A stretch of DNA of 64,000 nt from Vulcanimicrobiota bacterium (GCA_019637395.1 JAHBVR010000005.1:253312-317311); one strand, 5' to 3'. Positions 1-64,000 are shown, numbered from the stretch's first letter. The notes: generated from the sequence alone by a model not told the origin. Translations and numbers: made by a program.

Positions 1-398
1 ACCCGCATGCCTTCATAACGCTCCAGCTTGTGGGTGGCCTCGCCGCCTTTACGGTTGGAAACGACTTCAATGACCAGGTCGGGCGGCTTGCCGTAGCGCC
101 AGACCAGATAGGCCCGGTTGCCCTTCTCCCAGATATCCGCAGGCAGGCTGACATCCATGCTGAGCATCAAGTCAGGCACCAGAGCCTCGACGTAAGGGGA
201 CGGGTAAAGTCCCACATTGGTAAAGCAGACGTAGGGCCTGCCCGGGTGGTAGTCGGCATGCAAGCACTCGCTGAACAGGTTTTGCTGTCGTTCGTGGAAA
301 GGGTTATCCACGGGAGTGTCGTCTTCCGTAATCAGGTGACGGATATCGGGCTCCACCCAACAGTCGTCGTTCGTGGTCGTCGTCGCTGGTTTGGCCAT
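1..398 (-). CDS. Uma2 family endonuclease (3' end cut by window edge)
   Basis: Partial reading frame that starts with ATG at 398 and is still open at base 1, giving about 132 residues. The C-terminal visible part reads PPDLVIEVVS followed by a KLERYEGM segment, which is the core of the Uma2/DUF820 family (PD-(D/E)XK-type nuclease fold, D and E of the DLVIEV strand as metal ligands). The family is common as many paralogues in cyanobacteria and other multicellular-style genomes; its biological role is unsettled. The first 20 residues are Thr/Asp rich. It lies 25 bases from the end of the next minus-strand gene, so it could be the last gene of that transcript. Confidence 0.75.
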   Translation of the reverse strand, partial: MAKPATTTTNDDCWVEPDIRHLITEDDTPVDNPFHERQQNLFSECLHADYHPGRPYVCFTNVGLYPSPYVEALVPDLMLSMDVSLPADIWEKGNRAYLVWRYGKPPDLVIEVVSNRKGGEATHKLERYEGMR

Positions 399-423
399 AG
401 CTACAGGTTTCCAGCATAACTTC

Positions 424-915
424 TCAGCCCCTGCGCGCATGAATGCGCCCCCTCACCTGCAGGGCATGTTTACCGCCACCGTGACGTAAGGCCAGTGCCA
501 CTGTTTTCTTAGCTTCTTCCCAGAGTCCCAGGTCGCAGAGCGCGGCCGCTCTTGAGGTCAGCACCGCCGGGTCGAGGTAAGCCCTGGTCACCTCTTCCGC
601 CCGGGCTGGCTGGCCCAGATGGCGTAAGGCCGAGGAAAGCAAGGCTACCGTAGGCGATTCATCGGGCCTCACCGCCAGACGAGCCCGACAGGCCCGGGCC
701 ACCAGCCGCAGAGTGGCCCGATTGGCCAGATCTTCTCCGGCTCGCCGCAAGTGAACGATGGTTTCCATCCAATCGGGACGCCCAGGATCCAGAAGTTCGT
801 CGAGATAGTGGGCGCTCAACTCGCCGGCCAATTTTTCCGGCACTTGCAGGAAGTCACGGTCCAACCAGACTTTGCCATTCCAATGGTAGATTCGATTTTG
901 ATAGATCCTCTGCAC
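424..915 (-). CDS. Unknown 163-aa protein with TPR-like C-terminus
   Basis: I do not recognise the N-terminal half (residues 1-60, with an IYHWNGKVWLD segment). The C-terminal half is helical, Ala/Leu rich and built from pairs resembling tetratricopeptide repeats (DLGLWEEAKKTVALAL). The frame can be opened by TTG at 927, but GTG at 915 is preceded by GGAGG at a 5-base spacing, so the shorter start is preferred. It lies 90 bases downstream of the receptor kinase gene; its own upstream region carries a palindrome and a tandem repeat, suggesting a separate promoter. No signal peptide or membrane segment. Confidence 0.6.
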   Translation of the reverse strand: MQRIYQNRIYHWNGKVWLDRDFLQVPEKLAGELSAHYLDELLDPGRPDWMETIVHLRRAGEDLANRATLRLVARACRARLAVRPDESPTVALLSSALRHLGQPARAEEVTRAYLDPAVLTSRAAALCDLGLWEEAKKTVALALRHGGGKHALQVRGRIHARRG

Positions 916-960
916 GGTTACCTCCAAGGTGTAAAGTGCAGCGATGTTAGTCAGACCGTT

Positions 961-992
961 TCTACCAAATCTCTACCAAAACAGTCGACTGT
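961..992. promoter_or_regulatory. Tandem 9-mer plus 12-bp palindrome upstream of the 424-915 gene
   Basis: TCTACCAAA occurs at 961-969 and again at 972-980, an 11-base period (one helical turn). It is followed directly by a perfect 12-bp palindrome, ACAGTCGACTGT, at 981-992. The segment lies between the end of the receptor kinase gene and the start of the small minus-strand gene, so it is a candidate operator/promoter region for the latter. No convincing -35/-10 pair could be fixed. Confidence 0.4.
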
Positions 993-1005
993 AACCAATC
1001 CATGT

Positions 1006-3105
1006 CTAAAGTTCAGCGCCAAGTTTGCGCTGGCCGTTCTCCACTTCCACCAGACGGTAGTGAAAAGGAAAGGGCTTGAAGCCTTTGTGGGCGGGGTCGT
1101 ATTGGCCGAGCAGGCCGGTATAGGGTGGGGAGATTTTCAGGTCTTTCAGGACTTCATCCGGACCCTCGGCGCGCCAGTGCTGTGAGGCCAGGCGGGCCGC
1201 GTCATAGCCCAGGGCGCTGTTCCAATCCGGCGCCGGCAGTTGATATGTCTTCTGCCAATTGCTTACGAAGAGCTGATTGCGTGACTGCCAGAGCGGTTCC
1301 ACCAGCCAGACCGCGCCGGGCACTTCTTTCAGTTCGCGTAGAAAGTCTTCCGAGGCGGGATGGAAAACGCACAACACTGGAGTCTTCACGCCGCCCTTGC
1401 GCAGATTGGCGATCCACACGGCGGCGCGCTCGTGCAGATTGTCGGAAAGGTAGATCCAGTCGGGCTTGAGGGCGGCCACGCGGGCGGCCACTTCCTCGGG
1501 TTTATCCTCGGGATGAAAGCCCAGTTTGACCACTTCCCGGCCGGTGGCCTTACGGATGCTCTCTTCGGCCATTTGCGCCGAGGTGGACATGGCTTTGACA
1601 TCGGTGGAGAATAAAACCATTCCCGTGGGGCCGTGGGTTTTGACGGCATGCCCGATCAAGGCTCCCATGCGGTCCCAATGGGGAAAGCCCAGTGGAAAGA
1701 CGTTGGGCGCGGCCTGCGAGACGCGGGGGTCGGTGCTGCCCAGTGGCAACAGCGGCACATTGCCGGTCAGCGGAGCCAGCATGAGTGCGTCCTGGGAGCC
1801 GAAGGGACCCAGCACCATGCTGGCCGGTCCGATTTTTTGCCAGGCCTCCAGGGGAGGGACGGCGTGAGTATCCACCAACTTGAAAGTAAACCTTTTCTCC
1901 TCGAGCTGGCCCAGAGCCACGCCCTGCACGATCCAGTTGACGTGTTCGCTTTCCTGGCCCCCCAGCGGCAACAGCAAAGGAACCTGGGGGGTTTGCTCGC
2001 GCAGCAGCGGCAGTTGGGCCAGGGTCAGACGGGCCCAGCCCGAGCCCGGATCGGCCGACAGCGTTACGCGCAGGGCCCCTTCCGCCTGGTCCCAGCGCTT
2101 TTCTTCGATATAGCTCTGGACTTTGGGCCAGGAAACCCCTTCGTCCGCGGCCCGAAAGGGGGCGGGAGTGGGCGTTCCCGGTCCGGGCCGGGACAACACC
2201 AGGCCGGCCGCCGCCGCCAGCAGTCCCGCCAGCGGAACCAGGGCCGCGGCTACGCCCCAACGGGTGGTGGCTCGCGGTTTTTCCAGGACTCGCTCGGTTT
2301 TTGGGGTCGGGGCGGGCACCGCCAGCGGGGGAGGGGCCGGTAGCGCCGCCGCCTGGAACTGCAGGGCGTGCAGCACTTCCTCGGCGTCGCCCGGACGCCG
2401 CTGCGGGTCGCCGCTCAGGCACTGCAGGACCAACTGCTCGGTGCCCGAGGAGAGGCCGGGGCGCTGCGGCAGAATTCGGTGTTCGCCCCCGATGGGTCCG
2501 GGCGGCACACCCAGGAGCAGGTAATAGAGAATGGCCCCCAGGCTGTAGATGTCGGCCGCCGGCCCGAGTCGGTGGCCCGGGCCCATTTGTTCAGGTGCGG
2601 CAAAGCTGAGCGAGCCGGCCTGCTCGTCGTGTACCTGGCCCCGATCCTCACGGGCCAGTCCGAAATCGATCAGGCGAATCCCGTCGGGCATCACCATGAC
2701 GTTCTGGGGCTTCAAGTCGCGGTGATAGAGGGGTGGGTTGCGACGATGCAGGTAAACCAGTACTTCCGCCAGTTGGATGCCCCACTGGAGGGCCTGGGCC
2801 TGGCTGACCGGCCCTTTCCTCTCGACCAGATCGTACATGCTGGGACCGTCCAGGTATTCGCGCACCAGGTAGCCGTTGTCGTCCTGGATGAAAAAGTCCA
2901 CCACCACAGGGATCCTTGGGTGTTCCAGTTGGGAGAGAAGGGAGGCTTCGCGTTCGAAGGCGGCTCGCTCGGGACCGCCGGCCACCAGTTCCTTGATGGC
3001 CCACATGCTGCCCACCAGGCGGCGGTCGCTGCACAGGTAGACCGCTCCGTCACCCCCCCGGCCGAGTTCTCGAATGACCTGGTAGCGCTCCTGGAGCACC
3101 TTCAT
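1006..3105 (-). CDS. Receptor-type Ser/Thr protein kinase with periplasmic-binding-protein sensor domain
   Basis: A 699-residue protein. Residues 8-249 are a Hanks-type kinase: Gly loop GRGGDGAV (15-22), ATP-binding Lys38, HRDLKPQN catalytic loop (129-135), DFG (147-149) and APEQ (170-173), so it should be active. A Pro/Ala linker is followed by one membrane helix (about 284-305). The outer part (about 355-690) reads as a type I periplasmic binding fold of the branched-chain amino-acid receptor family (peripl_BP_6), with VLGPFGS, PLLPLGSTDP and WNSALGYDAARLA segments. The predicted topology is cytoplasmic kinase and extracytoplasmic small-ligand receptor. The gene starts 2 bases after the stop of the histidine kinase gene, so the two are co-transcribed. 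The ligand cannot be read from sequence. Confidence 0.88.
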   Translation of the reverse strand: MKVLQERYQVIRELGRGGDGAVYLCSDRRLVGSMWAIKELVAGGPERAAFEREASLLSQLEHPRIPVVVDFFIQDDNGYLVREYLDGPSMYDLVERKGPVSQAQALQWGIQLAEVLVYLHRRNPPLYHRDLKPQNVMVMPDGIRLIDFGLAREDRGQVHDEQAGSLSFAAPEQMGPGHRLGPAADIYSLGAILYYLLLGVPPGPIGGEHRILPQRPGLSSGTEQLVLQCLSGDPQRRPGDAEEVLHALQFQAAALPAPPPLAVPAPTPKTERVLEKPRATTRWGVAAALVPLAGLLAAAAGLVLSRPGPGTPTPAPFRAADEGVSWPKVQSYIEEKRWDQAEGALRVTLSADPGSGWARLTLAQLPLLREQTPQVPLLLPLGGQESEHVNWIVQGVALGQLEEKRFTFKLVDTHAVPPLEAWQKIGPASMVLGPFGSQDALMLAPLTGNVPLLPLGSTDPRVSQAAPNVFPLGFPHWDRMGALIGHAVKTHGPTGMVLFSTDVKAMSTSAQMAEESIRKATGREVVKLGFHPEDKPEEVAARVAALKPDWIYLSDNLHERAAVWIANLRKGGVKTPVLCVFHPASEDFLRELKEVPGAVWLVEPLWQSRNQLFVSNWQKTYQLPAPDWNSALGYDAARLASQHWRAEGPDEVLKDLKISPPYTGLLGQYDPAHKGFKPFPFHYRLVEVENGQRKLGAEL

Positions 3106-3107
3106 TG

Positions 3108-4424
3108 TTATTTGGCAACCGGGAGTACGATGGTGAACTGCGCTCCACCCTTGGGTCCACTGCCCACGCTGATATTCCCCTGGTGCTTGCGCACCACTTC
3201 GCTGGCGATGGCCAGGCCCAAACCGGTACCGCGTCCGATATCCTTGGTGGTAAAGAACGGCTGGAAGACTTTCTTGCGGTTTTCTTCAGGAATGCCCGGG
3301 CCGTTATCGGAAACCTCCACCTTGAGTTGCGCGCCCTCGTTGCGGCTGCGAATTTCTACCTCGGGGTGGGCCACGCCGGCGGATTTCAAAGCATCGCGCG
3401 CGTTGATCAACAGATTGTTGAAAAGATGGCTCCACTGCGTGGAATTGATGCGAGCCGGCGGCAGTTCCTGAAGATCGAGCACCACTTTCAGGCCGTCGGC
3501 GTTAAGCGTCTCGGCCAACAGATCGACCGTGCCTTTGATGACCTCGTTCAGGTCGGCGTCAGCCCGCACAAAGCGAGAGAAGGTCAGCCCTTGTTCGGTT
3601 TCTACCGGTTCGCGCGAGTAAACCAGCAGTTTTTCAATGATGCCTTTGCATTTTTCCACGGCTTCGCGTACGATCTTCAGACGTTTGCCTTTGTTTTCGT
3701 CGTTCTCATTGCGCTGCAGGCTGGACACCATGGCCAGCACGGCGCCCAGTGGCGTGTTCAGCTCGTGGGCCACGCCCGCGGCCAGGCGGCCGACGCTGGC
3801 CATCTGATGCTCCTGGGCCATCTCCACCTGCATGCTTTCCAGGGCCTGCTGAGCTTTGGCCAGTGCCCCTTCTTCCTGAAAGCGTGGTCCGATCAGGGTG
3901 GCCAGAGTGGTGACCGAATCCAAAAGCCGGCGCTGATGAGCGTCGGGGCGCAGCGTGCCTTCCCAGCAGGCCAGCAGCACGCCCATGCCCTGGCGGCCGG
4001 GCCCGATCGGAAGGGCCAGGATCCAGCGGCCGGCGTACTGCGATTCGGCCGACTGGCCCGTGTCCCAGGCCTGCTGCAGCAGATCGCGCACCAGTCCCGG
4101 GCCGGTTTCCTCGGCGCTACGTCCCACTTCGGCCGCCCTGCGGAAGCCGGTTTCGCCTTTGCTGACGCGAAAATAGAGAGTGGCGCCCACGGCTTTGCAG
4201 CCATCCATACAGGTCTGGCACAGAGCTCTGGTCTGGCTCTGAAAATCCGTCTGGCTGAGCACGGTCTGGTGCAGCCGGTCCAAAGACTCGACCAGCACGT
4301 CGCGGCGGCGCAGTTGCGTCCAACAGAACCAGGCGCCCGCCGTGGCCGTGCCGGTTGCTAAGAACCATAAGGGAAACTGTAATTGAACGATGTCCACCGG
4401 CCTGGGCCTTTTGTTGCCGGGCAC
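3108..4424 (-). CDS. Sensor histidine kinase with N-terminal membrane helix and GAF-like domain
   Basis: A 438-residue protein. One membrane helix is at about 13-34, then a GAF-like region (about 45-180), a coiled coil, and HisKA with phospho-acceptor His220 in GVAHELNTPLG. The HATPase_c domain follows with N box (NNLLINARDAL), G1 (DNGPGIP), F box and G2 (GTGLGLAIA). An upstream in-frame ATG at 4550 would overlap the divergent regulator gene. GTG at 4424 has GGAGGA at 6 bases and is the better start, leaving an 85-base divergent promoter region. The family autophosphorylates on His and passes phosphate to a REC domain; the divergent REC-HD-GYP-SARP protein is the obvious partner. It is followed immediately by the receptor Ser/Thr kinase. 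Confidence 0.88.
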   Translation of the reverse strand: MPGNKRPRPVDIVQLQFPLWFLATGTATAGAWFCWTQLRRRDVLVESLDRLHQTVLSQTDFQSQTRALCQTCMDGCKAVGATLYFRVSKGETGFRRAAEVGRSAEETGPGLVRDLLQQAWDTGQSAESQYAGRWILALPIGPGRQGMGVLLACWEGTLRPDAHQRRLLDSVTTLATLIGPRFQEEGALAKAQQALESMQVEMAQEHQMASVGRLAAGVAHELNTPLGAVLAMVSSLQRNENDENKGKRLKIVREAVEKCKGIIEKLLVYSREPVETEQGLTFSRFVRADADLNEVIKGTVDLLAETLNADGLKVVLDLQELPPARINSTQWSHLFNNLLINARDALKSAGVAHPEVEIRSRNEGAQLKVEVSDNGPGIPEENRKKVFQPFFTTKDIGRGTGLGLAIASEVVRKHQGNISVGSGPKGGAQFTIVLPVAK

Positions 4425-4509
4425 GGGGTTTCCTCCGAGTAGAAGAGGAAACCCCACCTGGGGGGTGTAACTCAGGCCGGCTGGATCTATCGCGTCCCTG
4501 GAGGGGTAT

Positions 4510-6957
4510 TTGGCTGAGTCAATTTTGGTGGTAGAAGACGATCCGCTCATGCTGGCGGCTCTCGAGATTTTGTTGGAAGATGAAGGCTATGCGGTCACTA
4601 CCGCGCAGTCGGGTATCGACGCCATCCGCATGGCGAAGGACAAAGAATTCGACCTGGTGATTTCGGATGTGCAAATGGCCGAAATGGACGGCATGGAAAC
4701 GATTTCCGGCGTCAAACAGCAGCAGCCCAGCGCGCGCTCGATTGTGATCACCGGTTACGCCAGTCCGGATGTGCCCATTCAGGCCATTAAAATGGGTGTG
4801 GATGATTACATTCTGAAGCCCTTCGACGATCGCCAGTTTGTGGCCAGCGTCAAACGTTGCCTGGAATCGTTCCGCCAGCAGAAAATGTATACCCAGGGCC
4901 TGCAGCAGCAATGGCGGGATTTCTCCACCATCATCAAGCTGCTGTCCGAGGGCGTCGAAGAGCGCGACGAGCATTTTGCCGGTCATTCGCGAAGGGTGGC
5001 CGAACTCAGCGTTAAGCTGGGCCGCAAACAGGGCCTCTCACGCAGCCGCTGTGAAGCCTTGGAATTGGCTGCCTTCCTGCACGACATCGGCAGCATCGGT
5101 CAGAAAAAAGCTTTCCTGGACAAAGCCGAGGAATTGCTCAAGGAAGATATCGCCCAGATCCAGGCGGCTTCTTCCCAGCAATCCGAGTCGCTCTTCTCCA
5201 GCGTCTCCAGCCTGCGCGAAATTTTCCGTATCATCGTCCACCACCACGAGTGGTATGACGGCAGCGGCAAACCGCACGGCCTCAAAGGTGACGATATCCC
5301 CCTGGAATCCCGTATCCTGTGCGTGACCGAAGCTTACGACGCCATGATCAGCAAGCGTCCCCACCGCGAGCCGCTGGGCCACGCCGAAGCGCGCCAGGTT
5401 TTGCAGAAGGAAGCAGGCACTCACTTCGATCCGACCCTGGTGGAAGTTTTGCTGAATCTGCTGGTTGACTCTTCGGAGGACGAAGAAAACGAAGAAGCTA
5501 TCGAGGCCAGCCTCTCCAAGGAACGCCAGGCCGAGCTATTGCTGGGTATCTGCCGCACTTATCTGACGGCCGGCGATCTAGAAACGGCCGGCAGCGGTTT
5601 TCAGCAAGTAATCGATCTGCTGGGGACCGATGGTTCGCGCACCGCTCTTTCGGAAGCTTCGGCCGGGTTGGCCCTCAGCTTGCTGCACCGCAAGCGCTTC
5701 GAGGATGCCGAGGCGGCCGCCGCCAAGGCCATCGAGTGGGCTCATGCCAGCAGCCAGTTGGTGCTGGGGCGGGCGCGCGCCCTGCACGGGTTATGCTGGG
5801 GTTTTCTGGGCAAACCGGACCAGGCTCTGGCCGAATTGAACACCGCCCAGGAAATTTTTGCCGTTTGGGAGGCGCATCTCGATCACGCCATCGGTTTGCT
5901 CTACCAGGGCCGCGTCGAGCGTGAGCGCAACGGCGCCTGGAAAGAGCCGGTGGAGAAAGCCGTCGAGCTGATCGATCAGATGGGCTTGCAGCAGGTACTC
6001 AAACAGGAGCGCTACGTGGCCATTCCCCTGCTGCTCCAACTGGTCGGTCAGGAAGAAGAGCACGTCAAAGCCAAGAACCTGCTGGCCTGGATCGGCTACG
6101 ACACGTTGCAGCCTTTCTTTATGGAGCTGGAAACCGGCGCCCGCGAGCGCGCCATTTCGCGTCTGGCTCCCCGTGAAGGCGGCGGCGCTCCTCAATCCCC
6201 GCCGCTTTCCATGTATGGCTTTGGTAAGTTCCGAGTCTTCCTGGGTGACCAAGAAGTGGGCGAGAAGCTGTGGAAGACGCGCAAGTCCAAGTATCTTTTT
6301 GCCTATCTGGCCTGCAACGCCGGGCGCGATGTCCCGGACGAGAAGGTCATGGATCTTTTCTGGCCCGACCACGAGCCGGAAAAGGCTCGCCAATCCCTGT
6401 ACGCCGCTCTCTCGCATATGCGGAAAGCCCTGGAAGCTGTCTTCCCGGGCGAAAGTGACCGGGTGGTGCTGGCCCGTAAGGGTTTCTATCGCTTCAACTC
6501 GGAGCGCAGCTACTTCTTCGATATGCAGGAGTTCGAGCGTCTCTACGATCAGGCTCAGGCGCGCATCAAGGAGGGCCGTGAAGACGAAGCCATGGTGGCT
6601 TTCCAAAAAGCCGAAGCCCTCTACACGGGCGAGTTTATGGAAGGCTACTATGAAGACTGGGCCGTCTTCATCCGCGAAGAGCTGGATATGAAATACAGCG
6701 AAATGCTGCAGACGCTGATGGACCACTTCTTTGACAAGAATCGCTTCCCGGTGTGCATCGACTACGCCCAGCGTCTGCTGCGCATCGACTCGTGTCACCA
6801 GGACGCCCACATTACCCTGATGCGCTCCCACGTCGCCCAGGGCAAGCCGGAACTGGCCGCCCGCCAGTACCAGGCCTGCAGCCAGGTGATGAAAAACGAG
6901 CTCAACATGTCGCCCTCCCCCGAGATGACGGCACTCTACCTGCAAATTACGGGATAG
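4510..6957 (+). CDS. Response regulator: REC - HD-GYP - TPR - SARP/BTAD DNA-binding fusion
   Basis: An 815-residue protein starting with TTG at 4510 behind GGAGGGG. Residues 3-118 are a REC domain (Asp53 acceptor, Thr81, Lys103). Residues about 148-320 are an HD-GYP-type phosphodiesterase: HD at 191-192 and HHH at 244-246, but the GYP signature reads GKP (253-255). Residues about 340-550 are helical TPR-like repeats. Residues about 565-815 are a winged helix plus bacterial transcriptional activator domain as in SARP/AfsR regulators (KSKYLFAYLAC, then EKARQSLYAALSHMRKAL). It therefore appears to join phosphorelay input, cyclic-di-GMP hydrolysis and transcription control in one chain. Divergent from the histidine kinase; recN starts 4 bases after its stop. 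Confidence 0.88.
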   Translation: MAESILVVEDDPLMLAALEILLEDEGYAVTTAQSGIDAIRMAKDKEFDLVISDVQMAEMDGMETISGVKQQQPSARSIVITGYASPDVPIQAIKMGVDDYILKPFDDRQFVASVKRCLESFRQQKMYTQGLQQQWRDFSTIIKLLSEGVEERDEHFAGHSRRVAELSVKLGRKQGLSRSRCEALELAAFLHDIGSIGQKKAFLDKAEELLKEDIAQIQAASSQQSESLFSSVSSLREIFRIIVHHHEWYDGSGKPHGLKGDDIPLESRILCVTEAYDAMISKRPHREPLGHAEARQVLQKEAGTHFDPTLVEVLLNLLVDSSEDEENEEAIEASLSKERQAELLLGICRTYLTAGDLETAGSGFQQVIDLLGTDGSRTALSEASAGLALSLLHRKRFEDAEAAAAKAIEWAHASSQLVLGRARALHGLCWGFLGKPDQALAELNTAQEIFAVWEAHLDHAIGLLYQGRVERERNGAWKEPVEKAVELIDQMGLQQVLKQERYVAIPLLLQLVGQEEEHVKAKNLLAWIGYDTLQPFFMELETGARERAISRLAPREGGGAPQSPPLSMYGFGKFRVFLGDQEVGEKLWKTRKSKYLFAYLACNAGRDVPDEKVMDLFWPDHEPEKARQSLYAALSHMRKALEAVFPGESDRVVLARKGFYRFNSERSYFFDMQEFERLYDQAQARIKEGREDEAMVAFQKAEALYTGEFMEGYYEDWAVFIREELDMKYSEMLQTLMDHFFDKNRFPVCIDYAQRLLRIDSCHQDAHITLMRSHVAQGKPELAARQYQACSQVMKNELNMSPSPEMTALYLQITG

Positions 6958-6961
6958 CAGC

Positions 6962-8584
6962 TTGCTGGTCGAACTGCAAATCGAGAATTTTGCCCTGATT
7001 GACTCGGTGCAGTTGGAATTCCGTGAAGGTCTGAATGTGCTCACCGGCGAGACCGGAGCGGGTAAGTCCATTGTGCTGGACGCGCTCGGCTTTCTGCTCG
7101 GCGACCCGGCCCGCGACGCGGTCAGCAAGCGCGCCCGCGTGACCGGTCGCTTTCTGCTTTCGGCCGAAGCCAGAAGGTGGCTGGTGGAGCAGGGCTGGGA
7201 TGAGGACGACGAGGCCATCGCCCTGCGCGAAGTCAGTCCCGGCGGGCGCAGCCTGTGCCGTCTCAACGGTGCTCTGTGCAGTCTGGCCCAGTTGCGCGAA
7301 CTGGGTAACTTGATGTTGGAAATCCACAGCCAGCATCAATCCAACCGCCTGTTGAGGCCTTCTCGCCATCTTGAGTTGCTGGACAGGCTCTCGGAGCATC
7401 AGCCGCTGCTGGAAGCTTATCGTGATTTATATCGCGAATCCCAAAACACGGAGAAACAGCTGCTGGAACTGGGGCAGAGCGAGCGCGAACGCAACCGTCA
7501 GTTGGAGTGGCTGCGCTTCGAAGTGCAGGAGATTGAAGAAGCGCGTCTGTTACCTGAAGAAGACGCGGAAATTGAGGCCAACATCCGCCGTCTGGCCGCC
7601 GCCGAAGAGCTGGGCCAGCGCTCCCGTCAGGCGCTTTTGCACGTCGACAATGCTTTGGACGGGGTGGGGCAGGCGCAAAAGCAATTGAGCGCTCTGGTCC
7701 GCCTGGACCCGGCTGCTTCCTTCGTGGAACAAGCAGCCTTGTGCGAAAGCCAGTTGGGCGAGCTTTCGCATGCTCTGAACCGCTACCAGGATGATTTGCA
7801 GGGCGAACCCGAGCAGCTCGATCTACTGCAGGCGCGGGCCGAGCTGCTGCGCACGCTGAAGCGCAAATACGGCCCGGATGTGGCGGCCATTCTGGCCTAC
7901 GGAGCCGAAGCTCGCCAAAAACTGATCGACCTGGAGAATGCTGAGGAGAAACTGGAACACTTGCAGCAACGCCAACGCGAACTCTCCCTTCAATTGAAGG
8001 ACCTGGCCGGCCGCCTGAGCAGCTCGCGCCAGAAACAGGCGCGCCTCCTGGAAAAAGAGGTGCAACTGCAGCTGGCCGACCTCAATCTCGAGAACATGCG
8101 CTTTGAAGTGCACCAGCAGGCCGGCGAACTGGGGCCGCAGGGCGCCGACCAGTTGGAATTTTACCTGGCTCCCAATCCGGGTACGCCGCCGCGGCCCCTG
8201 GCCAAGATCGCCTCGGGCGGCGAATTGTCCCGTATCATGCTGGCGGTGATCGGCATCTTCGCCAAGTTCGAGCCCCTGACTACGCTGATTTTCGACGAGA
8301 TCGACGCCGGCCTGGGAGGGCGCGCCGCCGAGGCCGTGGCCCGCAAGTTGGGCCTGCTGGCCAAGCAACGCCAGGTTCTCTGCGTCACCCATCTGGCCGT
8401 CATCGCCGCCGCCGGCGATCAGCACATCCGCGTCTCCAAAGAAAGCGACAGTGAACGCACTCAATTGGAACTGACCACCCTCACCGGCAAGACCCGCGAA
8501 GCCGAAATTGCCCGCATGCTCAGCGGTGATGCCGGCGCCGCCTCGGCCCAACGCCTGGCCCGCGAATTGCTGAGGAAGAGTTAG
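6962..8584 (+). CDS. recN: DNA repair protein RecN
   Basis: A 540-residue SMC-like ATPase, close to the usual length of about 550. The N-terminus has the RecN signature LVELQIENFALID and Walker A GETGAGKS (29-36). A long coiled coil follows in the middle (about 150-370). The C-terminal ABC half has the signature segment KIASGGELSRIMLA and Walker B LIFDEIDAGLGGRAA (about 440-455). RecN helps repair double-strand breaks by holding broken DNA ends. Its TTG start lies 4 bases after the regulator stop, with no clear SD of its own, so translation is probably coupled. Confidence 0.95.
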   Translation: MLVELQIENFALIDSVQLEFREGLNVLTGETGAGKSIVLDALGFLLGDPARDAVSKRARVTGRFLLSAEARRWLVEQGWDEDDEAIALREVSPGGRSLCRLNGALCSLAQLRELGNLMLEIHSQHQSNRLLRPSRHLELLDRLSEHQPLLEAYRDLYRESQNTEKQLLELGQSERERNRQLEWLRFEVQEIEEARLLPEEDAEIEANIRRLAAAEELGQRSRQALLHVDNALDGVGQAQKQLSALVRLDPAASFVEQAALCESQLGELSHALNRYQDDLQGEPEQLDLLQARAELLRTLKRKYGPDVAAILAYGAEARQKLIDLENAEEKLEHLQQRQRELSLQLKDLAGRLSSSRQKQARLLEKEVQLQLADLNLENMRFEVHQQAGELGPQGADQLEFYLAPNPGTPPRPLAKIASGGELSRIMLAVIGIFAKFEPLTTLIFDEIDAGLGGRAAEAVARKLGLLAKQRQVLCVTHLAVIAAAGDQHIRVSKESDSERTQLELTTLTGKTREAEIARMLSGDAGAASAQRLARELLRKS

Positions 8585-8652
8585 GTGCACGACAACGGAT
8601 CGCGGACCGTCGAGGGGGGATCTGCGGAGGGCTTGCAGAACCGCTGTTCTGG

Positions 8653-9945
8653 ATGCAGCAAAAGACACAACTGAGTAATGGCTTAACGGTGGTCAGCGAG
8701 CGTGTTCCCGAGCTGCGCTCCTGCAGTCTGGGCATCTGGTGCGGAGCCGGCTCCCGCTTTGAAACCGACCAGCACGCGGGTCTTTCCCACTTTCTGGAAC
8801 ACATGTTTTTCAAAGGCACCCGGTCGCGTACGGCCTACGACATCGCCGTCACCATGGACTCGGTGGGCGGCCAGCTCAATGCTTTCACCGATCGCGAGCA
8901 CACTTGCTACTACGCTCGCGTCATGGACCGCCATATGCCGATGGCTCTCGACATCCTTTCCGACATGGTCAACCATTCGCTCTTCGAAAATGAGGAAATC
9001 GAGCGCGAAAAGGGGGTCGTGCTCGAAGAAATCAAGATGTACGAAGACACTCCCGATGACCAGGTTTTCGAACTCTTCAATCGCGCTTTCTATCAAAAGC
9101 ACTCGCTGGGCCGTCCCATTATCGGCTATTCCGAAAGGGTTCATTCGCTGTCGCGCCAGGACCTGGTGGACTACGTGGAGCAGCGCTACCATCCGGGTAA
9201 CTTGATGATCGCCGCGGCCGGCCAGCTCGACCACGATCGATTGGTGGAGATGGTCGAGAAGCACTTCAAGCAGGCCCGCCCGAATCGAGGTATCCCTCCT
9301 GGTAGTCCGGTTCCCACACCGCAACAGCACCGTTCCGTCTATCACAAAGCCTGCGAACAGACTTATCTATGCCTGGGAGCGCCGGGCATCGCTTACGTGG
9401 ACCCTCGGCGTTACACGATGTTGGTGCTCGACAGCGTGCTGGGTGGTTGCATGTCATCCCGGCTTTTCCAGGAGATCCGCGAGAAACGCGGTCTGGTCTA
9501 CTCGGTGAGCACGATTCAAACCGCTCTTTCCGATTGCGGAACCTTCGGTGTATTCGCCGGTGCCAGCGCCGAAAAGGTGCCCGAAGTTCTTCAGGTGGCT
9601 CGCGATATTTTCGCCGACGTCAGCGCTAACGGCATCACCGATGAGGAGTTGGAGCGGGCCAAGGAGTTACTTAAAGGAGCGCTGGCGCTCAATTTGGAAT
9701 CGACCTCCAGCCGCATGATGCGCATTGCCCGCAACAATCTGTATTTCGGCCGCTTCGTGCCCGTCGAGGAAACGATCGAGAAGATCGATGCTGTCAGTCA
9801 TGCCGAGGTAAAAGAATTGGCCGCCTGGCTGCTTGAGCCGACCCGTTATTCTCTAGCCGCTCTCGGTCCGGTGACCGAGGTGGATGGCATCAAAGCTCAA
9901 CCTCTACCTGAATCCTACGCACTGACTGGAAAGAACGCGCTATGA
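8653..9945 (+). CDS. M16 family zinc metallopeptidase (processing-peptidase-like)
   Basis: A 430-residue single-chain M16B-type peptidase. The inverted zinc motif is HFLEH (His46, Glu49, His50), with the distal Glu ligand in VVLEEIKMYED (about 125-126). The C-terminal half contains the family segment SSRLFQEIREKRGLVYSV. No signal peptide, so it is probably cytoplasmic. Homologues of this size sit next to dapB and other diaminopimelate genes in Firmicutes and elsewhere. Here the gene overlaps dapB by ATGA, so the two are translationally coupled. Confidence 0.92.
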   Translation: MQQKTQLSNGLTVVSERVPELRSCSLGIWCGAGSRFETDQHAGLSHFLEHMFFKGTRSRTAYDIAVTMDSVGGQLNAFTDREHTCYYARVMDRHMPMALDILSDMVNHSLFENEEIEREKGVVLEEIKMYEDTPDDQVFELFNRAFYQKHSLGRPIIGYSERVHSLSRQDLVDYVEQRYHPGNLMIAAAGQLDHDRLVEMVEKHFKQARPNRGIPPGSPVPTPQQHRSVYHKACEQTYLCLGAPGIAYVDPRRYTMLVLDSVLGGCMSSRLFQEIREKRGLVYSVSTIQTALSDCGTFGVFAGASAEKVPEVLQVARDIFADVSANGITDEELERAKELLKGALALNLESTSSRMMRIARNNLYFGRFVPVEETIEKIDAVSHAEVKELAAWLLEPTRYSLAALGPVTEVDGIKAQPLPESYALTGKNAL

Positions 9946-10760
9946 ACACCGAAGACCAGATCCCCGTCATGGTGGCGGGCGCCAACGGCAAAATGGGGCG
10001 GGAAGTGGTGCAGACGGTCCTGCAACAAGTCGATCTGAGATTGGTTTCGGCGCTGGGCCATACCCGCGGAGTTGGTGAGGATGTGGGCACCATGACCCAG
10101 GGGGAGCCCTGCGGTGTGCTGCTCAGCGACAACATCGAGGAATGCACTTCCAAGGCCGCCGGCGGCGTGCTGGTGGATTTTACGCTGGGGCCGGCCGTGA
10201 AAGAGATCGTGCTCTCGGCCTTACGTCACAATATGTCTTGCGTGGTGGGCACGACCGGATTGCCTCCCACGGACATGGCCGAGATCGAGGAAACCGCCCG
10301 CAACCACAATCAGTCGGTCCTGCTGGCTCCGAACTTCGCCCTGGGCGCCGTGTTGATGATGAAGTTCGCTCGCGAGGCCTCCAAATATTTCCGCTGGGCC
10401 GAGATCATCGAACTCCATCACGAGAAAAAAATGGATGCTCCCAGCGGCACCGCCCGGCGCACCGCTGAAATGATGCGCAAGGCGCGCAGTGATGGCTTTC
10501 GCGCCATGGCCCAGGAAGATGAATCGGTCAAAGGCTGCCGCGGCGGCTCGATCGGCGGCGTGCGTATCCACTCGGTGCGTATGCCCGGACTGCTGGCCCA
10601 CCAGCAAGTCATATTCGGCAGCCACGGCGAGACACTGCTCATCCAGCACGACGCCCGCGCCCGCAACGCCTACATGCCCGGCGTGTTGCTGGCCATCCAA
10701 CGCGTGCGCAATCTCACCGGCCTGGTGGAAGGCTTAGAACACGTCCTTGACCTGCCCTAG
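9942..10760 (+). CDS. dapB: 4-hydroxy-tetrahydrodipicolinate reductase
   Basis: A 272-residue enzyme of the diaminopimelate/lysine pathway that reduces the DapA product with NAD(P)H. The Rossmann motif is VAGANGKMGR (11-20). The catalytic and substrate-binding signature ELHHEKKMDAPSGTA (157-171) contains His159/His160 and Lys163. The start overlaps the M16 peptidase stop (ATGA). The 3' end overlaps the convergent methyltransferase gene by four bases. No dapA is visible in the window. Confidence 0.96.
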   Translation: MNTEDQIPVMVAGANGKMGREVVQTVLQQVDLRLVSALGHTRGVGEDVGTMTQGEPCGVLLSDNIEECTSKAAGGVLVDFTLGPAVKEIVLSALRHNMSCVVGTTGLPPTDMAEIEETARNHNQSVLLAPNFALGAVLMMKFAREASKYFRWAEIIELHHEKKMDAPSGTARRTAEMMRKARSDGFRAMAQEDESVKGCRGGSIGGVRIHSVRMPGLLAHQQVIFGSHGETLLIQHDARARNAYMPGVLLAIQRVRNLTGLVEGLEHVLDLP

Positions 10761-11512
10761 TTGCCGGGTCGCAACTCGAAAACCAGCTGGTAAAACGTAA
10801 AGACCTGCGGCGAGAAATAGTGGTCGATGACGTCGCGCACGAATTCCTCGCGCCGTTCCGCCGGCACTTGCGCGTACCAGTTGACCATGGTGGTGTTGCC
10901 CCAATGCTCGAAGGCTGCGCGGGAGCCGAAGTCCCAATACTTCTGCTCCAGGCGGTGTTCCACCAGTTTCAGCCCGGCTTGGGCGGCCCACTCTCGGACT
11001 TGTTCCAGAGTGGGATGGCAGAACGGCTGGCTGTAGCCCGCAAAGAACTCGCTCCAACGGGGCAAGCGGCGCACGTCTTCCAGGACATCTTCCAGAGACT
11101 TTTGCGGACCCTCGCCCACCAGACGGACGTGAGCCTGCCCCTTGGGCTTCAAGCCGGCCGCCAGAGTGGCGAAGACCTGGGGTTGCTCCGCTTCGGGAAT
11201 CCAGTGCAGGGCATTGAAAGAGACGATGCGGTCGAAGGTCGAGTCGCAGCGAAAAGTACGCGCGTCACCCTGAACATAGCTGAGGTTCTCCAGACGATGG
11301 TGCGCGCGCGCGAAGTCGACCATCGACTGCGAAAAGTCCACGCCCAGCGCGCGTGCCACCAGGGGCGCGATTTGGGCGGTGATTTTGCCGTCGCCGCAAC
11401 CCAAGTCGAGCACCTCATCGCGATGGCGCCACTGCAATTGGGCCAGGCTCTCGTCGGCCAACCATTTCTGCAGCCCCGAAATGGCCGCATAACCTTCTCC
11501 GCTCCACTCCAT
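10757..11512 (-). CDS. SAM-dependent methyltransferase, trans-aconitate-methyltransferase-like
   Basis: A 251-residue class I methyltransferase. Motif I is VLDLGCGDGK (34-43), followed by LGVDFSQSMVDFAR, the motif II-like DRIVSFNALHWI and a post-motif LKPKGQAHVR. Length and the FNALHWI-PEAEQ arrangement resemble the Tam/UbiE-like group that methylates small carboxylic acids, but substrate cannot be inferred. It ends in a four-base overlap with dapB on the other strand and stands only 15 bases downstream of the molybdopterin enzyme gene, with which it is probably co-transcribed. Confidence 0.85.
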   Translation of the reverse strand: MEWSGEGYAAISGLQKWLADESLAQLQWRHRDEVLDLGCGDGKITAQIAPLVARALGVDFSQSMVDFARAHHRLENLSYVQGDARTFRCDSTFDRIVSFNALHWIPEAEQPQVFATLAAGLKPKGQAHVRLVGEGPQKSLEDVLEDVRRLPRWSEFFAGYSQPFCHPTLEQVREWAAQAGLKLVEHRLEQKYWDFGSRAAFEHWGNTTMVNWYAQVPAERREEFVRDVIDHYFSPQVFTFYQLVFELRPGN

Positions 11513-11527
11513 ATCTGAAAGGCTTTC

Positions 11528-12478
11528 TTACGACACGGAGAAGCGTACCCGGCGCACCGAGTTGTTTTCATAGCCCTGGCTGTTCCATTCCGCTTCCATC
11601 GGCTGTTGGTTGCCTCGAGAATCACGCGAAACGGCGTACACTTCGTGTTCTCCCGCTGCTAGATCCACGCGGGCGGAGAACCCACGCCAGGCGAAAGGAC
11701 CCCGGTCTTCCGCCAGTTGCACCGGAACCTCTTGGCCATCCACCACCACCCGCACCGAGGCCACCGGGGCAAAACCGCTCCAGGCCCAGCCGCGCACGCT
11801 GACCGCTCCCGAAACCGACTCATCGTCTTGAGGCGAGACAATCATGGCCCGGGTGAGCATGGTCGAGACCGGGCGGGCGGGCCCCGAAATCGGCTTGAAC
11901 TGGTAATCCTCCACCTGGTAGTAGCCCTGGAAAGGGGTGGCGGTAGCTCGAATTTCCGTCAGCCATTTCACCGAGGCCATGGCATAGTAGCGCGGCACAA
12001 TCAGGCGCAACGGACCGCCGTGGGCGACAGCCAGAGGCTGATCGTTCATGCTGTAGGCGACCAGAATATTGTGATCATAACAGTCTTGGAGCGGGAGGCT
12101 GCGAGCATACTCCACGTCTCCTCCCTGAAACACCAGTTCCAGCGTTCCTTCGGGAGGCGGCGCCAGTTTCAGTAACTCAGGCAGAGGCACGCCGGTCCAG
12201 GCCGCGTTGGAAACGCCCCGCCAACCCCAGGCCGTGCCCGGCGGCAGCGGATCCATGAACTTGCGGCCATTGCCAGCGCACTCGAGCGTTACTTCCTGGC
12301 GCAATACCGGCAAGTTGCGCAGTTGCTCCAGACGGAAAGGGCGCCCACAGACCTGCAATTCGTCGGCAACTAGCGGAAACTCATAGTGGTTGCGGTTGAA
12401 AAAGTGCGGCGTGATCGGCTCGCGGAAGTCCTCCCAGGAGGGTTCGGCGTTCAGTGGGTTCTGGGTCACAACGTTCAT
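11528..12478 (-). CDS. Sulfite-oxidase-family molybdopterin oxidoreductase
   Basis: A 316-residue protein with the oxidoreductase molybdopterin-binding domain (about 25-190) and the molybdenum cofactor oxidoreductase dimerisation domain (about 210-315). The molybdenum ligand Cys67 is in VTLECAGNGR. Segments GTAWGWRGVSNAAWTGV and HGGPLRLIVPRYY are typical of the family. ATG at 12478 is used because the longer in-frame extension runs into the upstream gene. There is no Tat signal, no heme domain and no adjacent cytochrome gene, so it resembles a cytoplasmic, plant-type sulfite oxidase rather than SorAB or MsrP. The physiological substrate is unknown. Confidence 0.86.
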   Translation of the reverse strand: MNVVTQNPLNAEPSWEDFREPITPHFFNRNHYEFPLVADELQVCGRPFRLEQLRNLPVLRQEVTLECAGNGRKFMDPLPPGTAWGWRGVSNAAWTGVPLPELLKLAPPPEGTLELVFQGGDVEYARSLPLQDCYDHNILVAYSMNDQPLAVAHGGPLRLIVPRYYAMASVKWLTEIRATATPFQGYYQVEDYQFKPISGPARPVSTMLTRAMIVSPQDDESVSGAVSVRGWAWSGFAPVASVRVVVDGQEVPVQLAEDRGPFAWRGFSARVDLAAGEHEVYAVSRDSRGNQQPMEAEWNSQGYENNSVRRVRFSVS

Positions 12479-12516
12479 AGCGGGCGGTTCTCGACGGAGA
12501 TCGAAGTGCCCTTCGC

Positions 12517-13332
12517 CTATTTGATAGGAGCGAACACTTGAATGGTCGACACCGAATCGCCGGCCAGATAAAAGGCGATGCCGCGCCTGGGATAAATCAA
12601 GTTGCCCCCGGTGGTATCGGGCGCTTTCCCATAGACCTTGAGCACTTCGGCTTTGGAACTGCCCGCCTTGAGGCCTTTGGGAGAGATGTAGTCGCCGGTG
12701 GTGATGGTGATGGCCAGCACCTGCCCGTTGTCCACCAGCAGACTCACGAATTTGTCCGGCCAACTGTGGTTCTTGCCGTCTTTTTTGGGCGCCGCCCCCC
12801 AGGCGGACTCCACCTCGGCCAGGGTCATCCCCACCTTGAGGTCTCCGCAGCGTTTGCCGGCCACGATCAGCCGGTCACCCTGCAGCGCCGACTGGGCTTC
12901 GGCCTTGAAGATGAAGACGCGCTCCACCTTGCCGCTGGCGTCATAAGCGAAACCGATGCCGTTCGGATAAGCCACCTGCTGCGGCCCCCGCCGCAAGCCC
13001 GGCCCCAGGGCCGACTGGACCTGGCTGACGCTGCTGCCGATGCCCAGGCCGCCGGCCATTTTGGCGCCGGCGGCGCGGATGGTGATGCCCAGCACTTTCT
13101 TCTGGCCGTTGATGAGCAAAATTATGTCGCCTTTGTAGCTCTTGAGACTGCTCTCCGGGTCACTCTCGCTGGTTTTGGAATCAATGGGAGTCCCCAACGC
13201 GGCCTCCGCTTCCGCCTGACTCTGGTTGAGAAGAATCGGACCGTAACCGCTGCCCGGTTTTAGTTGCCAATTCTGGGCAGAGGCCAGGCAGGGGATCAGC
13301 AGGAGTAGGACAAGGAATAAACGTTGCGTCAT
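12517..13332 (-). CDS. Secreted protein of four BamE/SmpA-like repeats
   Basis: A 271-residue protein. ATG at 13332 opens a clear signal peptide (MTQRLFLVLLLLIPCLASA). The mature part has four copies of a unit with pattern G-x-x-x-G-x-S-x-x-E-V-x-x-x-x-G-x-x: GPILLNQSQAEAEAALGTP, GLGIGSSVSQVQSALGPG, DLKVGMTLAEVESAWGAAP and GLKAGSSKAEVLKVYGKAP. Each is followed by a short beta segment mentioning Gly/Tyr and a hydrophobic strand. This pattern is that of the SmpA/OmlA (BamE) fold and of related repeat proteins. Function unknown; an extracytoplasmic binding or scaffold protein is an inference. Divergent from icd. Confidence 0.72.
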   Translation of the reverse strand: MTQRLFLVLLLLIPCLASAQNWQLKPGSGYGPILLNQSQAEAEAALGTPIDSKTSESDPESSLKSYKGDIILLINGQKKVLGITIRAAGAKMAGGLGIGSSVSQVQSALGPGLRRGPQQVAYPNGIGFAYDASGKVERVFIFKAEAQSALQGDRLIVAGKRCGDLKVGMTLAEVESAWGAAPKKDGKNHSWPDKFVSLLVDNGQVLAITITTGDYISPKGLKAGSSKAEVLKVYGKAPDTTGGNLIYPRRGIAFYLAGDSVSTIQVFAPIK

Positions 13333-13344
13333 ACAGGCTTCTTT

Positions 13345-13368
13345 GGGGGGAAAGGGGATTTTCCCCCC
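13345..13368. repeat. G-run/C-run hairpin between divergent genes
   Basis: GGGGGGAAA at 13345-13353 and TTTCCCCCC at 13360-13368 form a perfect 9-bp inverted repeat with a 6-base loop (GGGGAT). It lies in the leader region shared by the secreted repeat protein (start 13332) and icd (start 13443). There is no T-run, so it is not a simple terminator; an RNA or operator role is possible. Confidence 0.45.
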
Positions 13369-13442
13369 GGTAGCAAAGGCGCGGCTTCCAATTCCCACCT
13401 GGCCCCGGTGCCCGGTGCCCGATTCCAAGGAGTAAGCGACTT

Positions 13443-14690
13443 ATGGCTGGAGAAAAAATTAGCATCCAAGACGGTAAGCTCAGTGTGCCGGATCATCCCA
13501 TCATCCCCTTCGTGATCGGGGACGGCACGGGACCGGACATTTGGAGGGCTTCCGTGCGGGTGCTGGACGCGGCCGTGGAAAAAGCTTACGGCGGCAAGCG
13601 CAAGATCGAATGGAAAGAAGTCTACGCCGGCGAGCTGGCCCACAAAAAATTCGACAACTGGCTGCCCGACGAAACCGTTGAAGCCTTCCGTGAGTACCTG
13701 GTCGGCATCAAAGGGCCCCTGACCACCCCCGTGGGCGGCGGCATCCGTTCGCTCAACGTGGCTTTGCGCCAGATGCTCGACCTCTACACTTGCCTGCGCC
13801 CGGTGCGCTACTTCGCCGGCACCCCCTCGCCGGTGAAAGCCCCCGAGAAGGTCGATATGGTCATCTTCCGAGAGAACACCGAGGATATCTATGCCGGCAT
13901 CGACTTTGAGGCCGGCAAGGAGAAGGCTACCAAGATTCTCGAGTTCCTCAAGAAAGAAATGCCGGCTGACTTTAAGAAAATCCGCTACGGAGTGGAAGAT
14001 CTGGCCAGCGTGGGAGTGGGCATCAAGCCTGTCTCGCGCCCCGGCACCGAGCGCCTGGTGCGCTCGGCCATCGAGTATGCCCTCAAGGAGAATCGCAAGA
14101 GCGTGACCTTCGTGCACAAGGGCAACATTATGAAGTACACCGAAGGCGCCTTCCGCGACTGGGGTTATGAGCTGGCCAAGAAAGAGTTCGGCGCCGTGGA
14201 GATCGACGGCGGACCCTGGTGCAAACTGCCCAACGGTTGCATCATCAAGGATGCCATCGCCGACATCACCCTGCAGCAGGTGCTGACCCGTCCCGAGGAT
14301 TTTGACGTCATCGCCACTCTGAACCTGAACGGCGACTATCTGTCCGACGCTCTGGCGGCTCAGGTGGGCGGCATCGGCATCGCGCCCGGCGGCAACATCA
14401 ACTACGTGACCGGCCACGCCATCTTCGAAGCCACCCACGGCACCGCTCCCAAGTATGCCGACCAGGATAAAGTGAACCCCGGCTCGGTGGTGCTCTCGGG
14501 TGAGATGATGCTGCGCTATCTGGGTTGGGGCGAAGCCGCCGACCTGGTTATCGCCGGCCTGGACGGCGCCATCGCCTCCAAACGCGTCACCTACGACTTC
14601 GCCCGCCTGATGCAGGGAGCCACCGAGATCAAGTGCTCCGAGTTCGGCGACAACATCATCGGTCATATGACCACCAAGGCCGCCGTCTGA
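13443..14690 (+). CDS. icd: NADP-dependent isocitrate dehydrogenase
   Basis: A 415-residue homodimeric TCA-cycle enzyme that converts isocitrate to 2-oxoglutarate. The substrate-binding and phosphorylatable Ser103 lies in [13 protein letters not shown], with the E. coli-like continuation [15 protein letters not shown] and [11 protein letters not shown]. The cofactor segment [17 protein letters not shown] carries the Lys-Tyr pair of NADP-specific enzymes. AAGGAG lies 11 bases before the ATG. Codon use and length are those of a conserved housekeeping gene. No aceK kinase/phosphatase is visible. Confidence 0.97.
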
Positions 14691-15352
14691 GTCGACGTAG
14701 CCTCCTGGTCCTGCTGACCTGGCTGGTGGGAGTAGCGGGTTTTGCCTGCTACTCCCATTTTGTTCAGCAGACCCCGCTCCAGATCTTCAAGACCTTTGTG
14801 CAGTGGATGGAAACCAATCCAGCCGGCCCGGCGGTCTTTATTCTGGCGTTCTGTCTGAGGCCGCTGACCTTGATTCCGGTGGCTCTCTTCAACCTGGCCG
14901 CCGGCTATTGTTTCGGAGGGGCCTGGGGCTTTTTTTGGGCTCATCTGGCCGGTAGCGTGTCAGCCGCTATGATGTACGGGATCGGTCGCTGGATGGGTCT
15001 GCGTATCGGAGTGGCGCGCTGGCTGGACTGGTGCATCAACCTGCTGCGCACCCACGGAACGCTGTCGGTGCTGATCCTCCGCCTGTGTTTTCTGCCCTAC
15101 GACCCGGTCAGTTACCTGGGCGGCGCTTTGCGTCTCAACTTCCTGCGCTTTCTGCTGGCCAGCCTGGTGGGAAATTTGTTCGGTACGACTTCGGTGGTCT
15201 TGATCGGAGCTTCCCTGGAGGGTCAATTCGAAGGGGGAAATGTTTCTCTAAATTGGCGTTTGCTGGCGGCCAGTTGGGTAATGTTAGTGGTAATGCTCGG
15301 ATTGGGTCGGTGGCTGCGCCGTCGAGTCCTCCCCGAGGCCAAACAGGATTGA
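14687..15352 (+). CDS. TVP38/TMEM64 (VTT/SNARE-associated) family membrane protein
   Basis: About 221 residues with roughly six hydrophobic segments. The central part has the VTT-domain features [37 protein letters not shown], a re-entrant-loop-like region, and [22 protein letters not shown]. These proteins (DedA relatives) are thought to be lipid scramblases or transporters. The start is uncertain: no ATG/GTG suits, and a CTG overlapping the icd stop codon (CTGA at 14687) is the best choice, implying coupling to icd. Confidence 0.78.
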
Positions 15353-15367
15353 ATAGCAAGGAGCCTT

Positions 15368-17122
15368 ATGTCCATCACCTCTTCCGACACCCAGGTCTTC
15401 CCCGGTGGAGCCTTTCTTACTAACGATTTTCCCGTAGCCGACCTGCTCACCCCCGATAACCTCAGCGAAGAGCATCGCATGATCTCCCAGACGGCCGAGC
15501 GCTTCATGGTCGAACGGGTCATGGCCAACGCCGAGAAAATCGAGAAGAAAGACCATGAAATGCTCAAGACGGTGCTGCGCGAGTCGGCCGAGCTGGGCCT
15601 GTTGGGCGCCGAAATCCCCGAAGAATACGGCGGCACCGGCTTGGATCTGCTGTCCACCATGCTGATCACCGAGCAAATCGCCCGTCTGGCCTCGTTTTCC
15701 GTCTCCTTCGGCGGTCACTCGGGCATTGGCACGGCTCCGGTGCGCTACTTCGGTAACGAGGAACAGAAGCAGAAGTGGCTGCCCAAGCTGGCCGCCTGCG
15801 AAGTGATTTCGTGTTATGCCCTGACGGAAAATCACTCGGGCTCGGATGCTCTGGCCGCCCGCACCAAGGCCGTTCTCAGTGAAGACGGCAAGCACTACAT
15901 CTTAAATGGCAGCAAGATGTGGATCACCAATGGCGGCATCGCCGACCTGTCCATGGTTTTCGCCAAGGTCGACGGTCAGCACTTCACCTGCTTCGTGGTC
16001 GAGACCAACACCCCGGGCTTCTCGGCCGCGGCCGAAGAGCGCAAGATGGGTCTGCACGGCTCCTCCACCACCGCCCTCACCCTGGAAAACGTCAAAGTTC
16101 CCGTGGAAAATCTGGTCGGTGAAATCGGCAAGGGCCACAAGATCGCCCTCAACGTGCTCAACCTGGGCCGCTTCAAGCTGGGCGCTTGGTGCGCCGCCGC
16201 CGCCAAGTACGCCTTGAACGACGCCATCAGCTATTCCAAAGATCGCCACCAGTTCGGCAAGGCCATCTGTGAATTCGGCGCCATTCGCTACAAGCTGGCC
16301 CAGATGGCCGTGCGCTGCTGGGTGGGCGACGCCATGAACTACCGCACCGCCGGTATGATCGAGCACTCGCTGGGGGCCACCGACTCCAAGGATCCCATCG
16401 CCGCTCTCAAGGCCATCGAAGAATACGTGGCCGAATGCTCCATCCTCAAGGTGGCCTGCTCGGAATACCTCGACTACGTGGTCGACGAAGCCGTGCAGAT
16501 CCACGGTGGTTACGGCTACTCGGCCGAATACGCGGTCGAGCGCCACTACCGCGACTCGCGCATCAACCGCATCTTTGAGGGAACCAACGAGATCAACCGC
16601 CTCACCATCACCGGCTCCATCCTGAAGAAGGCCATGTCCGGCAAGCTCAACCTGGCCGGCGGCGTCACCGAAGTCGAGAGCAACGTACTCCAGGCTGAGA
16701 AGAAACTGGTCGGCAACGCCAAGAAAGCCGCTCTGCTGGCCGCCGGCACCGCCATCCAGACCATCGCCGCCGACAACCCGGAGGAGAAGCACCAGGAAAC
16801 CCTGATGCGCATCGCCGACCTGGCCATCGAGGTGTTCGCCATGGACAGTGCCTGGCTGCGCGCCGCCAAACAGGCCGGCGAAAAGGGTGAGGACAAAATC
16901 GAATTGCAGAAAGACATCCTCAACGTCTTCCTGGTCGATTCCACCACCCGCCTCTGGACCAACGCCCGCCAGTTGCTGGCCAACCTGCTGCCGGCCGGGG
17001 AAGCCCTGCAGAAGACGATCGGCAAGATCGACTTCCTGGTCGGCGCCCCTCCCGCCAATACCCAGCTGCCCTTGCAGCGCATCGCCGCCAAACTGCTCGA
17101 GGCCGGCAAATACAGCGCCTGA
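15368..17122 (+). CDS. Acyl-CoA dehydrogenase, long (FadE/VLCAD-like) form
   Basis: A 584-residue flavoprotein catalysing the first step of fatty-acid beta-oxidation. The N-terminal helical domain, the beta domain (CYALTENHSGSDA, then MWITNGG) and the C-terminal domain (DRHQFGK, YGYSAEYAVERHYRD) are all present. The catalytic base is Glu404 in IFEGTNE. A further C-terminal helical extension of about 170 residues matches the long VLCAD/ACAD9-type group. The start ATG follows AGGAG closely, 15 bases after the TVP38-type gene. No electron-transfer flavoprotein or other beta-oxidation gene is in the window. A strong terminator follows. Confidence 0.94.
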   Translation: MSITSSDTQVFPGGAFLTNDFPVADLLTPDNLSEEHRMISQTAERFMVERVMANAEKIEKKDHEMLKTVLRESAELGLLGAEIPEEYGGTGLDLLSTMLITEQIARLASFSVSFGGHSGIGTAPVRYFGNEEQKQKWLPKLAACEVISCYALTENHSGSDALAARTKAVLSEDGKHYILNGSKMWITNGGIADLSMVFAKVDGQHFTCFVVETNTPGFSAAAEERKMGLHGSSTTALTLENVKVPVENLVGEIGKGHKIALNVLNLGRFKLGAWCAAAAKYALNDAISYSKDRHQFGKAICEFGAIRYKLAQMAVRCWVGDAMNYRTAGMIEHSLGATDSKDPIAALKAIEEYVAECSILKVACSEYLDYVVDEAVQIHGGYGYSAEYAVERHYRDSRINRIFEGTNEINRLTITGSILKKAMSGKLNLAGGVTEVESNVLQAEKKLVGNAKKAALLAAGTAIQTIAADNPEEKHQETLMRIADLAIEVFAMDSAWLRAAKQAGEKGEDKIELQKDILNVFLVDSTTRLWTNARQLLANLLPAGEALQKTIGKIDFLVGAPPANTQLPLQRIAAKLLEAGKYSA

Positions 17123-17132
17123 TCGCCAAAAG

Positions 17133-17166
17133 GCCCCCGGGTTCTCGCGAGCTCGGGGGCTTTTTT
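17133..17166 (+). terminator. Rho-independent terminator after the acyl-CoA dehydrogenase gene
   Basis: GCCCCCG (17133-17139) pairs with CGGGGGC (17154-17160), followed by six T residues (17161-17166). It begins 10 bases after the stop codon of the acyl-CoA dehydrogenase. Confidence 0.9.
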
Positions 17167-17209
17167 ATTGGCTAGTCCCGCGAAGCGGGATAGTCGCTCA
17201 CCTGGATGT

Positions 17210-17290
17210 GCTCTAAATTGCCCACTAACAGCACGCGGGAGTCGAAGCAGCTTGCTGCGAGCGACCGCATGGGCGGGGGCAATTTAGAGC
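17210..17290. repeat. Structured inverted-repeat element with perfect 14-bp ends
   Basis: GCTCTAAATTGCCC at 17210-17223 and GGGCAATTTAGAGC at 17277-17290 are perfectly complementary. The interior folds further: GTCG/CGAC and GCAGC-TT-GCTGC form a nested stem, so the whole 81 bases can form one long stem-loop. A separate small hairpin TCCCGC-GAA-GCGGGA lies just upstream (17176-17190). The right end touches the stop codon of the minus-strand gene at 17291. It may be a bidirectional terminator, a REP/MITE-like element or a structured RNA; no transposase is near. Confidence 0.7.
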
Positions 17291-17734
17291 CTAGGCGTTC
17301 GGGCTGAAGACCCAGACCGACTTGCCGTCCGCATCGAGAATGGCGCGCTCGGCCGTGCGCACCGGCGTTTCGTCGGCTTTATTCACGAAGCTCGAATACT
17401 TGTATGGATTGTAAGTCACCAATTGGGGCTGGCCCGAGGTCTGCCCGGCCTGGCCGTGAACATAGCGGCGGCTGGGATAGCCGCTCAGCCTGACCCCTTC
17501 CAGAGTGCCCACCACGCCGGCGTGAACATTCTTGCGCTGCTCCTCGAGCACGCGACGCCGGCCGGCCTGGCTCACTTTCAGCTCGACATCGCTCAGTTCT
17601 ACCCGGTCCGCGTGGGCCACCACGTGGCCCGTCTGGCGGTCCTTGATACTCCAGCAACCCTGGTGCAGGTTTTTATAGACGAAGACACGTCGACCGTGTA
17701 GCTGTTCTTGAGGTAGGGCGTTAGGCAACTTCAT
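17291..17734 (-). CDS. Conserved-looking unknown protein, 147 aa
   Basis: Small basic soluble protein with no signal peptide. The central part (VYKNLHQGCWSIKD, HVVAHAD, then GRRRVLEEQRKNVHA) has the look of a small conserved family seen scattered in many bacteria, often in accessory DNA, but I cannot name a function. The C-terminal third (YNPYKYSSFV, AILDADGKSVWVF) contains a likely beta hairpin. It is isolated: a structured inverted repeat touches its 3' end, and the upstream gene is divergent. Scattered distribution would fit horizontal transfer; this is an inference. Confidence 0.65.
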   Translation of the reverse strand: MKLPNALPQEQLHGRRVFVYKNLHQGCWSIKDRQTGHVVAHADRVELSDVELKVSQAGRRRVLEEQRKNVHAGVVGTLEGVRLSGYPSRRYVHGQAGQTSGQPQLVTYNPYKYSSFVNKADETPVRTAERAILDADGKSVWVFSPNA

Positions 17735-17821
17735 TTCCCGAGTCTAACCCAGGGCTCTGAAAGAATGATGAACCGTGGTTCCGCACGCAGGACTACCAAC
17801 AGCACAGACTAACTATTCAGA

Positions 17822-19807
17822 ATGGCAGCGGAAGGCACGCCAATCTGGGCCGGACAGCTACAGACCGCTCTGGACTTTTGGTCCAAAGGGCGCTCCGACC
17901 TGGGCGGCCGTGGCTTGCAGCAAGTGCTTGTGCAGCTCAAGGGACCCGACTTTGCCTTGTGGCGCGCCCTGGTTTACAACCAGTTGGCGCTGCTCTCCAA
18001 CCAGATGGGGCACTGGCAGTACGCCAAAGAGCAATGGGAGCTGGCCCACGAGACCTGGCGGGAGAGTGGAATGCATGCCGGTAGTGCCGAGTTGCAGGAC
18101 ACCCTCGACTGGTATTTTCAGTTGTTGAGTCACTACGGATTTGGCGAGCGCGCCGAGACAATCCGCCAGTTGCACGCCGACCAACAGCCTCCTCTGCTCA
18201 ATCCCTGGGAGGAACCCGCTCCTAAACCCCAGTTGGCCACCCTCTCCCAGGTGCCGGCGGCTACTCCCCTGCGCCTGGAGATCCCCAGCGAAGCGGACTA
18301 CGCGCCCGTCGGCGGCCAGCGCGTGGCCAGCCGTTCTTTGGCCGAGCAGAGTTTTGCGGATTGGGATGAACTGGTCCGGCAGGCTCTGAAAGCGGCCGGC
18401 GAAGGCAAGCTGCAGCCGGCGCTGTCGAATCTGGATAAAGCCAAAGAGCTGGTGATCGGCAACAAGCACGTCCAGGCTCTGATTTACAGCGCGGAAGCGC
18501 TGGCCGGGTTCCTGGCCGGCGACTACTCGCAGGCCGCCCAGGCCCGCCAGGAAGCGGTCAACCTCTGGCTGGCCCTGGAGGAAAACTTCAGTCCCTATGC
18601 CGGCACCGTCCATGCCCGTTACATTCAGGCTCTGGAAGAAGCCGGCCAGGCGCAGGCCTCGCGCATTTTTGCCCAGCGCCATCAACAGATGAAATGCCCG
18701 CTGATCGACCCCTGGGCGGACTTGGAAGGCGGTCTTAAAAAGGGCGAGTGGGAAACCGCTTCCTTCAATATTCTCGAAGACTGGCGCGCCCGGGTGGAAA
18801 TGGCCCTGCGCTTTCATGCCCGCGGCAATCTGCTGGAGGCCCAAAAAGAGTTGGGTCTGTTGGAGCAACAGATGTCGCTTGAGCAGATGCAGCAGTGCCC
18901 GGGCGCCCTGCTCTGCCAGTTGCAGGCGCTTATGGCTTATGCCACCGGGGATTACGATTCGGCCCAGGTTTTGTTCCGCAAAGCGGTCACCCAATGGGAC
19001 GCTCTCGAGCCCAGGGAGCGCCACGACCTTCCTTATCTGGGTCAGCTCAAAGAGCTGATGACCACCCACGGCTTGGAATCGATCGCCGCGAGTCTGGGAG
19101 AGCAGCTCTGCGATCCGTTTGTTTTCTACAAGGCCGAGCATCAGATGCGCCAGGTCTCGACCGAGTCAGACGAGGAAAGCACCGATCACCCGCGCGAGCA
19201 ATGGGAAACCCAGATTCGCGAAGCCTGGGAAATGGCCTTGAAGGGACGTTGGGATTCGGCCCGCCGGCACGCCGCCAAGGCGGAACGTCAGGCCAAGTTG
19301 CTCGGAGCCACCGATCTGCGAGTCTGCTACAGCCTCAACTCGCAAGCGGTTTTCGCCAATGCCGCCGGAGATTACGCCGACTCTGACGAACTTTACGAAG
19401 AATCGGTGCGCGCCTGGCGCCGTGGCTCTCACTTGCCCGCCGCCCGCACGGCCTACAGCGAGTTCTGTTTGCTGCTGCGCGAGGCGCAATGGGCGGGCAT
19501 GGCCGCTATCTTAGAGGAGATTTGGGATAAGCCGGTGTCGCGCAGCGCTTTCAATCCCGCCCTGCTGCCCGTCGATGCCCTCTCCAAACAGGCCATGAAG
19601 ATCCTCGAAGCGGTGGCCGAGGAGGAGCCAGACGATGGCGTGCTGCGCTTGCCCACGCTGCCCAGGGCTGAGCGGCCCAAGCAAAACGGCTTCCCCATCG
19701 GCAAAGTGCTGTTCATTCTACTCTTGTTGGCCGGCCTGGGGGCGGGCGGCTGGTACGTCTATCGAAAATACCTGACCCCACCCACCGGTCAAACCCAGAA
19801 ACGCTAG
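17822..19807 (+). CDS. TPR-rich protein with C-terminal membrane anchor
   Basis: A 661-residue protein made almost wholly of helical repeat pairs of TPR type (for example ALYNQLALLSNQMGHW and LQALMAYATGDYDSAQVLFRKAV). A single C-terminal membrane helix lies at about 627-648 (VLFILLLLAGLGAGGWYVY), followed by a short basic tail, so the repeats probably face the cytoplasm (tail-anchored). No enzymatic domain seen. There is no SD before the ATG; a TAACTA hexamer ends 6 bases upstream, so a leaderless mRNA is possible but has no good -35. The M48-like gene follows 138 bases later. Confidence 0.72.
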   Translation: MAAEGTPIWAGQLQTALDFWSKGRSDLGGRGLQQVLVQLKGPDFALWRALVYNQLALLSNQMGHWQYAKEQWELAHETWRESGMHAGSAELQDTLDWYFQLLSHYGFGERAETIRQLHADQQPPLLNPWEEPAPKPQLATLSQVPAATPLRLEIPSEADYAPVGGQRVASRSLAEQSFADWDELVRQALKAAGEGKLQPALSNLDKAKELVIGNKHVQALIYSAEALAGFLAGDYSQAAQARQEAVNLWLALEENFSPYAGTVHARYIQALEEAGQAQASRIFAQRHQQMKCPLIDPWADLEGGLKKGEWETASFNILEDWRARVEMALRFHARGNLLEAQKELGLLEQQMSLEQMQQCPGALLCQLQALMAYATGDYDSAQVLFRKAVTQWDALEPRERHDLPYLGQLKELMTTHGLESIAASLGEQLCDPFVFYKAEHQMRQVSTESDEESTDHPREQWETQIREAWEMALKGRWDSARRHAAKAERQAKLLGATDLRVCYSLNSQAVFANAAGDYADSDELYEESVRAWRRGSHLPAARTAYSEFCLLLREAQWAGMAAILEEIWDKPVSRSAFNPALLPVDALSKQAMKILEAVAEEEPDDGVLRLPTLPRAERPKQNGFPIGKVLFILLLLAGLGAGGWYVYRKYLTPPTGQTQKR

Positions 19808-19945
19808 TTTTTGGGGAAAACAGAAAGCCGCTGGGTTAAAAATCGCGCGGCTGACCCCCATCGAGTTTTGTGCAGGCCCTATGCCCCAGGGGCCACCTCT
19901 GCGACCTCAGGGAAAGGCTGGCCTGCTGCCGAACAAAGGTGCCAG

Positions 19946-20688
19946 ATGGATCCCCTGCGCAACTTCCAGCCCACCGCCCTGACCCGCAATTCCGGGCCAT
20001 TGCCACGCCATTCCGAAGAGGAGCCCGAGGACGAACCAGGCGACCACTTCCGGGATGCCCCCGTCGAGGGCGAAGAGATGACGCTGGATGAGGAATGCGC
20101 GGAAGGCGAGCGCCAGGAAGAGGAATTGCGCCAGAAATACCCGGAATGGCCGGCCGGCGCGCCCCTGCTGGAGAGGTGCCGCCAGCGCCTGCTCCCGCAC
20201 TGTGTCCGGACGGAAGTCTTCTATCGCTTCGCCGCTCTCGACACCAGCCGCCCCCTGGCTTCTTCCTGTGCGAACGGTATGGTCTTTTTCAGTCGCGGCT
20301 TGCTGGAGCATCTCGGCTTCGATCAGGTTTGCTATTTTGGCGCTCACGAAATCGCCCATACCGAACTCCGCCACTACGCCACCCGTATGCGCCGGCGCAG
20401 CGATTTGCAGCGGTCGCTGCCGGCAGCGCCTTGCGCTTGCGCCTGGATCAGGCGGCGGTAGTGGCCGTGCGCCATCAAGAAGAGTTTGAAGCCGATCACC
20501 AGGCAGCGGTATGGCTGGATTTCGAGCTGGCTCAGTCATCTCTCACGGCGCTGGCCGAACTCTGCACCTGGTTGTCACCGGAGACTCTGACCATGCCCAG
20601 CCACCCCAGTTTTCCGCAACGCGTCGCGCGTGTGCTCTCGGGACCGCCGGAACTGCTGGCCTACTGCTACGAGTTGCTCAACGGCTGA
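19946..20688 (+). pseudogene. M48-like zinc metallopeptidase interrupted by a frameshift
   Basis: ATG at 19946 (AAAGGTG upstream) opens a frame with an acidic N-terminus and the zinc motif HEIAH in CYFGAHEIAHTELRHYATRMRRR. This frame stops at 20461. The rest of the domain continues in another frame from about 20420 to 20688 and holds the third-ligand segment EEFEADHQAAVWLDFE, as expected of M48 peptidases. Adding one base near 20400-20425 would give one protein of about 247 residues. No slippery heptamer is visible, so programmed frameshifting is unlikely; decay or an assembly error are the alternatives. The 3' end overlaps the convergent phosphatase gene by 22 bases. Confidence 0.72.
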
Positions 20689-21266
20689 GGAGCGTCGTTC
20701 AGGAAACGCACCTCGGCCGGAGAAAAATGACGTATGCTCTGGTGCTCTCGGGTAGGACGGCCAAGCGCCCAAAGCTGCAGAAAACGCAGCGGGTCGCCGT
20801 GCGATACTAGTAAAAAGCATTGGCCGGTCTCCCGGTTTTCCAGTTCTTCGATGAGCGAGCTCAGGCGTGCCGTAAGTTGCCTGGCAGACTCCACTCCCTG
20901 CTCGTCTTCGTCCAGTTGGTCGTTCTTCCAGACGGGCTCGTAGTTGTCCGCCGAACTGCCTTCCCACGGGCCAAAGAAGCGCTCGCGCAAGCGCGGTTCC
21001 AGCACCGGGGGGGCGCATCCCAGAGCGGCGGCGGCGATTTCGGCCGTCTCGCGGGCGCGCAGAAAGTCGGAGCACAGGACGCGCGTTTCCGGGCCCAGGC
21101 CGCTCTGACTGGCCAGCCGCTGAGCCTGCTCCCGGCCCAGCTCGCTCAGACCATAACCGGCGCAGCCGTGCTCGGGCGAGCTGATGATTTTGCCGGCCAG
21201 ATTGGCCAGACTCTCGCCGTGGCGCATCAGAAAATAGCGATTCTTGTGCACAGGGGGCCCGGTCAT
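20667..21266 (-). CDS. Histidine phosphatase family protein (phosphoglycerate-mutase-like)
   Basis: A 199-residue branch-1 histidine phosphatase. The phospho-acceptor is His16 in LMRHGES. The second catalytic His is His156 in VSHGD, and LRARETA and Glu95 in RERFFGPWEG supply the usual Arg and acid. The family includes cofactor-dependent phosphoglycerate mutases, CobC and broad phosphatases; at this length a small-molecule phosphatase is more likely than a glycolytic mutase. It ends 22 bases inside the convergent M48-like gene and starts 3 bases after the DUF2126 stop, so it is probably the last gene of the amidotransferase-amidoligase transcript. Confidence 0.88.
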   Translation of the reverse strand: MTGPPVHKNRYFLMRHGESLANLAGKIISSPEHGCAGYGLSELGREQAQRLASQSGLGPETRVLCSDFLRARETAEIAAAALGCAPPVLEPRLRERFFGPWEGSSADNYEPVWKNDQLDEDEQGVESARQLTARLSSLIEELENRETGQCFLLVSHGDPLRFLQLWALGRPTREHQSIRHFSPAEVRFLNDAPQPLSNS

Positions 21267-21269
21267 AAC

Positions 21270-23324
21270 CTAAGCCAGCACGGCCAGGCGCAGATCCAGC
21301 GTCAACGGGAATTCCGGATTGGGCAAAGGCTCGCTCCAACTGCTTTCACCAGACTCGCGCACGGCTTTTTCGAAGCGGCAGGCGCGTCTGGATTCGGCCT
21401 CCTCGGCGCTGGCGGGCAGGCTTTCCCAGGCCTGGCCATCGCGATTGAGAGTGTGATAGCGGCAACTGCCCAGAATGCGGTCGCCCTCAAGCAGGTCAAA
21501 GCGCAAGGGAGACTGCACGCCCAGAGTCGGATGCAAGCTGTGGGCGAATTGCCAGGCCCGGAAGCGTACCGCCGCCAACCATTCCCCCTGGCCCAGGTCG
21601 TGCAGGGGCAACAGGTGCCCGTTGCAGGCCACCCGGTGGCGCTCGGGGTTGAGCCCGGAGAGGCGCACTTCCACCCGTTGCAGCGAAGAATCGACCGGGC
21701 GAGAGGTGCCTCCCGCTCGGACTCCGTCCCCCAACACCGGCCAGGGTTCCAGCGCCTGGCGCAACTGCAGCAGCACACCGGCGCACCGGCAACTGCCCAG
21801 CAGCGGAAAGCGGAACTCGAAATGTGGGTGAAACCACGCCGGTTCTAATTCCAGACCGTGTTCGCGCAGGTCGGCCAGGACTTCCAGCAGGTCGTCCCAC
21901 AGAAAGGTCGGCAGCATATAGCGGTCGTGCAGTTGGGTGCCCAGGCGGCGCAAGCTCTGTTGCACCGGACTCTTCCAAAGCCGTCCCAAGAGAGCGCGCA
22001 GCAGCAGCATCAGAGTCAAGTTCATGTGCGGATCGGGCGGCATTTCCAGGGCCCGGAATTCGAGCAATCCCTGTTGACCTCCGGGAGCCACCGGGTCAAA
22101 CAACTTGTCCACGCAGATCTCGCTGCGGTGCCCGTTGCCCGAAACGTCCACCAGCAAATCGCGGAAAATGCGCCCGAGCATGGCCGGCTCCAGTTCACCC
22201 TCCAGCTCCCGGAAAGCCAGTTCCAATTCGTAGAGAGCCTCGTGGCGGGCTTCGTCCACGCGCGGGGCCTGGCAGGTGGGTCCCACGAAGAGACCGGAGA
22301 ACAAATAGGACAGGGCCGGGTGGTGATTCCAATAGACCAGGATGCTGCGCAAAAAGTCGGGTCGGTGGGCAAATGGACTCTGGCGGGGGCTGGGTCCGCC
22401 CACCACCACGTGGCAACCGCCGCCGCTCCCCTGCCAGCTGCCGTCGCGCCCAAAGCGGTGAGAAGCCAGCCCGCAGGCGCGCGCCTCCTCATCCACGCCC
22501 AGCACGATCGAGACCAGTTCATCCCAACTGGCAGCCGGATGCAGATTGACTTCGATCACGCCCGGATCGGGGGTGACGGAAAGCTGGTGGAACCCGGCCA
22601 CTCCCTCATCCTCCAGGTTGGGAATAGGCGGAGCGTAGCCGTGCAGGCTTATACGGGCCTGGCTCTGGCGCAGCACTTGCAGCAACTCCAGCCAGGCCGA
22701 CACCGATGCCAGTGGGGGCAGAAAGACTTCCAGGCCATCAGTTGCTTGGGAAACGCAAAGAGCGGTTTTGATCGGGCATTCGTCCGTCCAGGGCAAACGC
22801 ATGCCGGCCGGCCCCGGACACTCGACCAGGCGCAGGCGCTTGCCCGGCCAGGGGGCGGAATGCCACAACATGCCCCCCCTGCTATCCGGGCCGTGAGCCA
22901 GCAAAAGAACGGTGCTGTCGTGGTTGTCAACCTGGCGGCAGAAACTGGCCGGCACTTTCAACTGGCCGCACACGAAGGTCAGCAGTTGGCGGGGCGACCA
23001 CGATTTGCGGCCTTCCAACCGCAGGGGTTCCTGCTGGTGCCAGAGGCAGCGCAAAGCCCAGCGCGGCGCATCCTCGCCCGGATACCACTTGCCCTGGCTA
23101 TGTTGCAGTAGACCTTGCGGCGCGAAGCGGTCCAGCAGGCGTTGGGCCAGTAACTGGGCTCGAGCCAGCTTGGTTTCGCCTAGCGCGGCCAGCGACCACT
23201 CCGGCTGATCGGCCTGAGTTGGGTCCAGGTAGGTCGGTTCGGCACCCATGGTCATGGTCAGTCCGTGGCGCGCCCAGTAGGCGTCGACCCGGCGACCGCA
23301 TTGCTCGATTTGAGACCAATTCAT
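21270..23324 (-). CDS. DUF2126 putative amidoligase
   Basis: A 684-residue protein. It shows the landmarks of DUF2126 (Pfam PF09899, described as a putative glutamine-synthetase-like COOH-NH2 amidoligase): GEDAPRWAL near the N-terminus, GSWQGSGGGCHVVVGG, NGHRSEICVDKLFDP and GLLEFRALEMPPDPHMNL. In most bacteria this domain is the C-terminal part of a chain of about 1,100 residues that begins with a transglutaminase domain. Here the transglutaminase is in the separate upstream gene, and the stop/start overlap (ATGA at 23321-23324) couples them. The likely reaction is ATP-dependent amide-bond formation on an unknown acid or peptide. The phosphatase gene follows 3 bases later. Confidence 0.85.
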   Translation of the reverse strand: MNWSQIEQCGRRVDAYWARHGLTMTMGAEPTYLDPTQADQPEWSLAALGETKLARAQLLAQRLLDRFAPQGLLQHSQGKWYPGEDAPRWALRCLWHQQEPLRLEGRKSWSPRQLLTFVCGQLKVPASFCRQVDNHDSTVLLLAHGPDSRGGMLWHSAPWPGKRLRLVECPGPAGMRLPWTDECPIKTALCVSQATDGLEVFLPPLASVSAWLELLQVLRQSQARISLHGYAPPIPNLEDEGVAGFHQLSVTPDPGVIEVNLHPAASWDELVSIVLGVDEEARACGLASHRFGRDGSWQGSGGGCHVVVGGPSPRQSPFAHRPDFLRSILVYWNHHPALSYLFSGLFVGPTCQAPRVDEARHEALYELELAFRELEGELEPAMLGRIFRDLLVDVSGNGHRSEICVDKLFDPVAPGGQQGLLEFRALEMPPDPHMNLTLMLLLRALLGRLWKSPVQQSLRRLGTQLHDRYMLPTFLWDDLLEVLADLREHGLELEPAWFHPHFEFRFPLLGSCRCAGVLLQLRQALEPWPVLGDGVRAGGTSRPVDSSLQRVEVRLSGLNPERHRVACNGHLLPLHDLGQGEWLAAVRFRAWQFAHSLHPTLGVQSPLRFDLLEGDRILGSCRYHTLNRDGQAWESLPASAEEAESRRACRFEKAVRESGESSWSEPLPNPEFPLTLDLRLAVLA

Positions 23325-25009
23325 TCCCCCACGACCTCCGTCTTGACTCGCACCGTCAACTTTTCGCCCGTGCCCCCACGGTAGAGTGTGCCGGAAGTAG
23401 GTGTAGCGTCGGTATAGCTACGCCCGCAGGCGACACGCACGTGATCCAGGTCGGCTATGGTGCCGTTGGTGGGGTCGAAGCCCACCCAGCCCATCCAGGG
23501 CAGATAGCATTCCACCCAGGCATGCGAGGCTTCTGACTGGACCTGGTTGGAGTAGTCGGCTCCGGTGCGAATATAGCCGACGCGATAGCGGGCCGGGATG
23601 GCCAGCAAGCGCGCCAGGCAGATTAACAGGTTGGCAAAGTCTTGACATACACCCTTACGGTTGCAAAGCAGTTCGAACGGCGTGGTGGCCAGGGTGGTGG
23701 ACTGCGGGGCATACTCAAAATCGCGCTTGATTTGCTGGTTGAGGTCGAGCAACGTGTCCACCAGTTGAAAGTCGCAGCGTTCCACCGCCGCCATGGCAAA
23801 GTCCGACAGAGCCAGCAGTTGATTCTCCGGCAACTCGATCGGTAGCAGGTAGGGGCTCATCATCTGGCGTTGCCAGGGCATCCACACCAGCGGAATGGAG
23901 GTGCGCTGGTTGGGTGATTCCAGGGGCATACTGTGAATGCGTACCAGCGACTGGCTGACCACTTTCATTTCTCGAAAGGGAATCTCCACTTCCAACGAGG
24001 TGGTGAAATTACCGAAGACGTCTTCATACTGGCGCCGGCTGCCGTCCACCGACAGGTGCAGGCTGTGCTCCAGCACTTCCTGATAGCGATCGCATACGGG
24101 GGTCAGGCGAAACAGGTGGGAGCTGCGTTCCACCGGAGTTTCGTAGGTGTAGGTCGTCTCGTGCAAGACCCGCACGGTGCGGGTGCGGGCCGGTTGCGCG
24201 GTCTGGCTGGGACGCAACTGCACGGGTTGATGCTGTTGGTCCGGCAGCGAATTCCAAATCAGGGCCCCGCGGCGGGCTACCAGCATCTGTCCCGGCTCCA
24301 TTTTGAGCCAATCTTCCTCCGACGGCGGTAGGGTAGAAAAGAGCACGGCGGTGCGCTGGTGCTCGACCGCGTCGTCCAGATCCAGCCGGATCAATCCGGC
24401 CCTCAGGTGAGCCGGGCGCTCGGTGGGCAGGCGCCGCGTCCACAGGACCTGATGGTGGCTGTTTTTATCGTGATAAAAAACCAGGTCCAGGCCGTCGGTG
24501 AAGACCAGGTTGGCCGTGCCCAGTTCGTTGATTTGTTGAAAAAGCTGGTGCAGCCTGGGCCAGCCCAGGTCGCTCAGACGGCTGGCTCCGGCCTCGCGCA
24601 AGCGGTCGCCCAGCCAACACAAGATGTGCTCGGAGTCGGTGCTTCCCACCGGTTCATAGGTGTGCAGAGCCAGCTTGACCTGGAAGTTGCGCAGCTTGCC
24701 GTTGTGCGACAGCAGCCAGTCGCGGCCGGCGTGGCGCAATTGAAACGGATGGGTATCCTGCTGGCTGCGCCGGTCGGCCGCGCCCAGCGCAAACGAGAGA
24801 AAAATCGTCGAGCGAAAATGGGACCAGTCCTGCAACATGCGCACCAGACCGCTGTCCCCTCGGCAGATCGGATCCTTGACCACGGAAGCCGCCCGTTCGC
24901 CCTCCGGATACCAGCCAAAGCCCCAACCGCAGGGCACTTTCTCCGGGCCCTCGACGGTCGGAAGCTCGCCGAAATGCACTTGCGGAGAAGCCCCCGAGTC
25001 GAAGCACAT
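23321..25009 (-). CDS. Class II glutamine amidotransferase - transglutaminase-like fusion
   Basis: A 562-residue protein. ATG at 25009 makes Cys2 the N-terminal nucleophile (MCFDSGASPQ), as class II glutamine amidotransferases require; HNGKLRNF and GSTDSEH are their glutamine-site segments (YafJ-like, residues 1-270). Residues about 290-375 are a bacterial transglutaminase N-terminal beta domain. Residues about 420-560 are a transglutaminase-like core with triad Cys455 (GVCQDFANLL), His496 (ASHAWVECYLP) and Asp512 (GFDPTNG). The first domain would release ammonia from glutamine and the second would act as a peptidase or acyl-transferase. Coupled by ATGA to the DUF2126 gene. The fusion order is unusual. 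Confidence 0.88.
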   Translation of the reverse strand: MCFDSGASPQVHFGELPTVEGPEKVPCGWGFGWYPEGERAASVVKDPICRGDSGLVRMLQDWSHFRSTIFLSFALGAADRRSQQDTHPFQLRHAGRDWLLSHNGKLRNFQVKLALHTYEPVGSTDSEHILCWLGDRLREAGASRLSDLGWPRLHQLFQQINELGTANLVFTDGLDLVFYHDKNSHHQVLWTRRLPTERPAHLRAGLIRLDLDDAVEHQRTAVLFSTLPPSEEDWLKMEPGQMLVARRGALIWNSLPDQQHQPVQLRPSQTAQPARTRTVRVLHETTYTYETPVERSSHLFRLTPVCDRYQEVLEHSLHLSVDGSRRQYEDVFGNFTTSLEVEIPFREMKVVSQSLVRIHSMPLESPNQRTSIPLVWMPWQRQMMSPYLLPIELPENQLLALSDFAMAAVERCDFQLVDTLLDLNQQIKRDFEYAPQSTTLATTPFELLCNRKGVCQDFANLLICLARLLAIPARYRVGYIRTGADYSNQVQSEASHAWVECYLPWMGWVGFDPTNGTIADLDHVRVACGRSYTDATPTSGTLYRGGTGEKLTVRVKTEVVGE

Positions 25010-25070
25010 GGCCATCAAGTGGGTACTCACCCACACTACCTAACCCCTCAGGAGGGAATGTAAACACTGA

Positions 25071-25088
25071 GGACGGACACATCCGTCC
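25071..25088. terminator. Hairpin downstream of the 25094-25831 gene
   Basis: GGACGGA (25071-25077) and TCCGTCC (25082-25088) form a perfect 7-bp stem with a CACA loop, six bases beyond the stop of the minus-strand gene at 25094. It lacks a strong T-run on the minus strand, so it is a weak terminator or a processing hairpin before the amidotransferase gene (start 25009). Confidence 0.5.
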
Positions 25089-25093
25089 GAGAC

Positions 25094-25831
25094 TTAAAGC
25101 ATGGCCAGCAGGGCGAACTTCTCGCGATCGATCTCGCGGCGCGTGCGGAAACCCAGGCGGCGCAGGATGGGTAGCGGTGGTGACCAGCCGGTCAGCGCGT
25201 GGCTGAGCAGCGAAGCGAAGCCCAGTCCGGCCAGCATGTAGCCGCGCCGGTTGCGGCCGCCCAGGGCCAGCCCCAGATTTACCAGAGCAGCCGTTTTGCT
25301 CTGAATGACCTGGTCAATATCCCATTCCTTCTCGAGTTCGGCCAGGCGGGCGCGAATATCGATGGGCGCGGCACCCCGCATCTTCTCGAGGCTGGCTTCG
25401 ATTTTTAAGTCGATGGCCTGGTTTACCTCGGGAGCGGTGCGCCGACGCACGCGGTCGAAGCGGTCCCCGTGACGCCGGCCACTGTTGTTTAAATGAACTG
25501 GATCACGCGGGTGCAGACGCTGCTCCAGTCCGTAGCGCTGGCGGTCGATTTCGGCCCTGGGGCGAGCGCCCAGCCAGTGGAATACGGGCAGCAGCGGATA
25601 GAAGCCCTGCACCGCGTGAGCCAGCAGCAGTTTGCCCAAAGTAGAGGGTACCAGGGCCACTCGAGGGTTGAGGAAGCGAGCCGCACCCAGGGTGAGCAAC
25701 CCGACGGCGGCGGCGTGCGCCTCGACCCAGCGTGAATCGCTCCACTCTTGTTCCAGAGCGTCCACCCGGTCGCGAATCTGGTGGGCCGGGGTCTGCAAAA
25801 TGGCCTGGTCAACCTGTTCAGAAATACCCAT
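25094..25831 (-). CDS. Internally duplicated DUF2892-like membrane-associated protein
   Basis: A 245-residue protein made of two similar halves. Each half has a helical lead (IRDRVDALEQEW; IRARLAELEKEW), two hydrophobic segments, and a close: HAVQGFYPLLPVFHWLGARPRAEIDR in the first and HALTGWSPPLPILRRLGFRTRREIDR in the second. The hydrophobic pair and the G-x-x-P-LLP-x-x-x-LG ending resemble the DUF2892/YgaP-type membrane domain. Four short membrane segments are likely. The linker between the halves is basic (SGRRHGDRFDRVRRR). Function unknown. The ATG is preceded by GGAGG within GAAACGGAGGTTTCC. Confidence 0.68.
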   Translation of the reverse strand: MGISEQVDQAILQTPAHQIRDRVDALEQEWSDSRWVEAHAAAVGLLTLGAARFLNPRVALVPSTLGKLLLAHAVQGFYPLLPVFHWLGARPRAEIDRQRYGLEQRLHPRDPVHLNNSGRRHGDRFDRVRRRTAPEVNQAIDLKIEASLEKMRGAAPIDIRARLAELEKEWDIDQVIQSKTAALVNLGLALGGRNRRGYMLAGLGFASLLSHALTGWSPPLPILRRLGFRTRREIDREKFALLAML

Positions 25832-25930
25832 GGAAACCTCCGTTTCTCGACTATTGTCGGCGATACGGCTGGCGGCTTCTAGAAGCGGACGTCCAGTGCC
25901 GCCGGTATTGAGATACGGCTACCTCCAGGC

Positions 25931-26461
25931 CTACTTATCCGGCAGCGAGGTGTGAAAGCCGATGGCCAGCTGTTTGGTCACGGAGGCGGCGCACATCACG
26001 GCCGTGCTGATGCCGGCGATGGACGGCACCAGCGCCGAGGTGCCCAGGCAGGCGCCGATGGCCATCTGGCAGATGCCGACGGTGAGTCGGCGCTTATTGT
26101 GCTCGCGCACCCCGCGCACGGTATCGGCGGCGCCTAAAATCAAGTCGGCGCCGCATTGCACCAGGCTGCTGGCAGTGGAGATCCCGGCTTGATGGCCGCC
26201 GCCGGCGTCAACCGCTTTGTTGGCCGATAGGGCCAACAGCGAGACACCCTCTACTCGATCCAGGAAGGTCTTTCCCTGAATCAGCTTGTTGACTCCCCAA
26301 ATGCCGGCGCCAGCCGCCACTCCGCCCGAAGCCACTCGCCCTAGAGTGCTCTGTTGTAGCGCTGCCCAGGCACTCATGGCGTCGTGGCCCAACTTGCCCA
26401 GGTCGACGGACCGGGCAAAGGCCGGATTCTCGGCCTGCAACTGCTCGGGTCTTGCTTCCAT
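25931..26461 (-). CDS. Unknown Gly/Ala-rich hydrophobic protein, 176 aa
   Basis: ATG at 26461 has GGAG at a 6-base spacing and is preferred to an upstream GTG at 26524 that lacks a spaced SD. The N-terminal 40 residues are polar (MEARPEQLQAENPAF). The rest has several Gly/Ala-rich hydrophobic stretches (GVAAGAGIWGVNKLI; ICQMAIGACLGTSALV; IAGISTAVMCAASVTKQLAIG) that could be membrane or glycine-zipper helices. No known domain recognised. It is transcribed away from the pilin genes across a 155-base divergent region. Confidence 0.6.
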   Translation of the reverse strand: MEARPEQLQAENPAFARSVDLGKLGHDAMSAWAALQQSTLGRVASGGVAAGAGIWGVNKLIQGKTFLDRVEGVSLLALSANKAVDAGGGHQAGISTASSLVQCGADLILGAADTVRGVREHNKRRLTVGICQMAIGACLGTSALVPSIAGISTAVMCAASVTKQLAIGFHTSLPDK

Positions 26462-26616
26462 GGAATTCTCCGACTGCAGGCGTTTGGGAGCGAATTGGAG
26501 GACGGCGGATGGGTTGACTTTCACCCCACCAGCTTAGCTTAGAGTCCAGGGCCAGGTTCAGACCGTGGCGTTAACAGGCCGTTAGGAAATCTCTATTCCG
26601 CGCCGAAAGCCCCTGG

Positions 26617-27057
26617 ATGCGGCGACGGGGATTTACACTGGCCGAGGTGATGGTCGCGATCTTATTCGTAAGCATCGCGCTCTTTGGTTACATGAGCCTG
26701 CATATGCGCATCATCCACAGCGCCACCACTCTGCAGCAACGCCATGCCATTCGCCGCAAAGTCAACCTGCAAAGCGCGTTGCTGGTGGCCAAAGCGCGTT
26801 GGGGAAGCAAAGATTTGGATCATGTGGGTTCCTATCCCCTGTTCGTGACCCGGTTGACCGAGAATTTCTTGAGTCCCTATCTCCATCCCGGTGGTGATGA
26901 CCGCTCCGCTGAATATCAGGCCTCACTGGAACGCAATGTGGAGATGGCGCCGCTGCCCGCCGAGCATCTGCAGGTTAGGGTGAGCTGGGACAATCGTCAC
27001 GGTCCCCAGGAATATGTGGTGGACACGCTGGTCTGCCCCCGGGACAAAGGCTGGTGA
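26617..27057 (+). CDS. Type IV pilin-like (pseudopilin) protein
   Basis: A 146-residue protein with a class III prepilin signal: MRRRG then FTLAEVMVAILFVSIALFGYM. Cleavage is expected after Gly5, with Glu at +5 of the mature chain. The globular part is small and carries no Cys. It would be assembled into a type IV pilus or type II secretion pseudopilus as a minor component. It overlaps the following pilin gene by GTGA. No prepilin peptidase, ATPase or secretin gene is in the window. Confidence 0.88.
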   Translation: MRRRGFTLAEVMVAILFVSIALFGYMSLHMRIIHSATTLQQRHAIRRKVNLQSALLVAKARWGSKDLDHVGSYPLFVTRLTENFLSPYLHPGGDDRSAEYQASLERNVEMAPLPAEHLQVRVSWDNRHGPQEYVVDTLVCPRDKGW

Positions 27058-27671
27058 GGAAGTACCGGGGGGCCACGCTGGCCGAATTGCTGGTGGTGAT
27101 GTCGATCTGGTCGTTTCTGATGGTGGCCATCCTGGGGTTCTACGCCTACGGGACCAAAGTGAGCACGCGCTATGACAAGGCTTCCCAGGAAATTCGCGTG
27201 GTCCAGCTACTGGCCGATAAGATCAACACCTTCGGCCGCAATGCTTATATCCTGGAGGTGATTCAGTTCCCGCCTACCCTGCTGGTGCAGAGAATACAGG
27301 AAAATCCCCTGCAGCCCGACTGTCTGCTGGCCAACCTGCGGCCCACCATGGAGTTCCTGTGCATCGGCCCGGATCCCAAGCGGACCCCACCCGAGGAGAC
27401 GCCCATGACCAGCGCCTACAACGCGGTGCTGACGGGCATCTATGGACAGCCGGGCGAGGTCTCGCTGCCGCTGCCGCGAGGAATGCGCGCCGAGTTCCGG
27501 CTGACCAACGGCATCCTCATCCTGTCCTGCAATAACCCTCTCGAAGGCCAACCCCTGGGCCTTCCCCCCCTGGCCGAATTGCCCGCGCGCCGTCCCGAAG
27601 ACCGCCTTCCGCTCAATCACTTTTTCGAATTTCGTGGCCTCAGCCCCACCACTCGCTACATGGGCAACTGA
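27054..27671 (+). CDS. Type IV pilin-like (pseudopilin) protein, second of pair
   Basis: A 205-residue protein starting with GTG at 27054 that overlaps the previous stop. The leader is MRKYRG, then ATLAELLVVMSIWSFLMVAILGFYAYG: an atypical Ala at mature position 1 with Glu at +5, which prepilin peptidases tolerate. The C-terminal domain has two isolated Cys (in NPLQPDCLL and MEFLCIG) and one near ILSCNN. Size and pairing suggest a PilW/GspJ-like minor pilin. Confidence 0.82.
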   Translation: MRKYRGATLAELLVVMSIWSFLMVAILGFYAYGTKVSTRYDKASQEIRVVQLLADKINTFGRNAYILEVIQFPPTLLVQRIQENPLQPDCLLANLRPTMEFLCIGPDPKRTPPEETPMTSAYNAVLTGIYGQPGEVSLPLPRGMRAEFRLTNGILILSCNNPLEGQPLGLPPLAELPARRPEDRLPLNHFFEFRGLSPTTRYMGN

Positions 27672-27677
27672 GATCGG

Positions 27678-29495
27678 CTAGTTGCCGAACCGGGTCAGCG
27701 GAACATAGCGCCGCAGCATTTGCTTGTCGCTGGCGTAACTGCCCAGGACCAGACCGTGGGCCGGCACCATCGGGCCGGCCGTGCCTCCGTATTCCAGGTC
27801 GAGAGGCAGCCGGTAACTGGATTTGGGCGGTAGCAGTTGGGCCAGGCCGGCTGGCAGAATCTGCCAATGCTGACCATTGAAGTGGGCCAATCCCGTCTGC
27901 GAGGAACTCACCGGCGGGTTGACTCCCTGCAGGGTCGAGGTGAGCGTCACCAGCGCGAATAGTTCCTTGTCGTAGCCGGTGAGGGTGGCGATCGAGGTGC
28001 TCCAGCCGAGACCCAGCGCGGGTTCCAATTCCCCCAGGAAGTCTTTCTTCGGGTCATACTGGCTCCCCAGGTTCAAGGCGGGTAGCCGGGCGGGAAAATG
28101 CTCTCCGATATCGTGGGAGTTCAGCACCTGCCGGCCGGCCTCGGGACGTGTGTAGTAAAACTCCGTCCCGATAGAGCGCAGTTGAGCTTGCCGGGGCAAT
28201 CGGCTCAAGCTGAGTTCTCCCGGTGCCACCCGATACCAATCAGGCTGGGAGTCGCCCAGACGGAGGACGAAGCACTCTGCCTGGGGCGTCACCACCATTG
28301 CCTGCGGGCTGGGGCGTGGTCCCGGCACAATATCCGGCTCCTCCAGACCCTGTGGATCGACCTTCAAGTAATCCAGCACCGAGGTCCATTTGCCCTCGGC
28401 CAGATCCAGTCGGAGGATACACGGTTCGGCGAAAAGCGTGGCATCTTTGCCCTGGGAGCGTATGTCTCCGTTGCTCTGCTCGGTATTCTTGAAACGAAAG
28501 CCGGAATAGTAATAATGGGTGCCGTGGGCGAAATACTTCCCGTCGCCGATCCCTCCGGAGGTCCCGGTAATAGCATACCATTCTACGCGCGGTCCGTTAA
28601 AATATTCGTAAGGAACGGTCAAATCCGAGGGGCTCTTGGCAATGACGTCCCAGTCCAGCGTCAATTGATCCCAGGTAAGCGTGGAGCCATCTCCGCGAAC
28701 CGCTGGCGGGCGCGTATCTTCCTGAATGATAGGATTGTGCACTTTCCCGAGTTGCTCTCCGACATCGGGCAAAAGCTTCCAACTCCATTGATTATTCTCC
28801 AGGATCAGGACCGTGAGGCCATGTCCCTTCGGTATTTGGGTCAGGGAGTTGGTGAATTCGCCGGGAATGACCAGGCCATCGGGTGTGACCACTTTCTGGT
28901 AATCCTTGATGGTAGGCGGCTCCACCCCGGCCCCTTCCTGGATGGCGTGCAACTTTTCCGCGCCGGCCGCCAGGGACAAAGGAAAGAGAACCCCCGGCTT
29001 GGCCAGGGGCTCCCAGACCATTTCCGGCGTTAAGACTTGAAAGTTGCCTCCCATATCGGCGAAGAGATGGGGCTTGCGCTGGTCCACCAGCAGACTGTCG
29101 GCCAGGCGAAATTCTTCCAACAGGACGTGCCGTTCCGTTTTGACGCCTCCCGAGATACCGGTGGCGATCAGCTCCAGCGCACCCAGGCTTCCATAAGGGC
29201 GCACTTGCGCGCTCGCCACCGCGCCGCTGGCGAATTCGCGGCGCAAGCCGGCGAGCCGCGATTCCCAGTTGCTGGTGGTGCGCATGAGCATCAGACTGTA
29301 GTCGGCCATGCCTTCGGCCGCCAGACTCGAGCGCAACTTGTGGTCCACCAGCAGCGTATAGCGGATGTCTTCTCGATTGGTCACCACCAGCGCCACCGAC
29401 AAAAAGAAGAGGAAGGCGGCGATGAACAGCGCGGACAGCAGCAAGTTACCGGAGGTTTTCTTGGCCACTTCGATTATTTCGGGGTAGGGGTTCAT
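27678..29495 (-). CDS. Large extracytoplasmic protein with N-terminal membrane anchor
   Basis: A 605-residue protein. One hydrophobic segment at about 17-38 (GNLLLSALFIAAFLFFLSVALVV) is followed by a long beta-rich chain with repeated W/Y-containing strands. There is no prepilin cleavage motif, but the layout (short cytoplasmic lead, one anchor, then SLAAEGMADYSLMLMRTTSNWE) resembles PilX-type minor pilins and their large adhesin-like relatives. It is convergent with the pseudopilin pair, which supports a surface or pilus-related job; this is inference. The ATG follows AGGAGG with almost no spacing. Confidence 0.65.
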   Translation of the reverse strand: MNPYPEIIEVAKKTSGNLLLSALFIAAFLFFLSVALVVTNREDIRYTLLVDHKLRSSLAAEGMADYSLMLMRTTSNWESRLAGLRREFASGAVASAQVRPYGSLGALELIATGISGGVKTERHVLLEEFRLADSLLVDQRKPHLFADMGGNFQVLTPEMVWEPLAKPGVLFPLSLAAGAEKLHAIQEGAGVEPPTIKDYQKVVTPDGLVIPGEFTNSLTQIPKGHGLTVLILENNQWSWKLLPDVGEQLGKVHNPIIQEDTRPPAVRGDGSTLTWDQLTLDWDVIAKSPSDLTVPYEYFNGPRVEWYAITGTSGGIGDGKYFAHGTHYYYSGFRFKNTEQSNGDIRSQGKDATLFAEPCILRLDLAEGKWTSVLDYLKVDPQGLEEPDIVPGPRPSPQAMVVTPQAECFVLRLGDSQPDWYRVAPGELSLSRLPRQAQLRSIGTEFYYTRPEAGRQVLNSHDIGEHFPARLPALNLGSQYDPKKDFLGELEPALGLGWSTSIATLTGYDKELFALVTLTSTLQGVNPPVSSSQTGLAHFNGQHWQILPAGLAQLLPPKSSYRLPLDLEYGGTAGPMVPAHGLVLGSYASDKQMLRRYVPLTRFGN

Positions 29496-29507
29496 CCTCC
29501 TGGGGTA

Positions 29508-29536
29508 TTGACAATGACAATATATGTTGGTATCAA
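29508..29536 (+). promoter_or_regulatory. Sigma-70-type promoter placing transcription start at the GTG of the MerR gene
   Basis: TTGACA (29508-29513), a 17-base spacer and TATCAA (29531-29536). The expected transcript start is about 7 bases further, at 29543, which is exactly the GTG start of the regulator gene. There is no usable SD, so a leaderless mRNA is predicted. Confidence 0.6.
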
Positions 29537-29539
29537 CAT
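29524..29539. promoter_or_regulatory. Perfect inverted repeat overlapping the -10 box (candidate operator)
   Basis: ATGTTG (29524-29529), GTAT, CAACAT (29534-29539) is a perfect 6-bp-arm inverted repeat spanning the TATCAA -10 element. A tandem TGACAA/TGACAA stands directly upstream (29509-29520). The position suits binding by the dimeric MerR-type regulator that follows, i.e. autoregulation. Confidence 0.55.
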
Positions 29540-29542
29540 GGA

Positions 29543-30118
29543 GTGGCGCGGTTAGAAACCTACTCTAAGGATACCTGGTCGGCCGATCAGTTTGTACAGC
29601 TTGTTAATCGGTTGCTCCCGGATTTTTTGCCTGATGTCGGCTTCAGTCAAAAAGTCCGTGAAGAAGTCAACCTGCGCCTGATTCGCCACTACACCAGCAT
29701 TGGCACCCTGGATGAGCCCGGTAAGCTTGGAAAGGAGTCGCGCTACTCGTTCCGGCATCTGTTGCAGTTGTTGCTGGTCCGACGCTTGCTGGCCCAGGGC
29801 TACAGCTCGGGGAATATTGACGAATTTCCCAGACGACAATCCAATCAACAACTGCTCGCTTTGCTGGAGCGAAACGAGCCTGCTCTGCCCCGGCTGTTGC
29901 ACCAGGAGAACCCTGGTGAATCGGCGCTGGAATTCTTGGATTCAGTGCGGAAACGCACCCGCCCGAGCACTGCCCGGGCAAGTTCGAATTCGTGGACGCG
30001 CATTCCTCTGTGCCCGGGCCTGGAGCTACAGGTCCAATCCGGTTTTGTTTCACCTCGCGGAGAAGAGCTGGTCAGCTTGATTGGACAGATAACCGATATA
30101 CTCCGCAATTTCAAATGA
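29543..30118 (+). CDS. MerR-family transcriptional regulator
   Basis: A 191-residue protein. Residues about 35-100 form a MerR-type winged helix (VNLRLIRHYTSIGTLDEPGK, then SRYSFRHLLQLLLVRRLLAQGYSSGNI). The usual RYY of the family reads IRHYTSIGTL. The C-terminal 90 residues carry no recognisable metal or drug site; ELQVQSGF followed by a helix may be a ligand or dimerisation region. The GTG start coincides with the predicted transcription start. The vWA gene begins 13 bases after its stop, so the two form an operon. MerR-like regulators paired with vWA proteins recur in diverse bacteria, but their inducer is unknown to me. Confidence 0.8.
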   Translation: MARLETYSKDTWSADQFVQLVNRLLPDFLPDVGFSQKVREEVNLRLIRHYTSIGTLDEPGKLGKESRYSFRHLLQLLLVRRLLAQGYSSGNIDEFPRRQSNQQLLALLERNEPALPRLLHQENPGESALEFLDSVRKRTRPSTARASSNSWTRIPLCPGLELQVQSGFVSPRGEELVSLIGQITDILRNFK

Positions 30119-30131
30119 ATTGAGGAATCTT

Positions 30132-31445
30132 ATGTTTGCCAGGTTTTTCTCGACTCCATCCGGCCCAGGCGCGGCCGACTTTGAATTGCTCCCATTGCGT
30201 AACGGAGTGGGCGATCAAGGGGATTCCACCATCGATCTGCTGGTGAGAATTCACCCGCCCAAACTGGGCCAGAAGCCCGAGCGTCCGTCGCTGAATTTGT
30301 GCCTGGTGCTGGACCGTTCGGGTTCGATGGCGGGGGCCAAGCTGCACGGTATGTTGCAGGCCGCCCACGGAGTGGTCGACAATCTGACTTCTCAGGACTA
30401 TCTGGCGGTGGTGGTCTTTGACGACCAGGTGAAGACCATCATTCCCTCTCAATTGGTGAGCAATCCGGCCGCTCTACATCGGATTCTCAAAGGTGTGGAG
30501 CACGGCGGCAGCACCGCTCTCCACGCGGGTTGGCTGGAGGGAGCCACGCAAACCGCCCATAAATTGGACCCTGGACGTTTGAACCGGGTGCTGGTGCTGA
30601 CCGATGGAGAAGCGAATGTCGGCGTAGTGGAGCCGGATGTCATCTGCAGCGACGTCAACGGCGCAGCCCAACGGGGAGTCAGTTGCACTACCCTGGGTTT
30701 CGGGGACGGTTACAACGAGGTCTTGCTCCGCTCCATGGCTTCGAGCGGCAACGGAAATCATTACTTTGTGGAAACTCCTGAGCAATTGCCGGGTATTTTC
30801 AACCAGGAATTGGGGGGATTGGTGAGCACCATCGCTCAGCAAGTTCGCCTCTCCTGGGAATCGGCCGGCAGCGTCCAGGTCCTGACCAGCCTGGAGAAGG
30901 ACGAGAAGGGGCGGCTGCGTCTCAATGATTTGATGGTCGGGAATCCCATCGTGCTGCTGCTGCGCCTGACTGTCCCGGCCGGCAAGGTTCCGCAAGCCAC
31001 CTTTCGACTCGAGTATCAAGATCTGGCCACGCGCTCGAGGCAAAGTCAAACGGAGCAACTTTCGTTGCCGGTCCTGGCCCGGGAAGAGTGGCTCAAGCTA
31101 CCCTTGAATCCGGAAGTCCAGGAGGAGTTGGAGCTCTGGCAGGCGGCCGAGGCCCGGGCCGAAGCGACCATGGCCTTGCGCCAGGGAGACAACGGGCGCG
31201 CCCGCCAGCTCATCGATGACGCCCTGATCAGGATCCAGCAATTACCCGCCAGCGGCCGCTCGCTGCAGCATCGAAGCCAGCTGGAAGAGCTGCAGTCCGA
31301 CATCTCCAACCATCGCTTCTCGGTGGCCAGCAAGAAAGCGGCCATGCAATCCCACAGTTACAGCTACAGCTCCTCATCCTCGGACTCCGACTTGACCCCG
31401 GATGAGATTCTCAGGCTTCTGAAAGAGCAGGGCCACTTCGATTAA
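30132..31445 (+). CDS. vWA domain protein with MIDAS motif
   Basis: A 437-residue protein; ATG at 30132 is preferred over TTG at 30120 because TGAGGA lies 5 bases before it. The von Willebrand A domain (about 53-220) has a complete metal-ion-dependent adhesion site: DRSGS (61-65), GGSTAL and LTDGEAN. A beta-sandwich and a helical C-terminus follow, ending in a Ser-rich tail (SYSYSSSSSDSDLTPDE). No signal peptide or membrane helix, so it acts in the cytoplasm or is exported by an unknown route. Such proteins commonly act as metal-dependent protein-binding partners of AAA+ ATPases; none is near. Confidence 0.85.
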   Translation: MFARFFSTPSGPGAADFELLPLRNGVGDQGDSTIDLLVRIHPPKLGQKPERPSLNLCLVLDRSGSMAGAKLHGMLQAAHGVVDNLTSQDYLAVVVFDDQVKTIIPSQLVSNPAALHRILKGVEHGGSTALHAGWLEGATQTAHKLDPGRLNRVLVLTDGEANVGVVEPDVICSDVNGAAQRGVSCTTLGFGDGYNEVLLRSMASSGNGNHYFVETPEQLPGIFNQELGGLVSTIAQQVRLSWESAGSVQVLTSLEKDEKGRLRLNDLMVGNPIVLLLRLTVPAGKVPQATFRLEYQDLATRSRQSQTEQLSLPVLAREEWLKLPLNPEVQEELELWQAAEARAEATMALRQGDNGRARQLIDDALIRIQQLPASGRSLQHRSQLEELQSDISNHRFSVASKKAAMQSHSYSYSSSSSDSDLTPDEILRLLKEQGHFD

Positions 31446-31547
31446 CCGTTGGCCTTTTACCGCCCCGGCTGGCCCTTTCACGGGAGCGGCTGGCCCTGTT
31501 GGAGGGAATTGATAGATCTGGCCGTGATTTAGCCGTAAATTAAAAAA

Positions 31548-33416
31548 ATGAATCGCCGAGAATTTCTTCAAGCATTTGCCGCTTCCGCGGCGCTAGGCCT
31601 GAGTTCTGGTTGTGGCGGAAGCGAAGAGCAGCCCTGGTGGAACCCGGCTAACCCCGACCAGCCCCGTCCCCCTCACCTGATCCTGGTGACCGTCGATCAG
31701 TTGCGCTACCCGGTCCATCTTCCCGCCGGGGTGGCCGACGCCGACGCTTTCATGCAGCGCTTCATGCCCAATACCTATCGCCATATCTGGCGTGATGGGG
31801 TCAAGTTCGCCAACCATCAGATCGCCGCGGCCGCCTGTACCCCCTCCCGAGCCGTCATGCTGACCGGCCTCTACGCTCAGCAAACCTGGGTGGTCACCAC
31901 CATCACCGGTAATGGACCCGGTGGAGATGTTCCGCCCGGGCTGGATCCGGCTTTCCCCACCTACGGAAAGCTGTTGCGCCTGCTGGGTTATCAGACTCCC
32001 TTCTTCGGTAAGTTCCATGTCAGCGCCGACTACCCATTGCTGGCCGACGCCTGCACTCCGGGGCGGCTTGACTATCTGGAGCCATGGGGCTTTCAGAGTT
32101 TCCTTTGTCCCGATCTGGGCGGTTCCCAGGGACAGGGTGAGGGGGGTGACGGTAGTGTCTCGGGAGACGAAGATGTGGCCGATCTGGCCATTGGCTATCT
32201 GAGCCAGTTGACGGCCGACAGCCCCCCGGTGTGCGCCACCATCAGCTTCGTCAACCCTCATGATTACGAGTTTTTCTGGGGAGGGACGGAGCCGGACAAA
32301 TATGCTCAAATCTTCGCCGAGGCCGGCGCCGCTCCCCTGATCCCTTACGACACCAATATTATGCAGGAGGCCAATCCTCCCGCTCAGGGATTTCCCAGCC
32401 TGCCTTCCAACTGGGAGCACATCGACACTTTGAGCGCCAACAAGCCCAAAGCCCAGGTCATGTTCAACGAAGCCAACCAGGTGATCTTCTCGGGCGTCTC
32501 TTTTGACTCGGCCGAGACGGAATTTAAAGTGGAGGATTCGCCCACCGGGCTGGGCACTTTGAAAAAAGGGGTGGCGCCTTTTAGCTACTGGCAACGGGGC
32601 CAGGATTGCTATGTCTCGGTGATCCAGGCGGTGGACGTACAGATCGGCCGGGCCCTGGACGCCATCCCCGAAGAAGTCCGCCAAAACTGCGTTATCGTCT
32701 TCACCAGCGATCACGGAGACTACGTTGGATCTCATGGCTTTCTGCAGAACAAGGTCGGCACCGCCTACGCCGAAGCTTTGCGGGTGCCGTTGGTGGTGCG
32801 CGATCACACCGGCCGGTTCGCCGCTCAAACGGAGCTGCCGCGCCAGCAGTTGACTTCCAGCGTGGACTTGCTCCGCCTGCTGGTCGATTTGGGTAACAAT
32901 GGCCGGAGTGACTGGATGCAGGGAGACCTGGCCACGCTCTACAGCTCGCGCCACGATCTGCTGGGCGTGGTTCGCTCCTCCTCGGCTCCCGGCCGCGAAA
33001 GCGCCTGCTTCACCAGCGACGAATTCGTACAGCGAGTTCTCAACTTCAACCTTTCGCCGACCCACATTATGGCTATGCTCTTAGCTCAGAGTAAACTGGT
33101 GACTTACAGTTTCTGGGCTCCCACCAGCACCCGGCCGGTCCCCCTGGGGAGAGAGGTCGAGTTCTACGACTATACCAGCGAGAGCGGCCGCGAGGAACTC
33201 AACAATCAGAATCAGGACCCCCAGGTGGAGGCACAGTTGGAACAGCTTTTCAACCAGCTCTTACCCAATGAGGTGCGCAAACCGCTGCCCGCCTCTTTGA
33301 CTTCGGTACAATCGCAAAAAGAGCAAGAATACATCGCCTACGCCAGCCTGGTGGACGATTTGAGCGATAAGGACGCATTGGCCAATATTCAACTCAGCCT
33401 GGGAGGGGGTCTGTAG
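31548..33416 (+). CDS. Sulfatase-family hydrolase, lipoprotein/Tat-like
   Basis: A 622-residue protein. The N-terminus MNRREFLQAFAASAALGLSSGCGG combines an RR-EFL Tat-like start with a lipobox (Cys22). The alkaline-phosphatase-superfamily core has a metal Asp50 (LVTVDQLR) and the formylglycine motif C-T-P-S-R (97-101) within ACTPSRAVMLTGLY, then FFGKFH and SDHGDYVGSHG. Cys97 needs conversion by a formylglycine-generating enzyme; none is seen here. Likely substrates are sulfated or phosphorylated glycans or lipids outside the cytoplasmic membrane. The 3' end overlaps the convergent histidine kinase by 23 bases. Confidence 0.87.
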   Translation: MNRREFLQAFAASAALGLSSGCGGSEEQPWWNPANPDQPRPPHLILVTVDQLRYPVHLPAGVADADAFMQRFMPNTYRHIWRDGVKFANHQIAAAACTPSRAVMLTGLYAQQTWVVTTITGNGPGGDVPPGLDPAFPTYGKLLRLLGYQTPFFGKFHVSADYPLLADACTPGRLDYLEPWGFQSFLCPDLGGSQGQGEGGDGSVSGDEDVADLAIGYLSQLTADSPPVCATISFVNPHDYEFFWGGTEPDKYAQIFAEAGAAPLIPYDTNIMQEANPPAQGFPSLPSNWEHIDTLSANKPKAQVMFNEANQVIFSGVSFDSAETEFKVEDSPTGLGTLKKGVAPFSYWQRGQDCYVSVIQAVDVQIGRALDAIPEEVRQNCVIVFTSDHGDYVGSHGFLQNKVGTAYAEALRVPLVVRDHTGRFAAQTELPRQQLTSSVDLLRLLVDLGNNGRSDWMQGDLATLYSSRHDLLGVVRSSSAPGRESACFTSDEFVQRVLNFNLSPTHIMAMLLAQSKLVTYSFWAPTSTRPVPLGREVEFYDYTSESGREELNNQNQDPQVEAQLEQLFNQLLPNEVRKPLPASLTSVQSQKEQEYIAYASLVDDLSDKDALANIQLSLGGGL

Positions 33417-34653
33417 CATAAGGCAGCCAGATGGTCACTCGCGTTCCTTGACCCGGAGCGGATTGCAATTGTAACCCCGCGCCCGGTCCGCCGGAACACT
33501 CGAGGCGCTCCCGCACATTCAGCAGACCCACTCCAGCCGGGTCGGAGGTCGAAAAAGGTCCGGAAACGGGCTGATGGAAGCCCACGCCATCGTCTTCCAC
33601 GCAAATGTGCAAAAGCTCCGCACGCCGGCTTACGCGGATGCTCAGCCGGCCTCCCCGGGTCTGAGCGGCCAGCCCATGGCGCACGGCGTTTTCCACCAAC
33701 GGCTGGATCACAAAGGAAGGCAGCAGCCCTTCTTCGGTTCCCGCCTCGGTCTCGATGGAACAGGTCAATCGTTCTCCCAGCCGGGCTTGTTCCACGTTCA
33801 GATAGGCTCGCACGGTCCGCAGTTCCTCTTGAAGCGGAATGCGGTCCGGGCGAGCCTGGAAGGCGGGCCGAAGGAATTCAGCCAGCTCCACCACCACGTC
33901 GTGGGCTTTTTCAGGCTCCTTGAGAATCAAGCCGGCCACGGCCGTGAGGGAATTGAAGAGAAAGTGCGGCTTAATCTGGGCGGCCAAAAACCGAAAGCGA
34001 GTTTCCTGCAGGACCGCTTGTTGATGAGCTAGCTGTTGGCGCAATACGGCCGCAGCCGCCAGGGCCCGGCTGCGCTCTTCCTGACCGGCCAGGTAGGTAG
34101 CCCAGTGCAGTACCACCGGTGTCACCAGTGCGCTGACCAGGGTCATCATGGCCCTGGCGACGCCCCACTGAGTTGGGCTCAAAGGCTGCAGGTAAAGCAG
34201 TACCGATTGGGGGACCCAGCCTTGCTGGAAGGACAGCGGCACCCATGCCCCGGTGATCAGAGCCAACACGGGCCAACCCAGTCGGATGGGCAAGGGGCGC
34301 AGCAGCGCTCCCAGTGGCCCCATGGCGAAAAAGCACAGTACCTGCGATCCGGGGGTTCCCAGCCCCAGCAAACAGGGCGCCATCAGCAGGCCCGTCCACA
34401 GCGCCGCGGGCAGCCCGGCCAGGTATCCGAAGAGCAGGGGGAGATGAGGCCAGATGCGCAAGGAGAGGCTGGCTTGAATCAGCATCAGGCAGGCGGCCAA
34501 AAGTCCCAGACCGGGCCAACTGCGGCCGGCTCCCTGGCGAATGAGGCGGGGATAAGCAGGATGACGGGCCAGCAAGGCCAGCAAACCCAGTAACAGAACC
34601 AGGTGGCCCAGCGTGTGCATCACCATGGTCCTTAAGATATCCGGACTGGTCAC
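33394..34653 (-). CDS. LytS/YehU-type sensor histidine kinase
   Basis: A 419-residue protein with about six membrane helices (residues 10-195), a short coiled coil, and the His_kinase domain (PF06580) with phospho-acceptor His in QIKPHFLFNSL. The HATPase part has PLVENAVRHGL and DDGVGF. The sensor is purely membrane-embedded. GTG at 34653 begins immediately after the response-regulator stop; ATGs 27 and 33 bases further on are alternatives. It forms a two-component pair with the LytTR regulator. Confidence 0.88.
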   Translation of the reverse strand: MTSPDILRTMVMHTLGHLVLLLGLLALLARHPAYPRLIRQGAGRSWPGLGLLAACLMLIQASLSLRIWPHLPLLFGYLAGLPAALWTGLLMAPCLLGLGTPGSQVLCFFAMGPLGALLRPLPIRLGWPVLALITGAWVPLSFQQGWVPQSVLLYLQPLSPTQWGVARAMMTLVSALVTPVVLHWATYLAGQEERSRALAAAAVLRQQLAHQQAVLQETRFRFLAAQIKPHFLFNSLTAVAGLILKEPEKAHDVVVELAEFLRPAFQARPDRIPLQEELRTVRAYLNVEQARLGERLTCSIETEAGTEEGLLPSFVIQPLVENAVRHGLAAQTRGGRLSIRVSRRAELLHICVEDDGVGFHQPVSGPFSTSDPAGVGLLNVRERLECSGGPGAGLQLQSAPGQGTRVTIWLPYATDPLPG

Positions 34654-34655
34654 TT

Positions 34656-35357
34656 CTAGAGGTCCGGTACGCGGGCTTGGAACTCCGCGATGTAATTGCG
34701 GCTGAGGGGGGCCTGGCTGCCATCCTGGAAGATGAGTTGATAACTGCGGCGGGTGAGCGGCTCGAGACGCGCCAGACAGCGGAGGTTGACCAGATAGGCT
34801 CGATGGCTGCGCAGAAAATCTGGCCCCAGCCGGCCTTCCAGGCTGCTCAAGGATTGACTCACTTCGTGCAAAGCGCCTCCGGTCCGAGCGTAAGTGCGCC
34901 CCCCCTCACTGGTGAACCAGGAAATAGACTGGACACCCACCACGCGCCGGCTGCCGCCGTCACCATCCCGTAAGGCGACCTGATCCAGACGGACCGGCTG
35001 AATCCGAACGCGCGCACGCTCTAACGAAGTGGCCAGACGCTCGCGGTGAATGGGCTTGAGCAAATAGTCGATGGCCCCAATTTCGTAAGCCTGAAGAGAA
35101 AACCCGGAGTAGGCGGTCAGGAAGATCACGGCCGGCGGCTGAGCCAGAGCCTGCAACCGGCAGGCGACTTCAAATCCGCTTAGACCAGGCATTTCAATGT
35201 CTAGAAACACCAGTTGGCAGCGCGTTCGCTGCGCCAATTCCAAAGCATCCTCGCCGCAAGCCGCCTCGCCTGCCACGATCACTTCGCCGTGGCGACCGAG
35301 CAAGGCCTTGAGGTGCTCGCGGGCCGGACTTTCGTCGTCCACAATCAGACACTGCAC
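34656..35357 (-). CDS. LytTR-family response regulator
   Basis: A 233-residue protein. The REC domain is at 2-115 (Asp53 in LVFLDIEMPG; Lys102-type Lys in YLLKPIH). The LytTR DNA-binding domain is at about 135-230 (FTSEGGRTYART, then FLRSHRAYLVNLRCL). It starts with GTG at 35357 behind a GGGGGCGA run. Upstream gene of the pair with the LytS-type kinase; LytTR regulators bind direct repeats upstream of envelope or virulence-type targets. Confidence 0.92.
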   Translation of the reverse strand: MQCLIVDDESPAREHLKALLGRHGEVIVAGEAACGEDALELAQRTRCQLVFLDIEMPGLSGFEVACRLQALAQPPAVIFLTAYSGFSLQAYEIGAIDYLLKPIHRERLATSLERARVRIQPVRLDQVALRDGDGGSRRVVGVQSISWFTSEGGRTYARTGGALHEVSQSLSSLEGRLGPDFLRSHRAYLVNLRCLARLEPLTRRSYQLIFQDGSQAPLSRNYIAEFQARVPDL

Positions 35358-35403
35358 TCGCCCCCATTCGCAGCCGTTGGATGACGTGCCTGCGCCGGGC
35401 CGA

Positions 35404-35757
35404 TCAGCTCGATGTCAGACCCGTCGAACTCTGCTCTTCCGGAATCGGCCCGCTGAGAATCTGAGGCAGCGCCGCCACCACGGCAGCCGCCATACCCATT
35501 CCCACCCACCGGCAGAGCAGCTCAAACAGGGCCTCTCCCAGGCCGTACCCGCCCGCTGACGAGAGCACCATGTAGCTGAACCCTAACAGCGGCCCGGCCA
35601 GCACCACCAGCAGAGCGAGCATGCCCAGAGCCCCTCGGCGGGCTCCCCAGCGCTGGTCGAGCGGGCGGACGAACTGCCGACGGCACCACCAGACGTTGAG
35701 CCGAACGAGTAAGAACGGGACGAGTAGAAGGATGGCGTAAGGCAAAGAGTATTCCAT
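35404..35757 (-). CDS. Small integral membrane protein, 117 aa
   Basis: Three predicted membrane helices (about 7-22, 44-62 and 80-98) with a basic loop between the first two (VWWCRRQFVRPLDQRWGARR), no recognised domain. It lies 46 bases upstream of the LytTR regulator gene on the same strand and may share its transcript, which would make it a candidate accessory protein or regulated output of that system. The ATG has no SD; the promoter described at 35765-35794 puts the transcript start at the ATG. Confidence 0.65.
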   Translation of the reverse strand: MEYSLPYAILLLVPFLLVRLNVWWCRRQFVRPLDQRWGARRGALGMLALLVVLAGPLLGFSYMVLSSAGGYGLGEALFELLCRWVGMGMAAAVVAALPQILSGPIPEEQSSTGLTSS

Positions 35758-35772
35758 GTAAATTACTTTACA
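35757..35772. promoter_or_regulatory. Inverted repeat over the start and -10 of the small membrane protein gene
   Basis: TGTAAA (35757-35762), TTAC, TTTACA (35767-35772): perfect 6-bp arms. It covers the -10 hexamer and the first base of the start codon on the minus strand, a position suited to repression. The cognate regulator is unknown. Confidence 0.5.
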
Positions 35773-35794
35773 CTGTTAATGTTGGAGGAGTCAA
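35765..35794 (-). promoter_or_regulatory. Sigma-70-type promoter predicting a leaderless mRNA
   Basis: On the minus strand, TTGACT (complement of 35789-35794), an 18-base spacer and TAAAGT (complement of 35765-35770). The transcript should begin about 7-8 bases on, at or next to the ATG at 35757. No SD is available. Confidence 0.6.
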
Positions 35795-35835
35795 GAGGGG
35801 ATGAGCGGTAACGCGCCGCCATCCCTGGTGACCGT

Positions 35836-38826
35836 TCAGCCGACTTTCTTGAAGACGATGGTGCTGCCGGCGGGCAGCATTACCCCCTGGTTGCCGGTGA
35901 CGCTGACACCGAAGTTGCCGGCGCCGGTACCGCCGTATTCCTGGGCATTGGTGTTGAATACTTCCTTCCACTGGCCGGGCGGCAGGTTCAGACCGTAGCC
36001 GCCGCGGTCACACTCGGCCAGATTGGTGGCCACCACGAACTGCTCGTTGCCTTCGCCGCGAGAGTAGGCGATGACGCGGTCCTGGTTGTTGGTGTGCACC
36101 CGGTGAATGGGGGCGGTGGCCGAAAAGGCCTCCGACGAGCGGCGCAGTCCAATCAGGTCTGAGTAAACCTTGAACTGGCCGGCGCGGAACGAGCAGATTT
36201 CGGCCTGGGCCTTCTGCTCGTCGTTCATAGCCTGGTAGCGCTCGAAATATTTCTCCTCCCCCGGCTTCAAAGCAGCACGATCACCGCGCTTGAAGACCGC
36301 CAGTCGATCCGGCGTGACCTTGAAATTGAGCCAGTCGGTGTCGTATCCCCAGGTCGAGGTCAGACCATGCTTGAAGTCGTTGTTGGCCAGGAATTCCTCG
36401 CCCTGCCACATCATGGGCACGCCCGGACCGGTCAGGGTCAGCGCCGCGCCCGCCCGGGAAGCGGCGCGCGAGTAGGAGCCCATTACGTCCTTGCTGTGAG
36501 CGGCGGCGCGGGCTACCCATTTGCCCGAATTGCCCACTTCGTCGTGGCTGTGGGCATACATGACGGCGCGGTCCCAACCGCTCACTCCGTAGTGTCCGAT
36601 CATGGCGTCCATCAAATGGTCCATGCTCTCGGTGCCCTCGACACCCTTGTAGATGCCTTCGCGAGCGCCGTCGTTCCAGACAGCCTGGAAGCCCATGCCC
36701 TTTTTCTCGATGCCCCACTGGTTCTCCGACTTGTCCAGCTCGGCGGCCACCAGCCAGTTACGCGAAAAGTCCTCGGCTACCGTGACCGTGCCCGGCTTGA
36801 CCGCCTGCAGCGTACGGTTGATCTGGCGTAACGCCTCCATGCCGGCGATCTGCTGGCCGGCGTCGCCGGTGTTGTGCAGCACCTGGGTGAAGTCGAAGCG
36901 CAGGTTGTCGTAGCCCATCTCGGTGACCTGCTGGACCGCGTTGTTGCTGAAGAAGTCCTTGACGCCCTGCTCGGCGTAGACCGGCTTGCGCCCCCACGGC
37001 GTCTCGCCCCCGTTGGCGAAGAAGCTGTTGGCGTCGCCGTCGATGCTCCAAAGCGGGTTGTCCCCGTCGGTCTTGCCCGACGTATGATTGTAAACCACGT
37101 CGCCCATGGTGGAAAAACCGCGCTTGTGCATCTGATCATTGAGCCACTGGATGGCCTCGGTGCCGCCGATCCAGACGCTCTCCTGATCGGTCCTGGCGTC
37201 GGCGGCCAGCAAACCCTCGGCCACCGCCTGATCGCGCTTCATTTCAAAACCATAGGCGTCAGCGCCGGCGAAGAAGTAGTCGGTGGTATAGCCCCAGTCG
37301 CGCTTACCGCCGAATTCGGCGGTGGGCATCATATAGATATCGGTGGCGCCCAGTTGCTCCAGGTAGTCCAGATTGTTGACCAGATCCTCGGCGGTGGGAG
37401 CCAGCGCGTTGTCTTTGGGGGCCAGGAACGAACCGATGTGCAGTTCGAAAATGACCTTCTTCTTGTAGTCGGTCTCTTTGCGCGGCGTGTCGTTGTAACG
37501 CGGCACATAAGCAGATTCTTTGATCAAGCTGCGGCGGGCCGAGCCCGGACGCGCCGAAATCGTGTTGTCGTAGGCGTCGTTGAAGGGCGTCTTGAGGCGC
37601 TCGGCGGCGCTCAACTTGCCGTCGCCGTCCTGGTCACCCACCATCTTACCGTCTTTAAAGACCTGGAATTCATATTTCAGGCCTTCCAGATTGGGAAAAT
37701 TGTTGACCACCGTGGTCCAGCCCGAGCCGATGCGGTCGGTGTCCACCCGGGTCATCTCGATGGAGCCGTCGTCATTGACTTTGTTGGTCCACAGGTAAGA
37801 GGTCAGCTTGGGCGAGTTGCTCAGCGACCAGGCCTTGAGCACATCCACGTCGCGCTTGTCGGCGGCGCTGGCTTCTTCATAAGTGGGGAACTTGGGCTCA
37901 CCCAAACGCTCGAGCAGCTCGGCCTTGGTCAATTGGCGGTCCTGAGCATCGCGCAGGACCAATTGAACCTTTTGCGCGTCCCCATGATTGTCCACCACGA
38001 AGCGCCCGTAGGTGGGATTGTCGGCGTAGTTGGGGCCGCCTTTGCCCGAGTCGTCATACCAGCCGGTCTCAAAGCCCAGCACCGGATCGACGAAAATTTT
38101 CTCCAGCCCGCGCTGCTGGCCCATCTGGTGGCGCGAATAGGGGTCAGCGTAGATGACTTCCTTGCCGCCCCGGGTCTTGAGCACGTTGCCTTCGGAGTCG
38201 CGGGCCGAATAGAGAAAGCTTTTCCCTTCCAGTTCCTTCCATTGACCGGGCAGCGTCAGCGTCCAGTCGCCGGTCCTGGCGTCTTTGGTCATCGGGATGG
38301 ACTTCTCGAGTTCGCCCTGGTCGTTGTAGAGATCGACGTTTAGCTTGTAGTCGGCCAGTTGCTCTTTGCCCAGGGCCGGGGCCCAGGTCTGGAAGCGCAC
38401 TCCATCTTCGTCCCGGTGAACCCCGTAGAGGTGGTTGGAAACGGGAGTGTAGCGGGAAACCGGCTCCTCGCCGAGAGAAATCTTGATGGGACGCTCCTGG
38501 AGCACGGCCCACTTGCCGTCTTTGCCCTCGGCCCCCCATTGAAATTCCTGGCCGGGCGCACCCTTGAGAGTGACCCGGGCGGTGTAGACGCCGTCCTTAT
38601 CGTCGTCCTCCATGGGAATGGACTGGCCGCCGTTCCACTCAGGATCGTAGAGGCCGGTTTCGGGATGGAAAGAACCTTTCAGGCGCAGGTCGGTGTAGCG
38701 CCCCTGCAGTCCGCGCGTATCATATTCAAACGTCCAGGTGGTCGTATCTCCAGAAGCTTCTGGCGCCGCCCCCGGCTGAGCGCGAAAGATAGGGCTGTGA
38801 GACGGATTGTGGGACTGAATCTGCAT
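35836..38826 (-). CDS. GH13 (alpha-amylase superfamily) glycosidase or branching-type enzyme
   Basis: A 996-residue protein with N-terminal beta-sandwich domains (about 25-340, starch-binding or E-set-like) and a GH13 barrel (about 440-900). All four conserved regions are present: DVVYNH; nucleophile Asp645 in GYDNLRFDFTQ; acid/base Glu685 in VTVAEDF; and Asp762 in HSHDEVGN. A C-terminal beta domain closes it. Layout resembles 1,4-alpha-glucan branching enzyme/pullulanase types, but the exact activity is open. There is no signal peptide; the N-terminus is Pro/Ser/Ala rich. The long insert between the N-terminal domains and the barrel is unusual in size. It stands alone, divergent from the S1/P1-like nuclease. 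Confidence 0.86.
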   Translation of the reverse strand: MQIQSHNPSHSPIFRAQPGAAPEASGDTTTWTFEYDTRGLQGRYTDLRLKGSFHPETGLYDPEWNGGQSIPMEDDDKDGVYTARVTLKGAPGQEFQWGAEGKDGKWAVLQERPIKISLGEEPVSRYTPVSNHLYGVHRDEDGVRFQTWAPALGKEQLADYKLNVDLYNDQGELEKSIPMTKDARTGDWTLTLPGQWKELEGKSFLYSARDSEGNVLKTRGGKEVIYADPYSRHQMGQQRGLEKIFVDPVLGFETGWYDDSGKGGPNYADNPTYGRFVVDNHGDAQKVQLVLRDAQDRQLTKAELLERLGEPKFPTYEEASAADKRDVDVLKAWSLSNSPKLTSYLWTNKVNDDGSIEMTRVDTDRIGSGWTTVVNNFPNLEGLKYEFQVFKDGKMVGDQDGDGKLSAAERLKTPFNDAYDNTISARPGSARRSLIKESAYVPRYNDTPRKETDYKKKVIFELHIGSFLAPKDNALAPTAEDLVNNLDYLEQLGATDIYMMPTAEFGGKRDWGYTTDYFFAGADAYGFEMKRDQAVAEGLLAADARTDQESVWIGGTEAIQWLNDQMHKRGFSTMGDVVYNHTSGKTDGDNPLWSIDGDANSFFANGGETPWGRKPVYAEQGVKDFFSNNAVQQVTEMGYDNLRFDFTQVLHNTGDAGQQIAGMEALRQINRTLQAVKPGTVTVAEDFSRNWLVAAELDKSENQWGIEKKGMGFQAVWNDGAREGIYKGVEGTESMDHLMDAMIGHYGVSGWDRAVMYAHSHDEVGNSGKWVARAAAHSKDVMGSYSRAASRAGAALTLTGPGVPMMWQGEEFLANNDFKHGLTSTWGYDTDWLNFKVTPDRLAVFKRGDRAALKPGEEKYFERYQAMNDEQKAQAEICSFRAGQFKVYSDLIGLRRSSEAFSATAPIHRVHTNNQDRVIAYSRGEGNEQFVVATNLAECDRGGYGLNLPPGQWKEVFNTNAQEYGGTGAGNFGVSVTGNQGVMLPAGSTIVFKKVG

Positions 38827-38838
38827 GCCTCAAGCATA

Positions 38839-38856
38839 CTTTTAAGCCCTTAAAAG
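38839..38856. promoter_or_regulatory. 18-bp AT-rich palindrome between divergent genes
   Basis: CTTTTAAG (38839-38846), CC, CTTAAAAG (38849-38856): perfect 8-bp arms. It is 13 bases upstream of the GH13 start and 71 bases upstream of the nuclease start, so one dimeric protein could control both. It is markedly more AT-rich than its surroundings. Confidence 0.55.
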
Positions 38857-38926
38857 AATCGGAATCTGCGAAGCGGCAATAATTTGTTCATGCTTTGGCC
38901 GGGCTTCGGCAACCATAATAGGGCCT

Positions 38927-39685
38927 ATGAACGCGCTGGGCCACATGCTGGTCGCCCGGGTTGCCTGGGATCATCTCACTCCGGCGGCGCGCGCGGCCGT
39001 CGAACGACTGAGTAGTAATCCGCACAATCCCGGGGCCGGCAAGGACTGCACCGACCAGGACAATGACGTCTACACCGCCGCCGTCTGGATGGACGACGTG
39101 CGCCCTACGTACAGGGATCTGCACTATGTCAATACCCCCTTGGAGGGCGACGGTACGCTTCCGTCCGGCCCCAACAGCATCACCTTTTTGAACCAGAACC
39201 TGGGGGTGCTGCGCGACTCCACGGCCAGCGAGGACCAGAAAGCGGAAGCGTTGCGTATCACCGAGCATCTGGTGGGCGACCTGCACCAGCCTTTGCACAA
39301 CGCCGACAACCACGACCACGGCGGCAATGACTTCAAGCTCAACGGGCGCGACAATTTGCATTCTTTCTGGGACAGCGGCGGCAAGCAGTGGAGCAACCTC
39401 AAACGCCCGCTCAGCGGGCCCGACAAGCAGCAGGTGGAGCGCCTGGCGGCTCAGTTAGAGAAGCAGTATCCGCTTGAGAAATACCGTATCGACGCCACCA
39501 ATCTTCAACCCGAGGACTGGTCGCGTGAGGGCTGGGAATTGGCCAGGGACGACGTCTACGCGGGTGTCACTCCCGGACAGGCCCCCAGTCCCGAGTATAC
39601 TGAACGGGCCCGTCATGACATGAGTCGCGAGGCGGCCCTGGGCGGCTACCGCCTGGCCGGCTTGTTGAATCAGATTTTCACTTGA
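38927..39685 (+). CDS. S1/P1-type nuclease family protein
   Basis: A 252-residue all-helical zinc nuclease-like protein. Recognisable ligand segments: DLHYVNTP, HLVGDLHQPLHNADNHDHGGNDF and NLHSFWDSG. The family usually carries a signal peptide and uses the amino group of a mature N-terminal Trp as a zinc ligand. Here the chain starts MNALGHMLVARVAWDHL, with neither a signal peptide nor that Trp, though the following GH is kept. So the third zinc site may be altered, or the true start may differ. A hairpin terminator follows at once. Confidence 0.82.
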   Translation: MNALGHMLVARVAWDHLTPAARAAVERLSSNPHNPGAGKDCTDQDNDVYTAAVWMDDVRPTYRDLHYVNTPLEGDGTLPSGPNSITFLNQNLGVLRDSTASEDQKAEALRITEHLVGDLHQPLHNADNHDHGGNDFKLNGRDNLHSFWDSGGKQWSNLKRPLSGPDKQQVERLAAQLEKQYPLEKYRIDATNLQPEDWSREGWELARDDVYAGVTPGQAPSPEYTERARHDMSREAALGGYRLAGLLNQIFT

Positions 39686-39715
39686 ATCCCTGAGGAGTTC
39701 CACCTCTCAGGGATT
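39685..39715. terminator. Bidirectional stem-loop shared by two convergent genes
   Basis: AATCCCTGAG (39685-39694) and CTCAGGGATT (39706-39715) form a perfect 10-bp stem. The stem touches the stop codons of both flanking convergent genes (39683-39685 on plus; 39707-39709 on minus). No long T-run, so termination strength is uncertain. Confidence 0.65.
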
Positions 39716-40036
39716 GGCTTCCCGCCAGCGTTGCTCCGCTAGTCGATAATCCGTGTGAGTGATCGCGATTCCGCCGTCAAAAGTCAGCCCCAGGGGCACT
39801 CCGGGCATCGTTTCAGCCAGCTCCAGCACCTGGCGATAGGCTGCTTGCGGAGAGTCGCAGCGCAACGGACCCAGATACTCCTCGGGAAGCTGGCGGAGGA
39901 GGGACAAGGGCACCTTCAGCCCCGCCCAGGCCGGTAGAGGAGCTACCGTGATCACTCGGTAGGCCGGATGATATTCGAGCGCGACGTCCATACCGAGAAC
40001 CATTGGAGCCTGCCCGAGCAGCCCCTGCCCCGGCAT
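39707..40036 (-). CDS. Unknown 109-aa protein
   Basis: ATG at 40036 has GGAGG 8 bases upstream and is preferred to a start at 40135. The protein is short, with alternating beta and helix (MVLGMDVALEYHPAYRVITV; PLSLLRQLPEEYLGPLRC; GVPLGLTFDGGIAITHTDYRL). I do not recognise the family. The stop codon lies inside the shared stem-loop with the nuclease gene. Confidence 0.55.
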   Translation of the reverse strand: MPGQGLLGQAPMVLGMDVALEYHPAYRVITVAPLPAWAGLKVPLSLLRQLPEEYLGPLRCDSPQAAYRQVLELAETMPGVPLGLTFDGGIAITHTDYRLAEQRWREANP

Positions 40037-40107
40037 GCATACAGCCTCCACTGAATCGCACTCAAGCCTCTCAGGCAAATTTTTCAAGTTTAAAGTTGCC
40101 TTAACGC

Positions 40108-40148
40108 AGGCGTCAGAATTTGTCAGGCAAATCATCCGACAAACGCCT
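40108..40148 (+). promoter_or_regulatory. Leader hairpin just before the SD of the small peptide gene
   Basis: AGGCG (40108-40112) pairs with CGCCT (40144-40148) and TTTGTC (40119-40124) with GACAAA (40138-40143), giving an 11-bp stem with a 6-base bulge and a 13-base loop. The SD of the small peptide gene (GTGAGG) starts a few bases beyond. A 10-mer, TCAGGCAAAT, occurs at 40071-40080 and again inside the loop at 40123-40132. Confidence 0.4.
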
Positions 40149-40160
40149 AGAGTGAGGTCT

Positions 40161-40280
40161 ATGAGAAACAGCTACCAAAACAGCCATCCCCAATCCGCCG
40201 CAGACGGCTTCAATGCAGGACTTGCCTATTTGATGGCCATGCTGACCCTGGGTTACACGGCCATTCACTACGTCGGCTAA
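40161..40280 (+). CDS. Small membrane peptide, 39 aa, coupled to the TrhO-RluA gene
   Basis: Reads MRNSYQNSHPQSAADGFNAG then LAYLMAMLTLGYTAIHYVG: a polar N-terminal half and one hydrophobic helix at the C-terminus. GTGAGG is 3 bases before the ATG. The stop codon is immediately followed by the TTG start of the TrhO-RluA gene with no gap, which would couple their translation. No family recognised. It could be a true small protein or a leader peptide that controls the downstream gene. Confidence 0.5.
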   Translation: MRNSYQNSHPQSAADGFNAGLAYLMAMLTLGYTAIHYVG

Positions 40281-41996
40281 TTGCCTGTCGTCAACGCCGC
40301 CGCCTATCGCTTTCTCGCGCTGGACCGTCTCAAGGAGCTGCGCGCTGAGCTGACGGAACTGTGCCGGCGGTTGGCTCTCAAGGGAACCATTCTTCTAGCT
40401 CCAGAGGGACTGAATCTGTGCGTGGCCGGCTCAGCGGGCGCCGTCGACGAATTGCTGGCTCGGCTCCCTTTAGAACCCGGACACATCAAGTTCAGCACCA
40501 GCGAGCACCAGCCTTACACGCGCATGCTGGTGCGCCTCAAGAAAGAAATCATCGCCTTCGGGCGGCCCACCACTCACACCGCTCCCCGCCTTGCTCCGCG
40601 CCAGCTCAAAGAATGGCTGGATGAAGGCCGGCCCTTGACCCTGCTGGACACTCGCAACGACTACGAAGTACGTATGGGCACCTTCCGCGGCGCCCTTGAC
40701 CTCAACCTCAGTCACTTTCGCGAATTCCCCGAAGCCGCCCAGTCCCTCGGCCACCTGAAGGATACTCCGATCGTCACCTTTTGTACCGGTGGCATACGCT
40801 GTGAGAAGGCCGCGCCCTGGCTGGAAGATCAGGGATTCACCCGGGTCTTCCAGTTGGATGGCGGCATCCTCCGTTACTTCGAAGAGGTGGGCGGGGCTTA
40901 CTATGACGGTGAGTGCTTCGTCTTCGATCGGCGCGTGGGCGTGGACCCGGCCCTGCAGGAAACCGATTCGGTGGTTTGTCCGGTTTGCCTGGCGCCACTC
41001 AACCGGGAGCAGCAAGCCGATCCCCGCTACCGGCGCGGCCAGAGCTGTCCGCATTGTTTCCGAGATGCGCTGGAAGTCTATCAGCAGGCTTTGCAACGCG
41101 TGAGCCAACGACCGCCGGGAAGCCAGCCGGCCGAAAACCGCATTCCTTTAAACATCCCGGCCCGCTGTCAGGGAATGTCCTTACGAGAGGCGCTGCCTCT
41201 CATCTTCCCCCAGGTCGAGGATTGGAGCAACCTGCGCGACGCCAACGGGAGCGAGGTCGACTGGGAGCGGCCGCTGCATGCGGGTGAACGCTACCTGCGC
41301 ATTCAAGAATTACATGTGGAACCGCCGGTTTGTACCGACATTCAACTTCTTTACCTGGATGAAGCATTATTGCTTATCAACAAGCCGGCGCCGCTCCCGA
41401 TGCACCCGTGCGGTCGATTCGAACGCAATACCTTGCGGCATCTGCTGGCGCTGGCCTTTGCTCCTGAGGTTCCTCGTCCGGCCCACCGGCTCGATGCCAA
41501 TACGACCGGCCTGGTGGTCTGCGCTCGAAGTCATCATTTCGCCACAAGACTGCACCCCCAGTTCGCTGAAGGCTGTGTGGAAAAATGTTACCTGGCGTTA
41601 GTCCACGGGCACCCCGAACAAGCTGAGTTTGAGGTTGACCTTCCGATTGCAACCGAAGCCGGCCCGGCCGGCCTGCGCACCGGCGGCCAGGGTGCGCCTG
41701 CCGTGACTCGCTTTCGGATACTGGAGCGCCGCCCAGACACCACCCTCCTGCAAGCTCAACCGCTGACCGGACGAACCAACCAGATTCGCGTTCACCTGTG
41801 GTCGTTGGGCCACCCCGTGCTGGGCGACCCCAGCTACCTGCCCGACGGGCGCCGCGCGGCGCGTCAGACTCTCACGCCGGAAGACCCGCCGATGCACCTG
41901 CACTCCTGGAAAGTGCGCCTCCGCCACCCGTTGACAGGTGCTGATTTCAGATTCGAGTGCCCCATCGACTGGGCTGCGCCGCCCCCGCTCTCCTGA
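40281..41996 (+). CDS. Fusion of TrhO-type tRNA hydroxylase (rhodanese) and RluA-family pseudouridine synthase
   Basis: A 571-residue protein. Residues 1-270 match the TrhO/UPF0176 family: an acylphosphatase-like N-terminal domain and a rhodanese domain with active Cys168 (FCTGGIRCEKAAPWL). Cys pairs CPVC (233-236) and CPHC (256-259) form a zinc-ribbon-like tail. TrhO makes 5-hydroxyuridine at U34 of tRNA. Residues about 330-565 are an RluA-type pseudouridine synthase with catalytic Asp405 (HRLDANTTGL) and the later LTGRTNQIRVHL motif; an S4-like lead precedes it. Both halves look catalytically intact. The TTG start directly follows the small peptide stop. Confidence 0.88.
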   Translation: MPVVNAAAYRFLALDRLKELRAELTELCRRLALKGTILLAPEGLNLCVAGSAGAVDELLARLPLEPGHIKFSTSEHQPYTRMLVRLKKEIIAFGRPTTHTAPRLAPRQLKEWLDEGRPLTLLDTRNDYEVRMGTFRGALDLNLSHFREFPEAAQSLGHLKDTPIVTFCTGGIRCEKAAPWLEDQGFTRVFQLDGGILRYFEEVGGAYYDGECFVFDRRVGVDPALQETDSVVCPVCLAPLNREQQADPRYRRGQSCPHCFRDALEVYQQALQRVSQRPPGSQPAENRIPLNIPARCQGMSLREALPLIFPQVEDWSNLRDANGSEVDWERPLHAGERYLRIQELHVEPPVCTDIQLLYLDEALLLINKPAPLPMHPCGRFERNTLRHLLALAFAPEVPRPAHRLDANTTGLVVCARSHHFATRLHPQFAEGCVEKCYLALVHGHPEQAEFEVDLPIATEAGPAGLRTGGQGAPAVTRFRILERRPDTTLLQAQPLTGRTNQIRVHLWSLGHPVLGDPSYLPDGRRAARQTLTPEDPPMHLHSWKVRLRHPLTGADFRFECPIDWAAPPPLS

Positions 41997-42019
41997 AGCC
42001 CGCATTCCGCGGACCTGCA

Positions 42020-44374
42020 TCAGTTGGGCGCAATCAGCTCGATGCCGGCCTCGCGTAACTGGCGCGTGACTTCCACTGCCAGCTCCGAGCGCACTCGGGG
42101 CATCTTCTTGTAGTCCTCGACCCAGGCCAGCAGTTGCATTTCCACCGCCCGGCCGTTGAAGCCGAGCAGGTAGGTGGCCGGGGCCGGAGTCTTCATGACC
42201 CGGGGGTTTTCATCGGCGACCTTGGCCATGATGGCTAGAGCCTGTTCCGGTGAAGAGTCCAAGGTGATGCCGAACTTGAGTTCACAGCGGCGGGAGATGC
42301 CCGACTTGGTCCAGTTGACCACGCGCTGGTTGATCAGGTCGGTGTTGGGCACGATCACTTGAGAGCCGTCGCCGATCACCAGCACGCTGGAGCGCAAACC
42401 GATGCGGCGCAACTCGCCCTGGTGCTCGCCCAACTTGACCGTGTCGCCCACATTGACCGGGCGCTCCATCAGCAGAATGATGCCCGATACGAAGTTGTTG
42501 ACGATGTTCTGCAAGCCGAAGCCGATACCGACCGAGAGCGCGCCGGCCACCACTGTAAACTTGGTGGTGTCCACGCCGGCTACGGCCAGGGCCGTCAGGA
42601 TGCCGATCACCAGGATGGCATAGTGAGCCGTGGTGGTGATGGTATAGGGCACGCCCTTGCCCAGCTTGAGCCGCGGGAAGATGTCCTCGCTGAGCACAAA
42701 GCGGGTAAAGCGCGAGACCAGGATGGCCAGGTAGATGACCAGGATACAGCCGATCATTGGTCCTAGCGAAAAGGAGAATTTGCCGATTCCGATCGGAGCT
42801 CTGAGGATATTGCTCAGGCCGGTAGTGGTGGTTTCGCGCACGCCCAGAAGATCCAGCACCATCAGGGCCCAGAGCAGACCGGCCAGCAGGCGGAACATAC
42901 GCATAATGCGGCGCTGGAAGACCCGGGTGTGCATGCGCACGCTGCGGATGAGCGAGAAAGGACGAAGCTGCAGCAGCATCACCAGCAATCCCTCGAGGAT
43001 CTTCAGAATGCCGTAGAGGATGATGCCCAGATAAGCGGCTCCAAGCAGGCCATCGGTAATCAGGTTGGCCAGAGCCACGTAGCCCAGCACGTTGGCCAGG
43101 GCGGCCGATACTAAACTGATGGCCATGATTTGGATGAAAAGGTCGATTCGACTTGAGTTTTCAGTGGCGGTGGCGCGGCGCAGGCGAACGTGGCCAATCT
43201 TGCTGAACCAGGCCAGGAAGACCAGTCCTGCGAGTCCTTCCAGTAATAAGAGCATGCGCGCCAGCAGGGGGATGGTTACAGTGATGGCCCGTAACTGGTC
43301 GACGAAGTAGAAGCCGACCAGGGCGTTCAGAATGGGCCACAGATAGGGCTCCACCAGCCGGCGCATGAGAGCGATGGCCGGGATCAGCGCGATGGCTCCC
43401 AGGCCCGCCATCAGCAGACGCGGGGCCGAGGGATCGAGGTTGCGGGTAGCCATCACGGACAGCAGCACGGCGGTTGCCACCGGGCTTCGCAGAATCATCA
43501 GCGCGGGAGTGAAATCGGCGGTGTTCCCTTCGCTCGACTCCTTGGTGCGAACCCAGAGTTGGGCGCGCGCCAGCACCAGGTAGAAAATTAAGAAGAAGAC
43601 GATGGGGGAGAGCAGCTTGCCTGGCTGGCGTTGCAGGTAGGCTCCCAAGGCTTCGACCTGGGCGGCCGAGGAGGAAACGATGTCGTAAGCCATGGTGGGT
43701 CCCAGCCGATTGGTGATTTCCGAACTCCACAAGGGCGGACTATCCTGCACCAGGATGTTGCTCACGGTGCGCACGCGGGCGGCGCTGAGCAGGTCCAGGG
43801 CTTCGCGCACGCGCGCGTCCTGACGGGTCACGGCGTTCTGCATGGCCACCACTTCCGAGCGCCGCTTGCGCAGAGCTTCCTGGGTGGTTTTGGTGCTCTC
43901 CACCGTGGATTGGGCCGACATCAGCAGGTCGGCCGGCAGTCCGGCCAGACCGGCCGCGTTGACGGTGGCGGTCCAGGCGGCGGTGGTCTGGTCGAGCTGG
44001 GTGAGTTCCTCGTCCAGCCGGGTGACGCGCACGGCCAGGTTTTGCTTCCAGTCGGGCAGCTCTTGGCCCAGCACCTTCCAGTTGTTCTCCAGATTGCGCA
44101 GAGTATCCAGGTTGGGCCGGGATTGCAGCACCCGGGCGTCCTCGTTGCGCCGCACATCAATTTCCTGAGTCAGCGGCGGCAGCTTGTCGCGAATCGACCA
44201 GAGGAGGTTATCGTCCTTGAGTTCGGCATCCAGCGAAGCCAGGCGGGCCGCTACCGTATCAGCCGTGCTTGAGATGTCTCCCAGCGGAATGGGGGTAGCC
44301 TCGCCAGCACCCTTGTCGGCCCAACATGGCGCTATCCAGAGCAAAAAGAAAAAAATCCAGTGGGAAAACCTCAT
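42020..44374 (-). CDS. Mechanosensitive channel of the large MscS/MscK type
   Basis: A 784-residue protein. Signal peptide (MRFSHWIFFFLLWIAPCWA), a periplasmic helical/coiled-coil region (about 20-240), around ten membrane helices, and a C-terminal MscS core (about 560-780). The pore helix reads VVAGALSVGIGFGLQNIVNNFVSGIILL with the Gly/Ala-packed pattern. The beta domain follows (MERPVNVGDTVKLGEHQGEL, RRIGLRSSVLVIGDGSQVIVPN). It opens under membrane tension during hypo-osmotic shock. Single gene, not in a visible operon. Confidence 0.92.
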   Translation of the reverse strand: MRFSHWIFFFLLWIAPCWADKGAGEATPIPLGDISSTADTVAARLASLDAELKDDNLLWSIRDKLPPLTQEIDVRRNEDARVLQSRPNLDTLRNLENNWKVLGQELPDWKQNLAVRVTRLDEELTQLDQTTAAWTATVNAAGLAGLPADLLMSAQSTVESTKTTQEALRKRRSEVVAMQNAVTRQDARVREALDLLSAARVRTVSNILVQDSPPLWSSEITNRLGPTMAYDIVSSSAAQVEALGAYLQRQPGKLLSPIVFFLIFYLVLARAQLWVRTKESSEGNTADFTPALMILRSPVATAVLLSVMATRNLDPSAPRLLMAGLGAIALIPAIALMRRLVEPYLWPILNALVGFYFVDQLRAITVTIPLLARMLLLLEGLAGLVFLAWFSKIGHVRLRRATATENSSRIDLFIQIMAISLVSAALANVLGYVALANLITDGLLGAAYLGIILYGILKILEGLLVMLLQLRPFSLIRSVRMHTRVFQRRIMRMFRLLAGLLWALMVLDLLGVRETTTTGLSNILRAPIGIGKFSFSLGPMIGCILVIYLAILVSRFTRFVLSEDIFPRLKLGKGVPYTITTTAHYAILVIGILTALAVAGVDTTKFTVVAGALSVGIGFGLQNIVNNFVSGIILLMERPVNVGDTVKLGEHQGELRRIGLRSSVLVIGDGSQVIVPNTDLINQRVVNWTKSGISRRCELKFGITLDSSPEQALAIMAKVADENPRVMKTPAPATYLLGFNGRAVEMQLLAWVEDYKKMPRVRSELAVEVTRQLREAGIELIAPN

Positions 44375-44482
44375 GGTTCGAAACCTCCACCTCCGACCTT
44401 AGGACGCCCTCCATGGTGCTCGACAGGCTTGTCAGTAACGGCGGCCAGGGTACTCAAGTCCCGCCACAGAAACCCAACGGCT

Positions 44483-45394
44483 ATGTTGGTAGGAGTGGCC
44501 GCCCGCCTGGGCGAGACCCGGGCGGCGCTGTGTGACGGCAACGGGAAGGTGCTCGAAAGTTGGGAGCATTTGCCCGAACTGAAAGACGATTGGATTTACT
44601 CGGTCAGCTGCACCGACGAGCGCGAGCCCGAGTTGCGCCGTTGGATGGAGGGATTTTCCGGGCGCTGGTTTGGTTGCAGCTGGCCCGACGCAGCTTTGGC
44701 CGGCGCCTTCTCGGGTCGTCCGGGGGTTCTTTTCACTACCGAGCATTGGACGATGTATTCAGGCTGCGCCGCCAAGAATGGCCCGGAAGCCATCTGTCAG
44801 GTACTGGCTCTGGCTCGTGAGGCCAACCACCGGACTCTTTCTATCGCTCACGGCGAAGGCGGCCTGGAATGGCTGGCCCGCGAGTCGCTGCGCCTGCTGG
44901 AGGAAGTCAAGGGGCCGTCGCAACACCGTCTGCAGCGCGCCCTGGGCGACTACCGGGGGAATCCCGTTCAGCGCGAACCTATGCGGGCCCGGGCCGTCGC
45001 CGTGCGCCGGGCGGTTATCGATCTGGCCGACTACCCCGGGCCCGACCCCGCCTGCCTGGCCGTTCTGGCCAAGACGGCTCGCCGTCTGTCGGATTTATTG
45101 CGCCGGTTGACTGCGCGCGTGCGCCTGCCGAATCCCACTCGAGCGGCCTGGCTGGATGGAGCCCTGAGCGGGCCTTTATGGGAGGCCATGCAGGTGGAAT
45201 TCACCAAGTATTTGCCGGAATTGAGCTGGCAAGCCGCTGACGCCTTTCCCGAGGTGGGGGCGGCCCGCCTGGCCCTGGGAGCGCTCAAGGAAGAAGAGCG
45301 GCGCGCCCTTAACCCGGCAGGACCGGGGCCGGCCGTATCCGCCGCTCTGGACGCCGATGCCTGGCGCCAGTTGAGTCGACTTAAATGGGCCTGA
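44483..45394 (+). CDS. Degenerate BadF/BadG/GlcNAc-kinase-type ATPase-fold protein
   Basis: A 303-residue protein; ATG at 44483. The layout follows the BcrAD/BadFG ATPase family (actin-like fold): an N-terminal strand pair MLVGVAARLGETRAALCDGNGKVLESWE, a central IAHGEGGLEWLARESLRLLEEV segment matching the family's GxEGSGxWLGREALR motif, and a C-terminal RLALGALKEE. The phosphate-1 loop, normally DGGGTKT, is here AARLGET without the Asp, so kinase or ATPase activity is doubtful. Upstream it faces the MscS gene in divergent orientation. Confidence 0.62.
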   Translation: MLVGVAARLGETRAALCDGNGKVLESWEHLPELKDDWIYSVSCTDEREPELRRWMEGFSGRWFGCSWPDAALAGAFSGRPGVLFTTEHWTMYSGCAAKNGPEAICQVLALAREANHRTLSIAHGEGGLEWLARESLRLLEEVKGPSQHRLQRALGDYRGNPVQREPMRARAVAVRRAVIDLADYPGPDPACLAVLAKTARRLSDLLRRLTARVRLPNPTRAAWLDGALSGPLWEAMQVEFTKYLPELSWQAADAFPEVGAARLALGALKEEERRALNPAGPGPAVSAALDADAWRQLSRLKWA

Positions 45395-45430
45395 CCAGGA
45401 GTGGCCCTGGCGGGCCGGAATATCCCTCGG

Positions 45431-46183
45431 ATGAAAAATTTTCTTGCCGTTGTCTGGCTGGCCTCATGCGCCTGGGCCACCCCCGCTGACCTGGAGCGTG
45501 CCAACGAGCTGCTGAGCAAAGGCCAGCCGGCCGAGGCGCGCACCATCGCCGAGCAAGAACTGGCGGCCAATCCCAAGAGTCTGCCGGCGCGTCTGGTCAT
45601 CGCCAAATCGGCTTTGGCTCAGAATGATATACAAACTGCTCACGGGCAGGCCGCCGAACTGGTCAAGGCGGCTCCCGAAAGCTCCGACTACAACGCCCTG
45701 TTCGGTCTGTTGTTGGTGTTGGAGGATCAGGCCGAGGCGGCTATCCCCTACCTGGAAAAATCCGTGGACCGCGGAGTGGCCGAGAAAAAGGACGCCGATC
45801 AAATGGCTTCCTTCTCGAATACGCTGGTGACCGGTCTGCATCAGGCCGGCCAGACGCCGATGGCTCTCAAGCGATGCCTGGAGTTTCTTAAGCTCTACCC
45901 ATCCTGCGGGGAACTCTATTTGTCGGCCAGCCGGCTTTATCGTGAGCGCAGCGACTACCAGAACGCCCTGGTGATGGCTCAAGACGGACTCCGGGCGGCT
46001 CCGGCCTTTTCCTCTTTGTACGCCAGCCTGGCCCTGGCCGAAGCCGGCCTGGGCCACAAGGATTTATCGGAAAAAGCTTATCAGCAATTACTCGCCAAAA
46101 ATCCGGAACTGGCCAAAGTCGTTCGGCGGGTGCTCGACGGCACACGTAAAGATTCGGCCGAACTCCAGGTTGAAGTCAAGTAG
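45431..46183 (+). CDS. Secreted TPR protein, 250 aa
   Basis: ATG at 45431 opens a signal peptide (MKNFLAVVWLASCAWA, cleavage before TPADLERA). The rest is about six tetratricopeptide repeats (ERANELLSKGQPAEARTIAEQEL; YLSASRLYRERSDYQNALVMAQDGL; SLALAEAGLGHKDLSEKAYQQLL). Likely a periplasmic protein-protein interaction scaffold. It follows the BadF-like gene by 36 bases on the same strand. Its 3' end is 3 bases from the convergent permease gene. Confidence 0.75.
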   Translation: MKNFLAVVWLASCAWATPADLERANELLSKGQPAEARTIAEQELAANPKSLPARLVIAKSALAQNDIQTAHGQAAELVKAAPESSDYNALFGLLLVLEDQAEAAIPYLEKSVDRGVAEKKDADQMASFSNTLVTGLHQAGQTPMALKRCLEFLKLYPSCGELYLSASRLYRERSDYQNALVMAQDGLRAAPAFSSLYASLALAEAGLGHKDLSEKAYQQLLAKNPELAKVVRRVLDGTRKDSAELQVEVK

Positions 46184-46186
46184 ATC

Positions 46187-47593
46187 TTAACTTCCTAGCG
46201 AGGCCATGGCCTGGCGGCGCGAATACTGCAGAATTAGATAGGCGGCACAGGCCTGCATCATCAAGTAGAACCAGGGAGTGTAGTAGAATGGAGCGGTGAG
46301 CACCACCCAGAGAAAGATGCCCAGCGGGAACAGCATGTGGCGCTTGCGCTTGACCCGGCCGCAGTGGCGGAATCCCAGCAGCAATCCGGCGTATGATCCG
46401 GCGGCGCACAGGCCCACGCCCACCAATCCTGCGTAAGCGATCAGGGCCAGGTTTGTCAGTGGCGGACCCCAACTGAAGGCGGTGAACATGCAGCCCAGGC
46501 TGACCAGAGCCAGTTCCAGTTGACGGGTCGAGTAGCCCACCTGAGCCCAACCATCCACGAAGTCAACCGGGTCGAGTGAGGTGACCACCAGCAGGTCCAG
46601 GGTTTGCCGGTCGCGTTCCTCGGCCAGAGCGCGGAAGACGCGTTGAGCCGAACGCATCGACTGGATGAGGCCGGCCAGCAATACATAGGCTGTCAGCAAC
46701 ATGGTCCCGTTGGCGCTGACCCAGACCGGCCAGGCTCCCTCGGACCAGTAGGTCAGCCCTAGATAACCCACGGGTAGAGCCGTGAGTAGACAGCCCCAAC
46801 CAAGGAAGTAAGCCAGGGCGGGCAGCCAGCCTCCGCCCAGCCTCCAGGATTCGCGAGCACACTCGCGGGCCACGATGGGGTTTTCGTTCCAGGGCACCCA
46901 GGAGCCCCAGCGGCGGGCCACCACGATTTCGGGAGCGGCCATGTGGCCTTCGGGGATCTGATCCAGGGCGTTGGAGGTGAGCATCCACAGCAAGGCGGCC
47001 ACTCCGGCCAGGGCCGGAACCGAAAGGACCCACCAGGAAATCCAGGCGCTGGCCAGGATGATCAGCATGGCCACGCCGACCGATGCGATGGCCTGCGGCG
47101 GAGTCAAACTGGGACGTGGAATGATACGTTGCACCACCGACAACTGGCCCATCAAGCTGGCCAGCGTGCTGCCCACGGTCAGCAGGGCGAGCCAATCCAG
47201 TCCGTGGCCCGGAACGGTAGCCAGGATCAAACCGGCCGGCAGGATTGCCCAGAGAGCTTGATGGCGCAGTCCATCTCCGAGGATGCCGGCCACTACCTGG
47301 CTGGAATGCAGGCGGCTCAAGCGAATCTCTCTCCAGGCCCCGCCGATCAGCAATTGATGTAGAGTGCCCGCGTCGCTCATGGAACGCACCAGGATCAGGG
47401 CCAGCAGGGCCGTGACCGCAGCCCAGGGGCCGACCAGATTGGTGTTCTCAAACAGCCAACCCATAAAGAATCCGAGCAACAAACTGGCCAGGTAGACCGA
47501 GAGGACCGTCCGATTTTCCAGCGCTTTCCGTTCCTTCTGGCGGGCCAGCAGGTACATCATGGCGGGTTCTTGCAACGCATAGCCTTTTCGCAT
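46187..47593 (-). CDS. ABC-2-type membrane protein without adjacent ATPase
   Basis: A 468-residue protein with about 10-12 membrane helices. The segment AEERDRQTLDLLVVTSLDPVDFVDGW is the E-x-E-x-x-T-x-(D/E)-x-L-L-x-(S/T) cytoplasmic signature of ABC-2 permeases and gliding/Nat-type exporters; a related NPIVARECARESWR precedes it. No ATP-binding subunit gene is beside it, so it may pair with one elsewhere or work as an orphan component. The ATG at 47593 lacks a strong SD. Confidence 0.72.
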   Translation of the reverse strand: MRKGYALQEPAMMYLLARQKERKALENRTVLSVYLASLLLGFFMGWLFENTNLVGPWAAVTALLALILVRSMSDAGTLHQLLIGGAWREIRLSRLHSSQVVAGILGDGLRHQALWAILPAGLILATVPGHGLDWLALLTVGSTLASLMGQLSVVQRIIPRPSLTPPQAIASVGVAMLIILASAWISWWVLSVPALAGVAALLWMLTSNALDQIPEGHMAAPEIVVARRWGSWVPWNENPIVARECARESWRLGGGWLPALAYFLGWGCLLTALPVGYLGLTYWSEGAWPVWVSANGTMLLTAYVLLAGLIQSMRSAQRVFRALAEERDRQTLDLLVVTSLDPVDFVDGWAQVGYSTRQLELALVSLGCMFTAFSWGPPLTNLALIAYAGLVGVGLCAAGSYAGLLLGFRHCGRVKRKRHMLFPLGIFLWVVLTAPFYYTPWFYLMMQACAAYLILQYSRRQAMASLGS

Positions 47594-47670
47594 CTTTGTG
47601 AAATTTGGCGCTTGCTCCGGGAACTCCCCCTGAGCAGGAGAAACGGCGTGTTCTAAGGAAGAATGACCAA

Positions 47671-48447
47671 GTGGGCCGCCTTCTGACCCTTTTTCTATTG
47701 AGCTTGCTGCTGTTGACTTCAGTGGGGTCGGCTTCCATTAAGGAAGTGCAGCCTGCTCCGCCGCGCCGCAAAGTCTCCAAACCAATCAGCTATCGATTGA
47801 TTTATGCGGCCGGAGTGCCCTGTCACGTGATCTTCGTGGACATGCGCTCGCGTAATTTGCGCCTCCAGGCGGTGCGCGCCCAGGACCTGGGCGCCCGTTT
47901 TCAGACCTTTGCCGATTTCGTGCGTCAGACCCGCCCGCTGGCGGCCATCAATGGAACTTTCTTCGATGTGCGCAGCGGGGCCATCATTTGTAACCTGGTG
48001 CGCAACGGACGCCTGCTGGAGTCGGGCGGAGCCGGACACACCTTTGCTCTGGGCCGGGATCGCAAGATTCGCTGGATGTCCACGGCCGGACGCGCCGGCG
48101 GACGAATCAACTGGAAAAACACCGAACTGGCCATTTCCGCCGGGCCGACCCTGGTGCGTCAGCACCGCATCGTGCTCTGCCCCGAGGCCGAAGGGTTTTC
48201 CGATCCGGGTCTATTCCGCCAGGCGCGCCGCTCGGGACTGGCCACTACCAAGAGCGGACGCCTGCTGCTCGTCTCGGTCAACCGTCCCATCACTCTAGGC
48301 CAGTTCGCCAGGTCCATGAAGGCCCTGGGAGTCAACGAGGCCATCAATCTGGACGGCGGCACCTCCACCGGCCTTTACGCCCAGGGCAGCTACCTCAGCA
48401 AACCCGGCCGTAAGTTGACTAACGTCCTGGTCGTCCGCCAGCGCTGA
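47671..48447 (+). CDS. Phosphodiester glycosidase (NAGPA/DUF2233) family protein
   Basis: A 258-residue protein from GTG at 47671 (AAGGA about 10 bases before). A signal peptide (GRLLTLFLLSLLLLTSVGSA) precedes the NAGPA domain: PLAAINGTFFD, ISAGPTLV, and the C-terminal NLDGGTSTGLY motif with its conserved Asp-Gly-Gly. Members cleave N-acetylglucosamine 1-phosphodiester-like bonds; in bacteria they are thought to act on exopolysaccharide or cell-wall glycans in the periplasm. Divergent from the ABC-2-like protein. Confidence 0.87.
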   Translation: MGRLLTLFLLSLLLLTSVGSASIKEVQPAPPRRKVSKPISYRLIYAAGVPCHVIFVDMRSRNLRLQAVRAQDLGARFQTFADFVRQTRPLAAINGTFFDVRSGAIICNLVRNGRLLESGGAGHTFALGRDRKIRWMSTAGRAGGRINWKNTELAISAGPTLVRQHRIVLCPEAEGFSDPGLFRQARRSGLATTKSGRLLLVSVNRPITLGQFARSMKALGVNEAINLDGGTSTGLYAQGSYLSKPGRKLTNVLVVRQR

Positions 48448-48451
48448 AGGG

Positions 48452-48907
48452 CTAGCTCCCGGCCGGGCAACTGCTTGCGATCAGGCTGTTCGCCCCGCAC
48501 CTGGGCCATTTGGGCCTGCGTTTCCGCCATGGCCACGTCTGCAACCACGGGTGAAACTCGCGGGGGACCTGGCCGACCACCTGGCCCACGTATTCGGCGC
48601 CGACCTGCTGGCGATAAGCCGGAGCATTCTCCAGAATATTCACCGCCTTCTGCACCTCCTCGGGCAGAGCCGGCGCGCTCACTTCGCTCAGGATCGCGGG
48701 GGAGGGGCCTGGGTGGTGGGTTCCTCAGGCGCGGACTCCTCAGGCGGAGGAGTCGACACCGGGGTTTTGCCGGCCGCCGGCTGAGGAGCGGGCAGCAGCG
48801 TGACTCCGTCCTGAGGCAGTACCTCCGGTTCGGCTTGGATGGGTGCGGCGGCGGGGTTCCGGGGCGGCCGGAAGGATGGGTAAGGAAGGTTGAATCGGAC
48901 TGGCCAT
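48452..48907 (-). pseudogene. Possible proline-rich protein with multiple frameshifts; fills a 519-bp gap
   Basis: This gap between the NAGPA gene and mdh has no intact gene. ATG at 48907 has GGGGAAG 8 bases upstream and starts MASPIQPSLPILPAAPEP. The adjoining frame continues as AAAPIQAEPEVLPQDG, then a Pro/Glu/Thr-rich stretch ending at a stop at 48688. A third segment (SEVSAPALPEEVQKAVNILENAPAYRQQ) continues in another frame to 48452. Two of the breaks lie at runs of five C residues, where one more C restores the frame. Either a decayed gene, an assembly artefact, or chance open frames in GC-rich DNA. Confidence 0.35.
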
Positions 48908-48928
48908 CGTGCAGTCTTCCCCGGAAAC

Positions 48929-48960
48929 AAAAAAAGCCCCGCCGGAGCGAGGCTTTTTTT
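48929..48960. terminator. Bidirectional Rho-independent terminator downstream of mdh
   Basis: AAAAAAAGCC (48929-48938) pairs with GGCTTTTTTT (48951-48960); the inner bases also pair (CGC with GCG around a CGGA loop). It begins 6 bases after the mdh stop on the minus strand and has T-runs in both directions. Confidence 0.9.
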
Positions 48961-48966
48961 GACGAC

Positions 48967-49956
<990 letters not shown>

Positions 49957-49992
49957 AGGGTGCCTCCGAAGGATGATATGCGGGGCGCTTGG

Positions 49993-50622
49993 CTACCGTC
50001 CGCACCATTCCTTCACCGACTTGCGCCCCTGGGCGGAGTCGAATTCGAAGTCCAGGCGGATGGTGTTGCCGGGGTATTTGAGGAAGACTTCCACCGACTT
50101 GATGTCGCGGTCCATAACGGCCATCAGGTAATCGTTGTCCAGGCTTTTTTCCAGTTCTATGCCCGGACCCAGTTTGCCGCTCTTGGGCTCCCGCGGGTAG
50201 ATGGTGCCGCTGAAATATTCGGCCGAGATAGAGCGGCGATAGACGTCGGTCAGCCAGACGCGGTATTCCCCGCTGACGGCGCGCGCCACTTCGGCGTGGT
50301 AGTCGCCCCACATCACCATCTGGCCGCCGTGATAGATCGAATGGGCGTGCTCGGCCGGAGCCGGCGGTGGAGCCATCGCCTCGACCAGGCTCTGGCGCGT
50401 AATCCAGGTGGCCATGGCCACCAGCACTCCCATGGAAATGGCCGTCCAGCCGGCGATTTCACTACGACTCTTGGGTTCGTCATCCTGGCTGAAGAGGGGA
50501 GCCAGGGCCATACGGGCCAGGCCTGCCGCCATCAGCAAGGTCACCATGGCCAACACCCAGTTGCCGAACAGCTCGATCGGAGGCAGAAAACTGGGGTCGT
50601 TGCCGTGGGCGAAAAACATCAT
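49993..50622 (-). CDS. Membrane-anchored protein with His-rich extracytoplasmic domain
   Basis: A 209-residue protein. Two hydrophobic segments (about 18-40 and 60-78) lead into an extracytoplasmic domain with HAHSIYHGGQMVMWGDYHAEVARA and GEYRVWLTDVYRRSI. The H-GGQ-x-x-x-x-GDYH-x-EV pattern resembles small beta domains found beside metal-handling or respiratory proteins, but I cannot assign a function. Its ATG overlaps the stop of the upstream DUF2231 gene (ATGA, 50619-50622), so both act together. Confidence 0.62.
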   Translation of the reverse strand: MMFFAHGNDPSFLPPIELFGNWVLAMVTLLMAAGLARMALAPLFSQDDEPKSRSEIAGWTAISMGVLVAMATWITRQSLVEAMAPPPAPAEHAHSIYHGGQMVMWGDYHAEVARAVSGEYRVWLTDVYRRSISAEYFSGTIYPREPKSGKLGPGIELEKSLDNDYLMAVMDRDIKSVEVFLKYPGNTIRLDFEFDSAQGRKSVKEWCGR

Positions 50623-51731
50623 GCTTCGTTGTGAATATACCAGGGGAAGCCCTCAACATACCAGATCAGGTTGACGGCGATGACGATCAGCAGAAAGATC
50701 CAGCAGCGGTCCCAGAGCTTTTTGTATTCCGGCTTGACGGTTTCCAGCATCTTCACACCGCCGCAGGCCAGCGCCAGGCAGCCGACCACGAAATGCTGGA
50801 CATAGACGCCCATGGCGGTGGTGGAGAAGGGAGCGCCGGTGTGCACATGGGTGAAGAGCATGCCTCCACCCACCAGGGCCAGAATGGCCAGCAGATGCGA
50901 CTGCAGCGAGTTGACCTCGCCCTTGGGACGGCGCCGGGCCAGGTTCATGCCGATACCGAAAAAGATCATGATGGTGGCCAGGATTTTGTGGAAAAGAACT
51001 TCCGGATCGGTGATGGGCAGCGTATTGCCCAGCGGCCAGGCGTCCCAGTCAGAGCAGATCATCAGGAAAATGCCGCCGCCGGTCAGCATGATCGGACCGA
51101 GCGCGCGGGCTCTTTCCTGACCGGGCAACTGGAAGTGCTGATAGGCCTGCCACAGAGCCAGGCCCAGGGTGAGCCAGCCGAACACGTGGTGCATCATGCC
51201 CGAGTATTCCAGTTCTTCCCAGCTGTTTTTCAAACTGAGGTTGGCCAGATCTTGCGGCGTGGCCGGATGGGGGAGGGCCGAGGTGGGGATATTGACGCCG
51301 GCTCCATGATCATACACCAGCCGGCCGCCTTTGTAGCCCGTCACGGTCAGGCAGCCCAGGGTGAGGATGGCGGCGAGCAGGTAAAACGACATGTTCTTGC
51401 GGTAGGATACGCTCGCCGGCTTCAGATAGGAACGCCAGGCGGTCAGCATGATGAAGGTCCAGGAAGTGGCCGTGGCCCAGGCTTCGTGATCGCCGATGGG
51501 TTTTTGCTGGATCTGCTGGTGAGCGGCCACGATTTCGGCATAGTTACCGGTGATAAAGGCCATCATCAGCCCGACCGTGCCCGCCGCCGTCAGCACCAGC
51601 CCCGCCCAGGCGGCCCTGGCGTTCCTGGTGATGAAGCCGAACAGGTCCAGACAGACCGCGAAGTACAAAAGGGCGATAGGGAAGTGGACCATCACGGGGT
51701 GCCACTCGGCAAAAAACTTACTAACTTCCAC
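50619..51731 (-). CDS. DUF2231-type polytopic membrane protein
   Basis: A 370-residue protein with about nine membrane helices. The N-terminal part has the DUF2231 hallmarks EWHPVMVHFPIALLYF and GYKGGRLVYDHGAGV. The C-terminal part has MMHHVFGWL, VLFHKILATIM, FTHVHTGAP and VYVQHFVVG: regularly placed His residues in helices that could bind heme b. That suggests a membrane redox protein, but this is inference. Coupled to the His-rich partner gene and 37 bases downstream of a lipoprotein gene stop on the same strand. Confidence 0.72.
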   Translation of the reverse strand: MEVSKFFAEWHPVMVHFPIALLYFAVCLDLFGFITRNARAAWAGLVLTAAGTVGLMMAFITGNYAEIVAAHQQIQQKPIGDHEAWATATSWTFIMLTAWRSYLKPASVSYRKNMSFYLLAAILTLGCLTVTGYKGGRLVYDHGAGVNIPTSALPHPATPQDLANLSLKNSWEELEYSGMMHHVFGWLTLGLALWQAYQHFQLPGQERARALGPIMLTGGGIFLMICSDWDAWPLGNTLPITDPEVLFHKILATIMIFFGIGMNLARRRPKGEVNSLQSHLLAILALVGGGMLFTHVHTGAPFSTTAMGVYVQHFVVGCLALACGGVKMLETVKPEYKKLWDRCWIFLLIVIAVNLIWYVEGFPWYIHNEA

Positions 51732-51767
51732 ACTGCGTCATTCCACGCCTGACGCCAGAGTCAAACT

Positions 51768-52820
51768 TCAGGGGATGGTGGGCAATTGCTTCAAATAGGC
51801 ATCGACCGATTGAATCAGCTCGGGTAGAGCATAGGGGCGGGCGCGCCAGGGAGTGACGCTGCCGGACACTTTGCTGCAAATCCAGACTTCAAGCACCGGC
51901 CGTGAGCTGCGAGTTTGCCAGCCGTGCGAGCTGAGCACGGTGCCACAGCAAAGCACCAGATCGTCGGTGTCGGTCCAGACCACTGTGCGCGAGCTTCCTC
52001 CACCATTCTGGAAGCGCGCCAATTCGGCCCGCACCTCCTGGTAGTTGGTCTTGAACTTCTGCCACTCCGGCCGGCGCATGTAGATTTCAGCGTTCCGGCT
52101 GCTGCCTTCGATCGAAAGAAAAACGTAGCCTTCGGTGCTGATTCCCAAGGTCAGGCCGCCATCGCTGCCCAGGATGCTGTTGCCCTTGGCGTCGCTGCGC
52201 AGACGGCGAGCCGGCCGGGAGGCTACCTGAGGGGTTTGCACCGCAGGCCTGGCCTGCTGTAAGTATTCTTGGGCTTTGGCGGAGTCGCCCGTGGCGCGGT
52301 AGCAGCGCGAGAGTAATATCTTCAGATCGCCGTCGTACTGGCTGATGCCCAGACGGCGGAAGAGCTTGAGGGCTTTCTCCGCATTCGCGATGGCTTGTTG
52401 ATATTTTTTCTGTTTTTGAGCCAGCCGGGCGGATTTAAATGCTGCCAGGCCACTGGATTTGAGTCCGGTTAATTCCTGCTGGACACGCTGGCGCTCGGTG
52501 GCGCCCAGAGTCTTGACTTTGCTGAGAGCCCTGAGCTCCGCGACCGGTGCGGAACCCAGCTTCGACTCGCTAACCGCCAGCAAGGTGCGGGCCTTGAGAT
52601 TTTTGGCCGGGTCGGCCTTGGTGTCTTCCACCGCCAGCAGGGCCGCCGCGGAAGCCTCCTGATAGCGCCTGCCCTGATAGTGGGCTTCGGCCTGTTCCAG
52701 ATAGCTCTGGACGGCCACCGAAGCGGTTGGCGTTGGCTGGCTGGCCGGGCTGCCGCTGCAGCCCGGCAGCCCGATCGTCGTGATCAACAGACCAATCCAG
52801 AGCGCCCCCCCCATTCTCAT
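51768..52820 (-). CDS. TPR-containing lipoprotein
   Basis: About 350 residues from ATG at 52820. The signal peptide ends in a lipobox LPGC (about residue 21 being the lipidated Cys), followed by a Ser/Pro/Thr linker. The first half contains TPR-like helices (YLEQAEAHYQGRRYQEASAAALLAVEDT; AIANAEKALKLFRRLG). The second half is a beta domain with GLTLGISTEGYVFLSIEG and DTDDLVLCCG, not recognised. Probably an outer- or inner-membrane lipoprotein. Start choice (TTG at 52838 is possible) is uncertain. Confidence 0.68.
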   Translation of the reverse strand: MRMGGALWIGLLITTIGLPGCSGSPASQPTPTASVAVQSYLEQAEAHYQGRRYQEASAAALLAVEDTKADPAKNLKARTLLAVSESKLGSAPVAELRALSKVKTLGATERQRVQQELTGLKSSGLAAFKSARLAQKQKKYQQAIANAEKALKLFRRLGISQYDGDLKILLSRCYRATGDSAKAQEYLQQARPAVQTPQVASRPARRLRSDAKGNSILGSDGGLTLGISTEGYVFLSIEGSSRNAEIYMRRPEWQKFKTNYQEVRAELARFQNGGGSSRTVVWTDTDDLVLCCGTVLSSHGWQTRSSRPVLEVWICSKVSGSVTPWRARPYALPELIQSVDAYLKQLPTIP

Positions 52821-52867
52821 GGTGCGAGGTTCGCCCAATCTATCGAGAGGCCTCCAGGCTGTGTGCT

Positions 52868-53929
52868 CTAGCTGAGAGTTTGCCCCATTTCCGCTTCCGG
52901 CTCCTGTTTGGGGTCGACGCCGGCGGGAATTTCCCCGGCGGAGCGGGTGTAGCCGTAGCCGATCCAGTCCTGCTTATAGTGATAGTTGGTGAGCGGCTGG
53001 TTGGGGTCGGCATTGGCCACGCGGTTGCCCTGGGCGTCCAGTCCCAGATAGCGCGGCATGTGGATGTCCTTGCCTTCGTTCTGGATGATCATTTTGGTAT
53101 GGACGGAACCGTTGGGGAAGTGCTGGGCCCCTTGAGCCAGTCCGGCGGGTCCCTCGGTGAGGGTGGCCTGGCCTTTGTCGTTGGGCCAGGGGTCGATTTC
53201 GGTGCCGTTGGCGTAGGCCTGCCAGTGGCCGCCGGCTTTGGGGTCTTTGGCGTCGGCGAACATGTGGAGTTCCATATTGGGCATTTTGCCGCCCATCAGT
53301 TTGCTGGCGTTGCCGACCAGGCGGCCCATTTCGTCAGGGCTGGTGCCGTTGTTGGTGCTGACGCCTCTGCTGCTGGCCATCACCTGGGCCATGACCTGCA
53401 TGTCGGCGGGGCTGGCGTTGCCGTCGCGAATGCGGCGCAGAGCGGCGGCATCGTCCTTGTCGAGCGGGTGGTTGCCGAACATTTCTTTGCGGTCGGAGCT
53501 GTTCTGGTTGAGGATACCCTCGGCTAGCTTTTGGGAGGACTCTGGATCGGCCATGGTGATGCCGGCCACCAGCGCGGTGGGTCCGCAGGATTGGCCGTCG
53601 ATGCCGCCGTGGGCGCCGTCCAGCTGAGTAATGTTCTGCACGAAGGCTTGGCGGTTGGCCGGGTCCTGAAGGGTCTTGAAGTCGGTGTTTTGCTTGCGCG
53701 CGGCATTGGCTTTGACGGCGTCTTCGGCCTGGTCCTGGTGGGTCAGGGCGACCAGGCCGGTGCCGCCTTCTTTCAGGTCGGGAGCGGCGGCGGGCTGTTG
53801 CTCGCCCAGGACTTTATTGGCCTTGGCCTGCACGAATTGGGCCACGCTGCCAGCGGTTTCACTGGCCTTCTGGCTGACGGCGCTAACTTTGTTGAGGGCG
53901 GCGCTGCCCAGGCTTTTTAAAGTATCCAT
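52868..53929 (-). CDS. Predicted papain-like cysteine protease, unknown family
   Basis: A 353-residue protein with no classical signal peptide. The N-terminal 45 residues form an amphipathic Ala/Lys/Ser helix (LKSLGSAALNKVSAVSQKASETAG). Cys115 lies in GIDGQSCGPTALVAGI, His235 in AGGHWQAYANGTEIDPWPND and Asp246 just after it. This Cys-His-Asp order and the SCGPTA helix start are typical of papain-fold/C39-like peptidases. A long helical insert separates Cys and His. The lead may be an export signal for an unconventional secretion route; this is an inference. The gene is isolated between the lipoprotein and a divergent hydrolase. Confidence 0.6.
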   Translation of the reverse strand: MDTLKSLGSAALNKVSAVSQKASETAGSVAQFVQAKANKVLGEQQPAAAPDLKEGGTGLVALTHQDQAEDAVKANAARKQNTDFKTLQDPANRQAFVQNITQLDGAHGGIDGQSCGPTALVAGITMADPESSQKLAEGILNQNSSDRKEMFGNHPLDKDDAAALRRIRDGNASPADMQVMAQVMASSRGVSTNNGTSPDEMGRLVGNASKLMGGKMPNMELHMFADAKDPKAGGHWQAYANGTEIDPWPNDKGQATLTEGPAGLAQGAQHFPNGSVHTKMIIQNEGKDIHMPRYLGLDAQGNRVANADPNQPLTNYHYKQDWIGYGYTRSAGEIPAGVDPKQEPEAEMGQTLS

Positions 53930-54051
53930 GCCGCTACTCTAAACCGGCGGCCTAATTTGAGCCTTATCCTGAAGGAACGATTGTTGCTGGTTTGTTAAAA
54001 CAAAAAGTCGGTCCAGGGGGAGACGAGTTGGGGCTTGAAGCCCTGGGCCTG

Positions 54052-54972
54052 ATGAATAAGTTTAAATTTGCTCTGGCTCTTTTACTGACGGGGACGGCTC
54101 TGGCCGACTCCTGGGCACCCAAGAAGGGGCATCGGCAGGTTCCGATCTGGCCAGCTCATTCGCCGATTCTGGCGGAAGGTATACGCAAGCTGGAGGATAG
54201 GGAAATTTCGGCCAGTAAGGCGGTTACCAACGTCTCCAATCCGACCTATACGGTCTATTCGCCCAAAACCAATCCGTCGGGCACCTGCATCGTGGTCTTT
54301 CCCGGTGGTGGGCATCTGGTGTTGGCGATGGGTATTGAGGGGACCGAGATCGCCGATTGGCTGAATCAATCGGGCATTACCTGCGTGTTGGTTAAATATC
54401 GTGTTCCCTACTCCGGTTGCTACTACGACAGCCAGACCAACAAGCACGTGACTCCTAAGGTTCCGATGGCTTTGCAAGACGCGCAGCGGACCATTTCTCT
54501 CCTTCGCGAGCATGCTCGGGAATATCGCATCGACCCGAATAAGATTGGGGTGATGGGTTTCTCGGCGGGGGGGAACGTGGCCGTGCTGGCCAGCACCAAC
54601 GGTTTGAAGCGTTCCTATAAGGCCCGGGACGCGACCGACCAGATCAGTTGTCGTCCGGATTTCGCCATCCCCGTCTACCCGGGACATATGACGATGCGCC
54701 ACAAGAACGTCGATTCGCGAGCTCTGAATACCGACATCGTGATTTCCCCAAGCATTCCGCCCACGATGTTGGTGCACGCTCAGGATGATCCGGTCGACCC
54801 GGTACATTATTCCGAGATTTACGCGGCGGCCTTGAAGAAGGCCGGGATTCCGGTGAAGCTCAAGCTCTACAAGCACGGGGGCCACGCCTTCGGAGTCAGG
54901 AAGCAGGGGGCGGATTCCGATGGCTGGACTCAGGATGTGCTGGCCTGGCTGAAGCAGATCAAAATTCTGTAG
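54052..54972 (+). CDS. Secreted alpha/beta hydrolase (BD-FAE/esterase-like)
   Basis: About 306 residues with a signal peptide (MNKFKFALALLLTGTALA). The alpha/beta hydrolase core has the oxyanion segment VVFPGGGH, nucleophile Ser171 in GFSAGG, acid Asp in HAQDDPVDP and His in KHGGHAFG. The pattern matches the acetyl-xylan esterase/BD-FAE group acting on acylated sugars or similar. The ATG has no strong SD. Convergent with the SGNH gene (stop codons adjacent). Confidence 0.85.
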   Translation: MNKFKFALALLLTGTALADSWAPKKGHRQVPIWPAHSPILAEGIRKLEDREISASKAVTNVSNPTYTVYSPKTNPSGTCIVVFPGGGHLVLAMGIEGTEIADWLNQSGITCVLVKYRVPYSGCYYDSQTNKHVTPKVPMALQDAQRTISLLREHAREYRIDPNKIGVMGFSAGGNVAVLASTNGLKRSYKARDATDQISCRPDFAIPVYPGHMTMRHKNVDSRALNTDIVISPSIPPTMLVHAQDDPVDPVHYSEIYAAALKKAGIPVKLKLYKHGGHAFGVRKQGADSDGWTQDVLAWLKQIKIL

Positions 54973-56028
54973 CTATTTGCTCGCCCAAGTCTTGGGACAT
55001 TCGCGAGCAACCAGAGCGGCGAAGGCCTGGTTTCCCAGAGGGCTCAGGTGGCCATCGTGGGGCAGCAGATACTCCGGATGACCTTGGAGTAGCTCGCGGG
55101 TCGAATAGAAAGGTACTCGGCTGCGTGCACACAGCCAGGCAAAATACTTTCCAATTCGTTCTTGCTCAACGCTCCAATACGCGTCTCGATTCTCGGCCGT
55201 ATCCATGTAGACCACATCCACGGTGCAACCGGCCGCTCGCGCGCGCGTCACCAGGTCTTGGAACAAAAGCGCGTAAAAGTAACCCTGGCGCTGAAAGCGC
55301 TCTTCCCGGACGGCCTCATTGGCGGGCGGCTGAAAACCCCCATCCGCTTTGTCTTTGCGCCCCAACATCGCTACCAGACGGTAAGCATAACTGGTGGTGA
55401 ACCAATTGCCGCGAGGCGTGCGCGCCTCCGGTGAATGCATCGCGGAGCGGACCTCGTCGACATAGTCCGGCTTGAATTCCATGGGCTGCAACTGCTCCTG
55501 GGGGCTTCGGACCTGTTCGATATCCTGAAAATCGTTGGCGAAGGGACAGAGAATTAAGTGACGGGGCTTGAGAATATCGAAGTAGAGACGGAAAAGGGTG
55601 TACTGCTGGTAAATGCTGTCACCCTGGCGGGCCATATTGTAGACTTTCCATCCATACTTCCGCCTGAGGATATCCACGGCGGAATCGGCCAGTTCCACAC
55701 CATGACCGTAAAGAAACGAGTCCCCAAAGACCAGGATATCGCTGGCACAGTCCCGAGGATTGCGCAATCCTCGCTCATCGGTGTCGTTCGACCACGCATA
55801 TCCGTTGACCATACAGCGGGTATGTCGATTTGGCCACATAAACTGAATTGAGTGGAGCGGATCAAGGAAGTAAATGCCGCCACGTTCGATCGAATAACTG
55901 CGGAACAGTTCCGTACTGACTCGGGGGCCTAAATAGGGCGCGGTCAGTCGCAGCAGCAGTTCCAGCAGTCCCCAGGTAAACAAGACCGCCAGGGCCAATC
56001 GCCTGGCCTTGCCTTTCCAAGCAATCAT
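54973..56028 (-). CDS. SGNH/GDSL-type hydrolase-like protein, membrane-anchored
   Basis: A 351-residue protein with an N-terminal membrane helix (about 10-27) and an extracytoplasmic SGNH domain. Block I is VFGDSFLYGHG (Ser nucleophile) and block V is PHDGHLSPLGNQA (Asp-x-x-His). Blocks II/III are weak (YNMARQGDSIYQQY; FANDFQDI with an Asn). Similar proteins O-acetylate or deacetylate glycans. Substrate unknown. Confidence 0.8.
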   Translation of the reverse strand: MIAWKGKARRLALAVLFTWGLLELLLRLTAPYLGPRVSTELFRSYSIERGGIYFLDPLHSIQFMWPNRHTRCMVNGYAWSNDTDERGLRNPRDCASDILVFGDSFLYGHGVELADSAVDILRRKYGWKVYNMARQGDSIYQQYTLFRLYFDILKPRHLILCPFANDFQDIEQVRSPQEQLQPMEFKPDYVDEVRSAMHSPEARTPRGNWFTTSYAYRLVAMLGRKDKADGGFQPPANEAVREERFQRQGYFYALLFQDLVTRARAAGCTVDVVYMDTAENRDAYWSVEQERIGKYFAWLCARSRVPFYSTRELLQGHPEYLLPHDGHLSPLGNQAFAALVARECPKTWASK

Positions 56029-56187
56029 ACAGGCGTTCGTTAGCCGCGGTCGGCCAGGCTCACTTCACTGCTGGTAGACATGTCCAACTCCTCCAACATC
56101 CTGAATTTTCGGCTTCCGCCCTGCGCTAAAGGCTCCTGCCGACCCAGGCCGAGGATGACTCCGGCCCTTGGGAACGAACGCGGCGGG

Positions 56188-58866
56188 GTGAAAGTCTTGT
56201 TCGTTTTACTGCTGCTGACGCTGCCGCTGTGGGCGGAATCGGATCGGGAGAAAAAAGCGCGAGTGGTCTTGGATGCGGTTCTGGAGATGTCGGAGCAGCG
56301 GGCTATGCAGTTCGGAAACTATCGAGAGGCGCTGGCCATGCTGCGCTTCCACGGCAAGGTGAAGCCGGGTCATGAAACGCACTTTCATCGCCTGGAGGGG
56401 TTGGTGCTGTTGGAAGCGGGACGTTACTTCGAGGCAGAACAGGCCTGCCGCGAGTGGCAGGCCGCCGATCCGATCGCTCAGACGGTGCTGCGCTCTCTGG
56501 CGCTGGCGCTGAGTTCGCGGCCGGATGAGTTGAAGACCGAGCTGGCCAGGCTGGACGGCCACAAGCTCGGTCCCCTTTTTCGCTTTCTGCGCGGCAGTTT
56601 GCGCTTTCATTTGGACTGGCTGGCGGGGGAGCCGGGCGATGTGGCCGCGCGCTTTCGCTCTAATCTGGCCGAGCTGAAGGACTACCGTAGCGACAGGGAG
56701 CGGACCACTGGCGAGCCCTGGTTGCTGGAGCAAGGGCTCAAGCTTTGGGAAGGACCGATGCTGACGCTGATTCATACCGAAAATCAGGACGCGACGGCGC
56801 GCCAGACTTTGATCGACGTTTACTTCGACGGCCAGCGAAGGCTGCAGGACCTGGCCCAGAAGAATCTGGGCCCGAAGACGCTCAATCCGGAATTCAACTT
56901 TATGGTGATTGAGAACCTGCTCACCACCTATGAGGACTTTCTGGCTTACCTGTGGTTTGATCGCTCGGTCCAGCAACAGCAGGCGCTGGAAAGACTGCTG
57001 GGCGACCTGGATGCGACGCTGACGCGCAGTTCTCAGACCTTCCTGGCGGACGAGAAGAAGCTATCGGGTATGGTTGAGCCACTGGTGACAGGGGTGACTT
57101 TTGAGGGCGAGGCCTACCCGCTCGGATTGGCCCAGTTCGAGTTGCGCAACGGCACGGTGGCTCGCCAGCTGGCGCGCTTTCAGACCATTCAATTGCGTTC
57201 GTTGTGGAACCTGACCGAGGGCAAGCTGGAGCGAGCCAGCGCCGTCCGTGCCCAGGAACTGCTGGCCAAGGCCATCAGCGAGCAGCAACGGCTGGGTTTC
57301 CACGGAGGCTATTTGGGACTGGAGGATGCTCGCTGGGATCAGTTGGAGCTGCTGCTGCGCCAGCAGGAAGAGAGCTGGCAGAGCCGGGTGGAGACGCTGA
57401 CCGGAGTGCTCGAACACGAAGCCCGGCAGCACCAGTATCCGCCGGCCCAGGTGGCGGCGTTGACCATGAGGGCGCGGGCCGTTTTGAGTCTGGGACAGCT
57501 GGAACGGGCGGAAGATCTGGTGGATCAGGCGGTGGCTCTCCACGAGCAAGGCATACTGGGTTTCCAGTTATCGGCTGCCGCGCTGGTGGAAAAGCGCCGG
57601 CGCAACGCGCGTCTTTATCGGCTGCAGAGCGAGATCAAGCTGCGCCGGGGCGACCCGGAGGGGGCGCTGGCCGGGGTGGAACGCGAGCGCCAGGCCCGGC
57701 TTGAGTTGGAGAGGGGCCTGCCGCCGGATCTGTCCAGCCAGTTAGCTCGTCGCGAAGCGCTGGAGGCCGAGCTGCGTACTCCTGGAGCGGATGTTCAACT
57801 GCTGGGTTCCCTGAAGGAGAGTGACTGGGCCGGCGTGGCCGCCCGGGCGGTGCGGCCTCGGCTCAGTAGTCTGACGCAACTGCGCGCTCTGCTGCCCCCG
57901 TCGACCAGCGTGGCGGTGTATCTGCCGCTGGAGCGGGAGCTGTGCGTAGTGGTGGTACGGCCGTCGGAGGCGACTTCGCTTAGGGTTCCGGTGAGCGCCA
58001 AGGAGCTGGAACGTGAGGTTCGCCAGTTCAGGGCGCTGGTGGTCGATCCGCTGCACGGCGATCAAGCCCTGCGGAAGCCGGCTCGGCAGCTCCACGACTG
58101 GCTGGTGGCTCCTCTCCATCTGGCCGAGGGCGAGACGCTGGCAGTGGTTGCTCAGGGCTCTTTGAACTATTTGCCCTTCGCCGCCCTGGTGAACGAAGAG
58201 GGCGAATACTTAGGGCGCTCCAGGGTATGCGTCAATCTGGCCGGGGTGGGCGATATCATGCAGTTGAGCCAGCCGCGGCCGCCGGCCGGGGAGCGATTGC
58301 TGGCGCTGGCCAATCCGGACGGCACCCTGCCGGCTGCCGAGGACGAAGTAGCGGCCATCGCCCCGCTCTTTCCTCAACCCGAAGTCTTCGTGCGCGGGCG
58401 GGCCACCCGCTCGAGTCTGCATTGGGAAACGCCTCCCAGCGTGATGCACGTGGCCACTCACGGCAACCTGGACAGCGGCCATCCCCGGGCCAGTTATCTG
58501 ACCCTGGCCGGCCAGGGGGAGGCGGCCAAGCTGCGCGTGGCCGACATCTACGATCTGTCTCTGAAGGGAACCGAACTGGTGGTGCTGTCGGCCTGCGAGA
58601 CGGCCCTGGGCGAGTGGGAGCCGGGCAGCGAGATCACCAGTCTGGCCGATGCCTTTCAGGTGGCCGGCAGCCGCAGCGTGATGGCCAGCCTGTGGCCTGT
58701 GGAGGACCGCAGCACGGCCGAGCTGATGGCGGCTGTCTATCGGAACCGCCTGGAACGAGGTCTGGGCAAGTCGCTGCAACTGGCTCAGGTACAGCTGATG
58801 GACAAGCCGGCCACGGCCCACCCGTTCTTCTGGGCGCCTTTCATCTTGCTGGGGGACTTTCGCTGA
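56188..58866 (+). CDS. Secreted TPR protein with C-terminal CHAT (caspase-like) protease domain
   Basis: About 892 residues from GTG at 56188 (ATG at 56155 or 56080 are alternatives). The signal peptide is VKVLFVLLLLTLPLWA. Residues 15-560 are helical repeats. Residues about 600-890 are a CHAT domain: His758 in MHVATHGNL and Cys803 in VLSACETALGE form the dyad, with ASLWPVEDRSTAELM and the terminal FFWAPFILLGDFR. CHAT proteins are usually cytoplasmic; export of this one would be unusual. Substrates are unknown. Confidence 0.87.
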   Translation: MKVLFVLLLLTLPLWAESDREKKARVVLDAVLEMSEQRAMQFGNYREALAMLRFHGKVKPGHETHFHRLEGLVLLEAGRYFEAEQACREWQAADPIAQTVLRSLALALSSRPDELKTELARLDGHKLGPLFRFLRGSLRFHLDWLAGEPGDVAARFRSNLAELKDYRSDRERTTGEPWLLEQGLKLWEGPMLTLIHTENQDATARQTLIDVYFDGQRRLQDLAQKNLGPKTLNPEFNFMVIENLLTTYEDFLAYLWFDRSVQQQQALERLLGDLDATLTRSSQTFLADEKKLSGMVEPLVTGVTFEGEAYPLGLAQFELRNGTVARQLARFQTIQLRSLWNLTEGKLERASAVRAQELLAKAISEQQRLGFHGGYLGLEDARWDQLELLLRQQEESWQSRVETLTGVLEHEARQHQYPPAQVAALTMRARAVLSLGQLERAEDLVDQAVALHEQGILGFQLSAAALVEKRRRNARLYRLQSEIKLRRGDPEGALAGVERERQARLELERGLPPDLSSQLARREALEAELRTPGADVQLLGSLKESDWAGVAARAVRPRLSSLTQLRALLPPSTSVAVYLPLERELCVVVVRPSEATSLRVPVSAKELEREVRQFRALVVDPLHGDQALRKPARQLHDWLVAPLHLAEGETLAVVAQGSLNYLPFAALVNEEGEYLGRSRVCVNLAGVGDIMQLSQPRPPAGERLLALANPDGTLPAAEDEVAAIAPLFPQPEVFVRGRATRSSLHWETPPSVMHVATHGNLDSGHPRASYLTLAGQGEAAKLRVADIYDLSLKGTELVVLSACETALGEWEPGSEITSLADAFQVAGSRSVMASLWPVEDRSTAELMAAVYRNRLERGLGKSLQLAQVQLMDKPATAHPFFWAPFILLGDFR

Positions 58867-58885
58867 AGCCAGCCGGTAAGCATTG

Positions 58886-61051
58886 TCAGGTCGTTGGCGG
58901 AAAAGCCAGAAGGCGGAGTGCACTTGCCGTGAGCAGGAGCAGGCTGGTCAGCATGGCCAGCACAGCCCCTGAGGGGCTGAAGTGCCCGGTTGCCGCCAGC
59001 CACAGCGCGATAAAGTTATAGCTGAAGGCCAACCAGGCGGTTTGGCAAAGAACGCGCCGGTACTGCCGGGCGTATCGGATGCAGCTGATGAGGCCGCGCA
59101 GATCACCGTCCATCAGACAAAAATCCGCGGAAGCGAGCGAATTGGTCCGTCCCAGACGGCAGGATACGCTGGCCCGCGCGAAGGCCAGCGTATCGTTTAA
59201 GCCGTCGCCCACAAAGAGCGAGCATCCCTGGATGAGTGCGGCCTTGTCGTGGGGTGAGAGATTGCCCCGGTAGAGAATTTTTTGCGGCCAGCGGGCGCAC
59301 AGAGCATCTCCAGCCCCCTCGGCCGGATCGCCGGAGAGAATCTGGAGTTGCTTCACTCTCGGAAACAGCTGAAAAAGCTCCTGGAGGCATTCCATGGCCA
59401 CTGCATTAAAGGATTGCCGGGTAATGAGATGGCCCACCAGGCGGCCGTTCAAAGCCACCTGGGGGTAGTGGCTTTGAACGGCGGGCGGGTTGAGGCCCAC
59501 TTGCCGGTACACAAAGGCGGGCCGACCGACGCAAAGAACATCGCCTCCCATCGGGTCTTCGGCGCGGACACCCTGGCCGGGGGTGGTGACCACTTCCAGT
59601 TCCACGGAGGCGGGCGCCAGACCAGCGCGTAGATCGGCCAGACCCAGCAGCACCGGGTGCTGAGAGAAGCGCGCCAGACTGGCCAATAATTGACGCGCTC
59701 TCGTCTCCGTGCTTGCGCAGCTGCTTCGGAAGAAAGAGTCCACTGCTTCCAGGGTTCCGGTCTTGTCCAGATAAATCTGATCCACTCCGGATAAATCCAA
59801 TAAAGCCTCCGAGCGGGAGATTATGATCCCGCGCCGGGACAGCGCCAGATGGGCCATTTGCTTGCTCAGTGGCAGTATGCTGGCAAAGAGGCAGGGACAA
59901 AATATCAGGATCCCGATGGCAAACGCTTCGGCCGCCAACCTCAGATCACCGCTCTGGACCCATTGCGAGGCGGCCAGGCAGGAGGCGCCGGCCAGGGCGA
60001 CCAGAGTGAGGGCCCGCTCGAGGGTCAGGAGCAAACCCGAGTAGCGGTGAGGACGCCCTTTGGAGAGCAGGGCCGATTCTGCCCAGCCGTCCAGCATGCG
60101 CGATCCGAGAGGTTGGCTTACCAGCAGCTCCAGCTCGGACCGAGCGATACTGCCGGCGAAGAGAGCCGCTCCTCGTTCTAGAGGAAGATCGCTGGCTTCC
60201 CCGTTCAGCAGGTGCGAATTGATCAGAGCTTTCGGTGATTCCAGGCAGCCATCGAAAATCACCGTCTCTCCAGCCTCAAAGCGGACTCTGTCGCGGCGGC
60301 GAATGGCCGCCGCCTCCCGCTGAATCCAGCGGTCCTGGGAGTAGACCATGACCCGGTCCTGGCCATATTCCATTTGGGTCAGCAACTGGCCGGCTAAATA
60401 GCTGCTCAGCCTGGCCTCGAGAATCTTGGCAAGCAGCAGCACCAGCAAAATCATGGCCGCTGAATCGACATAGGTTTGGCTGGAACCAGCCGCCAGGTTG
60501 TGCAACGAGAGGCTTACAGCCGACAGAGCGCCCAGGCCGATGAACAGATCCAGGGTGATGAGTCGGCTGCCGCCTAAGGCTCGTAACCCGGCTCGCACGA
60601 AGGGCAGGCAACCGATGAGTATGGCCGGCGTACCCATCGCCGTCGAGAGGCAGGCCAGCAGGTAGGCCTCCGACTGCTCCAGGCCGCCGAGATAGGCGGA
60701 AAAGGAGAGCATCGAGCTCCACATGGCCAGGAAAGCGACGATGGAAAACAGGCCAGGGGAGATGGCGCGAGTGTGCTCTTGCTCCAAATCCTGGCGAAAG
60801 CTCTGGACCCACCCGTCGGGTTGACGCTTGATGCCGAAGCCCATCTGAGTCACGGCCATTCGGATCTTGCCGTCGAGGGCCTCCGGCTCGGCGGAGTCGA
60901 CCTCCACCGTAAGCAGTTTGGTGGTGAAGTTGATCTCCGCGCCGCCCACTCCGGCGAGCTTCAAAACCCGGGAGCAGACTGTCTTGGAACAGGTCGTACA
61001 CCACATCCCGCTGATGAAATAGATGAAGAAGGCGGGCCCGGAACAGGACAT
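58886..61051 (-). CDS. P1B-type copper-transporting ATPase, CcoI/FixI-like
   Basis: A 721-residue protein; ATG at 61051 (AAAGGTG upstream) is chosen because longer frames cross the divergent promoter. The HMA metal-binding domain has GMWCTTC (Cys18, Cys21). Membrane motif C-P-C is at 385-387, phospho-Asp429 in DKTGTLE and the hinge GDGLNDTLAF. The TGES actuator loop reads NGEAS and the HP locus SQHP. Location next to ccoN/ccoO points to the CcoI/FixI role: supplying copper for the CuB centre of cbb3 oxidase, rather than detoxification. Divergent from the globin gene across 93 bases containing a palindrome. Confidence 0.86.
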   Translation of the reverse strand: MSCSGPAFFIYFISGMWCTTCSKTVCSRVLKLAGVGGAEINFTTKLLTVEVDSAEPEALDGKIRMAVTQMGFGIKRQPDGWVQSFRQDLEQEHTRAISPGLFSIVAFLAMWSSMLSFSAYLGGLEQSEAYLLACLSTAMGTPAILIGCLPFVRAGLRALGGSRLITLDLFIGLGALSAVSLSLHNLAAGSSQTYVDSAAMILLVLLLAKILEARLSSYLAGQLLTQMEYGQDRVMVYSQDRWIQREAAAIRRRDRVRFEAGETVIFDGCLESPKALINSHLLNGEASDLPLERGAALFAGSIARSELELLVSQPLGSRMLDGWAESALLSKGRPHRYSGLLLTLERALTLVALAGASCLAASQWVQSGDLRLAAEAFAIGILIFCPCLFASILPLSKQMAHLALSRRGIIISRSEALLDLSGVDQIYLDKTGTLEAVDSFFRSSCASTETRARQLLASLARFSQHPVLLGLADLRAGLAPASVELEVVTTPGQGVRAEDPMGGDVLCVGRPAFVYRQVGLNPPAVQSHYPQVALNGRLVGHLITRQSFNAVAMECLQELFQLFPRVKQLQILSGDPAEGAGDALCARWPQKILYRGNLSPHDKAALIQGCSLFVGDGLNDTLAFARASVSCRLGRTNSLASADFCLMDGDLRGLISCIRYARQYRRVLCQTAWLAFSYNFIALWLAATGHFSPSGAVLAMLTSLLLLTASALRLLAFPPTT

Positions 61052-61109
61052 CCGCAAGCACCTTTCTTGCCCACTTGACAGAGTTTCTTTGAATGGGCTA
61101 ATTCTAAAT

Positions 61110-61125
61110 AGGACATATAAGTCCT
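61110..61125. promoter_or_regulatory. Palindromic operator candidate between the copper ATPase and globin-oxidase genes
   Basis: AGGAC (61110-61114), ATATAA, GTCCT (61121-61125): perfect 5-bp arms around an AT-rich centre. A further half-site-like GTCCT follows at 61136-61140 next to the globin start. TTGACA at 61075-61080 is the best -35 on the plus strand but no clean -10 could be fixed. The arrangement would allow a dimeric regulator to control both transcripts. Confidence 0.5.
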
Positions 61126-61144
61126 GTTTGGAGAAGTCCTTCCC

Positions 61145-61561
61145 ATGAAACTCGTCTCTCTTCGAGAACTGCAAGATAGCCTGAGTCGCTGTTCCGCGAC
61201 CACAGCTTACCTCGACACCTTCTACGAAGTCTTCCTGGCCAAGTCGCCGGAGATACGCGCCGGATTTCAAGGCGTGGATATGGGGGTCCAAAAGCAGCGT
61301 CTGGCCGCCCGGCTCCCCCGCCTGCTGGAGCTGGCCACCTGTGAACCCACCTCAGCTGAGGTGCTTGAGGCAGCCCGGCTCCATTCGGCCCGGCATCACG
61401 GCCGTGGCGCTCAGCAAACCGATCTTTGGCTGGAAGCGCTGTGCGAGACGTTTCGCCGCCATGACCCGGACTTCGATGCTTCGCTGGAAGAGCAATTACG
61501 CCGGCAGATGAGCAAAGTTCTGGCCTGGCTACAGCCGCATTCGAGTTCAGAGGCGGGCTGA
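61145..61561 (+). CDS. Single-domain globin
   Basis: A 138-residue helical protein of globin size. Helix A-B region: TTAYLDTFYEVFLAKSPEIRAGFQGVDMGVQKQRLA. The proximal-His helix reads EAARLHSARHHGRG (His80 the likely F8 ligand), and the G/H helices include WLEALCETFRRHDPDF and LRRQMSKVLAWL. GGAGAAG is 8 bases before the ATG. It is the first gene of the cbb3 oxidase operon, 4 bases before ccoN, so a role in oxygen delivery or nitric-oxide removal for the oxidase is likely, though only inferred. Confidence 0.8.
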   Translation: MKLVSLRELQDSLSRCSATTAYLDTFYEVFLAKSPEIRAGFQGVDMGVQKQRLAARLPRLLELATCEPTSAEVLEAARLHSARHHGRGAQQTDLWLEALCETFRRHDPDFDASLEEQLRRQMSKVLAWLQPHSSSEAG

Positions 61562-61565
61562 GCGA

Positions 61566-63095
61566 TTGGATACACAGCTGGCTTTTGTCATTCTAACCTT
61601 CGGAGCCTCGGTGCTGGCCATGGTCAGCTTCGTGGTGGCGCTGATCCAGCGCCAGGTACTGGTGCCCCCTCAGGCGGCCCAAGCCATCTTCTCAACCGGT
61701 GAGATGGGTTGCACCGAACTGGAGAGCAGGCCGAACAATCGCTGGAAATCGCTGGATCAAAGTGCCCGGGGACCGATTCTCTATTTTCTACTCTCCTCCG
61801 TGGGCTGGTTGCTGCTGGGTTCAACCCTGGGCCTGATCGTTTCTATCAAATTCCATCATCCCGAATTTCTGGGAACTCGGGATTTCTTAACCTTCGGCAA
61901 GCTGCGTACTCTGCACCTCAATATCATCGCTTATGGTTGGCTGAGCTTCGCCGGCCTGGGGTTGTCCTTATGGCTGGTTCCCCGCATTATGCGAGTCCCG
62001 CTTCACAAGCCCAAGATTTTGTATCTGGCCGGCTCGATGTGGAATTTCGGAGTCTGCCTGGGCTGCCTTGGTATTCTCTCTGGATATACGGACGGCCTGG
62101 AATGGTTGGAGTTCTGGTGGCCCATTGATGGACTGCTGGCTGTGGCCGGCGCCCTGGTAGCCATTCCTTTGTTTCAGACCATCTGGCGTAGCCAGGAAAA
62201 GCATTTTTATGTGACCATGTGGTATACTCTGGCTGCCTTTATCTGGTTTCCCGTTCTGTTCGTGATTGCCAATATGCACTTTCTGCACACCGGTGTGCAA
62301 CAGGGTATTGTCAACTGGTGGTTCGCGCATAATGTTTTGGGCCTGTGGGTTACCCCTCTGGGCCTGGGAATTGTTTACTATCTGCTGCCCAAAATTACCG
62401 GCTACCCCATTTTCTCTTATCAACTATCTCTCTTTGGTTTTTGGGGTCTGGCCTTATTCTATTCTCAGGTTGGTGCTCATCATCTGCTGGGTTCGCCGAT
62501 CCCGACCTGGGTCGCCAATCTTTCGATTGTCATGAGCGTGGGTATGGCCATTCCCGTCATCACGGTGGCCATCAATCACCACGTGTCGGCCTATCGGCAT
62601 CTGGGGGTTCTCAGGCAGTCCGTCGTTCTCCGTTTCATTGTTTTTGGGGCGATGATGTACACGGTCAGTTCGTTGCAGGGTTCGCTGCACTCACTCAGGA
62701 CCTTTAATTACATTTCCCATTTCACGCACTGGACCGTTTCGCACGCTCATTTGGGGCTCTACGGCTTTACCAGCATGGTCTTTTTCGGCGGGATCTATTT
62801 TGCTCTGCCGCGGCTGCTCGACCGGGATTGGGAATACCCGGGTCTGATCAACCTCCATTTTTGGCTGGCAGCCACCGGTATCCTGACCTATGCCGTGTCC
62901 TTGGGAATCGGCGGAATTCTCCAGGGTATGGCCCTGCGAGATTCTTCCGGGACCTTTGAGCAATCCCTGAAAGTAACGCTGCCTTACCTGGTGGGCCGCA
63001 GCCTGGGCGGCAGCCTGATGCTGCTGTCCCACCTTGTCTTTGCCTTCAATATCTGCGATCTGCTGGGCCGGACCGCCAGGGAGAAGAGGTCATGA
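61566..63095 (+). CDS. ccoN: cbb3-type cytochrome c oxidase subunit I
   Basis: A 509-residue polytopic protein starting with TTG. Heme/copper ligands in cbb3 positions: His117 (LRTLHLNIIAYGW, low-spin heme b), His255 (WWFAHNVLGLW, CuB), Tyr271/272 (GIVYYLLPK, cross-linked Tyr candidate), His305/306 (QVGAHHLLG, CuB) and His393/His395 (WTVSHAHLG, hemes). A first membrane helix (5-27) and a polar loop precede the standard 12-helix core. It reduces O2 to water and pumps protons. Overlaps ccoO by ATGA. Confidence 0.93.
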   Translation: MDTQLAFVILTFGASVLAMVSFVVALIQRQVLVPPQAAQAIFSTGEMGCTELESRPNNRWKSLDQSARGPILYFLLSSVGWLLLGSTLGLIVSIKFHHPEFLGTRDFLTFGKLRTLHLNIIAYGWLSFAGLGLSLWLVPRIMRVPLHKPKILYLAGSMWNFGVCLGCLGILSGYTDGLEWLEFWWPIDGLLAVAGALVAIPLFQTIWRSQEKHFYVTMWYTLAAFIWFPVLFVIANMHFLHTGVQQGIVNWWFAHNVLGLWVTPLGLGIVYYLLPKITGYPIFSYQLSLFGFWGLALFYSQVGAHHLLGSPIPTWVANLSIVMSVGMAIPVITVAINHHVSAYRHLGVLRQSVVLRFIVFGAMMYTVSSLQGSLHSLRTFNYISHFTHWTVSHAHLGLYGFTSMVFFGGIYFALPRLLDRDWEYPGLINLHFWLAATGILTYAVSLGIGGILQGMALRDSSGTFEQSLKVTLPYLVGRSLGGSLMLLSHLVFAFNICDLLGRTAREKRS

Positions 63096-63664
63096 AAAAA
63101 GCTTATATTTTCGTATTTGGCGCCAGCAGCACGCTTTTGCTGTCCACCTTTCTCTTCGTGATTGTGCCTCGGCTCGGACAAAGTGAGGTCGTTCAGGAGG
63201 GGCGGAGTGCCCAGCTCCCCTATACCGAGGTGCAAGCCCGAGGGCGCGCGGTTTATATCGAATATGGGTGTATTTACTGTCATTCCCAGCAGGTGCGCGA
63301 TCCGGTCGCCGGCGCCGATGGCCACTTTGGTTGGGGCCGCCCCAGCCGGCCTTCGGATTACATTTATGACCGTCCTCACCTGCTGGGAACTTCCCGAACC
63401 GGACCCGATCTTTCCAATATTGGCTTGAGACAGCCCAGCCGGGATTGGCACCATCTGCATTTATATAATCCTCGGCTGCTGGTTCCCTGGAGTATTATGC
63501 CCGGCTTTCCCTTCCTCTATCGGGTGGTTCCGGGCGAGCAGGCGCCCGCCGAGGGGGCGATAGAAATTCCCAACTCGAAGGGCAACTGGCTGCTCCCTTC
63601 AGAAAAAGCCAGCTCACTGGTTGAATACCTGACCTGCCTGAAGCGAGACGGGGAGACACCTTGA
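63092..63664 (+). CDS. ccoO: cbb3-type cytochrome c oxidase subunit II (mono-heme c)
   Basis: A 190-residue protein with one N-terminal membrane anchor (about 4-26) and a periplasmic cytochrome c domain. Heme is attached at CIYCH (60-64), followed by SQQVRDP and, later, WSIMPGFPFL with the likely distal Met ligand. RTGPDLSNIG is a CcoO hallmark. It passes electrons to CcoN. Its ATG overlaps the ccoN stop and its stop overlaps the next TTG start. Confidence 0.93.
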   Translation: MKKAYIFVFGASSTLLLSTFLFVIVPRLGQSEVVQEGRSAQLPYTEVQARGRAVYIEYGCIYCHSQQVRDPVAGADGHFGWGRPSRPSDYIYDRPHLLGTSRTGPDLSNIGLRQPSRDWHHLHLYNPRLLVPWSIMPGFPFLYRVVPGEQAPAEGAIEIPNSKGNWLLPSEKASSLVEYLTCLKRDGETP

Positions 63665-64000
63665 GCAACCTCTTTGAAGCCGACCGGGTGGGGCACGAAA
63701 AGCCTGATCCGATCGAGAACTCCTCGAGCCGGCTGATCGTCGTGCCACTGACCCTGCTGACGCTTTTTCTGGCTTTCGGAATGACTTATCTGACGATATA
63801 TACCGATAAAGTCGACTTTACTCAGGGAGACAGCCGTTCCCAGGGCGGGGCTGCTCTGGCCACACCCCTCTCGGACCCGAGCCTGCTCGGTCAGGAAGTG
63901 TTCCAGAAGAATTGCCAGGCTTGCCATCAGGTGAACGGAGCGGGCGTGGGCTCCACTTTTCCTCCCCTGGATGGCTCCGAATGGGTCAATGGAGAACCGG
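63661..64000 (+). CDS. Membrane-anchored cytochrome c, cut by window end
   Basis: Starts with TTG at 63661 overlapping the ccoO stop (TTGA) and is open at 64000 (113 residues seen). One membrane helix (about 24-46) is followed by a periplasmic linker and a heme c site CQACH (85-89), then VNGAGVGSTFPPLDGSEW. By position it takes the CcoP place, but only one short anchor and one heme site are visible so far, so it may be a mono-heme variant or a protein with further domains beyond the edge. No CcoQ-like small gene lies between. Confidence 0.85.
   Translation, partial: MSNLFEADRVGHEKPDPIENSSSRLIVVPLTLLTLFLAFGMTYLTIYTDKVDFTQGDSRSQGGAALATPLSDPSLLGQEVFQKNCQACHQVNGAGVGSTFPPLDGSEWVNGEP

Follow-up and report, generated by a model that had tools for sequence, protein, structure and literature searches.

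What can an amidotransferase-like domain contribute when it is fused to a transglutaminase (TG) and its gene is coupled to that of a DUF2126 amidoligase? The question is raised by a gene pair in the genome of a Vulcanimicrobiota bacterium, located in a stretch of 64,000 nucleotides (GCA_019637395.1 JAHBVR010000005.1:253312-317311; the window). The initial annotation of this locus proposed a class II glutamine amidotransferase (GAT) with a Cys2 nucleophile and predicted the release of ammonia. A predicted peptide-tagging system that comprises a circularly permuted (CP) ATP-grasp, alpha-E, transglutaminase, Anbu and DUF2126 goes back to Iyer et al. (2009); two articles that describe it (PMC5666114; PMC6376114) give the function of the ATP-grasp, alpha-E, transglutaminase and Anbu operon as unproven and possibly peptide tagging.

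Layout and constraint of the gene pair

All features described here lie on the minus strand of the window. The fusion (positions 23321 to 25030, 569 amino acids, GTG start at 25030) is a single open frame in which a class-II-GATase-fold domain (residues 3–267; 24230 to 25024; GATase_4, E 1.1e-52) is followed by a bacterial transglutaminase-like N-terminal region (residues 287–363; 23942 to 24172; Bact_transglu_N, E 5.3e-19) and a transglutaminase core (residues 427–520; 23471 to 23752; Transglut_core, E 1.1e-18). Its stop codon overlaps the start codon of a short stand-alone DUF2126 amidoligase gene (21270 to 23324, 684 amino acids; PF09899, E 2.6e-224) within the motif ATGA (23321 to 23324); both the fusion and its translational coupling to DUF2126, as annotated initially, are thus borne out. 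The two genes are neighbors in every one of the five genomes of the genus that were searched: the 4-base overlap recurs in G001, G002 and G003 and is replaced by a 4-base gap in G004, and this junction persists despite rearrangement of the flanking genes. A histidine phosphatase gene (branch 1; 20667 to 21266; PF00300, E 4.7e-35), which had been assigned to the same set, does start 3 bases past the DUF2126 gene and adjoins it in G002 as well, but inserted genes separate the two in G001 and G003, and none was seen beside the fusion in the neighborhoods examined in other lineages; the phosphatase is less tightly linked, and its membership of the set is doubtful.

Pairwise comparison within the genus indicated purifying selection on every part of the locus, with dN/dS values of 0.02–0.08 for the GAT domain, 0.04–0.08 for the TG domain, 0.07–0.15 for DUF2126 and 0.11 for the phosphatase. 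Constraint within the operon is strongest on the GAT domain, which argues that this domain does something.

Start site and catalytic residues of the GAT-like domain

The Cys2 nucleophile goes with translation from an ATG at 25009, which lies 21 bases downstream of the conserved GTG start (MSTHLMAMC...). In each of the five genomes of the genus, an in-frame ATG or GTG is present at the position of 25030, followed by S-T-H-L-M-A-M with synonymous changes only, and with the GTG start the GATase_4 profile is matched from position 2 (spanning positions 2–263 of 272), against position 8 with the ATG. The ATG start, and with it the Cys2 nucleophile, was rejected on this comparison and on alignments to Pfam and to 1te5, a solved YafJ-type amidotransferase. 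Because translation starts at the GTG, the cysteine is residue 9 (25004–25006) and lies off the nucleophile position, which is occupied by Thr3 (25022–25024). In the control, Cys2 of 1te5 falls at GATase_4 profile position 2; its MCELLGMS pairs with MSDLLALS of the fusion-family profile, and Cys9 of the fusion aligns with Ser8 of 1te5, not with its Cys2.

The same column contains Thr or Ser in all 12 fusion proteins (Thr3 in the genus, Ser in the other seven), and the N-terminal Cys of class II GATases is therefore missing throughout. Arg73 of GFAT, the arginine that binds the alpha-carboxylate of glutamine, corresponds in a gapped family alignment to Leu82 (24785–24787) in the genus, which thus lacks the substrate Arg, and to K, R or Y in the fusions of the remaining lineages. 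The oxyanion Asn-Gly (Asn110-Gly111, 24698–24703) and the amino-binding Asp (Asp132, 24635–24637) are retained in the genus, together with the HNG motif and the Asp of TDSE; Gly111 and Asp132 are invariant across the 12 fusions, but the Asn is Lys in L153 and L154 and Ser in L148. The complete catalytic set is present in none of the 12 proteins. Because the nucleophile position is Thr3 or Ser and the glutamine-binding Arg has become Leu, the domain is predicted from its residues to be a class-II-GATase-fold pseudoenzyme, and the release of ammonia from it is unlikely. The amidotransferase fold itself, as initially assigned to the N-terminal domain, is upheld by the GATase_4 match at the sequence level; the structural model of this domain is poor (pLDDT about 30–75, from an alignment with two GAT sequences). 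The domain thus resembles YafJ-type class II amidotransferases (GATase_4; 1te5) in its fold by sequence, its HNG loop and its TDSE Asp, but differs from them in lacking the Cys nucleophile and, in the genus, the substrate Arg, and in being joined to a TG. Membership of EgtC, the gamma-glutamyl hydrolase of ergothioneine synthesis (TIGR03442), was rejected: the GAT domain resembles it only weakly (24 bits, far below the cut-off of 218.65), and no egt genes were recognized at the source locus.

Two readings would nevertheless keep the domain catalytic. That it is an active glutaminase passing ammonia to the ligase or to the TG reaction is highly improbable, since the misplaced Cys9, the Thr/Ser column and the Leu in place of the Arg outweigh the retained fold and motifs and the strong purifying selection; initiation at the internal ATG would yield Met-Cys, but would also cost the fold most of its first strand. 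It is unlikely, too, that the domain is an altered but active Ntn hydrolase, a peptidase or amidase whose Thr3 or Ser is unmasked by N-terminal trimming and which replaces Anbu, the usual proteasome-like Ntn hydrolase of such systems. The constant presence of Ser or Thr in the nucleophile column, the invariant Gly111 and Asp132 and the strong constraint on the domain are in its favor, but one, two or five residues precede the Ser/Thr depending on the lineage, no processing site is conserved, and the oxyanion Asn and the Arg are not conserved. The distribution of Anbu, which was identified in L067 by sequence comparison with solved structures, bears on the same reading. Of 80 DUF2126 loci, five (L055, L058, L067, L068 and L069) have Anbu nearby, and Anbu also lies beside the system in G1109, whose sister TG has no GAT domain, but beside none of the fusion loci in the gene neighborhoods of the six fusion lineages. 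With a base rate of approximately 6%, its absence from six lineages is what chance would produce; it does not reach significance and is no more than compatible with replacement by an Ntn hydrolase.

The transglutaminase domain and the short DUF2126

The catalytic triad of the TG half, Cys462 (23645–23647), His503 (23522–23524) and Asp519 (23474–23476), shows no variation among the 12 fusions and their ordinary TG relatives, and the best PDB match of the modeled TG half is the transglutaminase-like 3isr. When 65 TG domains were placed in a tree, those of the fusions formed one clade (100/97) that is separate from the TG part of TG-DUF2126 proteins, and nearest to it is the TG-only protein of G1109, which has no GAT domain.

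Typical DUF2126 proteins have about 800 amino acids and are joined to a TG. The short form lacks this N-terminal TG domain and, in the interval from residue 117 to 182, about 125 further residues; in a tree it is placed on a very long branch (length 1.68) outside 50 long forms. It retains 139 of the 175 columns that are near-invariant in 80 long forms; the other 36 are altered or missing, including Asn304, which is replaced by Cys, and its activity may for this reason be altered or lost. A PDB sequence search with DUF2126 returned nothing useful. Among Foldseek matches of its model (pLDDT 86), all with E above 0.001, the leading ones are nearly all of the GS fold, comprising glutamine synthetases, YbdK (probability 0.98), GmaS and Dop.

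The initial annotation reported that the CP-ATP-grasp and alpha-E partners were absent. This holds for the locus, where neither was found, but not for the genome, which encodes both twice: an ATP-grasp-alpha-E accompanied by two TGs on contig C1, and an additional ATP-grasp, alpha-E pair on C7. The sister genus and a neighboring family have a single operon of TG-DUF2126, ATP-grasp-alpha-E and TG. In the 65-domain tree, the C1-encoded TG located ahead of ATP-grasp-alpha-E groups as sister with the TG of TG-DUF2126 (100/96), a placement suggesting that an operon of the C1 type lost its ligase half. The TG-DUF2126 protein was thus probably split, with the TG staying in place and the ligase half either now following GAT-TG or having been replaced by another copy. 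A TG-DUF2126 protein (about 1,100 amino acids; G005, G006 and the genome_contigs loci) has its TG N-terminal of DUF2126, an order matched here by two coupled genes, but the source TG falls into a different TG clade, and about 125 residues are missing from the source DUF2126. Replacement of the ATP-grasp-linked TG of the genus by GAT-TG was rejected, as that TG, an ordinary one linked to ATP-grasp/alpha-E in relatives, survives on C11 of the same genome; for this reason GAT-TG is not the sole candidate partner.

Distribution and relation to the predicted tagging system

Among 149 genomes of its own phylum, GAT-TG occurs in this genus only. In samples of 298–385 genomes per group outside the phylum, it was found in three alphaproteobacteria (the MAG L052/G058 and the 1.4-Mb G547 and G646), in two genomes (G092 and G163) from the order of an Acidimicrobiales MAG, and in two gammaproteobacteria (G926 and G1170). 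A search of plasmids gave 308 matching records, none covering more than 80% of the fusion; viral contigs gave no match, and none of the papers searched names DUF2126 or the GAT-TG fusion. GAT-TG is rare but scattered, and this scatter suggests horizontal transfer.

Four of the seven fusions outside the genus adjoin CP-ATP-grasp/alpha-E, which bears out the kinship with ATP-grasp, DUF2126 and transglutaminase systems that had been proposed. In G1170 and G926 the genes run ATP-grasp, alpha-E, GAT-TG; in G092 a fused ATP-grasp-alpha-E precedes GAT-TG; and in G058 (L052) the genes GAT-TG, ATP-grasp and alpha-E, in this order, stand divergent from TG-DUF2126. The L052 fusion is 45% identical to the source fusion and adjoins a DUF2126 gene, and linkage between the two is therefore seen in a relative outside the genus. 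In G163 and the 1.4-Mb alphaproteobacteria, the fusion lies apart from the other system genes; in G547 and G646 it overlaps a gene resembling kdsA, and ATP-grasp/alpha-E are encoded elsewhere with no TG beside them. CP-ATP-grasp is encoded in all of the fusion genomes, and DUF2126 in all except G163 and G1170.

These neighborhoods also bear on whether the two genes form merely an operon of convenience, in which GAT-TG would be cysteine-protease-like, the short DUF2126 would be a decaying or repurposed ligase, and the two would share no reaction. The long DUF2126 branch with its lost segment would fit, as would the fact that most other lineages have GAT-TG without a neighboring DUF2126. This reading is doubtful, however, in view of the junction kept in five genomes amid rearranged flanks, the purifying selection on DUF2126, and the side-by-side GAT-TG and DUF2126 genes of the independent lineage G058.

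We put at roughly one in two the probability that the pair is a rearranged, two-protein form of the predicted peptide-tagging system that comprises ATP-grasp, a GS-like ligase, alpha-E and transglutaminase, with the GAT domain of the pair acting as a non-catalytic binder. DUF2126 would form an amide or isopeptide bond with ATP, and the TG domain would cleave or exchange that bond via a thioester. The GAT-like domain would hydrolyze no glutamine but bind a glutamyl-like or amide-bearing group, the presumed substrate, and present it to the TG. The translational overlap would keep ligase and amide-exchanger in step, and ATP-grasp and alpha-E would be supplied from elsewhere in the genome; since the pair in the genus does not lie beside them, cooperation in trans is something that we infer. 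The pair is like the predicted system in that DUF2126 and TG are components of it, that orthologous GAT-TG genes lie beside its ATP-grasp/alpha-E, and that the same genome has both of these; it is unlike it in the degenerate GATase-fold domain of the source TG, in a DUF2126 that is short and apart from its TG, and in a source locus with unlinked ATP-grasp/alpha-E and no Anbu. A bolder version, to which we give little credence, is that a GATase-fold domain replaced Anbu and was fused to TG, with Ser/Thr, or solely a binding pocket, where the amidotransferase Cys had been, to give a mobile, self-contained tag-processing enzyme that spans at least three phyla.

On the preferred reading, the pair would be a rare, transferable variant of the predicted tagging system and not a new ammonia-supplying enzyme, and to annotate proteins of this kind as glutamine amidotransferases is probably an error. 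The ATP-grasp/alpha-E/transglutaminase/DUF2126 system is present in many bacterial phyla, and the conserved, strongly selected fusion, sometimes beside the genes of that system, points to one protein that should bind its substrate. The tightly conserved, predicted-dead GAT-like domain would accordingly offer a ready bait for the tag or the tagged molecule.

Components of the predicted peptide-tagging system

In a Methylococcales MAG, two Anbu genes (L067:4689-5444 and 8216-8980) lie on either side of a single ATP-grasp/alpha-E pair. The alpha-E gene on C7, which carries the second such pair in the source genome of the window, is followed by a gene for a TPR/ankyrin-repeat protein (L177:8600-10477), a position that a transglutaminase occupies in the relatives G004 and G005. 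A transglutaminase-only sister of the fusion clade is present in genome G1109 (L160:9122-10150), where an Anbu gene fragment (L161:3-551) is located near TG-DUF2126, the usual long fused ligase.

A phage-family protein in the window

The protein encoded at 17291-17734 (minus strand) of the window matches Phage_L5_gp82, the family of mycobacteriophage L5 gene 82, with an E-value of 2.8e-37, and its surroundings are otherwise bacterial.

Genes adjoining the GAT-TG fusion

Three congeners have a gene of the DACNV-DAC (diadenylate-cyclase-like) type in divergent orientation to the GATase-transglutaminase fusion (GAT-TG) gene (L035:9866-11134, L036:8056-9324 and L037:10371-11636), whereas the 64,000-nt window contains no DACNV-DAC gene. 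At L153:4724-7398 and L154:2850-5518, in two alphaproteobacteria with 1.4-Mb genomes, there is an overlap between GAT-TG and a kdsA-like (KDO-8-phosphate synthase) gene, an arrangement that hints at an envelope link.
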